Virus record (IMG/VR): IMGVR_UViG_3300029915_000091 | Location: 1-34,446 of that record | Direction: 5' to 3' (one strand) | Length of the DNA stretch: 34,446 bases | From: a virus | Shown here: positions 1-34,446 of the stretch, piece by piece | Layout of the letters: each line of letters opens with the position of its first letter | Numbering within the stretch: position 1 is the stretch's first letter | Position numbers and translations under genes: made by a program | The notes under the pieces: generated by a model | Databases searched by the model: none | The model's input: only the letters and a program-made list of their open reading frames with translations | What the model was told of the DNA's origin: nothing

Positions 1-2
1 GT

Positions 3-716
3 ACTGGATGGAAGAAAGACGGATTCGGCGGAGAGATGCCTTGTGCTGGAGATCCATCAGTGGGGCAGCCATCCACTCCCCAGCCTTATGTTTTGGATTC
101 AGGTGGCGACGAAGCGGCGGTAAAACTCTTAGAACCAAAGGCTCACATTGGCTGGTATAAATCATCTAAACAGTGTGCGGTGTTTGGTGATAATCGCGGC
201 ATCGAGTGGACTGGTCCGATGCTATCGGGATGGCATGACAACGCTGTCGATGCATGGGCGGATGCAGCCTCTTTCCTGCCCTCGCGGTGGATTAATGCAT
301 TGCCAGAGTATCAGCGAAAGTATATTCACGACATAGAGACACAATGCGACCATACGGGGACGCAACAATCCCTAGCGTATATCACAGAACAAAGAGACGC
401 TTTAGCTCTACGAGTTGAAGAATTGCAGTGTGCTGGGGGACGTAGTGAGCCCGCGCAGACGAAAGCGAAGCCCGTACAGCCGGAATGGATGGACGACAAT
501 ATTTTGATTTGCGACCGCCATTCGATCACCTTCACCAAAGAACAGGATGAGTGCTTTGTCTGTACGAATCGCGCACCCTATGAGTTTGAGTCAGCGGAGG
601 AGTGGTCAGAACGTGTTGGGCTTACCAAGGACGGATTCTGGATTGTGCCGTCTATTTCCCTCAGTAAATTTTCTAACCGCTACGCCTCAGAACGTCAGCC
701 CAAGAGGAGGGGATGA
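3..716 (+). CDS. hypothetical phage protein, 5' end outside window
   Basis: The frame is open to the left edge of the window, so the true start may lie upstream; an internal ATG at 36 would give 226 residues. The middle (EYQRKYIHDIETQ to ALRVEELQC) looks helical and coiled-coil-like. Near the C-terminus there is a possible zinc site made of ICDRH and, 15 residues later, CFVC. The stop (714-716) overlaps the ATG of the next gene, indicating translational coupling. I do not recognise a family. It is the first of four tightly overlapping small genes reading rightward. Confidence 0.6.
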   Translation, partial: TGWKKDGFGGEMPCAGDPSVGQPSTPQPYVLDSGGDEAAVKLLEPKAHIGWYKSSKQCAVFGDNRGIEWTGPMLSGWHDNAVDAWADAASFLPSRWINALPEYQRKYIHDIETQCDHTGTQQSLAYITEQRDALALRVEELQCAGGRSEPAQTKAKPVQPEWMDDNILICDRHSITFTKEQDECFVCTNRAPYEFESAEEWSERVGLTKDGFWIVPSISLSKFSNRYASERQPKRRG

Positions 717-1018
717 TGCCTACACAAGATTTAACTAGACGTGACTTTATCTCACAGACCGCCGCAATTGGCATTACGACCGGGCTTTCAGTAGGTGCAG
801 CCCCAAATGATCGTGAATATGAAATTTGCAAGCAGCGTGGTCATGTAGCAACCATTTGGGGAAATACGCATGGTGTAATTTCTTCTCCGGCTGTATTCAC
901 CATTACACCTGATAGGCCAAGTCAGATTGGCTATAATCTGCGGACGGAAACTTCATGGGAAACGTGCTTCTATTGCAAGCGTCAGTTTCGCTTCGTGACA
1001 ACAATGGAAGAACAATGA
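713..1018 (+). CDS. small protein with twin-arginine (Tat)-type N-terminus
   Basis: The product is 101 residues (ATG at 713 or 716, after GAGGAGGGG). The N-terminus reads LTRRDFISQTAAIGITTG followed by LSVGAA: a twin-arginine motif (RRDF), a hydrophobic stretch and an A-x-A-like region, which is the textbook layout of a Tat export signal. The C-terminal part carries a CFYC pair that could bind a metal. The gene overlaps its neighbours at both ends (ATGATG with the upstream stop, ATGA with the downstream start). Phage proteins with a Tat-type signal are uncommon; export is an inference and the function is unknown. Confidence 0.6.
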   Translation: MMPTQDLTRRDFISQTAAIGITTGLSVGAAPNDREYEICKQRGHVATIWGNTHGVISSPAVFTITPDRPSQIGYNLRTETSWETCFYCKRQFRFVTTMEEQ

Positions 1019-1215
1019 GCCAGCCTACACCGCTATGTCCAAAATGCAAGAAACCACTTAAGCGTGTGCGTCAGGGCGCAAATTCCATGCTTAATAATGA
1101 ATATCAGTTCGATGCAGTAAAGGCAGGGGATTGGTTCTGTGAGTGTCACAACAATGAGCGGGGCAATCTCCCGTATGCCTATTTCTGGGATAAAGAAGTT
1201 CAGGAGGAAGTATGA
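1015..1215 (+). CDS. small zinc-ribbon-like protein
   Basis: The start is the ATG overlapping the previous stop (ATGA). The 66-residue product begins MSQPTPLCPKCKKP and has a second half-site WFCECHN, so CPKC...CECH could form a zinc knuckle. The next gene begins MSQPSP, a near-identical N-terminus, and again overlaps by ATGA with an AGGAGG ribosome site inside this gene's end. Function unknown. Confidence 0.65.
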   Translation: MSQPTPLCPKCKKPLKRVRQGANSMLNNEYQFDAVKAGDWFCECHNNERGNLPYAYFWDKEVQEEV

Positions 1216-1556
1216 GCCAGCCTTCACCGCAGGAACAGGAAGTAGAACGGGCACGGGCGTGGTATTTGCCGTGGTACAGACGAACGTATCCGAATAGCAA
1301 AGTCCCCGATGATTTCATTCTGGATAGAGTTAAAACTGACGATGAGTGCTTGTTTACTTACGCCGCCGACTACCACGCCCAAGCCAGCGCAGACATTGCG
1401 GAAAAGATTGTTGACGCTGCTGGTCGATTCTGTGACTCAGAGCCACTGACCATCGACCTTGAAGGATGCACGCATTGCCAAGCTGGAGGAGGCGTGAAAA
1501 AGTTTCTTGACAAATACCTTGAAGTCCGGTATTATAGTAGTTGTAGGGCAACCTAA
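1212..1556 (+). CDS. hypothetical protein whose 3' end runs through a promoter
   Basis: A 114-residue product beginning MSQPSPQEQEVERARAWYLP, with an AGGAGGAAG ribosome site and ATGA overlap with the preceding gene. The body (DDFILDRVKTDDECLFTYAAD; EGCTHCQAGG) looks like a genuine small phage protein. The last ~20 codons are encoded by a TTGACA-N17-TATTAT promoter copy that recurs 188 bp downstream, so the original C-terminus may have been replaced or extended by a promoter-carrying duplication. Function unknown. Confidence 0.6.
   Translation: MSQPSPQEQEVERARAWYLPWYRRTYPNSKVPDDFILDRVKTDDECLFTYAADYHAQASADIAEKIVDAAGRFCDSEPLTIDLEGCTHCQAGGGVKKFLDKYLEVRYYSSCRAT
1507..1535 (+). promoter_or_regulatory. 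sigma70-type promoter P1
   Basis: TTGACA (1507-1512), 17 bases, TATTAT (1530-1535): a near-consensus promoter overlapping the end of the preceding gene. About 29 bases are almost identical to the promoter at 1695-1723. Confidence 0.75.
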
Positions 1557-1694
1557 CGGTGCCACCGGGTGGTCAAACAGGGTAAGGTCTTCGTAAGGTC
1601 TTCGTAAGCTACGAAGGAGTTTGGCAGAAGGTGGAGTCCATCGGCGATGCAGTCGGGCAGGGATTTCTAGATACCTGTGCCCTACAAAAGTTTC

Positions 1695-1723
1695 TTGACA
1701 AATACCTGAAGTCCCGGTATTGT
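1695..1723 (+). promoter_or_regulatory. sigma70-type promoter P2
   Basis: TTGACA (1695-1700), 17 bases, TATTGT (1718-1723). It is a near-copy of P1, including flanking AAAGTTTC upstream and AATACCT in the spacer. It would transcribe the repeat region and the operon from 1961. Confidence 0.75.
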
Positions 1724-1802
1724 AGTACCCAGAAGCAAAATGCGCGCTTACCCACTTCGTGGGCGTAAAGCACGCGACCGTACCGGGAAAGAAAGTGTCC
1801 TC

Positions 1803-1828
1803 CTGCAACGTATGGTGGTAGCGTTGGG
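1803..1828 (+). repeat. 26-base direct repeat, copy 1
   Basis: Identical to 1896-1921 over 26 bases; core CAACGTATGGTGGTAGCGTTG can fold as a CAACG/CGTTG hairpin. A 12-base part, CGTATGGTGGTA, recurs at 14996-15007 upstream of the NAD+ salvage genes. Confidence 0.8.
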
Positions 1829-1895
1829 GACTATATCCAACCACCCGACTTTGCCCTTGAGTGGGCGATAGCGTGGCGCTGCTAAAATGTGCTGA

Positions 1896-1921
1896 CTGCA
1901 ACGTATGGTGGTAGCGTTGGG
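1896..1921 (+). repeat. 26-base direct repeat, copy 2
   Basis: Exact second copy of the 1803-1828 repeat, followed about 40 bases later by the ATG of the PTH2-like gene. Confidence 0.8.
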
Positions 1922-1960
1922 TCTATTAGCCTTCCACCTAATTTAACTTAGGAGCTAGAA

Positions 1961-2317
1961 ATGACGTAGAAGAACCCTTACATTTATGTGTTTGTTAGAC
2001 AAGATTTTCCCAAAGATAATCTTGCTCAACAAATCGTGCAGTCCAACCATGCCACCTTCGAGATGGCAAAACGCCTCACCAACTACGGTGAAATCCCTTC
2101 ACTGGTACTCATCGGTACTCCCGATAAGACCACCCTCGAAGCTATCGCAGAACGTCTCCAGCGTTACGGCATTGACTACGAGGCTTTCTACGAGTCCGAC
2201 AATGGTACGGGTCTCTCCGCCATTGCCACCTACCCCATCACCAAAAATAAGCAGCGTCACGCTCTCGGTATGTATCGTCTCTGGACGGCACAGGAGGCTT
2301 CCTATGCCACAGTCTAA
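1961..2317 (+). CDS. PTH2-like peptidyl-tRNA hydrolase with in-frame TAG at codon 3
   Basis: An AGGAG site six bases upstream points to the ATG at 1961. The frame reads ATG-ACG-TAG and then stays open for 115 more codons. The translation after TAG (KNPYIYVFVRQDFPKDN, QIVQSNHATFEMAKR, IPSLVLIGTPDKTTLEAIAE, then a turn and IATYPI) follows the PTH2 fold: first strand ending VRxDx, a helix with Q...HA, a strand, helix and closing strand. PTH2 enzymes release peptides from peptidyl-tRNA. Full-length product would need UAG readthrough, which the CTA-anticodon tRNAs at 4740 and 4827 could give. The alternative is initiation at GTG 1988, which trims the first strand and has no clear ribosome site. 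The family call is from pattern alone. Confidence 0.6.
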
Positions 2318-2543
2318 AATGGCGTGTCTCTGGTGCCAGCAGCCCATTTACTACTCGTGGGGGGCTAAGGCATGGGCTCACGAGGGCAACCGTCCCTCCA
2401 AGGTCGCTGCCCAGAGAGGTATGCGGGGCTGTCTTCCGTCCACGTGGGCGAAGTGGATTCCCTGCGAAGATGCGGAGGGGAGACTCATCGGCAAAGATGC
2501 CACCTACGAACCCGAACCCAACACCGAAGGAGTTGGAATATGA
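2304..2543 (+). CDS. small zinc-ribbon-like protein
   Basis: Start ATG 2304 follows CAGGAGG and overlaps the end of the PTH2-like gene by 14 bases; a second in-frame ATG lies at 2319. The 79-residue product has CLWCQQPI near the N-terminus, a likely half zinc site, and charged, tryptophan-rich sequence after it. Its stop overlaps the next start (ATGA at 2540). Function unknown; second gene of the coupled operon 1961-3686. Confidence 0.6.
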   Translation: MPQSKMACLWCQQPIYYSWGAKAWAHEGNRPSKVAAQRGMRGCLPSTWAKWIPCEDAEGRLIGKDATYEPEPNTEGVGI

Positions 2544-3040
2544 CTATCACACTGAAGGAACCCACACAGCCGTTGGTGCTGCTGGATACGGATAGGAACA
2601 AACGTTTGATGGCTTTGCAGGGTTACATCATGCTCATCAAGAAACCGAACGACCCGCAGCTTTACGGTCCGGTGGAGAACTCATTCAGCCTCGGTGTGGA
2701 GCCCAACCGTACCTTCTTTTTCTGGACGAGTCTGGCCATGGGCATTGACGGCTGGGCTTGGGTGAACGAAGATGTAGCCTATTGGAAGAAGCAGTACCCG
2801 GATTGGGAGTTCACTATCTATGACGCCCGCGACGAGGCTATTCCTGTGACCCTTAATTGGGAACTGTGGCTCGATGCTCATGAACGGTCTAGCGAGACGC
2901 TCAGCGGCATCAAGAACAAGCACGAAGCCCGTAATCTCCGCTTCACGCCGAAGGGTACGATAGACAGCCGAAAGGTTGCTCCAGCCCTGAAGATGAACAT
3001 CACGACTTACTCACTGAAGCAGCCCAAGGAGGCTCTATGA
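2540..3040 (+). CDS. hypothetical phage protein
   Basis: The start is the ATG at 2540 overlapping the previous stop. The 166-residue product begins MTITLKEPTQPLVLLDTD. It includes an aromatic stretch (TFFFWTSLAMGIDGWAWV) and many acidic residues, with no motif I can assign. It ends in an ATGA overlap with the coiled-coil gene at 3037, so it is co-translated in the operon. Confidence 0.6.
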   Translation: MTITLKEPTQPLVLLDTDRNKRLMALQGYIMLIKKPNDPQLYGPVENSFSLGVEPNRTFFFWTSLAMGIDGWAWVNEDVAYWKKQYPDWEFTIYDARDEAIPVTLNWELWLDAHERSSETLSGIKNKHEARNLRFTPKGTIDSRKVAPALKMNITTYSLKQPKEAL

Positions 3041-3510
3041 ACACCACACCGACACCCGGCATTGAACTTTTGATTCGCACCGACGCACTCCGCAAGATTC
3101 TTAACGACGACCCGGACACCCGTCTCAAGCTTCAGAGCATGGCGTGTGAGAAGATTGCCGAGGAGCTTAAACGCAAGGCCATTTCTCAGTTTGAGCCGCA
3201 GATACAGAGCATCATCAACAAGGCGATTGCTGACTGCAACATGACGCTCGCCAGCAAGTACAAGTTCCCGGCAGAAGCCAAGGCCATTATCGAGGAGCTG
3301 GCGAAGGAGAACGTGCAGACCTACTTCAAAGCGGAAATCAAACGCTGGGAAGCTACCATCAACGAGTTCTTCGCCGCCAAGCAAGCTGAGGCCAACGCAC
3401 AGACTGAGGCCAAAGTCATGGAGACTATCGAGAAGATGCGTCCCTTGATTCGCCAACAGGCTCGTGAGGAGTTCATCGCCACGCTTGAAGCCGTGCAGGG
3501 GGCAAAATGA
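3037..3510 (+). CDS. helical, coiled-coil-rich hypothetical protein
   Basis: The 157-residue product (MNTTPTPGIELLIRTDALR...) is almost wholly predicted helix, with a heptad-like charged stretch from about residue 85 to the end (IIEELAKENVQTYFKAEIKR; KQAEANAQTEAKVMETIEK). It is coupled to both neighbours: ATGA with the gene before it, and the ATGACGTAG start of the next gene sits on its stop. No family recognised; it could be a scaffold or assembly protein. Confidence 0.6.
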   Translation: MNTTPTPGIELLIRTDALRKILNDDPDTRLKLQSMACEKIAEELKRKAISQFEPQIQSIINKAIADCNMTLASKYKFPAEAKAIIEELAKENVQTYFKAEIKRWEATINEFFAAKQAEANAQTEAKVMETIEKMRPLIRQQAREEFIATLEAVQGAK

Positions 3511-3686
3511 CGTAGGTGGAAGAGAACCTCAAGCGGCTGGCCGAAGCGTTAATCAGTAGGGCATTTGTCTCCCACCGGGAGTATGAGGAATGCCGCTATT
3601 GTCGGGATACACAGAACGGGATGCAGGACATTGAGCATGATAGTGAATGCCCGGTACTCCTAGCCCAGGAGATACTCAGGGAATAA
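3507..3686 (+). CDS. small CxxC protein with in-frame TAG at codon 3
   Basis: The frame starts ATG-ACG-TAG, exactly as the PTH2-like gene does, and then continues open for 56 codons to TAA at 3684-3686. The ATG overlaps the preceding stop (ATGA) and follows CAGGGGG. The peptide after TAG (VEENLKRLAEALISRAF, then ECRYCRDTQ and IEHDSECP) has a convincing C-x2-C...H...C zinc arrangement and an amphipathic N-terminal helix, so it looks truly coding. Expression could use UAG readthrough or a GTG directly after the TAG (3516). Last gene of the operon. Confidence 0.6.
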
Positions 3687-3687
3687 A

Positions 3688-3738
3688 AATACGGTACACT
3701 CCGAAAGAGATTGACGAATCCTCGGAGTGTACCGTATT
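3688..3738 (+). promoter_or_regulatory. 17-bp perfect inverted repeat overlapping a promoter
   Basis: AATACGGTACACTCCGA (3688-3704) is perfectly complementary to TCGGAGTGTACCGTATT (3722-3738), separated by 17 bases. The loop contains TTGACG (-35) and the right arm runs into TATTAT (-10), so promoter and repeat overlap. There is no U-run for an intrinsic terminator. It could be an operator for a dimeric repressor, or a hairpin ending the upstream operon. Confidence 0.6.
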
Positions 3739-3740
3739 AT
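3711..3740 (+). promoter_or_regulatory. sigma70-type promoter inside the inverted repeat
   Basis: TTGACG (3711-3716), 18 bases, TATTAT (3735-3740). The right arm of the 17-bp inverted repeat fills the spacer. It drives the gene at 3814 through a leader containing the first CRISPR-repeat-like hairpin. Confidence 0.55.
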
Positions 3741-3775
3741 CTATTTGTATGCAGCGGCTGGGTCGGGGATGCAAA

Positions 3776-3813
3776 GTTACATCCCCTGTAAATTTTGGGG
3801 GGCTGATTGAAAT
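3776..3813 (+). repeat. CRISPR-repeat-like hairpin element, copy A
   Basis: It starts GTTACATCCCC, has a ten-base A/T loop, then GGGG and ends GATTGAAAT directly before the ATG at 3814. Compared with copies B to E the ends and the CCCC/GGGG stem are kept while the loop differs completely, as expected for a conserved RNA structure. Confidence 0.7.
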
Positions 3814-4179
3814 ATGAGTACATCGGATACGACTACAAACGAAAATGTTACAGATTGGACAGCCCTCTACCAGCCGGTGATCGCACCGGGCGGACGGACG
3901 AATCCCTCTAAGAGTGGCTTCGCTACTAGAGAAGAGGCGATGGCGTACGCCCTTGACGACATGTGTGACACATGCAAGGAGGAGCGGCGGAAGGCTCTGG
4001 CCGGGGAAGAGCAGGATGAGGAGTTCGAGTTCCGTCCATTGAAGTACCCCGGCTGTTTCTACGAATGGCTATTTGTACCCACCAGCAGCCTCGACAAACC
4101 ATACGAAGAAATAATGGAAGACGCAGGTTGGAAATTGGTGTACAGCAAGATACCTGAACAGAAAGAGGACACCAAGTGA
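3814..4179 (+). CDS. hypothetical acidic phage protein
   Basis: The 121-residue product begins MSTSDTTTNENVTDWTALYQ. It contains MCDTCKEE (possible metal half-site) and a DEEFEFRPLKYPGCFYEWLF segment. The start codon abuts the hairpin repeat, whose G-run (3797-3802) is the only candidate ribosome site, so folding of the repeat would be expected to hide it. The stop overlaps a GTG start (GTGA) of a small membrane protein. Function unknown. Confidence 0.7.
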   Translation: MSTSDTTTNENVTDWTALYQPVIAPGGRTNPSKSGFATREEAMAYALDDMCDTCKEERRKALAGEEQDEEFEFRPLKYPGCFYEWLFVPTSSLDKPYEEIMEDAGWKLVYSKIPEQKEDTK

Positions 4180-4322
4180 TCGCACAGGCTCTTTTGGCGA
4201 GGCAAGCCCAGTTCGATACTTACGAGGCGTGGGTACTGATGGGTATCGGATTCTTCCTGCTCCTCTCGGCGTACTTCATCAACAAGTTTCGTAAGAAATT
4301 CGTGGCAGTAAATAATTTGTAG
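4176..4322 (+). CDS. small single-span membrane protein
   Basis: A 48-residue product from the GTG at 4176, which overlaps the preceding stop (GTGA). It has a polar N-terminus, one hydrophobic segment (AWVLMGIGFFLLLSAYFI) and a basic tail (NKFRKKF), giving an N-out/C-in single-span prediction by the positive-inside rule. Its TAG stop lies inside the TAGACA box of the next promoter. It could act on the host envelope or in lysis control, but nothing specific shows that. Confidence 0.55.
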   Translation: MIAQALLARQAQFDTYEAWVLMGIGFFLLLSAYFINKFRKKFVAVNNL

Positions 4323-4349
4323 ACAAACTGGGTTAGCCCTGGGTATTAT
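4320..4349 (+). promoter_or_regulatory. sigma70-type promoter (TAGACA class)
   Basis: TAGACA (4320-4325), 18 bases, TATTAT (4344-4349), preceded by AATTTG as in two other promoters (7863, 10298). It would drive the gene at 4458 and the two tRNAs behind it. Confidence 0.6.
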
Positions 4350-4457
4350 AGCTTCTTAGCGGGTCACAATCGGTATGGGTTGGATAGCAGCAGCCCAGTC
4401 TGATGATGGTACACGGAGACCGACTGACGGAAGTCGAGGCTCGAAGGGAGCAGCAAA

Positions 4458-4733
4458 TTGCCCATAAAGAAACATAAACCCATCGCGGAAGCGGAGCACG
4501 GGTCTGACTACCAGAAAATTCTGGATGCACAGGCGAGTCAGATAAACGACCAGCTCAAAGGTGGGCTGAAGGTTTGCCATATACACTTCGCTGGTTCGAC
4601 CAAGGTTCGCATTATCGCTGCCCGAGTGAAGAACGACGAGCTACAGGGTCTGCCAATGTACGCTGCGAGGCACAAGGAAGATGAGGGGTTCTGGCACACC
4701 ATCCCAACCGGGAGTCGTATCGACATCAGCTAA
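4458..4733 (+). CDS. hypothetical protein upstream of the suppressor tRNAs
   Basis: A TTG at 4458 with GAAGGGAG eight bases upstream gives 91 residues (first residues MPIKKHKPIAEAEHG). The sequence is soluble and mixed alpha/beta in look (GLKVCHIHFAGSTKVRIIAA). It ends only six bases before the first tRNA, so it is probably co-transcribed with the tRNAs from the promoter at 4320. Function unknown. Confidence 0.55.
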   Translation: MPIKKHKPIAEAEHGSDYQKILDAQASQINDQLKGGLKVCHIHFAGSTKVRIIAARVKNDELQGLPMYAARHKEDEGFWHTIPTGSRIDIS

Positions 4734-4739
4734 TAAGCC

Positions 4740-4815
4740 GCGCCCGTGTACGTAGCGATTAACGTAGCGGTCTCTAAAACCGAACACGAGAGTTTGAATC
4801 TCTCCGGGCGCACCA
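4740..4815 (+). tRNA. putative amber-suppressor tRNA (anticodon CTA), first of two
   Basis: The acceptor stem GCGCCCG/CGGGCGC is perfect, followed by encoded ACCA; the T arm is GAGAG-TTTGAAT-CTCTC. The anticodon arm GCGGT-CTCTAAA-ACCGA has four good pairs and a G-A at the base; the loop CTCTAAA has T33, CTA at 34-36 (4774-4776) and A37, the same loop as the classical tyrosine amber suppressor. The D arm TACG/CGTA is unusual (no GG pair in the loop, no base 26). It is class I with discriminator A. The charged amino acid cannot be told. Confidence 0.65.
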
Positions 4816-4826
4816 ACCTTAATAAT

Positions 4827-4901
4827 GCCCCCGTAGCTCAGTGGCAGAGCCAGCACTTCTAAATTGCTAGGTCGTGGGTCCGATTCCCACCGGGGGTTCC
4901 A
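4827..4901 (+). tRNA. putative amber-suppressor tRNA (anticodon CTA), second of two
   Basis: It fits standard tRNA geometry: acceptor GCCCCCG/CGGGGGT, D arm GCTC-AGTGGCA-GAGC, variable loop AGGTC, T arm GTGGG-TCCGATT-CCCAC, encoded CCA. Anticodon arm AGCAC-TTCTAAA-TTGCT has four pairs and a C-T mismatch next to the loop; T33 is present and bases 34-36 are CTA (4859-4861). Moving the loop one base to read TCT (Arg) destroys the stem, so CTA is preferred. Lies 11 bases after the first suppressor. Confidence 0.65.
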
Positions 4902-4933
4902 AAGTTTAGGAGTGCGATACTAGCGAGGAGAAC

Positions 4934-5290
4934 ATGATTAAGGATATCCCCCCCGGCCAGCGACTGCTGAAGTTGGGATGCAAACCGATTGACCGTCATA
5001 ATTTGGTGGAACTATTGGGTGACACCTCCGACCAGCAGAATAGGGCACTGACCGAGCGGATGTTGGCTGAGGCGAAGGCTAAAAATCCCGGTGTTGAAGT
5101 CCGTGTGGTGGATGAAGTGGATGAATACGATCATCGAGCGAACTACATTTTTATCGCTCGTGAGCGGGACTTTGTCTGGTACATCTCAATTTCTCGTTTA
5201 GTGTGGCATTCATCACCACGCCTTGCTCAGAACCTCCAGCTTGCTCTTGGCCCAGCCGCCCAGCCACCGATATCGCGGCTATCATTGTGA
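4934..5290 (+). CDS. hypothetical phage protein
   Basis: ATG 4934 follows GCGAGGAGAAC. The 118-residue product begins MIKDIPPGQRLLKLGCKPID and includes LTERMLAEAKAKNPGVEVRV. The last ~25 residues are low-complexity, while the next frame over a shared region (about 5268-5356) reads TDIAAIIVNLGRSGSGLAGR and on to a TAG, so a late frameshift is possible. Function unknown. Confidence 0.55.
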   Translation: MIKDIPPGQRLLKLGCKPIDRHNLVELLGDTSDQQNRALTERMLAEAKAKNPGVEVRVVDEVDEYDHRANYIFIARERDFVWYISISRLVWHSSPRLAQNLQLALGPAAQPPISRLSL

Positions 5291-5385
5291 ACTTGGGTAG
5301 AAGCGGTAGCGGTCTGGCTGGTCGGCGTCTGGCACATCTTCTGGTGGGCACATTCTAGCCGATGGAAAAATAATTCAGAAATGAA

Positions 5386-5415
5386 TTGACAGAAATTGCA
5401 AAAGCTGGGTATTAT
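5386..5415 (+). promoter_or_regulatory. sigma70-type promoter for a structured leader RNA
   Basis: TTGACA (5386-5391), 18 bases, TATTAT (5410-5415). The transcript would begin near 5422 and run through four predicted stems to a 30-residue gene and a terminator at 5767. Confidence 0.65.
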
Positions 5416-5421
5416 ATAACA

Positions 5422-5654
5422 GTGGACAATGGAGCTGACAGTTTCTAGTCTACATACCCAGTCGCCATGATTTTGAACCAGTCCCGGCGAGGCTTAGGGA
5501 AATCTGAGACTGGGTGCCAAGTGAGGGGCGGGTTAACGCCCACCCCTTGCACCATGTGGGTGGTTGATGAAAGTCAGCCACCCACACCAAATACCTCTAG
5601 CCCCAGTTACATCCCCGGAAGGTATCGGGGTTCGATTGAAATAAAAGAGAGAAA
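5422..5654 (+). ncRNA. structured leader / possible small RNA
   Basis: Between the promoter and the next start codon the RNA can form: an 8-bp closing stem ACCCAGTC/GACTGGGT (5456-5463 with 5508-5515), a G/C-rich hairpin (5521-5552), a hairpin with arms TGTGGGTGG and CCACCCACA (5555-5563 with 5578-5586), and the CRISPR-repeat-like hairpin copy B (5606-5642). No credible gene overlaps it. The layout suits a regulatory leader or a processed small RNA. Confidence 0.5.
5606..5642 (+). repeat. CRISPR-repeat-like hairpin element, copy B
   Basis: GTTACATCCCC, loop GGAAGGTAT, CGGGG, then TTCGATTGAAAT; ends and stem match copy C at 19136. It lies 12 bases before the ATG at 5655. Confidence 0.75.
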
Positions 5655-5747
5655 ATGACGCAATCGACGCAAACCCGAATTACCACAACGACTACCACCA
5701 TTATTGGTGGAGGCGGCGGGATTCTGCGCGAGGGTTTGGACAACTAA
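5655..5747 (+). CDS. 30-residue Thr/Gly-rich peptide
   Basis: ATG 5655 to TAA 5745-5747. The peptide begins MTQSTQTR, has a run of six threonines and five glycines (TTTTTTIIGGGGG) and ends ILREGLDN. It has its own promoter, structured leader and terminator, which argues that it is expressed. It starts ATG-ACG-CAA (MTQ), whereas two other genes start ATG-ACG-TAG; this hints that TAG stands where Gln would be. Function unknown. Confidence 0.5.
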   Translation: MTQSTQTRITTTTTTIIGGGGGILREGLDN

Positions 5748-5766
5748 GTCCAACAAGCGCTAATTC

Positions 5767-5793
5767 AGAGCCGCCCTAAACAGGCGGCTCTTT
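5767..5793 (+). terminator. intrinsic terminator-like hairpin
   Basis: AGAGCCGCC (5767-5775), eight-base loop, GGCGGCTCT (5783-5791) then TT. A strong 9-bp G/C stem right after the 30-residue gene, with a short T tail. Confidence 0.7.
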
Positions 5794-5811
5794 CCATTTG
5801 GAGAAAATGTC

Positions 5812-6177
5812 ATGGCGCACTTCGAGCAGCATTGCAGAGATTGTGAGCGGCTCCTCGGTGAGCGGTTTGAGAATGTCAATCACTGGATTGACGAACTGTT
5901 CCGGCAGTACGGAGCCAATCATCGTAGGCATCGGCATCACTGGGGCGGTGTTCGTGAGGCACACAGGCTCTTTGGTGAGGCTGGAGCCAAGGCGGCGATA
6001 GTTCACATCGTCCGGGACTGTGGGGACGTTCCCCGTGAGCGGGATTACGATAAGACGAATCTCGGCATCATCATCGCTCCTGAGTATCTGATGTATGACG
6101 GAGTAGAACGCGCACCGGAGAAGTTTGCTCAAGCGGTGAATCAAGCTTGGGAGAAGTACGCAGACTATCGCGGATGA
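5812..6177 (+). CDS. hypothetical His-rich phage protein (DUF6915-like pattern)
   Basis: ATG 5812 with GGAG eight bases upstream. The 121-residue product has HCRDCERLLGERFENVNHWID, then HRRHRHHWGGVREAHRLFGE and a later HIVRDCGDVP. The spacing of the first histidine, HxWxD, RHRxHH and HIxxD resembles a family of small phage proteins I associate with DUF6915; function unknown. The histidine clusters suggest metal binding. Its end is ten bases from the tRNA at 6187. The family call is tentative. Confidence 0.6.
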   Translation: MAHFEQHCRDCERLLGERFENVNHWIDELFRQYGANHRRHRHHWGGVREAHRLFGEAGAKAAIVHIVRDCGDVPRERDYDKTNLGIIIAPEYLMYDGVERAPEKFAQAVNQAWEKYADYRG

Positions 6178-6186
6178 GTTTGAAAC

Positions 6187-6261
6187 GCCCGTGTGGCTCA
6201 GTGGTAGCGCACACCCCTGATAAGGGTGGGGTCGTTGGTTCGATTCCAACCACGGGCACCA
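6187..6261 (+). tRNA. tRNA-Ile (GAT)
   Basis: Acceptor GCCCGTG/CACGGGC, D arm GCTC-AGTGGTA-GCGC, anticodon arm CACCC-CTGATAA-GGGTG with GAT at 6219-6221, T arm GTTGG-TTCGATT-CCAAC, discriminator A, encoded CCA. All stems pair. Confidence 0.9.
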
Positions 6262-6315
6262 GTATCTTAGCGAGAGATGTTAGTTAGTGGTTTTTGAGCT
6301 ACCGCTATCTTAGGC

Positions 6316-6849
6316 ATGAAGACATGCCAACTGTGTGGAAACGAATTCTCTCTCAAGGTAGTTGTGGACGGCAAGGTGAAAAACATGCAGAACAGGAAGT
6401 TCTGCCTGAAGTGCTCACCATTCGGAGCCCACAACACAAGAACATTGAGCCATAATGATAACGGTGAACTGGCTACGGTTGAAATCGCTAGGAGCGAACA
6501 GGGGTTGTTGACATGCTCCCGGTGTAGCCGAGAGTACGTGTATGACCGTAAGAAGGGGCACCACCTGACTTTGTGCAACTCGTGTTCAGCTAATCGACAA
6601 CGAACGCGAGTGAAACAAAGGTGTGTAGATTACAAAGGCGGGGCGTGCCTGAAGTGCGGCTACAAGAAGGCGTTGCGGTCACTCGGATTTCATCACCGAG
6701 ACCCCAATGAAAAAGAGTTTACATTCTCGGGTAAGATGTCTTGGGCGTGGCAGCGGTTAGTGCAAGAGTTGGACAAGTGCGATTTGCTTTGTTCCAATTG
6801 CCATGGCGAGACTCACGAAGAGATTGATAGTTATGCACCTGTCGTCTAG
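6316..6849 (+). CDS. HNH homing-type endonuclease with zinc ribbons
   Basis: The 177-residue product begins with zinc pairs (MKTCQLCGNEF, KFCLKCSPFG, LLTCSRCSREY, TLCNSCSANR). It ends with an HNH core of the phage type: CLKCGYKKALRSLGFHHRDP, then CDLLCSNCHGETHEEI. Such enzymes cut DNA and spread by homing. The gene is free-standing between tRNAs, and its last 15 bases, including the TAG stop, lie inside the next tRNA (6835), suggesting insertion next to that tRNA. Catalytic HH and the second CxxC/H pair look intact. Confidence 0.8.
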   Translation: MKTCQLCGNEFSLKVVVDGKVKNMQNRKFCLKCSPFGAHNTRTLSHNDNGELATVEIARSEQGLLTCSRCSREYVYDRKKGHHLTLCNSCSANRQRTRVKQRCVDYKGGACLKCGYKKALRSLGFHHRDPNEKEFTFSGKMSWAWQRLVQELDKCDLLCSNCHGETHEEIDSYAPVV

Positions 6850-6908
6850 TGTTAAGGCCCACAGCCGATTACTGTGAGACAGAGGTTAGATTCCTCTCAG
6901 GTGTACCA
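6835..6908 (+). tRNA. tRNA with GAT at the anticodon position and C33 (atypical)
   Basis: Acceptor GCACCTG/CAGGTGT, D arm GTCT-AGTGTTA-AGGC, anticodon arm CACAG-CCGATTA-CTGTG (perfect stem), T arm AGAGG-TTAGATT-CCTCT, encoded ACCA. The loop has C instead of T at position 33, which is rare; bases 34-36 are GAT (6867-6869). Its 5' end overlaps the end of the HNH gene. Confidence 0.7.
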
Positions 6909-6911
6909 AAT

Positions 6912-6975
6912 TCTACGCGCAACTAGATCGCAATATACAGGCGATACGCGCAATTAAAGAGGTTACGCGCAATAT
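6912..6975 (+). repeat. three short TACGCGCAA repeats
   Basis: TACGCGCAA occurs about 6913, 6945 and 6965 in the spacer between two tRNA genes, each followed by A/T-rich sequence. The meaning is not clear; they could be protein-binding sites or RNA-processing signals. Confidence 0.5.
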
Positions 6976-6981
6976 AGATTT

Positions 6982-7070
6982 GCTGACGTGGCACAGCGGC
7001 GACTGCACCTGTTTCGTAATCAGGCTGGTTATCTAACCACACGGGAGTTCGAGTCTCCCCGTCAGCTCCA
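6982..7070 (+). tRNA. tRNA with CGT anticodon and long variable arm (atypical)
   Basis: Acceptor GCTGACG/CGTCAGC, T arm GGGAG-TTCGAGT-CTCCC, encoded CCA. The anticodon arm CCTGT-TTCGTAA-TCAGG has four pairs and a T-T mismatch, and CGT at 7015-7017 (Thr, codon ACG). The variable region is 18 bases and can form TGGTT/AACCA, as in class II tRNAs (Leu, Ser, Tyr), which do not use this anticodon. So identity is uncertain. Confidence 0.65.
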
Positions 7071-7117
7071 AGTTCTACTTGTTGAGGCTAAATTCAGTAT
7101 TAACCATGGAGGTATCC

Positions 7118-7402
7118 ATGGCTAAGAAGAAAGTAAAGTTGTGCTACCACTGCAAGTGTAACCACAAGCGGTTTAAAGAGGGTGGAGTTTTCTACTCCTA
7201 TAAAGAGAGCAACGGACTGGATTAGCCCCCTGCCGCTATTGACAAGTTTCGCAAGGACACCACGGCAAAGGTGAAGTCCATCATCAAGAACCAGCAGACC
7301 ATTCTGGCTATTTTGAAGGACAAGGTCGATATCATCAAGAAGGCCACGGAGCCTCAGGATATCGAAAGAGCACTGGAAAGTGCCAATTACTATAGAAGGT
7401 AG
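7118..7402 (+). CDS. small CxxC protein with an internal in-frame TAG
   Basis: ATG 7118 follows GGAGG by six bases. The frame encodes 35 residues (MAKKKVKLCYHCKCNHKRF, then GGVFYSYKESNGLD), meets TAG at 7223-7225 and continues for 58 good codons (PPAAIDKFRKDTTAKVKSII, ILAILKDKVDIIKKATEP) to TAG at 7400. There is no start codon just after the internal TAG, so the second half can be made only by readthrough. Codon usage looks coding on both sides. The N-terminal half has a CxxC/CxC zinc site and the second half looks like an amphipathic helix pair. Function unknown. Confidence 0.6.
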
Positions 7403-7470
7403 CGGGTACTCGCCGGATGCCCATGGGGTTGCTGGCGGAGATAGACGGCACTCAAGAAGGTTTAGAATTT

Positions 7471-7544
7471 GCACCGTTAATTCAATGCTAGAACGCTTCT
7501 TTGGTAAAGAAGGTACGAGGGTCGGATTCCCTCACGGTGCTCCA
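7471..7544 (+). tRNA. tRNA-Thr (GGT)
   Basis: Acceptor GCACCGT/ACGGTGC, anticodon arm CTTCT-TTGGTAA-AGAAG with GGT at 7503-7505, T arm GAGGG-TCGGATT-CCCTC, encoded CCA. The D stem (ATTC/GAAC) has one mismatch. Confidence 0.8.
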
Positions 7545-7549
7545 AAATC

Positions 7550-7626
7550 GCTGGGTTAGCTCAGTTGGTAGAGCATCCGCCTTGTAAGCGGAAGGTTCAT
7601 CGGTTCGAGGCCGATACCCAGCTCCA
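7550..7626 (+). tRNA. tRNA-Thr (TGT)
   Basis: Acceptor GCTGGGT/ACCCAGC, D arm GCTC-AGTTGGTA-GAGC, anticodon arm TCCGC-CTTGTAA-GCGGA with TGT at 7583-7585, T arm ATCGG-TTCGAGG-CCGAT, encoded CCA. Fully regular; five bases after the previous tRNA. Confidence 0.92.
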
Positions 7627-7691
7627 ATTTTTAGTAAGACTGCCAGCCGCCTATCGCGTTGGTAACCACCACCCAATGGAGGGAGAATTTT

Positions 7692-7865
7692 ATGGCTGCG
7701 GAGCTCAGTGAAGAAGGAAGATTTCCAGCCGTTCAAACGATCAGCCAAGCTGAGTATACTCGCTTTGTGACGATCTGCCAGAACGCGCCCGCGCCAACAG
7801 CAAAGCTCCGGGCGCTGCTGAAGTCTCAAACAAACCCCTCGTCCAAGAGTATAAAAAATTTGTAG
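7692..7865 (+). CDS. orphan DUF1778/TacA-type antitoxin C-terminal domain
   Basis: ATG 7692 follows GGAGGGAGAATTTT. The 57-residue product (MAAELSEEGRFPAVQTISQA, EYTRFVTICQNAPAPTAKLR, ALLK) matches the C-terminal pattern of DUF1778 antitoxins such as TacA and AtaR: a hydrophobic segment, S-x-x-E-[YW]-x-x-F, then xPPxPxxxLxxLL. In those proteins this tail wraps and blocks a GNAT acetyltransferase toxin that attacks charged tRNA. The N-terminal ribbon-helix-helix DNA-binding half is missing and there is no toxin gene nearby. Position right after tRNA genes fits a role in protecting translation. Inference by motif only. Confidence 0.5.
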   Translation: MAAELSEEGRFPAVQTISQAEYTRFVTICQNAPAPTAKLRALLKSQTNPSSKSIKNL

Positions 7866-7891
7866 ACAAATCCTCTAGAGTAGTCTAGTAT
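7863..7891 (+). promoter_or_regulatory. sigma70-type promoter (TAGACA class)
   Basis: TAGACA (7863-7868), 17 bases, TAGTAT (7886-7891), preceded by AATTTG. The TAG of the -35 box is also the stop codon of the preceding gene. Confidence 0.5.
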
Positions 7892-7926
7892 TAGTTGTTG
7901 TTCTACTCTAGGACTGAAGGGAAGAT

Positions 7927-8880
7927 ATGTCACATTTTACTGTTCTGGTGGTTGGCGAGGATGTGGACAAGCAGTTAGCTCCTTATCATGAATTCGAATG
8001 TACTGGTGAGGATAACGAGTACGTTCAGGATGTAGACAGTACCGAAGAGGCAAAGCAAGCGTATGAGTCCCACCTTCATGGCTTCATCAAGGGTGCAACC
8101 TTCTTGGAGTTCGTACAGGACTACTACGGCAGGAAGTCCGTACTGTTTGGTGAAAAGCCTGATCTCGCTGAAGAGCACAAGTATGGCTATGTTCTCTTGG
8201 ATGAGAATGGCGATGTTGCCAAAGTCATCAACCGAACAAACCCCAACAAGAAGTGGGACTGGTATCAGATTGGTGGCCGCTGGAACGGATTCTTCAAGCT
8301 GAAGGCGGGGTTGACCGGGGTACAGGGTGAGTGTGGCGTTCCGGCGTTATTCGACCCGGATTACAAGCCACCCACCGCTGACCGAGCTGACCAGTGCTTC
8401 AAAGGGGACATCGACATCGAAGCGATGCGTGATGAGGCAGGTGCTACGGCGGCGAAGAACTATGACTTGTTCGCTAGCGTCATCGAAGGGCTCCCCCCAA
8501 TAGTTTCTTGGGAGGAAATCCTTGAGAAGCACGGTCTTGAGAACATTGACGCTGCCCGAGATGAGTCGGCCAGACTGGTTCATATCCTGTACCATGCTCA
8601 GCCAGCCGTCAAGGCGCTTAGAGAGAACAAAGATACGGTGTGGTTCGAGCCGAATAATTTTGCATGCAGCCGTGAGGAGTACATCCAGACAGCTCGTGAT
8701 GGTGCCCTGATGACCTTCGCTATCGTCAAGGATGGCAAGTGGCACGAGCGTGGTAAGATGGGCTGGTTTGCTTTTGTCTCCAATGAGAAGGAATCTGGGG
8801 AGTGGGAGAGCGAGTTCAACGCTCTGATTGATAGTGCCCCTGCCTATACTCTGTTCACAGTGGTTGACTGCCACATTTAG
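7927..8880 (+). CDS. conserved phage protein of unknown function (MSHFTVLV family)
   Basis: The 317-residue product begins MSHFTVLVVGEDVDKQLAPY, followed by HEFECTGEDNEYVQDVD, and has a central WDWYQIGGRWNGFFKLK. This N-terminus and the WDWYxIGGRW block are typical of a family seen in many phages and some bacteria; no activity is known to me. The gene has its own promoter (7863) and GAAGGGAAG ribosome site, and ends in TAG 38 bases before tRNA-Gln. Full length, no anomaly. Confidence 0.8.
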   Translation: MSHFTVLVVGEDVDKQLAPYHEFECTGEDNEYVQDVDSTEEAKQAYESHLHGFIKGATFLEFVQDYYGRKSVLFGEKPDLAEEHKYGYVLLDENGDVAKVINRTNPNKKWDWYQIGGRWNGFFKLKAGLTGVQGECGVPALFDPDYKPPTADRADQCFKGDIDIEAMRDEAGATAAKNYDLFASVIEGLPPIVSWEEILEKHGLENIDAARDESARLVHILYHAQPAVKALRENKDTVWFEPNNFACSREEYIQTARDGALMTFAIVKDGKWHERGKMGWFAFVSNEKESGEWESEFNALIDSAPAYTLFTVVDCHI

Positions 8881-8917
8881 TCGGGGGAGTTGACTTTCTC
8901 CTCCGGCTGGTGATTGT

Positions 8918-8992
8918 AGGGAAGTAGCTCAATGGTAGAGCGGCAGACTTTGAATCTGTAGGTTGTGGGTTCGAGTCCCACCTTCCCTGCCA
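8918..8992 (+). tRNA. tRNA-Gln (TTG)
   Basis: Acceptor AGGGAAG/CTTCCCT, D arm GCTC-AATGGTA-GAGC, anticodon arm GCAGA-CTTTGAA-TCTGT with TTG at 8950-8952, T arm GTGGG-TTCGAGT-CCCAC, discriminator G, encoded CCA. A1-T72 and G73 fit glutamine identity. Confidence 0.92.
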
Positions 8993-9037
8993 ATGTTTCA
9001 CGGCTGCTGAGCTTGGGTAGTTACAGGAGATCAACTA

Positions 9038-9205
9038 ATGCGAGCCTTCAACGTGTACCTCGCCGGGAAGAAGATTGACACCGTATTTTACAGCGGACAA
9101 GGGGCGGCCACGGTTGACCGTGAGGAAGTCCGCACCAGCCTAATAAACCATGACGGCTATGACCCGGGAATCACCGTCCGAGAAGATCACAAGAGCACCA
9201 ATTAA
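9038..9205 (+). CDS. small hypothetical phage protein
   Basis: ATG 9038 follows CAGGAGATCAACTA. The 55-residue product (MRAFNVYLAGKKIDTVFYSG, then VDREEVRTSLINHDGYDPGI) has the look of a small beta/alpha phage protein: a short strand pair and a helix, with xGKxIDxVFY and DGYDPGI segments. It lies between tRNA-Gln and the DnaJ-like zinc protein. Function unknown. Confidence 0.65.
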   Translation: MRAFNVYLAGKKIDTVFYSGQGAATVDREEVRTSLINHDGYDPGITVREDHKSTN

Positions 9206-9241
9206 CAATGTATAGCTAGATGAACTACGAATCTCACTAGT

Positions 9242-9427
9242 ATGGCTGAAGAATTTAAAACGTGTCGCTCCTGTAAAGGCACCGGGGAAGTACGCTCCTG
9301 CGATAAGGACGCCTCCCCAGCCACAAAAATGTCTGGTGAGATTATGGTGGAGCCGGGTCGGTCAGTTTGTGCCAAGTGCCATGGCTGTGGGGTTAAATAC
9401 AGTAAAGAGCCCACGTCAAAAACGTAG
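9242..9427 (+). CDS. DnaJ-type zinc-finger protein
   Basis: The 61-residue product has CRSCKGTGEV near the N-terminus and CAKCHGCGV near the end: two CxxCxGxG-type half-sites that together form one DnaJ-like zinc centre. Small proteins of this type are common in phages; role unknown (possibly protein or RNA binding). The ribosome site is weak. The stop (TAG) lies in a hairpin that faces the converging minus-strand gene. Confidence 0.65.
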   Translation: MAEEFKTCRSCKGTGEVRSCDKDASPATKMSGEIMVEPGRSVCAKCHGCGVKYSKEPTSKT

Positions 9428-9431
9428 GCTC
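9407..9431. terminator. bidirectional terminator-like hairpin between converging genes
   Basis: GAGCCcACGT (9407-9416), loop CAAAA, ACGTaGGCTC (9422-9431): nine pairs and one mismatch. On the minus strand it is followed by TTTAC, so it may end the minus-strand gene as well as the plus one. Confidence 0.45.
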
Positions 9432-9442
9432 CCGGTTAGAGT

Positions 9443-9721
9443 TTAGTAAAAGATTGGGTGGTCTTCGACCTTTGCCGCCGCCGAGAAGAAGATGTAAGCC
9501 TTCGCAGTACGGTCATAGCGATAGAGACAAAGTCGCAGGTGAAGTAGACGACCTTTACCCACAGGGATGTTTATCCCGAACCCGAGGGGGAACATGAAAT
9601 ATACTGAAATCGGGTCGTAGGGGCAAGAGAACGTGAGTTTCTGAGACAGCCATGGAGCTAAACCCCATAGGGTTAGCCACCGGGAATCAGAACCTTCGTA
9701 CGGAAAGCCTTGGTTTGCCAT
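9443..9721 (-). CDS. hypothetical hydrophobic protein on the minus strand
   Basis: On the minus strand an AGGAGG lies six bases before the ATG at 9721. The 92-residue product begins MANQGFPYEGSDSRWLTLWG, has CPYDPISVYFMFPLGFGINI and ends YRYDRTAKAYIFFSAAAKVE plus DHPIFY. It looks coding (aromatic, structured) and is the only minus-strand gene I accept in this window. It has no clear trans-membrane segment of full length. Function unknown. The plus strand over the same bases has several stops. Confidence 0.55.
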   Translation of the reverse strand: MANQGFPYEGSDSRWLTLWGLAPWLSQKLTFSCPYDPISVYFMFPLGFGINIPVGKGRLLHLRLCLYRYDRTAKAYIFFSAAAKVEDHPIFY

Positions 9722-9729
9722 TTTGGAAC

Positions 9730-9743
9730 CTCCTATAGGAGGA
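9730..9743. promoter_or_regulatory. palindromic back-to-back ribosome sites
   Basis: CCTCCTATAGGAGG is its own reverse complement, so both strands carry AGGAGG. The minus copy is correctly spaced for the gene at 9443-9721; the plus copy lies upstream of the GTG at 9764, though an AGGAAG is nearer. Confidence 0.5.
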
Positions 9744-9763
9744 ACCGAAAGTTAGGAAGCAAT

Positions 9764-9943
9764 GTGTCCCAGTGGATTGACCCACGTAGAGAACTCGACT
9801 GTCAAAAGATTAAGCTTATTCCGTTTGATGAACAGACGGTGGAATTCTTAGAGGCACGGGATGAGACGGTGCGACAGATTTGCCTCGGTCTGGGGCTCAG
9901 CCCAGCCGTATTGGGAGTGAAAAAGGAGAATTTGCATGGCTAA
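9764..9943 (+). CDS. short hypothetical protein, possibly portal-like fragment
   Basis: GTG 9764 with AGGAAG close upstream gives 59 residues beginning (M)SQWIDPRRELDCQKIKLIP. The segment TVEFLEARDETVRQICLGLG followed by LSPAVLG resembles the helix in phage portal proteins where FxxxRxxxxxxIxxxxGVPPxxLG occurs, but the rest of a portal is absent, so it may be a fragment or an unrelated protein. It overlaps a tiny ATG frame at 9936. Confidence 0.4.
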   Translation: MSQWIDPRRELDCQKIKLIPFDEQTVEFLEARDETVRQICLGLGLSPAVLGVKKENLHG

Positions 9944-9971
9944 CAAAACCAAGCCCATCCACACCGTGTAA
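9936..9971 (+). CDS. 11-residue minigene
   Basis: ATG 9936 with AAAGGAGAA well placed upstream; encodes MANKTKPIHTV and stops at TAA. It may be a leader peptide or translational coupler for the gene at 9998. The strong ribosome site is the only support. Confidence 0.3.
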   Translation: MANKTKPIHTV

Positions 9972-9997
9972 CTAGTGGACGGCATAGGAGTAAGCCA

Positions 9998-10297
9998 ATG
10001 CATCCCTCTAACCGTGCCGAACGTAGGCAGGAACGTGAGCGTGTCATCGCTCGTCGCAAGTTCATCCATGACCACATCTGGTTTCAATCCCAACACCACA
10101 CCGACCCCACTGTCATGCCATGGGCACAACACCCGCCCTTCTCAGAATTTGGCCGTTATGCCAAGTTCAACCTAAGCTGCGGGTGTATGGGCTGCCACTG
10201 TGCGAAACACTGGTACAAAGATAGACGCCGCCGTGCCCTTAAAGTATCCGATTCAGTGGCTGACCACCGCAAACGGGATAAGGTAGCCGGAAAATAG
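9998..10297 (+). CDS. basic hypothetical protein with Cys cluster
   Basis: ATG 9998 follows ATAGGAG. The 99-residue product begins MHPSNRAERRQERERVIARR, has a HTDPTVMPWAQHPPFSEFGR middle and CGCMGCHCAKHWYKDRRRRA near the end. The layout (basic N-terminus, GRxxK, then a CxCxxC cluster) resembles a widespread small bacterial/phage family with a CSCxMCGNPRR motif, though the GNPRR part is replaced. Nucleic-acid binding is plausible. The TAG stop directly precedes the TAGACA box of the next promoter. Confidence 0.6.
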   Translation: MHPSNRAERRQERERVIARRKFIHDHIWFQSQHHTDPTVMPWAQHPPFSEFGRYAKFNLSCGCMGCHCAKHWYKDRRRRALKVSDSVADHRKRDKVAGK

Positions 10298-10327
10298 TAG
10301 ACAAATTGGGCACTACCCCCGTATACT
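10298..10327 (+). promoter_or_regulatory. sigma70-type promoter, possibly leaderless transcript
   Basis: TAGACA (10298-10303), 18 bases, TATACT (10322-10327). The ATG at 10334 would sit at or very near the transcription start, so the mRNA may be leaderless. Confidence 0.55.
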
Positions 10328-10333
10328 ACAAAT

Positions 10334-10532
10334 ATGAGAAAGTACAAGTACGTGTTCTGCGGTTCGATGTACAAGCTGACGGGACAGTGTTGCAGTGGGC
10401 GGCGAACTCGCTCCTGATCTTAACCGCAACCTGGCCGACTATCGCTTTACGCTGGCTGGCGAGAACGACGAAGATGCAGAGGAATTCGACAGGCTGTATA
10501 AACAGAACGTCCGCGACTGGCGGAAACTGTAG
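10334..10532 (+). pseudogene. small gene split by a frameshift
   Basis: ATG 10334 opens a frame reading MRKYKYVFCGSMYKLTGQCC and then TGA shortly after. A +1 shift near 10392-10397 joins it to a clearly coding stretch, AVGGELAPDLNRNLADYRFT then LAGENDEDAEEFDRLYKQNV and RDWRKL, ending at TAG 10530-10532. The second part has no credible start of its own. It is therefore either a decayed gene, a sequencing indel, or programmed frameshifting; no slippery site stands out. The whole would be about 65 residues of unknown function. Confidence 0.45.
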
Positions 10533-10546
10533 TCCATTAACTGGAC
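10532..10546 (+). repeat. 15-base direct repeat, copy 1
   Basis: AGTCCATTAACTGGA just after the stop of the frameshifted gene; the same 15 bases follow the next gene at about 11249. Confidence 0.7.
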
Positions 10547-10599
10547 AGGTTAATGCGCGGCCCCGGTCACAAGTCCGAGGCACACATTAGGAGGGTAAA

Positions 10600-11247
10600 A
10601 TGCTTACCACGATTCCATTTTCAGGCTTCTACGAGTCAATGCACGACGGCAAGCTGGACCGTGCTCTCGAAAACATGACAAGCGATAGCTCAGGCTGGCA
10701 TCCAATCTCTGACAAAATTGCAGAGGATATCTGGACAAACGTAAATTGGGGCGATGCGATGAAAGCATACGCCAAGCTGTACACGGAAAACTTCGCGTTT
10801 TGGTTCAAGTGTGAATACGATGTGGCTCTCGAATGGGAGAGCATGACCTCGCCGCGTGAGTACAACTTCACTACGGACAGAATCTTCTGCACCATGTCCG
10901 AGGATGACGCGGTGCGGCTGTGCAGCAAAGTTAAGAAAGAGATGTTCCGCGCTGCGGCTAAGGAAAATTTCACATCCTACGATGGTTTTATCTCACACTA
11001 CTCGCCGGACTGGAAGTCATGGGGCGAGCTGCGGACATGGGATCACAACCAACTCGGTACACTGGTAAAGGCTGCCGTCGCACAACTCGACGATGAAAAC
11101 TGGCAGTGGAATCTGATCGAAGATATCGACTCGAATGGGGATGTCAGCAATTTGATGTATGAAGCCTTAACCGATGAAGGTAAACGGCTGGTCAAGATTG
11201 CGGATTACCTCAGAGCGCGAGAAGCACGCAGGAGTCTAGCACGATAA
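10600..11247 (+). CDS. conserved phage protein of unknown function
   Basis: ATG 10600 follows AGGAGGG. The 215-residue product begins MLTTIPFSGFYESMHDGKLD, with SDKIAEDIWTNVNWGDAMKA and a TWDHNQLGTLVKAAVAQLDD block, ending in a basic YLRAREARRSLAR. The N-terminal PFSGFYxSxHD is a signature of a phage/plasmid family of unknown role. Soluble, mostly helical. It is flanked by identical 15-base repeats, so the gene may be a cassette. Confidence 0.7.
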   Translation: MLTTIPFSGFYESMHDGKLDRALENMTSDSSGWHPISDKIAEDIWTNVNWGDAMKAYAKLYTENFAFWFKCEYDVALEWESMTSPREYNFTTDRIFCTMSEDDAVRLCSKVKKEMFRAAAKENFTSYDGFISHYSPDWKSWGELRTWDHNQLGTLVKAAVAQLDDENWQWNLIEDIDSNGDVSNLMYEALTDEGKRLVKIADYLRAREARRSLAR

Positions 11248-11248
11248 C

Positions 11249-11263
11249 AGTCCATTAACTGGA
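11249..11263 (+). repeat. 15-base direct repeat, copy 2
   Basis: AGTCCATTAACTGGA, identical to 10532-10546, again just after a stop codon and before a gene leader. Confidence 0.7.
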
Positions 11264-11305
11264 TTGTATCGTACGAAACACTGGAGGATAAAATGGAAAC
11301 ATGGT

Positions 11306-11476
11306 ATGCAAAACCTACGGGATGCGGGGGCCAAGCACTACCCTGACCACGGCGACTCTGACCACGGCGACTCTGACCACGGCGACTGTGTCGAATGTCG
11401 GGCGTTGCAAGAGGATTTGGACTGTGGTTTTGATTACGGGGACGACGGAGACTATGATTACGGTGATGACCAATGA
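11306..11476 (+). CDS. acidic repeat peptide (DHGDS repeats)
   Basis: The 56-residue product from ATG 11306 contains three tandem 15-base units encoding DHGDS/DHGDS/DHGDC, a CVEC pair, and a tail of repeated DYGDD. The composition is extremely Asp/Gly-rich. A better-placed ATG at 11293 (after GGAGG) is in another frame and stops after 17 codons, so initiation here is uncertain. The stop overlaps the next ATG (ATGA). It could bind divalent metals; unknown. Confidence 0.45.
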   Translation: MQNLRDAGAKHYPDHGDSDHGDSDHGDCVECRALQEDLDCGFDYGDDGDYDYGDDQ

Positions 11477-11616
11477 ATGATATCTTCGAATGGTTTTTTT
11501 GTCCAGTTCACGGGCTCTTCCGCCCAGATAACTGGGTGTTCATCCCCCTCGCAATCTCCGGTGGACTGTACGCCGTAAAAAGTTGTTGGTACAAAGTGGT
11601 GAACAAACTGAAATGA
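11473..11616 (+). CDS. small membrane-associated protein
   Basis: ATG 11473 overlaps the previous stop. The 47-residue product (MNDIFEWFFCPVHGLFRPDN, then WVFIPLAISGGLYAV and a basic end KVVNKLK) has one moderately hydrophobic span with positive residues after it. It ends in an ATGA overlap with the next gene, so three small genes are coupled here. Function unknown. Confidence 0.5.
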   Translation: MNDIFEWFFCPVHGLFRPDNWVFIPLAISGGLYAVKSCWYKVVNKLK

Positions 11617-11786
11617 AAAAGACATTGGACAAATCGACGCTGGTAAAGAATATGTCACGGGCGACGTTTGGCACTGTGGCGACGACCAGAGTTGTTCCCA
11701 ATGCCAAGGACAAGGCTGCACACAGGGGCTCGAAGCACCCCAAGCGTGACCTTGAACAGGAGGACACCTTTGAAAGAAAAAACTGA
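11613..11786 (+). CDS. small basic hypothetical protein
   Basis: ATG 11613 overlaps the previous stop (ATGA). The 57-residue product (MKKTLDKSTLVKNMSRATFG, then HRGSKHPKRDLEQEDTFER) is strongly charged and likely unstructured. Its end overlaps the TTG start of the DUF3850-like gene by 17 bases. No family recognised. Confidence 0.45.
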   Translation: MKKTLDKSTLVKNMSRATFGTVATTRVVPNAKDKAAHRGSKHPKRDLEQEDTFERKN

Positions 11787-12171
11787 AGGTAAGAATCGCG
11801 ACCTCGGGAACTATTCCGACCTCGCCAACTACATCCTCCACCCGGACGGGGCAAAAGGAACCTCCTGTGTTATCCCTCGTACGGGTGAAGTTATTCATGA
11901 GTTGAAAATCTGGCCGAAGCAGTTTGAGGCAGTGGTGAGCCTCCATAAGACCCATGAGGTTCGCAAGAATGACCGTTGCTTCATTTCGGGGGATCGTATC
12001 AACCTGAGAGAGTATGACCCGGATACCAAAACCTACACCGGGCAGACCTGTCTTGTACTTATCACCCACGTCACCCCGGCTGGTAGTTTTGGCCTACCCA
12101 ATGACCTCTGCGTCTTGAGTATAAAAGTGGAAGAGTGGGCTCTTCCCAATGCGGAGTTTACCTCAGAATAG
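11770..12171 (+). CDS. DUF3850 / ASCH-like protein
   Basis: The start chosen is TTG 11770, six bases after CAGGAGG. The 133-residue product contains the DUF3850 pattern in order: HELKIWPKQFEAVVSLHKTH, EVRKNDRCFISGDRINLREY, DPDTKTYTGQTCLVLITHVT and a closing GLPNDLCVLSI. DUF3850 proteins are PUA/ASCH-fold domains thought to bind RNA or modified nucleotides; they are frequent in phages. The core motifs (WPxxF, EVRxNDR, GDxxxLREYD, YTG) are all present, so it looks functional. It ends the coupled gene run from 11306. Confidence 0.75.
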   Translation: MKEKTEGKNRDLGNYSDLANYILHPDGAKGTSCVIPRTGEVIHELKIWPKQFEAVVSLHKTHEVRKNDRCFISGDRINLREYDPDTKTYTGQTCLVLITHVTPAGSFGLPNDLCVLSIKVEEWALPNAEFTSE

Positions 12172-12219
12172 TGTATTATCAGGGTATGGGATACTACCGC
12201 TGTATAATCAAATGGTTGG

Positions 12220-12951
12220 TTGGAATTGATTGGAGTTCCAATCTCTTTGTCGGCTGAAGAGAGGAAGGAATTTGTGATAACCGCTAAAGACCTGCAAAAA
12301 TTTGAACATCTTAGAGGGTTGATACGCGCTGGGGAGTATGTTCCTTACCGGGATGCAGTAGTACGTTATAGGGCGGAGCTTTCCGTTTTAAAGCGCACTA
12401 ATGAGTCTGACCTTTGGAAAGAGCTGGGTAAGCAGGTGTTTGAACCCGCCTATAACAAATTCATCCTCAAACCTCAAGGCATCAAAGCTGAGTTGAGGCG
12501 GGGGTTTTCAGAAGATTTCATTTACAATAATGAGAAACATGACGTAAAAGAAGAGAGTGCCCCCTTCTTTAAGTATAACTGGGTGTTTACCCGAAGTTTT
12601 GACCGAGACGACAACTATAAGTATCCCCCTGATGTTTGGTTTGATTTTTATCACATCCGCATGCCCGGTAGCCAACACTTGGTTGACGGTAAGCTTAAAA
12701 CTTATGGGGGGCAGGCAGTTGATGTGGTCTGCCGCTGCACCGCAGGGGAGTTAAAGAACATCATCAAAGCACGACAGCCCATCCTTGAACCATATAAAAG
12801 TCGAGAGAAGGAAGCCCCCCAAAGCGGCAATGAGTCCCAAAGGTATGTATTGGACATCCGCTGGATTCCGATGTGGTTGCGGTTTAACGGGGTTAAGTTT
12901 GTGCCAAGTGCATGGACAACGTCAGAAATGGGTTGCACGGAGTTAGATTGA
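12220..12951 (+). CDS. hypothetical protein upstream of the helicase
   Basis: No ATG fits, so a TTG at 12220 (or 12226) is proposed, just after a TATAAT hexamer at 12203-12208; initiation is uncertain. The 243-residue product begins (M)ELIGVPISLSAEERKEFVIT and includes SFDRDDNYKYPPDVWFDFYH and YVLDIRWIPMWLRFNGVKFV. It is soluble and aromatic with no motif I know. It ends six bases before the helicase start. Confidence 0.6.
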   Translation: MELIGVPISLSAEERKEFVITAKDLQKFEHLRGLIRAGEYVPYRDAVVRYRAELSVLKRTNESDLWKELGKQVFEPAYNKFILKPQGIKAELRRGFSEDFIYNNEKHDVKEESAPFFKYNWVFTRSFDRDDNYKYPPDVWFDFYHIRMPGSQHLVDGKLKTYGGQAVDVVCRCTAGELKNIIKARQPILEPYKSREKEAPQSGNESQRYVLDIRWIPMWLRFNGVKFVPSAWTTSEMGCTELD

Positions 12952-12956
12952 AGATT

Positions 12957-14915
12957 ATGTATATACCTGACCTTCCTTCATTCATGTCATCGCTTAACGA
13001 TGAACAGCGGCTTGCTGTAGAGCACCCCCTAGGTTCTCCCGCTGCTATTATTGCAGGTGCGGGTAGTGGTAAAACAAAATGTTTACAGTCGAGGGTAGTT
13101 TGGTTAATCGCCAATGGAGTACCTCCTAATAAGATTCTCGTGGTCACATTTACCAACAAAGCCGCTAATGAGATAGCGGAAAGAGTATTGAAAGCTATTC
13201 CCGGCATTGAGAGTGGACCGATGCCGAAGATGTCCACTATTCATTCACTGGCGTTGTCAGCTATTCGCAGAAATCCTCTAGGGTTCGGCCTCCAAGAGAA
13301 GGTCACTCCACTGGACGATTACGACCAATCAGTAATGATGAAAAAAATCATGGATAGAGAGGTTAAGCCAGAGATAGACGGGGATATCAATGTCTATCGT
13401 TTGCTGGAGAACATTGAGTATCACCGAGCCCGTGGGGTCGGATTTGCTGTTGATTACACCGATGAGGTACACGATGAAGCTTTAGTTAGTCATGCGGGTT
13501 ATCATGCTTTGGAGCCCATTGAAATCAAGCTGTGGACGCTATTCGAGATTGAGAAGACAAAAAACGGAGTGGTGGATTTTTCGGATATGCTTCACTTAGT
13601 AGTACGGAGAGGGAGAACTGACCCGGTATGGTTGGGAAAACTCCAACGCCAGTTTGATGTTGTATTGCAGGATGAAACGCAGGATACCTCGATTGTTCAG
13701 TGGGAGTTTATCAACATGCTGCTCCCTCCCGGCAACTACAACATGTTTTGCGTAGGGGATGTCAGCCAAAGTATCATGTCGTTCAACGGGAGTTGTCCCC
13801 AACTTCTGATTGACTATAGTCAAGGGTGGCGGGGGGTAGTGCCCAGCTTGTACCGTATCGCCCGGAACCACCGGAGCGTACCTGAGATTGTGCGCTTGGC
13901 TAATTCTATACAGGCAAAGATGACGGCAACCATTCCACTTAAGATGGAATCATGGCGTGGACTGAACAATGAGAAGGGTACAACGAAGCTTCTCAAAGCC
14001 AACCTACCCACCGATATCGCTGGGGCAATTGCCTCGGAGATTTATCGTGGAAGTCAGGATAGGAAGAACCCAATCCCGTTCCGCGATAATTGCATTTTGG
14101 TTCGCAGTGCGATTCAGATTCGCGACCTGGAAGGGGCGCTCGTTCGCTTCCGTATCCCCTATATCGTTCGGGGTGGTCGTGGGTTACTTCAGACGGAAGA
14201 GATTCGTGACCTGCTCTCCTACCTTCGGCTGGTCACCAACCCGAATGATTTCACGGCCATGGTTCGTGCCCTTGGCGTGCCCAAAAGAGGTGTCGGCGAG
14301 GTGGCTCTGGAGAAGATTCGCAAGGTCTCCAACGAGCAGTATGGAGGTAACCTCATTGATGGCTGTTCTGTAATCACTAAGCTGACTATGTTCCAGCAGG
14401 ACATGCGGGAAATCTCCCAGCTTCGTACGCAGCCGCTAGAGGCTCTGAACAAAATCATCCAGCTCACCGACTACCGCAACTACATCATTAAAAAGTATGC
14501 CAAGGATAAGGACAAGGTGAAGGCGAAGCAGGAGAACATTGACCGCTTCCTATTGCTCGTCACCGGGCTGCTGGCTGAATCTCAGATGACCACCGAAGAC
14601 CTCGTTTTCCAACTCACCCTAGACCGTGGCCGAGAAAACGACAAGGATGGCATGGTCACGATCTCCACCATTCACTCTGCCAAGGGGTTAGAATGGGGTA
14701 AATGTTTTGTATCAAATGTGGTGGAAGGAAGTTTGCCACATCGCTTCAGTATGGGAAGCGAGAGCGAAATTCAGGAAGAAATGCGTCTATTTTATGTAGC
14801 TGTCACCCGCGCTCGTGACTCTCTTACTCTTTGTGCTCATGCCATGGAACAACAAGGGTCTAACACCAGAGCCGTAGCTCCTTCGAGATTCCTGCATATG
14901 TTAGGTCTAGTTTGA
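12957..14915 (+). CDS. UvrD/PcrA-type superfamily 1 DNA helicase
   Basis: The 652-residue product has the full SF1A motif set: Q-motif region LNDEQRLAV (13-21), Walker A GAGSGKT (34-40), VVTFTNKAANEI, Walker B VLQDETQD, GDVSQSIMSFNG (motif III), NHRS (motif IV), ISTIHSAKGLEW (motif V) and EMRLFYVAVTRARD (motif VI). Such helicases unwind DNA 3' to 5' in replication and repair. Length is close to UvrD/PcrA (~700), with a shorter C-terminus. ATG 12957 is chosen because the homology begins right after; the ribosome site is weak. All catalytic residues are present. Confidence 0.93.
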   Translation: MYIPDLPSFMSSLNDEQRLAVEHPLGSPAAIIAGAGSGKTKCLQSRVVWLIANGVPPNKILVVTFTNKAANEIAERVLKAIPGIESGPMPKMSTIHSLALSAIRRNPLGFGLQEKVTPLDDYDQSVMMKKIMDREVKPEIDGDINVYRLLENIEYHRARGVGFAVDYTDEVHDEALVSHAGYHALEPIEIKLWTLFEIEKTKNGVVDFSDMLHLVVRRGRTDPVWLGKLQRQFDVVLQDETQDTSIVQWEFINMLLPPGNYNMFCVGDVSQSIMSFNGSCPQLLIDYSQGWRGVVPSLYRIARNHRSVPEIVRLANSIQAKMTATIPLKMESWRGLNNEKGTTKLLKANLPTDIAGAIASEIYRGSQDRKNPIPFRDNCILVRSAIQIRDLEGALVRFRIPYIVRGGRGLLQTEEIRDLLSYLRLVTNPNDFTAMVRALGVPKRGVGEVALEKIRKVSNEQYGGNLIDGCSVITKLTMFQQDMREISQLRTQPLEALNKIIQLTDYRNYIIKKYAKDKDKVKAKQENIDRFLLLVTGLLAESQMTTEDLVFQLTLDRGRENDKDGMVTISTIHSAKGLEWGKCFVSNVVEGSLPHRFSMGSESEIQEEMRLFYVAVTRARDSLTLCAHAMEQQGSNTRAVAPSRFLHMLGLV

Positions 14916-15036
14916 TTGTTAGTCATTAGTTGACTTTCTACCTACTGCCACCCGCATGAAGGAATAATTGAGTGTAAAAACGGGTCGTATGGTGGTACAG
15001 TAATACTACGGGAGCTACACCCGGAGAAGAGGAACC
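14916..15036 (+). promoter_or_regulatory. leader of the NAD+ salvage genes
   Basis: 121 bases without a gene. It contains CGTATGGTGGTA (14996-15007), the core of the 26-base repeat at 1803/1896, followed by CAGTAATACTAC (a weak -10-like TAATACT) and the AGAAGAGG ribosome site for 15037. No good -35 box is visible. Confidence 0.35.
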
Positions 15037-16089
15037 ATGATTAAGCCTGATATCGGTATCGTTGTCGGACGGTTCCAAGTCCACGAACTACACGAGGGAC
15101 ATCTGGAACTCTTCCGCATCGTCAAGAGCCGTCACAACCGGGTAGCTGTGTTCTTGGGCTGCACCAAGACGGGGCCGAATCGGAAGAATCCTTTGGACTA
15201 TGAAACCCGCGAGAAGATGATTCATGATGACTTCCCCGATTTCACTGTCCATGCCTTACAGGACAAGAAGACCGACGAGGAGTGGAGCCGGGAGCTGGAC
15301 GCCCGCATTGACGACATCATTGGCGGCGGACCCGCTTCGGTAACCTTGTACGGTTCACGGGACAGCTTCGCCCCACACTACCACGGCAAGCACAAAGTCA
15401 AGGAACTCGACATCGAGGTTCCCCCCTCCCTCAACGGTACTGACATCCGCGCCCGCTTGACCAGCCAGATTAAAAAGTCGGCTGACTTCCGGGCGGGAAA
15501 CATCTACAACGCTGGCCTTGGGTATCCTCACTGCATCCCCACCGTGGATGTGGCCATTCATCACGACAAGCACATTCTCGTTGGACGCAAACCGGGCGAA
15601 CCCGGCTGGCGGTTTATCGGCGGACACGCTGAGGTCACAACTGACTCCTACGAGGAGGACGCCAAGAAGGAGGCCATGGAAGAGAGTGGTCTGCCCATCT
15701 CAAACGTCACATACATCGGCTCCAAGCGGATTGATGACTGGCGTCATCGTGGTACCGAGAACGGCATCAAGACGGCTTTCTTCCTCGCTGAGTCGATGAC
15801 CTTCGGCGGTACTGGAGCGGATGACATTGAAGAGGTTCACTGGCTCCCACTCGATGAGATGAAGCCGGAAGATTTTGAACCGGAGCATCAGCCGCTGGTG
15901 GTGATGTTGACTACCTACCTCATCAACGCGACGAAGCGGGAGGAGGCATACACCGGAGTTGACAAGAAGCTTAGATTGATGTTCCGCAAGTTGGGTACAG
16001 AGGGCAATTTGACGGGCAAGGAGCTTGATGCATTCATTGAATCAGGCGTAAAGAAGTTTTGCCAAAGCGCATTCGAAAGGAGAGGATAA
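15037..16089 (+). CDS. nadM: bifunctional NMN adenylyltransferase / Nudix hydrolase (NadM-Nudix)
   Basis: The 350-residue product has two domains. Residues 1-~160: a nucleotidyltransferase with GRFQVHELHEGH (11-22; the GRFQxxHxGH signature with a short insert) and NGTDIRAR (133-140; equivalent to ISSTxxR), which joins NMN and ATP to NAD+. Residues ~165-300: a Nudix domain with box GGHAEV...DAKKEAMEESGL (195-219), one residue longer than the usual spacing, expected to hydrolyse ADP-ribose or a related nucleotide. Its gene is four bases before NAMPT, so the two form an NAD+ salvage operon. Confidence 0.9.
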   Translation: MIKPDIGIVVGRFQVHELHEGHLELFRIVKSRHNRVAVFLGCTKTGPNRKNPLDYETREKMIHDDFPDFTVHALQDKKTDEEWSRELDARIDDIIGGGPASVTLYGSRDSFAPHYHGKHKVKELDIEVPPSLNGTDIRARLTSQIKKSADFRAGNIYNAGLGYPHCIPTVDVAIHHDKHILVGRKPGEPGWRFIGGHAEVTTDSYEEDAKKEAMEESGLPISNVTYIGSKRIDDWRHRGTENGIKTAFFLAESMTFGGTGADDIEEVHWLPLDEMKPEDFEPEHQPLVVMLTTYLINATKREEAYTGVDKKLRLMFRKLGTEGNLTGKELDAFIESGVKKFCQSAFERRG

Positions 16090-16093
16090 CATC

Positions 16094-17509
16094 ATGGCAC
16101 TATCGAAAATGTCCACAACCATTGACGGCAAGAGTGACCTTTACAAATACTCCCACTGGAGAGGCTACCCAAAAGGTACTCGTTTCGTTGAATCCTACCT
16201 CGAATTCCGTGTTGGTGCCAAGTATCGGCAGGTTGTTCCCTACGGCCTCCAGTACATCATGGAGGAATACCTCGCTGGGGTTCGCATAACCAAAGACGAG
16301 GTTCTTCGCCGCAATAAGAAGGTCACAGAGATGATGGGCGAAGGCGTATTCAACTTGAAGGGTTGGTTGGAAATGCTTGAAGCCCATGACGGTCGTATCC
16401 CGATTCGCATCAAGGCGATTCCTGAGGGCACCGTGATGGACACTTCAAACGCCATGGTCGTGGTTGAGAACACAGACCCGCGTTTTCCTTGGATTACAAA
16501 TTTCTGTGAAACCTCCATCATGAAACTGTGGTACCCATCCACTGTTTCCAGTGGGCAGTTTGCAAGGCGGCAGATGTTCCTCGCTTTTCTGCACAAGACC
16601 GGCGACCCCAATCTCATCGACTACAAGTGGGTGGACTTTGGCTATCGCGGGGTTTCTTCAGAGGAGTCTGCGGCTCTGGGTGGCTCGGCTCACTTGCTTA
16701 GCTTCCGTTCGAGTGACACGATGATTTCTGATGATTTCGTGGAAGCTTATTACGGCTCTGACCACGTGCAGATGGGTAGCGTCCCAGCCTCGGAGCACTC
16801 CACTATGACCACGTGGGGTAAGGACAACGAAGCTGGTGCCGTTGGCAACATGCTAACCTCATTCCCCAAGGGCATTGTCTCCATCGTTGGTGACTCATAC
16901 GACTATGAAAACTTCGTCCGCAATATCATCGGTGGCAAGTACCGCGATGAAATCCTACGCCGCGAAGGTGTGGTCGTGGTTCGTCCCGACTCCGGCGACC
17001 CCGCCTCAATGGTTCTCCGCTCCTGCCAGTGGCTGGATGAGAACTTTGGCTCTGAGGCCAATGACAAGGGTTACAAGATTCTCAACAAGCACGTCCGCGT
17101 AATTCAGGGGGATGGCATCAATTATGACTCTGCATACGAGATTCTTGCTACGCTGGAACGTCAGGGATGGTCGGCTGACAACATCACATTGGGGGAAGGC
17201 GGCGGTGCTTTACAAGCCATAAACAGGGACACGGAGCGTGCGGCTCTCAAGGCTTGCGCGGTGGATATCGACGGTGTGTGGCATGATGTGTACAAAGACC
17301 CGAAGACAGACCCCGGCAAGGCGTCGAAGGCTGGTCACCTTGCGGTTGTCTGTGTCAATGGCGTCTACCGCACAATCCCCAAGCAGGATGGTATCATCTA
17401 CACGGAAGACCGCTTGGTTCCAGTGTTCGAGAATGGAAAGATTCTGAAGCGTTATAGCTTCGATGACATTCGCGCTCGTGTTGTGGCTAACGACATCACA
17501 GAGAGTTAA
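16094..17509 (+). CDS. nadV: nicotinamide phosphoribosyltransferase (NAMPT/NadV)
   Basis: The 471-residue product carries the NAMPT signatures: DLYKYSHWRGYP (15-26), WVDFGYRGVSSEESAALGGS, SSDT with Asp 208, SVPASEHSTMTTWG with catalytic His 235, GDSYD, VRPDSGDP with Arg 297 and Asp 299, and GEGGGALQAINRDT. The enzyme makes NMN from nicotinamide and PRPP; the neighbouring NadM then makes NAD+. Length matches the family (~470-490). Known phage pairs of this type rebuild NAD+ destroyed by defence systems. No truncation or missing residue seen. Confidence 0.95.
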   Translation: MALSKMSTTIDGKSDLYKYSHWRGYPKGTRFVESYLEFRVGAKYRQVVPYGLQYIMEEYLAGVRITKDEVLRRNKKVTEMMGEGVFNLKGWLEMLEAHDGRIPIRIKAIPEGTVMDTSNAMVVVENTDPRFPWITNFCETSIMKLWYPSTVSSGQFARRQMFLAFLHKTGDPNLIDYKWVDFGYRGVSSEESAALGGSAHLLSFRSSDTMISDDFVEAYYGSDHVQMGSVPASEHSTMTTWGKDNEAGAVGNMLTSFPKGIVSIVGDSYDYENFVRNIIGGKYRDEILRREGVVVVRPDSGDPASMVLRSCQWLDENFGSEANDKGYKILNKHVRVIQGDGINYDSAYEILATLERQGWSADNITLGEGGGALQAINRDTERAALKACAVDIDGVWHDVYKDPKTDPGKASKAGHLAVVCVNGVYRTIPKQDGIIYTEDRLVPVFENGKILKRYSFDDIRARVVANDITES

Positions 17510-17527
17510 ACACTGTTTCTAGTTGTT

Positions 17528-17556
17528 TTGGTACGATGCCCCCTTAACTGTACCAA
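17528..17556 (+). terminator. hairpin after the NAD+ operon
   Basis: TTGGTAC (17528-17534) pairs with GTACCAA (17550-17556) around a 15-base loop. There is no T tail, so it may be an RNA-stability hairpin rather than an intrinsic terminator. Confidence 0.35.
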
Positions 17557-17587
17557 CTGGCCGAAAGAAGTGTATGAGGGGGGTCAG

Positions 17588-17683
17588 ATGTACAGTTACA
17601 TGGGTGTGCGGCATTTCTTAGTCTTCGACCTGTTCTGGATAGTTACCCCGGATGGGCTGGAACCTTGCGCTAAAAAGGCATAA
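17588..17683 (+). CDS. 31-residue peptide
   Basis: ATG 17588 follows GAGGGGGGTCAG. The peptide begins MYSYMGVRHFLVFDLFWIVT and ends PDGLEPCAKKA; its middle is hydrophobic enough to touch a membrane. Supported only by the ribosome site and composition. Confidence 0.35.
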   Translation: MYSYMGVRHFLVFDLFWIVTPDGLEPCAKKA

Positions 17684-17737
17684 CCGGATACGAGCAGTTC
17701 CCGGTAGCGTTAAATTTGGACAAATTAGTGGGGCTCT

Positions 17738-17983
17738 ATGAGCGAAATGTTTAAGAGATGGTGGAGGCGATTAACCTACAAGCCCAAGCCCGGTGAAATT
17801 TGGTATTTCAAGACCGGAGACAGAGGCCCGTTCCCCCCTAAAAGGGGGACTAAGAATGTGACAGTCCTATCCTGTAAGGACGGCTATGTTAATTACAAAT
17901 TCAACGATTCCTTCTTATTTCAAGACGAGGTTCTGTCGTTGTCCTCGTTTAAGTTCACCTACTTTCTCCCTGAGTTACGCTAA
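17738..17983 (+). CDS. small SH3-like hypothetical protein
   Basis: ATG 17738 starts an 81-residue product: MSEMFKRWWRRLTYKPKPGE, IWYFKTGDRGPFPPKRGTKN, VTVLSCKDGYVNYKF, then a SLSSFKFTYFLPE end. The pattern GEIWYF...PFPP...VTVLxxxDGYVxY is that of small beta-barrel phage proteins; function unknown. The upstream ribosome site is poor. It is first of a run of small genes to 19101. Confidence 0.6.
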   Translation: MSEMFKRWWRRLTYKPKPGEIWYFKTGDRGPFPPKRGTKNVTVLSCKDGYVNYKFNDSFLFQDEVLSLSSFKFTYFLPELR

Positions 17984-18001
17984 CCTCCGTGAAAGGAAAA
18001 A

Positions 18002-18334
18002 ATGAAATTTCCAGTCAAAGAAATAAAAGACATTGACCTTGTGTTTGGTGGCGGTGCTATGAAAAAACTCATGCCCCCGTACTCTTCTATTCCCGAAGAA
18101 TTCCGTGATGGCAGCAACAAGTGGCTGACCTTTCAGCGGGATTGGTTTTTCTCAGGAATCAAAAACCTAAAACTATCTCCCAAAGAAGGCATAGATTCGG
18201 CAAAGGCTTTCCGGCATCTTCGCGCCATTCAATCATCCTTCGAGCCGAAGCATGAGCATAAGGAAGCCGCTGTGGCCTATTTAGCGTCGCTATGGTTCGA
18301 TGACGTTTCCTACGACAAAGGCGAACGTTCATAA
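18002..18334 (+). CDS. conserved small phage protein of unknown function
   Basis: ATG 18002 follows GTGAAAGGAAAAA. The 110-residue product has MPPYSSIPEEFRDGSNKWLT, FQRDWFFSGIKNLKLSPKEG and FEPKHEHKEAAVAYLASLWF. The blocks LxPxYxxIPxEF, WFxxGL/I and PKxGID...HEHKxAAVAYLxSxWF recur in many phage genomes; no role is known to me. Complete, no anomaly. Confidence 0.7.
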   Translation: MKFPVKEIKDIDLVFGGGAMKKLMPPYSSIPEEFRDGSNKWLTFQRDWFFSGIKNLKLSPKEGIDSAKAFRHLRAIQSSFEPKHEHKEAAVAYLASLWFDDVSYDKGERS

Positions 18335-18364
18335 GCGGGACGCTGCACCCTCCCAGAGAGGCGA

Positions 18365-18418
18365 ATGCGGGAAAAACTCAAGAGCATAATCCCCTTGTCG
18401 GCTGAAGATGAGTATTAA
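18365..18418 (+). CDS. 17-residue minigene
   Basis: ATG 18365 after AGAGGCGA encodes MREKLKSIIPLSAEDEY and stops six bases before the next ATG. It could be a leader peptide; support is weak. Confidence 0.25.
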   Translation: MREKLKSIIPLSAEDEY

Positions 18419-18423
18419 GAGGT

Positions 18424-18756
18424 ATGAAATTTGAACTTGACATCAGTGATAAAGCCCTTGAAGAGGAGCCTGAGTTAGAACAATTCGCTCAGGCGCTACA
18501 GTACATGATGAATCGAATGATTGTTAGCCACTTCAAGTATGACAACATGTCCGACAAATACCCCGACTCCACTTCTGGAATCGGACTCATTGAGCAACGG
18601 GTTAAGCTCTACAAAGAATCGGGCAACATAGAGTTTTGCCTTGACGCCGCCAACGGGGCAATCATCGAATTCCTCTACCCCGGCCATGAGAAAGCCCATC
18701 ACGAGTCCCGAGAGACTCGCACAGTGTCCCCCGGACTAGCTTGGAAGGAAGAGTAA
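18424..18756 (+). CDS. conserved small phage protein of unknown function
   Basis: ATG 18424 follows AAGAGGT. The 110-residue product contains SHFKYDNMSDKYPD, LIEQRVKLYKESGNIEFCLD, AANGAIIEFLYPGHEKAHHE and SPGL near the end. The block RxxxYxxTGNxExLxDxANxAxIEFxxPxHxxAHxxxTxxxxSPGL is typical of a family found in many tailed phages, of unknown function. Complete. Confidence 0.7.
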   Translation: MKFELDISDKALEEEPELEQFAQALQYMMNRMIVSHFKYDNMSDKYPDSTSGIGLIEQRVKLYKESGNIEFCLDAANGAIIEFLYPGHEKAHHESRETRTVSPGLAWKEE

Positions 18757-18765
18757 AGTCTCCCC

Positions 18766-19101
18766 ATGACCAAGAAAAAGAAACCCGAAACCGACAGAGC
18801 AGCTATCAACCGACTCAAGAAGAGTATGGTAGGGCTGCATAACAAAGAATTGCAAGCCATGGCTCCCCACCTACCCGGGGCAATGAGGATTATCACCTAT
18901 GGCTTCTCGGTACTGGATTCAGCGGCAAAGGTGAAGGCTCCTCGTGGTATCAAAATTAAAGAGTTGAAGTTGACGGCGGCGAATAAAGAGTTGAAGTTGA
19001 CGGCGGCGAATCCTAAGGCCATCGCTGATCTGGTCTGTGCCAACTGGATTCTGGGAATAGTAAAAAAGTTCATCAAAGCCGAGCAAGGTTCAAATTGTTG
19101 A
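18766..19101 (+). CDS. basic hypothetical protein with a 9-residue tandem repeat
   Basis: ATG 18766 starts a 111-residue product beginning MTKKKKPETDRAAINRLKKS. An exact 27-base duplication (about 18957-19010) encodes KELKLTAAN twice. The C-terminal part (ADLVCANWILGIVKKFIKAE) is helical. The gene ends inside the -35 box of the promoter at 19098. Function unknown; the duplication may be recent. Confidence 0.55.
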   Translation: MTKKKKPETDRAAINRLKKSMVGLHNKELQAMAPHLPGAMRIITYGFSVLDSAAKVKAPRGIKIKELKLTAANKELKLTAANPKAIADLVCANWILGIVKKFIKAEQGSNC

Positions 19102-19126
19102 CAGGGTCGCACTCGGAAGGTATATG
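19098..19126 (+). promoter_or_regulatory. sigma70-type promoter for the repeat array
   Basis: TTGACA (19098-19103), 17 bases, TATATG (19121-19126). The expected transcription start (~19133) lies three bases before the first hairpin repeat at 19136, so the RNA would begin with the array. Confidence 0.65.
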
Positions 19127-19135
19127 GTATATGGG

Positions 19136-19310
19136 GTTACATCCCCGGAAAGTCTCGGGGTTCGATTGAAATAGATTGAAACAGTGGGCTGGCGACAACG
19201 AGCGTCGAAAGTTAATCCCCGGAAAGTCTCGGGGTCTGATTGAAACAGTGGGCTGGCGACAACGAGCGTCGAAAGTTAATCCCCGGAAAGTCTCGGGGTC
19301 TGATTGAAAG
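19136..19310 (+). repeat. three-copy array of the CRISPR-repeat-like hairpin (copies C, D, E)
   Basis: Copy C 19136-19172, D 19211-19246, E 19275-19309. Each starts GTTA(C)ATCCCC, has the loop region GGAAAGTCT, then CGGGG, and ends GATTGAAA(T/C). D and E are exact and 64 bases apart; the 28-base intervening sequence (GTGGGCTGGCGACAACGAGC followed by GTCGAAA) is identical in both gaps, so it is not a set of distinct spacers. Single copies of the same element stand before the genes at 3814 and 5655. The array could be a leader element, a processed small RNA, or a mimic of host CRISPR repeats. Confidence 0.8.
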
Positions 19311-19322
19311 TGGGAGCATCAA
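19311..19322 (+). other. 12-base match to the TnpB element right end
   Basis: TGGGAGCATCAA occurs here directly after repeat E and at 33847-33858 at the right end of the TnpB element. It may be a relic of an IS200/IS605-type end. Confidence 0.4.
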
Positions 19323-19331
19323 GAGACTTTC
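19323..19331 (+). promoter_or_regulatory. 9-base sequence complementary to the repeat loops
   Basis: GAGACTTTC is the exact complement of GAAAGTCTC, present at 19148-19156, 19222-19230 and 19286-19294 (loop and first stem base of repeats C, D, E). Pairing would open a repeat hairpin and lies 39 bases before the GTG of the next gene, next to a GGGG/CCCC hairpin (19344-19357). Confidence 0.5.
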
Positions 19332-19369
19332 ACCCTCTCTAGTAGGGGTTTTCCCCTCGGGGGTAAAAA

Positions 19370-20365
19370 GTGATTACACTCAGCCAAAATAAGCCGTTAG
19401 GCCCGGGGGATTTGAACATCCTCATTCGCGATGCCAATGGTGCGTTAGTAGACCCCATCAATCTCACCTATAGTATTTTTCAGGTCAGCACTCAGATACC
19501 CACCGTGGGAGCAAGAGCCTACGAGTACGACCTCATTCAGCCCAGTGGTATGAAGGTAAGCGACCCCTACACACTCCAGAACCTCACGCTGGTCAGTCAG
19601 CCTAAGCAAGTGCCCACACGCTCGTCACAGGGGGCTTACTACATCAATATGACCGTCCCCAACTGGCAGGGTATCTACCGGATTGTCTGGTACATCATCG
19701 AGTACCCGGACGGACCGGAGAACTCCCGGTTCGAGGATTTCGTGGTGCAGGAAATCGACCCGACTTCCAACTCATGGGAAGCCCCCTCGACCATCATTGC
19801 CCAGAAGCGAGTGACCACCAACAAGTACGCCCCGGCCATCATGTACGTCCGGGAGTTGCTCAGTGACACCAACCCAGACCGGAACTACCACTTCCGACCC
19901 CCGACTCCAAGTAAGGTAGTCGCTGGGTACACATCTCGCTCTGGGTATATCTGGCTGGACTCAACCATCCTGTCCAATCTGGATATGGCGATTGGTTTCA
20001 TGAATTGGTACAACCCGAAGAATGTCACCCTCTACACGCTCGACACGGTGCCCCGCGAGTGGGGCATGACGGCAGCTCTTGAAGCGGCTTCCTTCTGTCT
20101 GACCGGAGAGTCGGCACGCTGGGGGGCTGAGGAGTTTTCTTACAGTTTGAATGGTGTCTCTCTCGATATCAACAAGCAGAGCCTCTATCAAAGCCTTGGC
20201 GATACTTACCACCAGCGATTTGAGTTGATGGCTGAAAAAGTTACCGCCTGCCGTCCTTACTCTGTGGGTTTAAGACAACAGCGTTGGCTACTGGGGGCCT
20301 TAATTCCCTTGCTCTGTGTGCTACCGCAGGTGCTTCATATATTCAGCAGCAGTGTTGGATGTTAA
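19370..20365 (+). CDS. virion protein (connector/neck-like), frameshifted near the 3' end
   Basis: GTG 19370 after a GGGGG run. The 331-residue product begins MITLSQNKPLGPGDLNILIR and has a beta-rich N-terminal half (PTRSSQGAYYINMTVPNWQG; YRIVWYIIEYPDG) and a helical second half (ELMAEKVTACRPYSVGLRQQ). It opens the virion gene block. The last ~25 residues are odd: a -1 shift at GGGGG (20293-20297) instead gives GLNSLALCATAGASYIQQQC then WMLTSKPLLER, ending at a TGA (20389-20391) that overlaps the next GTG start. So either an indel or programmed -1 frameshifting. Confidence 0.6.
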   Translation: MITLSQNKPLGPGDLNILIRDANGALVDPINLTYSIFQVSTQIPTVGARAYEYDLIQPSGMKVSDPYTLQNLTLVSQPKQVPTRSSQGAYYINMTVPNWQGIYRIVWYIIEYPDGPENSRFEDFVVQEIDPTSNSWEAPSTIIAQKRVTTNKYAPAIMYVRELLSDTNPDRNYHFRPPTPSKVVAGYTSRSGYIWLDSTILSNLDMAIGFMNWYNPKNVTLYTLDTVPREWGMTAALEAASFCLTGESARWGAEEFSYSLNGVSLDINKQSLYQSLGDTYHQRFELMAEKVTACRPYSVGLRQQRWLLGALIPLLCVLPQVLHIFSSSVGC

Positions 20366-20387
20366 CTAGCAAGCCCTTATTAGAGAG

Positions 20388-21290
20388 GTGACCGTGGAAA
20401 AGACCGCATGGCAGGTTGGAAAAATCAGGGATGCCCATTGCTACCTTTGGGTCTATAAGAGCCACCGACTGACGCTTACCGATAAGCACAAGTGGCACTC
20501 TTTTTATGATAAAGAGTCCGATGACCCGCTACATGATGCATGGCGTGGGTTGGTCATCGTGTTCCCAAAGCAAAAGGTAGGTCACGTCTTTTGTTATCAC
20601 GAAGACACCCACTCGGACGCAGAATTCATCCCCAACGACGTTTGGCAAGCCATGAAGCACAAGTTCTCGGGGTACACCCTTTTTGAAGAGCACGGCCTCT
20701 ACCTCAGTGGCCGCATGAATTTTGTGGGGGATTTTATCGACACGCATCGGACTCCCCCGAAAGCAAAAGCGATGCACGCAAGCATCCGCTTCTACAGTAA
20801 CGCCTTGTTGCAATATCCGGTAGTGAAGCACGCTGGGTTTTACTCCCACGAAGACCTCGACCATTATGACTCGGAACTGGCTCACAACCTCCTTGAGTTA
20901 CATGATGAGATTTTGAACAATCCGGTTAGGGACTACGACTCCTCGAATCCGATGTCGGTGCGTCGGTACTACAACTACACCATGAAGTCATTGAAAGACC
21001 GACTATACGTGGCGATTAGACGAGCCCTCCCAGCGTTGGATAAGACAACAGAAACACACATTGTTTTACATCTGAAGAGTGCCAAGGCGAGTTTCAATAG
21101 AGCTGAAGTTTCTCACCTAGAAGATGACTTAGTTAAGGTAGTAAAGTATCTTGAAGAGGGTTTCTCTACCCTGCACGCCGCCGTAGACATAATTCGGGAC
21201 AGCACTCGGAACGTCCCCAAGGTCAACCACCTCTGGCTAAAGCCAGAGGCTTGCAGCAGACAACAAACCAAGTTGTCTGCCCGAGACTAA
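20388..21290 (+). CDS. hypothetical protein, C-terminus replaced by the IsrB element end
   Basis: GTG 20388 (a second GTG lies at 20394) after GAGAGG. The 300-residue product begins (M)TVEKTAWQVGKIRDAHCYLW, has KHKFSGYTLFEEHGLYLSGR and a helical, His-rich second half. The final ~20 codons (from HLWLKPEACSRQQTKLSARD back) are encoded by the hairpins of the IsrB element's left end (21230-21280), so the element either truncated this gene or sits on its last codons. No family recognised; location suggests a virion or morphogenesis role or a cargo gene. Confidence 0.55.
   Translation: MTVEKTAWQVGKIRDAHCYLWVYKSHRLTLTDKHKWHSFYDKESDDPLHDAWRGLVIVFPKQKVGHVFCYHEDTHSDAEFIPNDVWQAMKHKFSGYTLFEEHGLYLSGRMNFVGDFIDTHRTPPKAKAMHASIRFYSNALLQYPVVKHAGFYSHEDLDHYDSELAHNLLELHDEILNNPVRDYDSSNPMSVRRYYNYTMKSLKDRLYVAIRRALPALDKTTETHIVLHLKSAKASFNRAEVSHLEDDLVKVVKYLEEGFSTLHAAVDIIRDSTRNVPKVNHLWLKPEACSRQQTKLSARD
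21230..21280 (+). mobile_element. left-end hairpins of the IsrB element
   Basis: CCTCTGGCT/AGCCAGAGG (21230-21249) and GCAGACAAC/GTTGTCTGC (21256-21280). Hairpins of this style mark the ends of IS200/IS605-group elements. The matching right-end hairpin is at 22483-22524; no transposase (TnpA) gene lies between them. Confidence 0.6.
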
Positions 21291-21447
21291 ACGGTTGACT
21301 AGACAAGTCGAGTTCCAGTTAAGTCTGGAATCGCAAACTGAATCGACTGGACGTGGTAGTCCACAGAATGCTGAGAATGCTTCTCTAGTTTTCAGCCGCT
21401 TCGTCGGGCAGTGTCGAAGAGATGTACAAAGGAGGGCTTACAGCCCA
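21291..21447 (+). ncRNA. putative omega RNA for IsrB
   Basis: The 157 bases between the left end and the IsrB start have no gene and several potential stems (e.g. GGAC/GTCC around 21350-21362 and GGGCT/AGCCC at 21434-21445 before the ATG). IscB/IsrB guide RNAs are encoded at this place, with the guide drawn from the flanking DNA. Inferred from position and structure. Confidence 0.45.
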
Positions 21448-22536
21448 ATGTTATTCGTTCCTGTTGTTGATGTTAACCAAAATCCGCTGATGCCGACCAC
21501 AGCCAACCGTGCTGCGTCGTGGATTAAAACTCGCAAAGCCACGCCTTTCTGGAAGCGGGGAATTTTCTGTGTCCGTCTTAACATGGAACCTTCCGCCAGA
21601 GAGAAACAACCGATAGCTCTCGGGATTGACCCCGGCAGCAAGTTCGAGGGTTTCAGTGTAGTGTCAGAGGCCCACACGTTTGAGAATTTGAACGCCGAGG
21701 CCGTCACGTGGGTCAAGGATGCAGTTGAGACTCGCAGAAACTTGCGTAGGTCTAGGCGCAACAGAAAGACTCCGTACCGCCAATGTCGTTGGAATCGTGG
21801 AGTTGGATTCAGACTTCCGCCTTCGACAAGGGCACGCTGGGGTTGGAAATTGCGTATTGCTAACTGGCTCCAGAAAATGTATCCCATCACCACATTTGTG
21901 GTGGAGGATATCAAAGCACGAACCAAGAAATACAAGGATGCCTACAAAGCGTTCGGGCAGGAACAGGGTGCAGCAAAGGCTTTCAACGGCAACTTCAGTC
22001 CGCTCGAAGTAGGCAAGAAATGGTTCTACGCCGAGTTGGGCAAACTGGGACGTGTGGAAACAAGAGAAGGTTGGGAAACCTTCGGGATGCGGACACAGAT
22101 GGGCCTCAAGAAGCTCAAGGATAAATCCTCGAAGAGTTTCTATGCACACTGTGTCGATTCGTGGGTGCTCGCCAACTGGTTCGTCGGAGGGCACGTAAAA
22201 CCAGAAAATACACGGGTTCGCACTATCACCCCGTTGCGGTTTCATCGCCGCCAGTTGCATGTTCAGAATTTCGCAGAAGGCGGCATCCGTAAGAACTACG
22301 GCGGGACGCAAAGCATGGGTTTTACCCGTGGGTCGCTGGTCAAGCACATCAAGAAAGGTCTCGCCTATGTCGGCGGGACGAGTTCTGGGCGCATTAGCCT
22401 GCACGATGTCAGTACAGGCAAACGCATGGGTCAGAACTTTAAGCCAGAAGATTGCAAATTTCTGGCGTTTAACACATGGAGAACGCTGCTCCTCCCCGCC
22501 GTAAACGGCGAGGTTCCGCAGCGTAAAATCAGATGA
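21448..22536 (+). CDS. isrB: IsrB: RNA-guided nickase-type nuclease lacking HNH
   Basis: The 362-residue product has the IscB-family layout: PLMP motif at 13-16 (VNQNPLMPTTANRAASWIK), RuvC-I LGIDPGSKFEG with Asp 61, an Arg-rich bridge helix (RRNLRRSRRNRK, 96-107), RuvC-II VVEDIKA with Glu 153 and RuvC-III AHCVDSW with Asp 237. Between RuvC-II and -III there are only ~80 residues and no HNH domain, which defines IsrB rather than IscB. These proteins nick DNA guided by an omega RNA. ATG 21448 is chosen because it starts the PLMP domain. The catalytic triad is intact. It sits between virion genes; no TnpA is present. Confidence 0.85.
   Translation: MLFVPVVDVNQNPLMPTTANRAASWIKTRKATPFWKRGIFCVRLNMEPSAREKQPIALGIDPGSKFEGFSVVSEAHTFENLNAEAVTWVKDAVETRRNLRRSRRNRKTPYRQCRWNRGVGFRLPPSTRARWGWKLRIANWLQKMYPITTFVVEDIKARTKKYKDAYKAFGQEQGAAKAFNGNFSPLEVGKKWFYAELGKLGRVETREGWETFGMRTQMGLKKLKDKSSKSFYAHCVDSWVLANWFVGGHVKPENTRVRTITPLRFHRRQLHVQNFAEGGIRKNYGGTQSMGFTRGSLVKHIKKGLAYVGGTSSGRISLHDVSTGKRMGQNFKPEDCKFLAFNTWRTLLLPAVNGEVPQRKIR
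22483..22524 (+). mobile_element. right-end hairpin of the IsrB element
   Basis: ACGCTGC (22483-22489) pairs with GCAGCGT (22518-22524), enclosing CGCCG-TAAA-CGGCG. It overlaps the end of isrB and adjoins the ATG of the next virion gene, so the element boundary lies near 22525-22535. Confidence 0.65.
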
Positions 22537-23825
22537 TACCAAACCTTATAGTTATGAATTCCAGTTACTGTGGAAGCCGGGATTTGTGGTGGGTGGATGA
22601 CCCAGCCTCTACTAAAGGTTACAACCTTTACCGAGCCTTTGACTATCCGACTAACTGGGTTAAGCTGAACGCCCACCCATGGCTAGGGCACTTCTACCGT
22701 GACCAAGTTTGCCTAGAAGAGGTAACCTACGTCGTGCAGGAGAAAGACTGGCGGGATGACGGTAGATTGGGTAAATGGGGGTTCAAACTACCAGAGCCCA
22801 TCTACTCGGATGTGGTGACAGGCCGCCCCACTATCGCCAACTCCCCGGATGATGTGCAGGTGTTTCTGGACGGCGTTCCTATGCGCCCGGTGATGGTGGT
22901 AGGAATCGACCAGACCGTCTGGCTCCAGAGAGACAACACCCTGCCCTATGGTGGTGGAGTAAGCGCTCAAGCCCAAGCGTACACAGACAACATCAATATT
23001 ACGGATTACTCTGGGGTAAAGGAGATCAAAGTAATCTACAAGAGGTTGGCGAACTACGTTGACATTTATACTTCAATGGTTCGCACATTCTACTGCGTGG
23101 TGCCCATCGGCGACCACGGCGAGACGCACCCACCGGGAGCCCCGGGCACTAAAGTTGTAAACACCATGGAGGTTGACCAACTCACTTGGGAATACCGCGA
23201 GATGATTAACCGCAATCAGTGGCTATTCGAACAAGTGGGCGAACCAGCCTATATCCTATTCCGTAAGACTCGGGGCGAAATCTGCGCTTGCCGAGGCTCT
23301 GAGTCTGGCTTAGGACAGCCGCGCACGGGGTGTCCCTCCTGCTTCGAGGTGGGGTTTGTAGGGGGATACTACGGCCCTTATGACATTACTTACGTCCCGC
23401 CCGACTCTGCTCTTACTCGTGAATTGGATGAAGGCGGGGGTATCAAATCTACTCGTGAATCTCGCGGGTACCTCGGCCCGACTCCAATTACACAAGATGG
23501 TGACCTGATTGTTCGCCGCAACGGTGAACGGCTGGTGGTTTCTGGGGTGACCTATAAGGCTCCTCGCGGGATTCTTCTTCAACAGGACTTTAATACAAAT
23601 CTTCTCAATCCAGGGGATACCCGTTATCTGATCCCCCTCAACACCGGGCTACCTACCGTTTACGACCCGATTATCCGCAATCCCCTCCAAGGGGGTGAGC
23701 CCGGAGCGCAGACGGGTAACGGAGAACCCGTCTGGGATGCCAGATTGCAGCCGGGAAAGGTTTGGGAGAATGAGGTGGAGATTCCAATAGGCCGAAGCGT
23801 AGTGTTTGGAAAAATTCAACGATGA
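22533..23825 (+). CDS. virion structural protein with Cys knuckle
   Basis: ATG 22533 overlaps the isrB stop (ATGA); an alternative in-frame ATG at 22554 may be the original start. The 430-residue product has MNSSYCGSRDLWWVDDPAST near the start, DVQVFLDGVPMRPVMVVG, and ICACRGSE...GCPSCFEVGFVGGYYGP: a CxC...CxxC site that probably binds zinc. Beta-rich C-terminus. The place between connector-like and sheath genes suggests a neck, baseplate or tail-completion protein of a large myovirus. After IsrB insertion its translation may depend on coupling to isrB. Confidence 0.7.
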   Translation: MIPNLIVMNSSYCGSRDLWWVDDPASTKGYNLYRAFDYPTNWVKLNAHPWLGHFYRDQVCLEEVTYVVQEKDWRDDGRLGKWGFKLPEPIYSDVVTGRPTIANSPDDVQVFLDGVPMRPVMVVGIDQTVWLQRDNTLPYGGGVSAQAQAYTDNINITDYSGVKEIKVIYKRLANYVDIYTSMVRTFYCVVPIGDHGETHPPGAPGTKVVNTMEVDQLTWEYREMINRNQWLFEQVGEPAYILFRKTRGEICACRGSESGLGQPRTGCPSCFEVGFVGGYYGPYDITYVPPDSALTRELDEGGGIKSTRESRGYLGPTPITQDGDLIVRRNGERLVVSGVTYKAPRGILLQQDFNTNLLNPGDTRYLIPLNTGLPTVYDPIIRNPLQGGEPGAQTGNGEPVWDARLQPGKVWENEVEIPIGRSVVFGKIQR

Positions 23826-23844
23826 TGGAATAGGAGCCAGCACA

Positions 23845-24147
23845 GTGTTCAAATCAAAATTACTCAATAAAACTAGTGGATTTCTGGATTACTTCAGACT
23901 TCACGTGGACAGCGCTAAACAGCTTCTGGGCATTCTTCAGCAGATTGACAATGGTGTGGGGGATGCGGAGATGTTCAGGATGGGCAAGGCTTTGGCCAAG
24001 AAAATTGGCATTGCCAAGGAATGGAAGGAATTTGTTGAGGGGGACGACCCCGAGATAGCGTTCTACCAACTTGGTCGAAGCCTTCGTAAATATATCAACG
24101 CTATCCAACGTCGTATTGACCACGTCAACGACCACGTAAAAAAGTAA
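23845..24147 (+). CDS. helical hypothetical virion-cluster protein
   Basis: GTG 23845 follows TAGGAGCC. The 100-residue product ((M)FKSKLLNKTSGFLDYFRLH, DNGVGDAEMFRMGKALAKKI, EIAFYQLGRSLRKYINAIQR) is nearly all helix. It could be a small assembly or chaperone protein. No family recognised; lies in the structural gene run. Confidence 0.65.
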   Translation: MFKSKLLNKTSGFLDYFRLHVDSAKQLLGILQQIDNGVGDAEMFRMGKALAKKIGIAKEWKEFVEGDDPEIAFYQLGRSLRKYINAIQRRIDHVNDHVKK

Positions 24148-24176
24148 CTACTCAGCCCTATACAGGGAGTACCACA

Positions 24177-24692
24177 ATGAAATTTGATCTCGATTCTTTG
24201 GTAAAGACTGCACGTGTCCTATGTGAGGATGAGCAGGTTAACACCGACTCAGAGCTACAATCTATAGTCGGTGACCCAAATGACGCACGGGTGTCCACCT
24301 TTGTCCAGTTCAAGCCAAACCCCGGCTCCATACAATTGCCGAATCCCCTCTCGGTGTTTGAGGGTGACGATGTGTTTTTTGGATACATGATCCCGGGAGC
24401 CACTTTTCAAGCTCATGACGGTTCTGAGTGGAACATACTAGGGTACGGCAGTAATGATGACATCGAAATTGAAAATCGCTGGTACCCGAGATTAACCGGG
24501 CACGCCAGCCTTTGGGATATACGAAGGTCAATTCATCAATGGATAGAGCCTATTCAGCAGATTGTGCCCCCTCCTCCTCCCGGCGTGGACTACTCCTCTC
24601 AACTTGTGCGGGTGGCTGACAAAGGTGGAGTTGGCCATGCGGATGAGAATACGGGTAGTGTTAAGAGTATGGGAGTACCGTCAAGCTGGTAA
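24177..24692 (+). CDS. hypothetical virion-cluster protein
   Basis: ATG 24177 after CAGGGAG. The 171-residue product begins MKFDLDSLVKTARVLCEDEQ, has a beta-rich centre (GDDVFFGYMIPGATFQAHDG; SEWNILGYGSNDDIEIENRW) and a proline run (QQIVPPPPPGVDYSSQ) near the C-terminus acting as a linker. Possibly a tail or head-completion protein; no clear family. Confidence 0.65.
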   Translation: MKFDLDSLVKTARVLCEDEQVNTDSELQSIVGDPNDARVSTFVQFKPNPGSIQLPNPLSVFEGDDVFFGYMIPGATFQAHDGSEWNILGYGSNDDIEIENRWYPRLTGHASLWDIRRSIHQWIEPIQQIVPPPPPGVDYSSQLVRVADKGGVGHADENTGSVKSMGVPSSW

Positions 24693-24708
24693 GCTGAATG
24701 ATTGAACT

Positions 24709-24735
24709 ATGGGTGCCTCTCATAGGGGCACCCAT
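24709..24735 (+). promoter_or_regulatory. hairpin hiding the ribosome site of the GIY-YIG gene
   Basis: ATGGGTGCC (24709-24717) pairs with GGCACCCAT (24727-24735), which includes the first two bases of the start codon and part of the AGGGG ribosome site (24724-24728). Similar hairpins silence early translation of homing endonucleases in T4. Confidence 0.6.
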
Positions 24736-24988
24736 GTTTATCTACAAAATAACCAACAAAATCAACGGTAAAGTCTACATTGGAAAAACGGTTCGTACAG
24801 TTGAGCAACGGTGGGCACAGCACTTAGCTGATGCACACAGGAGAAGCTCTCCCCTCCTTCATAACGCCATTCGTAAGTACGGTTCTGACGCCTTCAATAT
24901 CTCCATACTCCACGAGGTGTCTACTCTCCCCGAATTGTGGCGGCTACGAAAACAACAAACTTCGAATAAAGGAGCGGCACAATGCTAG
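24734..24988 (+). pseudogene. GIY-YIG homing endonuclease, truncated
   Basis: From ATG 24734: MFIYKITNKINGKVYIGKTV, then VEQRWAQHLADAHRRSSPLL, HNAIRKYGSDAFNISILHEV. This is a good GIY-YIG domain with both Tyr and the conserved Arg, but it breaks off at TLPELWRLRKQQTSNKGAAQC, before the catalytic Glu and any DNA-binding domain (normal size 150-250 residues, here 84). Its 3' end supplies the ribosome site of the next virion gene (ATGCTAG overlap). Probably a decayed homing gene left between structural genes. Confidence 0.75.
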
Positions 24989-26529
24989 ACCTCACGGGCG
25001 CAAATTTGATGTCGTATCTTTTGAGAGTCATTACTGACGCGGTGAATCGTAACCCGAGGTTCAAGAGCACACTGGGAAAGGTTACTTTCTCTGACAGTAG
25101 TATGGTTATGTGGGGCGATGTCCGAATATCAATTAAGGACATCTCCACCCAAGGCAACCGGCTCTCCCCTGACTATTTTATGTGCAAGCAGTATGGCCGT
25201 GCCCTCGCAGCCAAGGTGGAACAGTGTGACGGCTCGTTTATCGAATGGATTCAAGAGACAGACAAAACCCGGCTTACTCCTGAAGCAGGTGTCTACTATA
25301 TTAATGTAGACTCAGTTGACCCCAAGACCAACAATGTGGGAGTTACTATCCACCAGTACCGCTGGAAAGAGGGCGGATTTAAGAACGCCCAAGGGTCGGT
25401 GGCCTATTTGAGCCCCTCGGTGGACGGCACAACACTTACTGCTTCAGATGCTGCCACTGGGCTCCCCGTTCAAATTGAGGGATTTCTGAGTTATGTATTC
25501 TTGCTTCAGCCCGTGACAACTTTGGTTCTGAACCAAGGAACAACAACCCTCACTCCAATGGTTGACTATTGGTACCAGAGAACTGTGAGCACAGTGGTCT
25601 ACCCCGCTCTGGCTACTGGCACAGAAACAATGATAGCCATACCGGGTGGGTCTTCGGTAATCTCTTTCTCTCTCACCGACCAGACGGGCTACAAGCTGCG
25701 TCTCGGTATCGACTACAACATCTGCGGTTTCAACCGCGTGCAGCTTAGTGAGTACACCCCTTCCGGTTCGACTATTACCGCCAACGTGGTGATGAAGGCC
25801 GACCCCGCCTCCGTTGTTGGAACGAACCCGGAGAATATCATTCCGTTTGGCATCCTCCCCACCGAAACTATTGGACAGGTGTTCATTCACACCAGCTCAG
25901 GTGACTACCTGAACGTGGATGCGAATTTGGATGGGACTTATACCCTCCCAACATTGCTGAAGCCGGGTGAGTGGGTACGTTGGGAGGTTCGTATCGACGC
26001 GGGGCAGACCCAAGCAGTGGCCAAGAAGTACAACCTCAATAGCAACATCATCCCCGGCCTCAACCTCGCCATGGGTGACTCAGTCCTCGTGGGTGACCAG
26101 ATAGCCATTATTGTCTCCCCGACTGTTACCGAGACCTATGAGGTATTCGGTTCGAAAGAAAGCTTGAACTTCACCATCGAGGTTAGAGCTAACGACCTAC
26201 AGACCTCCTCAGATATTAGCGAACTCCTGAAACAGCAGCTCCTTGTTATGCGTCGGGAGAATATGGAGGCAGACGGGGTGACCATCTATGATATGCCCCG
26301 CTCCTACCGTGGGGAACAGCGTGACCCATCAGGCACCGCACCCAGCTACACCTACACCATCACAGTCACTGCGGCGGCGGATTGGAAGGTCTACCGCCCG
26401 TTAGTTACTAGACTTACCCACCTTGAGGTCACTGAGACCGCGTATGTTAATGACTTTCAAGGCAAGATACAGTTAGCCCCCCAGATGAGGGCTTTTGGGA
26501 CAACTTCTTTCATAAGTAGTTATTCTTAA
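24982..26529 (+). CDS. virion structural protein (515 residues)
   Basis: ATG 24982 after AAAGGAGCGG. The product begins MLDLTGANLMSYLLRVITDA and is mostly beta-rich with Gly/Thr turns (TLTPMVDYWYQRTVSTVVYP; SGSTITANVVMKADPASVVG), and a segment LGIDYNICGFNRVQLSEYTP. Its C-terminal part (FTIEVRANDLQTSSDISELL) is mixed. It precedes the sheath gene and is likely a large tail or baseplate component. No enzyme motif seen. Confidence 0.7.
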   Translation: MLDLTGANLMSYLLRVITDAVNRNPRFKSTLGKVTFSDSSMVMWGDVRISIKDISTQGNRLSPDYFMCKQYGRALAAKVEQCDGSFIEWIQETDKTRLTPEAGVYYINVDSVDPKTNNVGVTIHQYRWKEGGFKNAQGSVAYLSPSVDGTTLTASDAATGLPVQIEGFLSYVFLLQPVTTLVLNQGTTTLTPMVDYWYQRTVSTVVYPALATGTETMIAIPGGSSVISFSLTDQTGYKLRLGIDYNICGFNRVQLSEYTPSGSTITANVVMKADPASVVGTNPENIIPFGILPTETIGQVFIHTSSGDYLNVDANLDGTYTLPTLLKPGEWVRWEVRIDAGQTQAVAKKYNLNSNIIPGLNLAMGDSVLVGDQIAIIVSPTVTETYEVFGSKESLNFTIEVRANDLQTSSDISELLKQQLLVMRRENMEADGVTIYDMPRSYRGEQRDPSGTAPSYTYTITVTAAADWKVYRPLVTRLTHLEVTETAYVNDFQGKIQLAPQMRAFGTTSFISSYS

Positions 26530-26644
26530 AATAGCGAAACAACTAGGCATACCCATCAGCACTGCGTTTTTCTGGGGTAAAGGACAGATAGATGAGAGAC
26601 AACGAGTAGGAAATCAACTTCCTACTGCTCATTTAGACGATTGA
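26516..26644 (+). pseudogene. C-terminal remnant of a helix-turn-helix protein, probably homing endonuclease
   Basis: A frame without start codon reads ILKIAKQLGIPISTAFFWGK and then GQIDERQRVGNQLP to TGA. IAKQLGIPISTAFFW has the pattern of a helix-turn-helix recognition pair as found at the end of phage homing endonucleases. An AGTAGGAA/TTCCTACT hairpin (26605-26626) lies within. It overlaps the end of the virion gene by 14 bases and is followed by the ribosome site of the next gene. Confidence 0.35.
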
Positions 26645-26653
26645 AAGGTGATT

Positions 26654-27196
26654 ATGGCCAAGGAACTATATCGTTGTGAACCGTGCAACTTTGAGTATGA
26701 GTATCTTTATTTCAGTGCTGCACCTCGAAATATGCAAAAACCTATCCCGCCTTGCCCCATTTGTAAGTTGGCGTTAGTCCAGAAGGAGCCACCAGCGACT
26801 GTGGAGGATTACTTCTACACATGCCATGTAGAAGATGGCGGCTGTGGGGCTGCATTAAGTTTTGAACTACCCATCGGGACTCGTCCGAAGACAATGGTAT
26901 GTCCAGTTTGTAGGTCAGTAGCAAAACCAAATCCAGCGGGTTTCTCCATTGTTCATGGCAATTCTACGACCAAGGGAGTCAGTGTTGACGTGCTCATTGG
27001 ACGAGATTCCGATCAGCGTTGGAACAAGATTCATGACCGTAAGGCAATTCGCGACAAGTTCCGGCAGGAAACGGGTAGCCAAGCTTTAAACCTCACCGTG
27101 GACGGTAAGGGGAATGTATACGGAAAACCAATTCAGGGAAAACTAGAGTCAGTGGTAGTCCCTGAGCACACGGTAAACAAAGATAATCGTCAATGA
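26654..27196 (+). CDS. multi-zinc-ribbon protein (FmdB-like N-terminus)
   Basis: ATG 26654 after AAAGGTG. The 180-residue product has three CxxC-type sites in its first ~90 residues (YRCEPCNFEYEY, PPCPICKLALV, FYTCHVEDGGCGA, MVCPVCRSVA) and then VDVLIGRDSDQRWNKIHDRK, AIRDKFRQETG. The RWxxIxxRKxxRDKxR block is seen in phage zinc-ribbon proteins. Probably a nucleic-acid or assembly factor; role unknown. It lies directly before the sheath gene. Confidence 0.65.
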   Translation: MAKELYRCEPCNFEYEYLYFSAAPRNMQKPIPPCPICKLALVQKEPPATVEDYFYTCHVEDGGCGAALSFELPIGTRPKTMVCPVCRSVAKPNPAGFSIVHGNSTTKGVSVDVLIGRDSDQRWNKIHDRKAIRDKFRQETGSQALNLTVDGKGNVYGKPIQGKLESVVVPEHTVNKDNRQ

Positions 27197-27284
27197 ACAT
27201 TGTTAATTACCGTACAAAAAAACGAACTTTCAACCTCACTACTGAAGGTCATTCAGCGGCTGTTGGTCGCTAGGAGAAATCAAT

Positions 27285-30200
27285 ATGGCACTTTTTGGCT
27301 CGTACGCCCAGCCCGGTGTTTACACGTCGGTGGTTATAGACGACGGGGGACAGCCCCTGTTCGGTGACGCCCGCATTCCCGTTATTATTGGTGAGGCACC
27401 GCTTTACTTTGCTGGCCCAGCCCAGACCAATGTGGAACTCCACCGTGGTTCCTCTTCAGTTGCCGACGACCAAGTGGTCAACGAGAACATTTCTGACCAA
27501 GCAGGTATTGGAACTCAATACTTCATCGGGACGACTCAGTACACTAACACCACTGGCCGTTTCTTCAACACGACCTACTTTCCAGTGGTCGCGGGAGACG
27601 GAACAGGAACAGTGACCAATGATGTAACCAAGATTCAGGTTACAGCAGATGGCGTCCCCGTGACGGTCATCTCCCTCAATGGCACCACTGGCCAGTTCGC
27701 CACTCAAGACATTGTACTTGCAGGTGCCAACCTTGAAATTTCCTACTACTTCAAGCGCACGGACACCTTGATTTCAACTGAGAATCTGACGCCTCAGATT
27801 CCTGTCTATGCCAGCCTGACGGTTGCCTCTGCAACGGTAGGCTCCAGTGTCACCCTCACCACCAAGCTCCCCGGTGCAGTTGGCAACCTTGTGAACCTCA
27901 CTTTCGTGGCAGGTACCCCGGTTGTAGACGCCCTTGCTGTGAGTGGCTACGGCACCAACAACATCACGATTAACATCTCCAAGGTTGGTGGCACCCGCAC
28001 TGTGGTTGACCTACAGAATCTGGTCAATGGCAGCGGAATCCTCACCGCCTCGGCTGGCTATCTTGTAGCAGCGAACGCGGTGGGAACTGGACTACTGGTC
28101 GCCTCCTCTGGAACACCAGTGGCAGCCTCCTTCCTTACGGGCGGAGCAGGTCCGAACAGCAACACAGTCTTCAAGGTAAAGAATGTTCCCATCGTAGACG
28201 GAACCAATGGCGGCGTGGTTACCACCACGACCTCAGATGTTACCGCGTACCTGAACAGCATACCCGTTGCGGTGTCGGCAGTAGACGGGCTTAACGGTCT
28301 GGTCACTCTGGCTACTCCGGTACCTGCGGGTTCGCAACTTACCGTCACCTACTACACGAACAACTACCAGAACACCTACGACTTGCTCCCGGCTTCAAAC
28401 GTCGCCAGCATCACGATGGTGGGTCTCGGTCCTGACCGCAGCGATTACATCTTGGATACTGACTACGTCCTCGGTACTGATGCTACGGGTAACGGGATCA
28501 TCAACTGGGGTTGCTCCAGCTCAGTTTCTTCCGGGGTCGCTACCTCGGGTTATACCGCCTTCGGCCCGACCCAAATTACCACCACACTGGTTGACGAAAA
28601 GCTATACCTCCAGTTTGTAGGTACTGGGGACGGAACCAAGACCGCCTTTACCTTGTCGGATTCCCCGACGGATGGCTCTGGCTTGGATAAGGCCACTGAT
28701 GACCCAAGCAAGATTCAGGTTTACGTTGGAGTTGACCCCAACGAAGCCATGATTTCTGGTGTAGTGTCAGTTGCTCAGCTCGACGGAGCCACAGGCGTAG
28801 CCACCCTATACAACCCCCCTCAAGCTGGTCAGAATGTGTATGTCACCTACAACCGTAACACCCTCAACGACCATGCCTACACGGTATCGGTTGTCACCCC
28901 GGGGGCAACTGGTCAGGGAACTTATACCATTACCGATGAGTTGGGCAATGTACTCCCGGTGGTTTCCGTCACCTCCGGTCCGAATGAGCCCGTAGGGAAC
29001 TTCACCAACACCGGAATCGTGTGGCCGAATGCTATCTCCGACCTCTACGCTGCTCCCGGTGCTGTTCCTGAGATTGTTACTTTGACCTTCATTGCTGGCC
29101 CAACAGGAGGACCAACCGACCTCAGTCAGGTTCCAATCCCTGCGACCGTCACGACTCAAGGTATCCGGTTCACAGCCTCCACTCCCGGTTCGGCGGGCGA
29201 TCAAGTCAGCATTGTCTTCACTTCGTCCACCCAAGGAACTCCTGACGGCTCTGCTGTTACGGTAGCTGGGGATGTGGTTACCATTGACATTAACAACGGT
29301 ACGTCAACCCGCACGATTGCCCACGTAATCTCCCTGTTCCCATCTGTTGCTACTACGGATGGTGGTGTTATTCTGGCGGCTTCAGATGGGGTAACAGCGA
29401 CTTCTGGTCAAGTCGTCATCGCTTCCGCAGTTCCTCTGGCGGGTGGTGTAGACCTCACGGCCAACACCTACGCGAACTGCTTCATGGTTACCTCATCGTT
29501 GGCAACTGGTGGTTCTGAAGGTATCGGTTATTTGGGTCAGACTTACATCGACGCCCAGACGAACCTGAAGTTCACGATTGTTGACCCGTACCAAGCATTG
29601 AACTACGGTTACACCATTCGACCAAACGGCTACTACTTCGCACCGGGCGACAAGCTCTACTTCACGGTTGCACAGACGCCCCGTTACACGGGCTCGACTT
29701 ACTTCCCGTACGGTGCAGCAGTACCGAATAACCTCATTGCGATTCCGGGTCTGTACACTAAGGTGGTCACGACTTTCGGTTCGAACGCGGGTGATACGGC
29801 TATTATCGACACCTTCAACAAGTCCGGTGATGAGCCTAACGTTGGTGAGTTTTACTATGTCTCCTTCACGGTTGCTAAGACCGCAGCGGACATGGCAATC
29901 AAGATTTACACCAACGTAGCCGATGCCTACGCGGCCTACGGCCAGCCCTCCACGGTCAACCGTTTGTCGCTGGGTATCCAGTTGATGAACCAGAATGGTG
30001 CTCAAGTTTTCGGAGCCATTCAGGTACCTCAGCAGACTGGGATGAACACCGCTTCGGACGCAGCTTTCATCGCTGCACTTCAGACACTGACCGTCGCTCT
30101 TCCGGGTTCGGCATACAAGGCTGACATCATCATTCCGCTGACCACATCACTGACTGTGCAGCAGTTCTTGAGCCGTCAACTTACCACTCAGGCAACTGTC

Positions 30201-30896
30201 CGCAACAAGGGTGAGGCTATCGGGTTTGTGGGCTTCAACCAGTTCACCACCCCAACAGTTGCACGCGGTTACGCCCGTTCGCTAAAGAATGCACGTATCA
30301 TGGCAATCGGTACCCCAGTCGCAGGACTTGAGATTACCGACTCGCAGACAGGTGTAGCAGTCGAGTATGCGGTATCCGGCGAGTTCATGGCGGCGGCACT
30401 GGCTGGCTTAAACGCCAACCCGTCCAACGATGTGGCTACCACCCTTACTAACCAAGAGTTGGTCGGGTTCACCCGCCTCCTCACGAAGTACGATGACACC
30501 ACGATGAACCTGATGGCGTCGGATGGTTTGATTCTCCTGACCGACAACAACGGAGCACTCAACATCCGTCACTACAAGTCCACCGACCCGAGCAACCCGA
30601 TTACCTCGGAACCGACCTGCACCACGGTTACTGACTATGTCCGTCAGGGCTTCCGTGCTGGCCTACAGCAGTTCATTGGCCGCAAGCTGGTGGATGCCTT
30701 GGTAACCGACATCACCACCGTGTGCAACTCGCTCCTACGCAGCTATGTATCGAACGAGATTATCACCGGGTACAAGAACTTGAGTGTGGTACAAGACCCA
30801 GACGACCCGACGACAGTCGATGTCACCGTATCGTTCAAGCCGATGTTCTCACTCCTGTACATCAGCGTGACATTTACCGTCACGACGACACTCTGA
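27285..30896 (+). CDS. tail sheath protein (very large, 1203 residues)
   Basis: ATG 27285 after TAGGAG. The N-terminus MALFGSYAQPGVYTSVVIDD and the C-terminal domain (GYARSLKNARIMAIGTPVAG, LLTKYDDTTMNLMASDGLIL, VDALVTDITTVCNSLLRSYV) match contractile tail sheaths, which polymerise around the tube and contract at infection. Usual sheaths have 380-700 residues; here a long Gly/Thr-rich middle (about residues 150-800) carries several similar beta modules such as VTLTTKLPGAVGNLVNLTF and VQVYVGVDP-type blocks, probably surface decorations. One continuous frame, no break. Confidence 0.88.
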   Translation: MALFGSYAQPGVYTSVVIDDGGQPLFGDARIPVIIGEAPLYFAGPAQTNVELHRGSSSVADDQVVNENISDQAGIGTQYFIGTTQYTNTTGRFFNTTYFPVVAGDGTGTVTNDVTKIQVTADGVPVTVISLNGTTGQFATQDIVLAGANLEISYYFKRTDTLISTENLTPQIPVYASLTVASATVGSSVTLTTKLPGAVGNLVNLTFVAGTPVVDALAVSGYGTNNITINISKVGGTRTVVDLQNLVNGSGILTASAGYLVAANAVGTGLLVASSGTPVAASFLTGGAGPNSNTVFKVKNVPIVDGTNGGVVTTTTSDVTAYLNSIPVAVSAVDGLNGLVTLATPVPAGSQLTVTYYTNNYQNTYDLLPASNVASITMVGLGPDRSDYILDTDYVLGTDATGNGIINWGCSSSVSSGVATSGYTAFGPTQITTTLVDEKLYLQFVGTGDGTKTAFTLSDSPTDGSGLDKATDDPSKIQVYVGVDPNEAMISGVVSVAQLDGATGVATLYNPPQAGQNVYVTYNRNTLNDHAYTVSVVTPGATGQGTYTITDELGNVLPVVSVTSGPNEPVGNFTNTGIVWPNAISDLYAAPGAVPEIVTLTFIAGPTGGPTDLSQVPIPATVTTQGIRFTASTPGSAGDQVSIVFTSSTQGTPDGSAVTVAGDVVTIDINNGTSTRTIAHVISLFPSVATTDGGVILAASDGVTATSGQVVIASAVPLAGGVDLTANTYANCFMVTSSLATGGSEGIGYLGQTYIDAQTNLKFTIVDPYQALNYGYTIRPNGYYFAPGDKLYFTVAQTPRYTGSTYFPYGAAVPNNLIAIPGLYTKVVTTFGSNAGDTAIIDTFNKSGDEPNVGEFYYVSFTVAKTAADMAIKIYTNVADAYAAYGQPSTVNRLSLGIQLMNQNGAQVFGAIQVPQQTGMNTASDAAFIAALQTLTVALPGSAYKADIIIPLTTSLTVQQFLSRQLTTQATVRNKGEAIGFVGFNQFTTPTVARGYARSLKNARIMAIGTPVAGLEITDSQTGVAVEYAVSGEFMAAALAGLNANPSNDVATTLTNQELVGFTRLLTKYDDTTMNLMASDGLILLTDNNGALNIRHYKSTDPSNPITSEPTCTTVTDYVRQGFRAGLQQFIGRKLVDALVTDITTVCNSLLRSYVSNEIITGYKNLSVVQDPDDPTTVDVTVSFKPMFSLLYISVTFTVTTTL

Positions 30897-31057
30897 TGGA
30901 TAGAGTAAAAGCATGTATGAAGTGTGGTTTAGAGAAGTTGTCGATAGTCGCCAACTTCTCTAAACCCTCCAAAGCTGCGGATGGAGACCACCTTCAAAAG
31001 TTAATTACATACCTTGAGATGAAACCTACGGTTTCGGTAATGGCGGTGACAGTGTGA
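30896..31057 (+). pseudogene. small zinc-finger fragment, probably HNH endonuclease remnant
   Basis: ATG 30896 overlaps the sheath stop (TGATG). The 53-residue product (MDRVKACMKCGLEKLSIVAN, FSKPSKAADGDHLQKL) starts like the zinc finger of phage HNH endonucleases (KxCxKCGxEKxxxxFxKxxxxxDG) but lacks the second CxxC and HNH part. The stop overlaps the next GTG (GTGA). Either a remnant or a small protein derived from one. Confidence 0.45.
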
Positions 31058-31488
31058 AAGTGCATACCAACGTAACGCAAGCCAACGGTGTTATCAGCCT
31101 GACAGTTCAGGTGACATTTGTTGGGGACATGACTGACACCAATGACCAAGCCCTGATTGCGGCTCTTGGCGACCCTGAAGTCAACATTGCGGGGATGTTT
31201 ACAGACCCCTCAGACCCGACTTTTACGTTTCAAATGCCCACTACGGAATTGTATACAGGGGTAACAACACAACTTTCGTCCAAAGTAGCTCGATTCATGT
31301 TGGCGTTACCCGCTTCGAGTAATCCCAACCAGCCGTGCCCCCGACAGGGTCCGCTGGATGTGATTACACCTAACCCCGCTCGTGCCGCTAAGGTCTGGCA
31401 GGGGCAGGTACTGACAATGATTACGGCTGCGATGTCAGCCCTACGTGCGAAGACGCTGGTTCCGGCGATACCGGACGCAACTGTTTAA
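31054..31488 (+). CDS. virion-cluster protein (beta-rich)
   Basis: GTG 31054 overlaps the previous stop. The 144-residue product begins (M)KVHTNVTQANGVISLTVQVT, has PSDPTFTFQMPTTELYTGVT and ends VLTMITAAMSALRAKTLVPA. Placed right after the sheath it could be a tail-tube-associated or minor tail protein, but length and sequence do not show a known family. Complete. Confidence 0.6.
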   Translation: MKVHTNVTQANGVISLTVQVTFVGDMTDTNDQALIAALGDPEVNIAGMFTDPSDPTFTFQMPTTELYTGVTTQLSSKVARFMLALPASSNPNQPCPRQGPLDVITPNPARAAKVWQGQVLTMITAAMSALRAKTLVPAIPDATV

Positions 31489-31503
31489 GTTGGAGGGATA
31501 AAG

Positions 31504-32664
31504 ATGAGTTCGAGACTAATTGCCCGTCGTCGTTATAAGAAAGCCACCGTGCTGGTATCCCCGCAGAGTTTTGAGAAGGCTATTGCGGACGCCGACAGAA
31601 TCTCGACCCAGCTCTTGACTTCCGACCCAATGAGTCAGGACTTAGACCAGATCGAAGAGGCACTCTCATTTTTGGAGCAAGTAAAACAGCAGGCTCAACA
31701 GGGAGCGTCCACTCTTGAGGATTATTTGGACGATGTAACCAACCCCCAAATTGCTAGAAGGGTCGAAGAAAGCATTCAAGTGATTAACAACATGGCCAAT
31801 AAAAGCGGAAGTTCAGTGCAGCAACAGCCCGATGTTCCAGTAGTAGCCTCCGGTAGTGATAACTGGGTAACTGACCGTGACACGAAAGTGGAAAAGGTTG
31901 AAGTTCCTCAGGTTGCTGTATCGGCCTCTCGCAAGAAAGCTGCTCCAGTGCCAGTCGCCGCCCCAGCCCCAATAGCCCCACCTGCGCCAGCGCAAGCAGC
32001 ACCCGCAAAGAAGCCCAGCACGGACATTAAACAGCTTTCAAGTGACACACTTGCCAAGATTCAGAAGGCCCTTGCCGCTGCTGAAGACCTGATGAACGAC
32101 AAGACGGCTCAAGCGTTCATTGCTGCTATTGCGGAAGAGCTAATGAATCGTCCGATAGAGCAAGAAGATGTTCCCGCACCTAAGGCTGCGACTTTCAAGG
32201 GGCTAAATCTAGCCGCTTACGAAGGCTCATGGATATCTGACGAAGACACCGGAGAAATCCTTGAAGGTGGCGAACGTCTCCCTGAAATCGCAAAGGCACG
32301 CAAGCTCAAGGAAGACAATACCGGAATCACGTTACCTCCAACTGAACTCCCCTCGAAGTTTGCCTCGGAGATGACAACCCAGAAGGCACTCAAGTTGAGT
32401 GACCGTCTGGCCGACCAGCTCAAGAGCCTTTACCTCGAAGCCAAGGGTGTTACCGAGTCCAATGATTCCCGCCCGGTGCGTGAGGCTGTAGAGGCTATCT
32501 ACCGTGCCTATGACCTGTTTGGAGAAGCCTCCAAGGTTCTGAACAAGCAGCAGATGCAGGAAGAGGCTGAAGCAAAAGCCCTTGAAGTAAAAGAGCAGAG
32601 CAAAAAGAGTTCGCTGCTGATGGGACTTAAGTTGGCTGCTGAAGAATTTGATGACCGTTCGTAG
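31504..32664 (+). CDS. helical protein with Pro/Ala linker, virion cluster
   Basis: ATG 31504 after TGGAGGGATAAAG. The 386-residue product has helical coiled-coil-like regions (DQIEEALSFLEQVKQQAQQG; MQEEAEAKALEVKEQSKKSS) around a proline/alanine-rich linker (KKAAPVPVAAPAPIAPPAPA, about residues 144-165). It could be an internal head, scaffold or tail protein. The stop (TAG) is seven bases before the left end of the TnpB element. Confidence 0.65.
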   Translation: MSSRLIARRRYKKATVLVSPQSFEKAIADADRISTQLLTSDPMSQDLDQIEEALSFLEQVKQQAQQGASTLEDYLDDVTNPQIARRVEESIQVINNMANKSGSSVQQQPDVPVVASGSDNWVTDRDTKVEKVEVPQVAVSASRKKAAPVPVAAPAPIAPPAPAQAAPAKKPSTDIKQLSSDTLAKIQKALAAAEDLMNDKTAQAFIAAIAEELMNRPIEQEDVPAPKAATFKGLNLAAYEGSWISDEDTGEILEGGERLPEIAKARKLKEDNTGITLPPTELPSKFASEMTTQKALKLSDRLADQLKSLYLEAKGVTESNDSRPVREAVEAIYRAYDLFGEASKVLNKQQMQEEAEAKALEVKEQSKKSSLLMGLKLAAEEFDDRS

Positions 32665-32670
32665 TACGAG

Positions 32671-32700
32671 CGCAAGCCCAGACATTTGTCTGGGTTAGCG
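32671..32700 (+). mobile_element. left-end hairpin of the TnpB element
   Basis: CGC-AAG-CCCAGAC (32671-32683), loop ATTT, GTCTGGG-TTA-GCG (32688-32700). Together with the right-end hairpin at 33832-33851 it delimits an IS200/IS605-type element of about 1.2 kb without tnpA. Confidence 0.65.
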
Positions 32701-32725
32701 AGCCACCACACAGATAGGAGGAGAG

Positions 32726-33823
32726 ATGCTAAAGACATACAAGTACAAACTACAACCCAACAACAAGCAGAAGCAAGCACTCTCCCAAACTCTGGGTGTG
32801 TGCCGAGAACTCTACAACATGGGGTTGAAACAACGGCGTGGACAACGCATAGGTCAGTTCGAGCAGATGCGACAGGTCACGGCACTCAAGAAAGAGTTTC
32901 CTGAGTACCAGACTGTTCATGCTCATGTCCTACAAAATGTCATCAAGAAACTCAACCGTTCATTCGAGAACTTCTTTCGCCGTTGCAAAGAAGGTGGCAA
33001 GGCTGGCTTTCCACGGTTCAAAGGCAAGGACAGGTACGACAGTTTCCAGTTCAACAACACGGGCTTCAGTCTCTCAGGCCGCTACCTTCAGTTGTCGAAG
33101 ATAGGCAATGTGAAAGTGCGCCTGTCAAGAGAACTGCCAGAAGGTGCAGTCATCAAGACTTGCACTGTGAAGCGGTCTGTTTCGGGTTGGTTCTGCACAC
33201 TCACATTTGAGTACGAACCTACGCCACTGCCTGTCAACACAGATGCGATTGGCATTGATGTCGGCATCGAGAACTTTGCAGCACTCAGCGATGGGACGAT
33301 GATTCCCAACCCACGCTTCTACGAATGTGGACAGGCTGAACTGCGGATAGCACAACGTAAGGTTGCACGCCGTAAGAAGGGCAGCAGTCACCGCCGTAAG
33401 GCTATAGTCCTGTTGCGGAAAGTCCACGAGCGTATCACAAACCGTCGTCAGGATTTCCTGCACAAGACTACGACTGCGCTGGTCGCCAAGTTCGGCACCA
33501 TCGTCGTAGAGAATCTCAACGTGAAAGGTTTGGCTCAGGGAATCTTGAGCAAGCAAATCCATGATGCAAGTTGGTCAACGTTCTTCAACTTCCTTTCCTA
33601 TAAAGCGGCGGATGCTGGTAGGAAAATCGTTGGAGTCAACTGTGCTTATACGAGCCAGACGTGTCCTGCTTGCGGTACGAAGAAAAAGAAGTCGCTGGGC
33701 GAACGCAAACACAATTGCGAAAAGTGTGGATACACCACACATCGGGATACAGCAGCAGCACAAGTTATTTTGGCTCGGATGGAGCCATCATTCGCTAACA
33801 CGCAGGAAGTAATCTGTGTGTAG
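32726..33823 (+). CDS. tnpB: TnpB: RNA-guided RuvC-type nuclease
   Basis: ATG 32726 after AGGAGGAG. The 365-residue product shows the TnpB order: N-terminal helix-turn-helix (MLKTYKYKLQPNNKQKQALS), WED-like beta region, RuvC-I AIGIDVGIENFAALSDG with Asp 178, RuvC-II IVVENLNVKGLA with Glu 262, zinc ribbon CPAC (313-316) and CEKC (331-334), RuvC-III HRDTAAAQ with Asp 341. All catalytic residues are present. TnpB cuts DNA under guidance of an RNA from the element's right end and promotes element retention. It has interrupted or replaced the 5' part of a GIY-YIG gene. Confidence 0.9.
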   Translation: MLKTYKYKLQPNNKQKQALSQTLGVCRELYNMGLKQRRGQRIGQFEQMRQVTALKKEFPEYQTVHAHVLQNVIKKLNRSFENFFRRCKEGGKAGFPRFKGKDRYDSFQFNNTGFSLSGRYLQLSKIGNVKVRLSRELPEGAVIKTCTVKRSVSGWFCTLTFEYEPTPLPVNTDAIGIDVGIENFAALSDGTMIPNPRFYECGQAELRIAQRKVARRKKGSSHRRKAIVLLRKVHERITNRRQDFLHKTTTALVAKFGTIVVENLNVKGLAQGILSKQIHDASWSTFFNFLSYKAADAGRKIVGVNCAYTSQTCPACGTKKKKSLGERKHNCEKCGYTTHRDTAAAQVILARMEPSFANTQEVICV

Positions 33824-33831
33824 AGTGAGAA

Positions 33832-33858
33832 TCCCAGAGTTTACTCTGGGAGCATCAA
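33832..33858 (+). mobile_element. right end of the TnpB element / omega-RNA 3' end
   Basis: TCCCAGAG (33832-33839), loop TTTA, CTCTGGGA (33844-33851), then GCATCAA. The sequence after about 33858 belongs to the truncated GIY-YIG gene and would be the guide of the omega RNA. Confidence 0.6.
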
Positions 33859-34421
33859 ATTGTTCCGAATTAAGTACACACCCCAATCGAAAGTTGAAGA
33901 ATGCGTTCAACAAGTATGGGGAAGTTAGTTTTGAGTTCGAACCCATCATTTATTGTACTGAGTCTGATCTATTGATACAGGAACAGTGGGCTATAGACGC
34001 CTTTAGCGCCTGTAAATGCGGGTATAACATAGCACTGAAGGCGGATAAACCCCCGGCAAATAAGGGGGTTAAGAAATCGCCAGAGCATAGTCACAAAGTT
34101 AGTCAGTCTCTTATAGGAAAGAAACTATCTGACTCTCATAAAGAAGCCCTCTGTAAGGGGTGGGACAAACGCAGGGCACATGGATTAGGCACTCACACAG
34201 AGGCTTTCAAAGTTGCAGTTGGAAACCAGTTCCGAGGATGTAAGCAATCGGAAGAGTGGAAACAAAAGAAGGACGCTGCTAATCGACTAGCTGCTAAACT
34301 TCAAAACCCAGAGTGGCGTCGATGGCTGGGACGTAAAGGTGCTGCCATACAAAATGGTCGTACTTTTATCGAACCAGAGCCACCTCGACATTTAAGCAAA
34401 GGAGAATTACAAAATGGCTGA
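33859..34421 (+). pseudogene. GIY-YIG homing endonuclease with NUMOD3 motifs, 5' end lost to TnpB element
   Basis: The frame runs on from the TnpB element. NRKLKNAFNKYGEVSFEFEP, TESDLLIQEQWAIDAFSACK and YNIALKADKPPANKGVKKSP are the second half of a GIY-YIG domain including the catalytic-Glu region (QEQWAID), followed by NUMOD3-type DNA-binding motifs (SPEHSHKVSQSLIGKKLSDS; LGRKGAAIQNGR). The first ~35 residues with the GIY and YIG strands are missing, and only element sequence precedes. Its 3' end provides AAAGGAG for the next gene, as with the other homing genes here. Confidence 0.75.
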
Positions 34422-34446
34422 AGGTGGCTTAATAGCTAGGCCACAT
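34414..34446 (+). CDS. start of next gene (cut by window edge)
   Basis: ATG 34414 follows CAAAGGAGAATTACAAA and overlaps the end of the GIY-YIG frame. Only MAEGGLIARPH is visible; identity cannot be told. Confidence 0.6.
   Translation, partial: MAEGGLIARPH

Follow-up and report, generated by a model that had tools for sequence, protein, structure and literature searches.

A probable suppressor-tRNA-dependent gate at an early in-frame TAG of PTH2-like genes in jumbo phages

The window, by which we mean the whole stretch of DNA analysed (34,446 nucleotides), is a 34-kb IMG/VR virus record that encodes a tail-sheath-like protein, a helicase and enzymes of NAD salvage; an NAD-salvage pair of NMN adenylyltransferase/Nudix-like and nicotinamide phosphoribosyltransferase genes lies at 15037-17509. 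Six bases 3' of an AGGAG, positions 1961-1969 read ATG ACG TAG, and the same frame is then open until a TAA at 2317. The initial annotation had described this layout, and direct reading of the sequence bears it out. The features that concern us are as follows.

1507..1535, + strand, promoter-like site 5' of the PTH2-like gene, TTGACA-17-TATTAT (consensus scan, 11/12; a consensus match only)
1695..1723, + strand, second promoter-like site, TTGACA-17-TATTGT (consensus scan, 10/12; a consensus match only)
1950..1954, + strand, Shine-Dalgarno AGGAG (direct reading)
1961..2317, + strand, putatively gated PTH2-like gene, 118 aa if the UAG is read (sequence, homologues and model)
1967..1969, + strand, probable gating in-frame TAG, codon 3 of the PTH2-like gene (kept in homologues)
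3507..3686, + strand, second gene opening ATG ACG TAG, for a small Cys-rich protein (second ATGACGTAG copy, homologues)
3513..3515, + strand, second putative gating TAG
4740..4815, + strand, tRNA with anticodon CUA, loop CTCTAAA (Rfam RF00005, 50.6 bits, and a folded cloverleaf; missed by ARAGORN)
4827..4901, + strand, tRNA with anticodon CUA (ARAGORN; Rfam, 54.4 bits)

The window contains two copies of ATGACGTAG, where 0.16 would be expected. The second copy, at 3507-3515, likewise opens a gene, and the homologues of this gene in three other phages (L069, L070 and L105) also begin with Met-Thr-TAG; here, re-initiation at an ATG or GTG right after the TAG would be possible. Upstream of the gated gene, a leader element, GCAACGTATGGTGGTAGCGTTGGG, is repeated at 1808-1831 and 1899-1920. 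At 7118-7402 we observed a possible second read-through gene with an ATG GCT AAG ... start and an in-frame TAG at 7223 (codon 36); its frame is otherwise open and its terminal stop is another TAG (7400). No match to PADLOC defence families was obtained.

The PTH2-like character of the product, which the initial annotation had proposed, was supported when structure prediction was run and compared with PTH2. With 30 sequences, AlphaFold2 gave a model with a pLDDT of 77.7 (59 with 7 sequences) that matches PTH2 structures across nearly its whole length. The top 14 Foldseek matches of the model were all PTH2 (E of 3.6e-5), and VIA-align gave a Z of 11.9 for PTH2 and of 4.3 for the next unrelated match. 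Sixteen of 30 family members matched the PF01981 profile at E ≤0.1 (best 1.1e-4), and the window protein itself gave no match to this profile at the same limit. We regard the PTH2 fold of the predicted protein as confirmed by the structural matches of the model. Jumbo phages are already on record as carrying PTH2 peptidyl-tRNA hydrolases (PF01981; Iyer et al. 2021, PMC7824862). The phage protein shares with PF01981 PTH2 the fold, a length of about 115 aa and conserved R-x-D, H-A, D and T positions but differs in its very weak sequence similarity, in its apparent gating by an early stop and in lacking the GK loop with its lysine, the loop being deleted and the lysine not conserved in our alignments. 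The GK-loop lysine is essential in PTH2; with loop and lysine absent, peptidyl-tRNA hydrolase activity therefore cannot be assumed.

Searches of IMG/VR returned 8 loci with the window protein and 38 with the family alignment. The homology scan for in-frame stops used frame competition; a scan without competition was swamped by shadow frames. Nearly all of these loci have an in-frame TAG soon after an ATG. For the gate counts, each of 34 dereplicated homologues was followed 5' from the conserved FVRxD strand as far as the first in-frame stop. This stop was TAG in 33 of the 34 (a count that includes RaK2, whose TAG lies ahead of a normal ATG and is no gate), compared with a background of 26% TAG for ORFs of 100 codons or more from those loci. 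The nominal p for the excess is ~3e-16 for 31/33; because the homologues share ancestry, their counts are not independent and all p-values given here are nominal. The gating TAG typically lies 1 to 12 codons past an ATG, with leaders of 1, 2, 3, 4, 5, 8, 9, 12, 16 and 28 codons (range 1 to about 28), two being the commonest length (23/39). This preference also fits a simpler idea, that an early gate makes for the least waste. Openings seen include ATG ACC TAG, ATG CAC TAG, ATG CAT TAG, ATG CTC TAG, ATG TTG TAG, ATG TAG and ATG CGT AAG ... CTG TAG. The codons preceding the stop are not conserved, the 8-11 codons after it carry indels in the synonymous/non-synonymous comparison, and the gate is retained while leader length, flanking sequence and gene order differ.

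The GTG at 1988, offered earlier as an alternative start, is residue 10 of the product and falls within strand 1 of the model (residues 7-13). A start there would break the fold because half of the first β-strand would be cut off. In 22 of the 34 homologues there is no ATG, GTG or TTG from the stop to the FVRxD motif, so that read-through could not be replaced by a normal start; both observations argue against GTG 1988.

The base after the gating TAG was A in 25 genes, G in 20, C in 1 and T in 0 (purine in 45/46), whereas after the terminal TAG of ordinary ORFs in the same loci it was A in 39, G in 34, C in 46 and T in 33 (purine in 73/152; Fisher p of 3e-11, nominal for these related homologues). 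A purine after UAG reportedly favours amber suppression (Bossi; Miller and Albertini). The near-universal conservation of the TAG and its purine +4 context support the earlier proposal that this UAG must be read as sense. We also scanned whole genomes by coding potential for the pattern of a Shine-Dalgarno site, an ATG, up to 20 codons, a stop and then coding sequence. In GAP32 the scan gave two TAG cases and zero TAA or TGA cases, one of the two being the PTH2-like gene; the other (L128:11457) is an ATG-one codon-TAG in frame 5' of a gene with its own later ATG. A larger, function-unassigned gene in phages G003 and G007 (L031:2175, - strand; L048:11497, + strand) also has an in-frame TAG, at nearby but different positions in the two, with conserved sequence flanking each.

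The two CUA tRNAs are among eight tRNAs that Rfam finds in the window. A phage CUA tRNA was found for 38 of the 42 TAG-gated records, of which 37 came from the main count and L093 was entered by Rfam and cloverleaf inspection. We counted against the gate the other four, all incomplete or partly scanned: G005, G009 and G010, which are fragments, and LR745206, of which only the tRNA-bearing parts were scanned. L104 carries TGA at the gate, and the sole tRNA found in its 68-kb record has the anticodon UCA; its code is otherwise standard, with TGA terminating 13 of 43 long ORFs. This swap of TGA and UCA is what the gate hypothesis would predict, albeit seen in one phage only, where the ribosome-binding site is weak. 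Together with the conservation and the purine context, co-occurrence and swap support the coupling to the phage CUA tRNAs that was first proposed. The CUA tRNAs are highly diverse, without a common acceptor type, and a nearest-relative search for the amino acid that they carry gave no consistent answer. Given this diversity, the identity of the inserted residue seems not to be conserved, and the lack of a common acceptor type argues for decoding as the probable role of these tRNAs rather than insertion of a special residue. A UCA tRNA has been reported for Atu_ph07 (PMC6102473), in which we detected no member of the PTH2-like family.

The CUA tRNA gene lies close to the PTH2-like gene at many loci. 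It also sits just 3' of the gene in a divergent group (L260:8001-8294, L261:2508-2756, L262:8001-8243, L263:8001-8273 and L264:3239-3514) in which the PTH2-like gene starts at a normal ATG and is ungated, and we counted this group against the gate as well; the distance is about 0.6 kb in L264, and the group has a conserved overlapping gene 5' of the PTH2-like gene. Complete RaK2 has neither a gate nor a CUA tRNA, and its PTH2-like gene has an ordinary ATG. Other arrangements of tRNA genes were also seen. An ungated PTH2-like gene in LR745208 (L252:7222-7705) is followed by a tRNA with the ochre anticodon UUA, and in L006:4989-5654 and the matching L085 gene the PTH2-like frame meets no stop before it enters a tRNA gene whose anticodon loop is unusual (AGU by ARAGORN). 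The window has three threonine tRNAs at 6982-7626 (CGU, GGU and UGU, the GGU by Rfam and inspection only). A permuted tmRNA is present shortly 5' of the PTH2-like gene at L002:1256-1649, L006:3479-3891, L070:2220-2620 and in other relatives; none was found 5' of the PTH2-like gene in the window.

Many relatives have, beside the PTH2-like gene or not far from it, a gene for an HD-domain protein (phrog_14850, matched weakly by Pfam HD). A separate HD gene has its own early TAG in L100, L073, L081 and LR745206, and in GAP32, BF, CBB, Kaldavass and XbC2 the HD gene carries a TAG as codon 47, and the sequence is under purifying selection both before and after it (406 synonymous versus 245 non-synonymous differences after the TAG, summed over pairs). 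Xanthomonas phage XacN1 and Stenotrophomonas phage RAS14 have a single fused gene, HD then PTH2, that opens ATG AAG TAG, in XacN1 just 5' of the annotated ATG, and Tenacibaculum phage pT24 has the fusion in reverse order (PTH2-HD), opening ATG AAA TAG. The gate thus appears to accompany the module through rearrangement.

Among cultured phages, the early-TAG gene is present in Cronobacter GAP32, Serratia BF, Acinetobacter ME3, Salmonella Arash, Pectobacterium CBB, Erwinia Kaldavass and Xanthomonas XbC2. Public annotation omits the gene in Serratia phage BF and several Erwinia (SNUABM) phages and places its start 3' of the TAG in GAP32, CBB and Arash. Most cultured-phage records have a suppressor-type tRNA annotated within a few kb ("Sup", "Pyl" or "OTHER"); the Arash tRNA at that position is annotated as Phe and has the anticodon CUA according to ARAGORN. 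The gated unit is a module of PTH2-like and HD proteins rather than a single gene, and dozens of jumbo phages have it.

We propose that ribosomes would start at the ATG and reach the UAG within a few codons, where, unaided, RF1 would terminate and nothing useful would be made. A phage tRNA with the anticodon CUA, of which the window has two copies, would insert an amino acid at the UAG and so yield the PTH2-like protein. Comparative genomics leads us to infer these two steps strongly. The gate would be kept so that the PTH2-like protein, and often its HD partner, is expressed only insofar as suppressor tRNA is produced, processed and charged and can hold its own against RF1; the CUA tRNA would compete with RF1, and the output of the module would be proportional to the working suppressor tRNA. 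With these steps taken jointly, the TAG is very probably a suppressor-tRNA-dependent translational gate on the PTH2-like/HD module. More tentatively, the likely purpose of the module could be to relieve the infected cell of problems with peptidyl-tRNA or tRNA, among them those that amber suppression itself may cause when ribosomes run past real UAG stops, with output following suppression; this last step is weakened because the PTH2 catalytic lysine is absent. The gate has three candidate purposes: timing, feedback on suppression strength and rescue matched to the trouble that suppression causes. We lean toward the last because the CUA tRNA is near the PTH2-like gene even in the ungated group and because a permuted tmRNA is just upstream in many relatives.

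The feedback purpose would be a special form of the gate, an autoregulatory homeostat in which the product would cut down read-through of UAG, perhaps through hydrolysis of aminoacyl- or peptidyl-tRNA(CUA), and so exert negative feedback on suppression strength. In favour of such a circuit, the gated product has a tRNA-linked fold and is encoded beside a CUA tRNA gene even when ungated, and an early in-frame stop acting as sensor is the design of RF2, whose gene, prfB, is autoregulated by an early in-frame UGA through frameshifting. The action of the protein on tRNA(CUA) is conjectural, however, and gates also occur in small genes with other functions, as at 3507 in the window; we consider the homeostat possible but less likely than not. 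Equally, the gate might be a timing or private-code device that delays the gene until phage tRNAs accumulate or silences it outside infection, the product being incidental. An early stop would then simply be the least wasteful, and recoded phages have been proposed to switch codes in infection by means of suppressor tRNAs (PMC10879173). Yet the gate recurs on this one module, in separate genes, in fusions and with a swapped stop, so that the product seems to matter, and we consider a pure timing device likewise possible but less likely than not.

The initial annotation had envisaged a self-regulating switch built on a minigene like those of lambda bar, which consist of a start codon, one codon and a stop and are linked to peptidyl-tRNA hydrolase: the dipeptide would cause peptidyl-tRNA drop-off and the enzyme would clear the product. 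The gated gene resembles lambda bar in its start-codon-stop layout and its link to peptidyl-tRNA hydrolase, and two codons are indeed the commonest leader, but leader length varies between 1 and about 28 codons, the HD-gene gate of GAP32-like phages stands at codon 47 and the codons before the stop vary. Conservation extends to the stop and its tRNA and not to the length of the leader; the UAG gate and its link to the CUA tRNA therefore survive from that proposal, the drop-off-prone dipeptide does not, and a minigene switch is improbable. That TAG is a plain amino-acid codon in these phages is highly improbable: CUA tRNAs are present and TAG-recoded jumbo phages exist (PMC13037316), but TAG is the working stop of ordinary long genes in these genomes, frames of at least 500 codons in the window have zero TAG inside, and the coding-potential scan gives one or two genes rather than many. 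Genome-wide TAG recoding was set aside as a candidate on these grounds, and the use of TAG as sense throughout many genes and its disuse as a stop, which define code 15, were not found. An accidental ATG-xxx-TAG ahead of a real downstream start would agree with the database starts in GAP32, CBB and Arash and with GTG 1988 in the window. It is contradicted by the 33/34 count of TAG against background, by the homologues that have no start codon before the domain and by the damage to strand 1, it leaves the purine bias and the CUA tRNA link unexplained, and we judge it extremely improbable.

The suppressor-tRNA-dependent gate has partial parallels in known systems. Stop-codon-recoded phages (code 15, crAss-like and others; PMC9523058, PMC13037316) likewise use a phage CUA tRNA to decode UAG, but unlike code-15 phages the gated phages keep the standard code and would read UAG only close to the start of a single dedicated gene or a small number of them. 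As in RF2, an early in-frame stop would serve as a decoding sensor; RF2 uses a frameshift, whereas the gated gene would use in-frame read-through by a dedicated tRNA, with feedback hypothetical. Phage suppressor tRNAs, recoded phages and jumbo-phage PTH2 are already known. The gate itself is apparently undescribed in the literature that we searched (subscription papers and preprints fell outside the search).

Suppressor tRNAs have been reported in many jumbo phages without recoding, and the targets of the amber suppressor tRNAs of Summit (PMC9022506) and XacN1 (PMC5852040) were not identified. The gate offers a likely answer to what the suppressor tRNAs of standard-code jumbo phages target, and it names a concrete target in the cultured phages GAP32, CBB, BF, ME3, Arash, XacN1, RAS14 and pT24. 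It would also explain why gene callers miss or truncate the PTH2-like gene. We lean modestly toward the broader view that this is a widespread form of control in standard-code jumbo phages, in which an amber (rarely opal) suppressor tRNA would be the key and an early stop would lock a PTH2-like/HD tRNA-quality module, coupling ribosome or tRNA rescue to the extent of stop-codon suppression. The style of control that this suggests is one in which a stop codon may hold a single module shut until a matching tRNA opens it.

Follow-up and report, generated by a model that had tools for sequence, protein, structure and literature searches.

Code 15 crAss-like and Lak phages carry a tRNA-CTA of their own that reads UAG as a sense codon, and the idea that recoding in such phages acts as a switch exists in the literature (PMC10879173, PMC9523058, PMC11210395). 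Suppressor tRNAs of the same kind occur in jumbo phages, i.e. XacN1 and RsoM2USA (CUA) and Atu_ph07 (UCA). The authors of the XacN1 study could identify no target genes for its two CUA suppressors (PMC5852040), and RsoM2USA has also been reported to carry a suppressor tRNA (PMC8504454). Our set includes XacN1; no record named RsoM2USA was present among the PTH2-like matches of our two cultured-phage searches. In cluster C mycobacteriophages a PTH2-like gene has been reported within the tRNA array (PMC5966550), which includes an annotated tRNA-Pyl(cta), as here a tRNA-CTA. The text of that paper contains neither of the terms "suppressor" and "stop codon", and we found no mention in it of the start-stop-like ATG/GTG TAG in front of this gene or of a link with tRNA-CTA. 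Text searches of open-licence papers returned none naming the link between a start-proximal amber and tRNA-CTA; a prior description may exist elsewhere.

In prfB, which encodes release factor 2, an early in-frame stop codon ties the synthesis of a translation-related protein to the state of translation. The arrangement described below is similar in this respect, but would depend on triplet decoding by a dedicated phage tRNA, not on frameshifting. The bar minigenes of lambda functionally link AUG-codon-stop minigenes with Pth, whereas here the minigene would be the 5' end of the PTH2-like gene itself. Recycling by Pth following early drop-off has been described (PMC10192219).

In the present study we analysed a 34.4-kb IMG/VR virus record, apparently a fragment (the whole stretch is referred to as the window), and its relatives. 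Unlike in the code 15 phages, the standard code is kept, and UAG would have a sense meaning at no more than a few sites, start-proximal or in linkers, of specific genes; recoding can thus be confined to single sites, which coding-density scans would miss. The reading that we favour, with a probability of roughly 75%, is that the suppressor tRNA is dedicated to a few start-proximal ambers and would license a tRNA-linked PTH2/HD module.

Two tRNA-CTA genes and two amber-containing genes of the window

The features concerned are as follows:

4740..4815, + strand: first tRNA-CTA gene, including the encoded CCA (tRNA body 4740-4812); anticodon loop CTCTAAA, discriminator A73, mismatch at 27:43; Rfam score 50.6 bits
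4827..4901, + strand: second tRNA-CTA gene, including the encoded CCA (tRNA body 4827-4898); anticodon loop TTCTAAA, mismatch at 31:39; Rfam score 54.4 bits; also detected by ARAGORN
1950..1954, + strand: Shine-Dalgarno-like AGGAG, 5' of the ATG at 1961, read from the sequence
1961..2317, + strand: PTH2-like gene beginning ATG ACG TAG; amber at 1967-1969 (codon 3), the TAG kept in homologues
3507..3686, + strand: small Cys-rich gene beginning ATG ACG TAG; amber at 3513-3515 (codon 3), M-T-TAG kept in relatives

The genes at 4740 and 4827 are genuine tRNA genes with the anticodon CTA, as an earlier sequence-only reading of this DNA had claimed. Both exceed the Rfam gathering score for tRNA (29), and the covariance-model alignment gives each a canonical tRNA fold with a seven-base anticodon loop, U33 and CTA at 34-36; a TCT anticodon is ruled out for both by the same alignment. 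The anticodon stem of each contains a single mismatched pair, and ARAGORN missed the first of the two genes. The DNA pattern of the second tRNA, run over IMG/VR, hit four loci, none with a tRNA. Two adjacent suppressors had been regarded as unusual; in this group of phages they are not, since two or three are present in XacN1, in LR756501 and in most of the window's close relatives.

The ATG ACG TAG starts at 1961 and 3507 are the only two occurrences of ATGACGTAG in the window, and a long open frame follows each. The ATG at 3507 and the TGA stop of the ORF before it overlap, which resembles translational coupling, and all five members of this family (the window, G001, G006, L183 and L190) have M-T-TAG together with a Shine-Dalgarno (SD)-like motif. 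Since homologues keep the TAG in both genes, the two in-frame ambers exceed chance. A third gene proposed by the sequence-only reading lacks support: the open frame at 7118-7396, which lies between tRNA genes, has its TAG at codon 36, more TAGs follow in frame, and no homologue was found among 14 related records. We therefore rejected it as evidence.

Elsewhere in the window (15037-17509), a cytidylyltransferase-like/Nudix gene adjoins a nicotinamide phosphoribosyltransferase gene, forming an NAD-synthesis pair; the latter, used as a query, mostly returned phages without the start-proximal TAG. A genome_contigs scan found no cellular relative.

Conservation of the start-proximal amber in the PTH2-like family

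Among the searches for relatives, three used queries that lacked the TAG codon and were therefore not biased towards it. The part of the 1961 gene following the TAG matched proteins of cultured phages, one of them annotated as a peptidyl-tRNA hydrolase. The window protein is predicted to have the PTH2 fold: its AlphaFold model (pLDDT 85.4) matched 12 PDB entries with E below 0.001, all of them PTH2-type structures, with a TM of about 0.7. The cut-off of Pfam PF01981 (PTH2) was passed by the homologues of pT24, XacN1, LR756500, LR756502 and LR756511, the window protein scoring below it. The lysine of the GKxAAQ motif is catalytic in PTH2; in the amber-containing family it is replaced by Gln or another residue, so hydrolase activity is uncertain, and tRNA binding or an altered activity is possible.

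An in-frame TAG beside the start was observed in 34 of 40 non-redundant groups, usually at codon 3. In the clustered set before four groups were added the amber was present in 30 of 36, at codon 3 in 22 of these and at codons 4-13 in the others. The starts include (i) MT#, MH#, ML# and MRKAIGDL# in IMG/VR relatives (# denoting TAG), (ii) ATG GCA CAA TAG in GAP32 and CBB, (iii) ATG GCT CAC TAG in XbC2 and Kaldavass, (iv) ATG ACG CAC TAG in SNUABM_19, and (v) ATG CTG TAG in Arash, ATG ACT TAG in ME3 and ATG AAA TAG in pT24; the metagenomic LR756500 and LR756502 also carry a start-adjacent TAG. In XacN1 and RAS14 an HD domain precedes the PTH2-like domain in one fused gene; the amber is then found at codon 3 of this gene (ATG AAG/AAA TAG) and so stands at the new N-terminus. 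The PTH2-like ORF364 of XacN1, extended upstream to this start, is a strong candidate for the target of its suppressors.

In 23 of the 30 groups the start before the TAG has an SD-like motif upstream of it. In an unbiased scan of 1385 ATG-...-TAG ORFs over 39 sequences the PTH2 family ranked first (33 members, 27 with SD), and the 3507 family (five members), the HD family (three) and a fourth pair were also recovered. This pair (L187 11969 and L189 9569) is a conserved MT# gene (MT#xVKEAAE...), with no assigned function, beside tRNA-CTA genes. As regards an opal counterpart, the annotated archaeal-type Pth of Atu_ph07 (466378-466845) has no N-terminal in-frame TGA and keeps the GK motif.

Association of the amber with tRNA-CTA

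A tRNA-CTA was found in 31 of the 34 groups with the amber and in two of the six without it (Fisher p=0.005, the independence of these related phages being overstated). Among complete genomes it was present in all eight with the amber and in none of the three lacking it (RCIP0023, Hallingskeid and S-CBWM1; p=0.006, again optimistic for related phages). The exceptions weigh against the amber as a licence: L196 and L206 have a tRNA-CTA and no amber in their fused PTH2 gene, while the examined DNA of the TAG-containing groups L005, LR756502 and LR745206 yielded no clear tRNA-CTA, a pattern search of LR756502 giving one weak, ambiguous tRNA. Moreover, L225 needs a change of frame (9964-10030: ATG...CAG TAG G), the PTH2 frame resuming only after a one-base shift; the cause may be an error in sequencing or a frameshift like that of RF2.

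Each of the 23 loci tested had a tRNA-CTA within 5 kb of the PTH2-like gene on the same strand, and in 13 it was the nearest tRNA, although PTH2 tends to adjoin tRNA arrays in general. Mismatches at 31:39 were observed in 17 of 49 distinct tRNA-CTA and in 28 of 523 other tRNAs; a connection between shortened anticodon stems and the reading of stop codons has been described (PMC13092985).

Two other suppressor-like tRNAs were recorded, i.e. one in L003 (12326-12405) that adjoins a tRNA-CTA and whose anticodon loop has eight bases (read as CTAG by ARAGORN), and an ochre-anticodon (TTA) tRNA present besides tRNA-CTA in RAS14 (OP752703, 302428-302502).

The HD-domain partner gene

In the GAP32 group an HD-domain gene lies downstream of PTH2 and has a TAG at codon 47 (DTG#GDP). 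Its codons were identical, synonymous and non-synonymous in 16, 8 and 1 cases upstream of the TAG and in 17, 6 and 2 downstream; the PTH2 gene of this group also gave 17, 6 and 2 downstream, its upstream part being too short to score. The HD gene thus combines a conserved in-frame stop with apparent protein selection on both sides, the pattern of a readthrough gene. Its homologues in ME3 and Arash are uninterrupted, and such homologues have varied residues at the amber site; L191 and L207 have the amber at another position of the same linker, and L188 at the N-terminus (ML#). The repeated appearance of ambers in this family would be hard to explain except by selection. No HD gene was found near the PTH2 gene of the window.

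The HD protein contains an HDGKP-type motif, its PF01966/HDIG scores are below the cut-off, and in sequence it matches best, among PDB entries, an A-adding enzyme in its HD region (E 0.022). Further frames of GAP32 that share a TAG were set aside, being mostly antisense or upstream of ordinary starts.

Initiation before or after the amber

Instead of being read through, AUG-X-UAG could be a short upstream ORF controlling reinitiation, in which case the protein would start past the UAG, from either an ordinary start codon or a rare one, and the tRNA would not be needed. Some start codon is present before the conserved motif in 13 of the 30 groups, and in six the codon next to the TAG is ATT, which is known to serve occasionally as a start. 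In mycobacteriophages GTG stands right after the TAG, and the genes are annotated from it; this placement, found in some others too, also counts against the licence. However, no ATG, GTG or TTG lies between the TAG and the motif in 17 of the 30, and in many GTT, ACC, AAC, AAT, AAG or CTG follows the TAG. In the window the single start codon after the TAG is a GTG (residue 10), and initiation there would cut beta-1 (residues 7-13) of the model. Reinitiation leaves unexplained the correlation with tRNA-CTA, the ambers inside the HD gene, where coding is conserved both before and after them, and the bias of the base 3' of the UAG: 29 of 30 groups have a purine there, compared with 81 of 193 TAG terminators of CTA-bearing genomes (p=3e-9). 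In E. coli, amber suppression is promoted by a purine at this position.

A later query without TAG matched 193 Mycobacterium phage records, and a 100-base stretch around the start recurs with at least 90% identity in 190 records. In the six phages in which the exact codons were read the amber is codon 2, within ATG TAG GTG (I3, Cane17, Grungle) or GTG TAG GTG (Myrna, ScoobyDoobyDoo, Phabba). A TTGACA box is accompanied by a TACTGT-like -10-like hexamer that ends 6-7 bases 5' of the first start codon, although a consensus promoter scan did not list this site. The spacing is that expected of a leaderless message and suggests that the ribosome would be forced onto the UAG at codon 2, contrary to reinitiation. 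A tRNA-CTA follows the gene at a distance of about 130-310 bp; ARAGORN reads CTA in the tRNAs annotated as tRNA-Ser in Myrna and tRNA-Arg(tct) in Phabba. Taken together, we consider initiation past the UAG unlikely, and decoding of the amber by the phage tRNA remains the preferred reading.

Probable variation of the inserted residue

The discriminator bases of the 49 distinct tRNA-CTA vary (A in 24, G in 12 and U in 5), and the inserted residue therefore probably varies as well; Gln, which had been named as the usual residue in phage suppression, is thus not established. Constitutive suppression, in which the residue itself matters and the amber has no regulatory role, is compatible with the sequences, and the residue would sit near the N-terminus. 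Nevertheless, the amber lies in a variable tail, uninterrupted HD homologues differ at the corresponding site, and acceptor stems differ as do the discriminators, which makes a single required amino acid improbable. This explanation is in our judgement less probable still than reinitiation, and a varying residue is probably more consistent with a gate than with a residue that is itself required.

In XacN1 (36047-36205 and 354842-355000) two adjacent tRNA-CTA have common D, anticodon and T arms and different acceptor stems and discriminators (A, G), as if built for two different synthetases.

Phage tRNAs vary their anticodon loops, so tRNA-CTA could have arisen from other tRNAs, by decay or as nuclease-resistant variants, and have no relation to the TAGs; this is very unlikely, as the position of the TAG is conserved over distant phages and matched with the presence of tRNA-CTA.

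TAG as a terminator

TAG ends about six of the 35 window ORFs of at least 100 aa, in agreement with the sequence-only reading, and 12 of the 386 ORFs of GAP32. Genome-wide reassignment of TAG (code 15), in which it would be sense across many genes and avoided as a stop, is thus ruled out in the window, and in those cultured phages that were examined, despite the presence of tRNA-CTA: besides these terminators, the window is filled by long standard-code ORFs and has two supported in-frame sites. LR756501 (735 kb), with a further internal TAG, may be a code 15 phage. TAG terminators, whose rarity might have betrayed suppression, were not rarer in phages with tRNA-CTA than in those without, which suggests that ordinary stops are suppressed weakly or that their suppression is tolerated.

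Proposed mechanism and its significance

The conserved start-proximal TAG, the co-occurring tRNA-CTA and the TAG terminators strongly support the selective decoding of UAG, and the purine context agrees with it; the further notion of the earlier reading, that this serves as a switch, is one that we infer. Without a suppressor, translation would start at AUG (or GUG) and RF1 would terminate it as soon as one to a few codons had been read. With the tRNA array of the phage transcribed, matured and charged, the suppressor would compete with RF1 and the protein would be made; in relatives the HD-domain partner would be decoded likewise. The amber would then be a licence coupling expression of the module to a working phage tRNA pool in the infected cell.

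A more speculative layer may be added. AUG-codon-stop minigenes cause peptidyl-tRNA drop-off, which yields the substrate of peptidyl-tRNA hydrolases, and AUG-X-UAG would be a two-codon minigene of this type. Feedback through PTH2 from drop-off at the two- or three-codon stub is conceivable.

We regard it as an even bet that this is a widespread and old phage device, in which a dedicated suppressor, acting in trans, unlocks a few start-proximal ambers, the host code is unchanged, and a tRNA-processing PTH2/HD module depends on, and perhaps feeds back on, the phage tRNA pool. The arrangement is shared by many large phages whose hosts belong to Proteobacteria, Bacteroidota and Actinobacteria (e.g. 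Xanthomonas, Tenacibaculum and Mycobacterium), some of them propagated on M. smegmatis mc2 155, and the question can now be addressed by proteomics on existing isolates. If the reading is true, synthesis of the protein would require a functional tRNA supplied by the phage itself. For the suppressor tRNAs of standard-code phages, previously without an identified target, a candidate can now be named.

The annotation of these genes also needs correction, as PTH2-like genes are truncated or absent at the amber site in several records. phrog_26054 (46 aa) and phrog_34073 (77 aa), which match amber-severed stretches of the HD and PTH2 genes, respectively, look like annotation artefacts, i.e. fragments cut at the amber. 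No permuted (two-piece) tmRNA gene (RF04321) was found in positions 1-2000 of the window; such a gene lies upstream of the PTH2-like gene in the close relatives L001 (1291-1558), L003 (6002-6217), L007 (5614-5896), L008 (8363-8556) and L183 (8262-8529).
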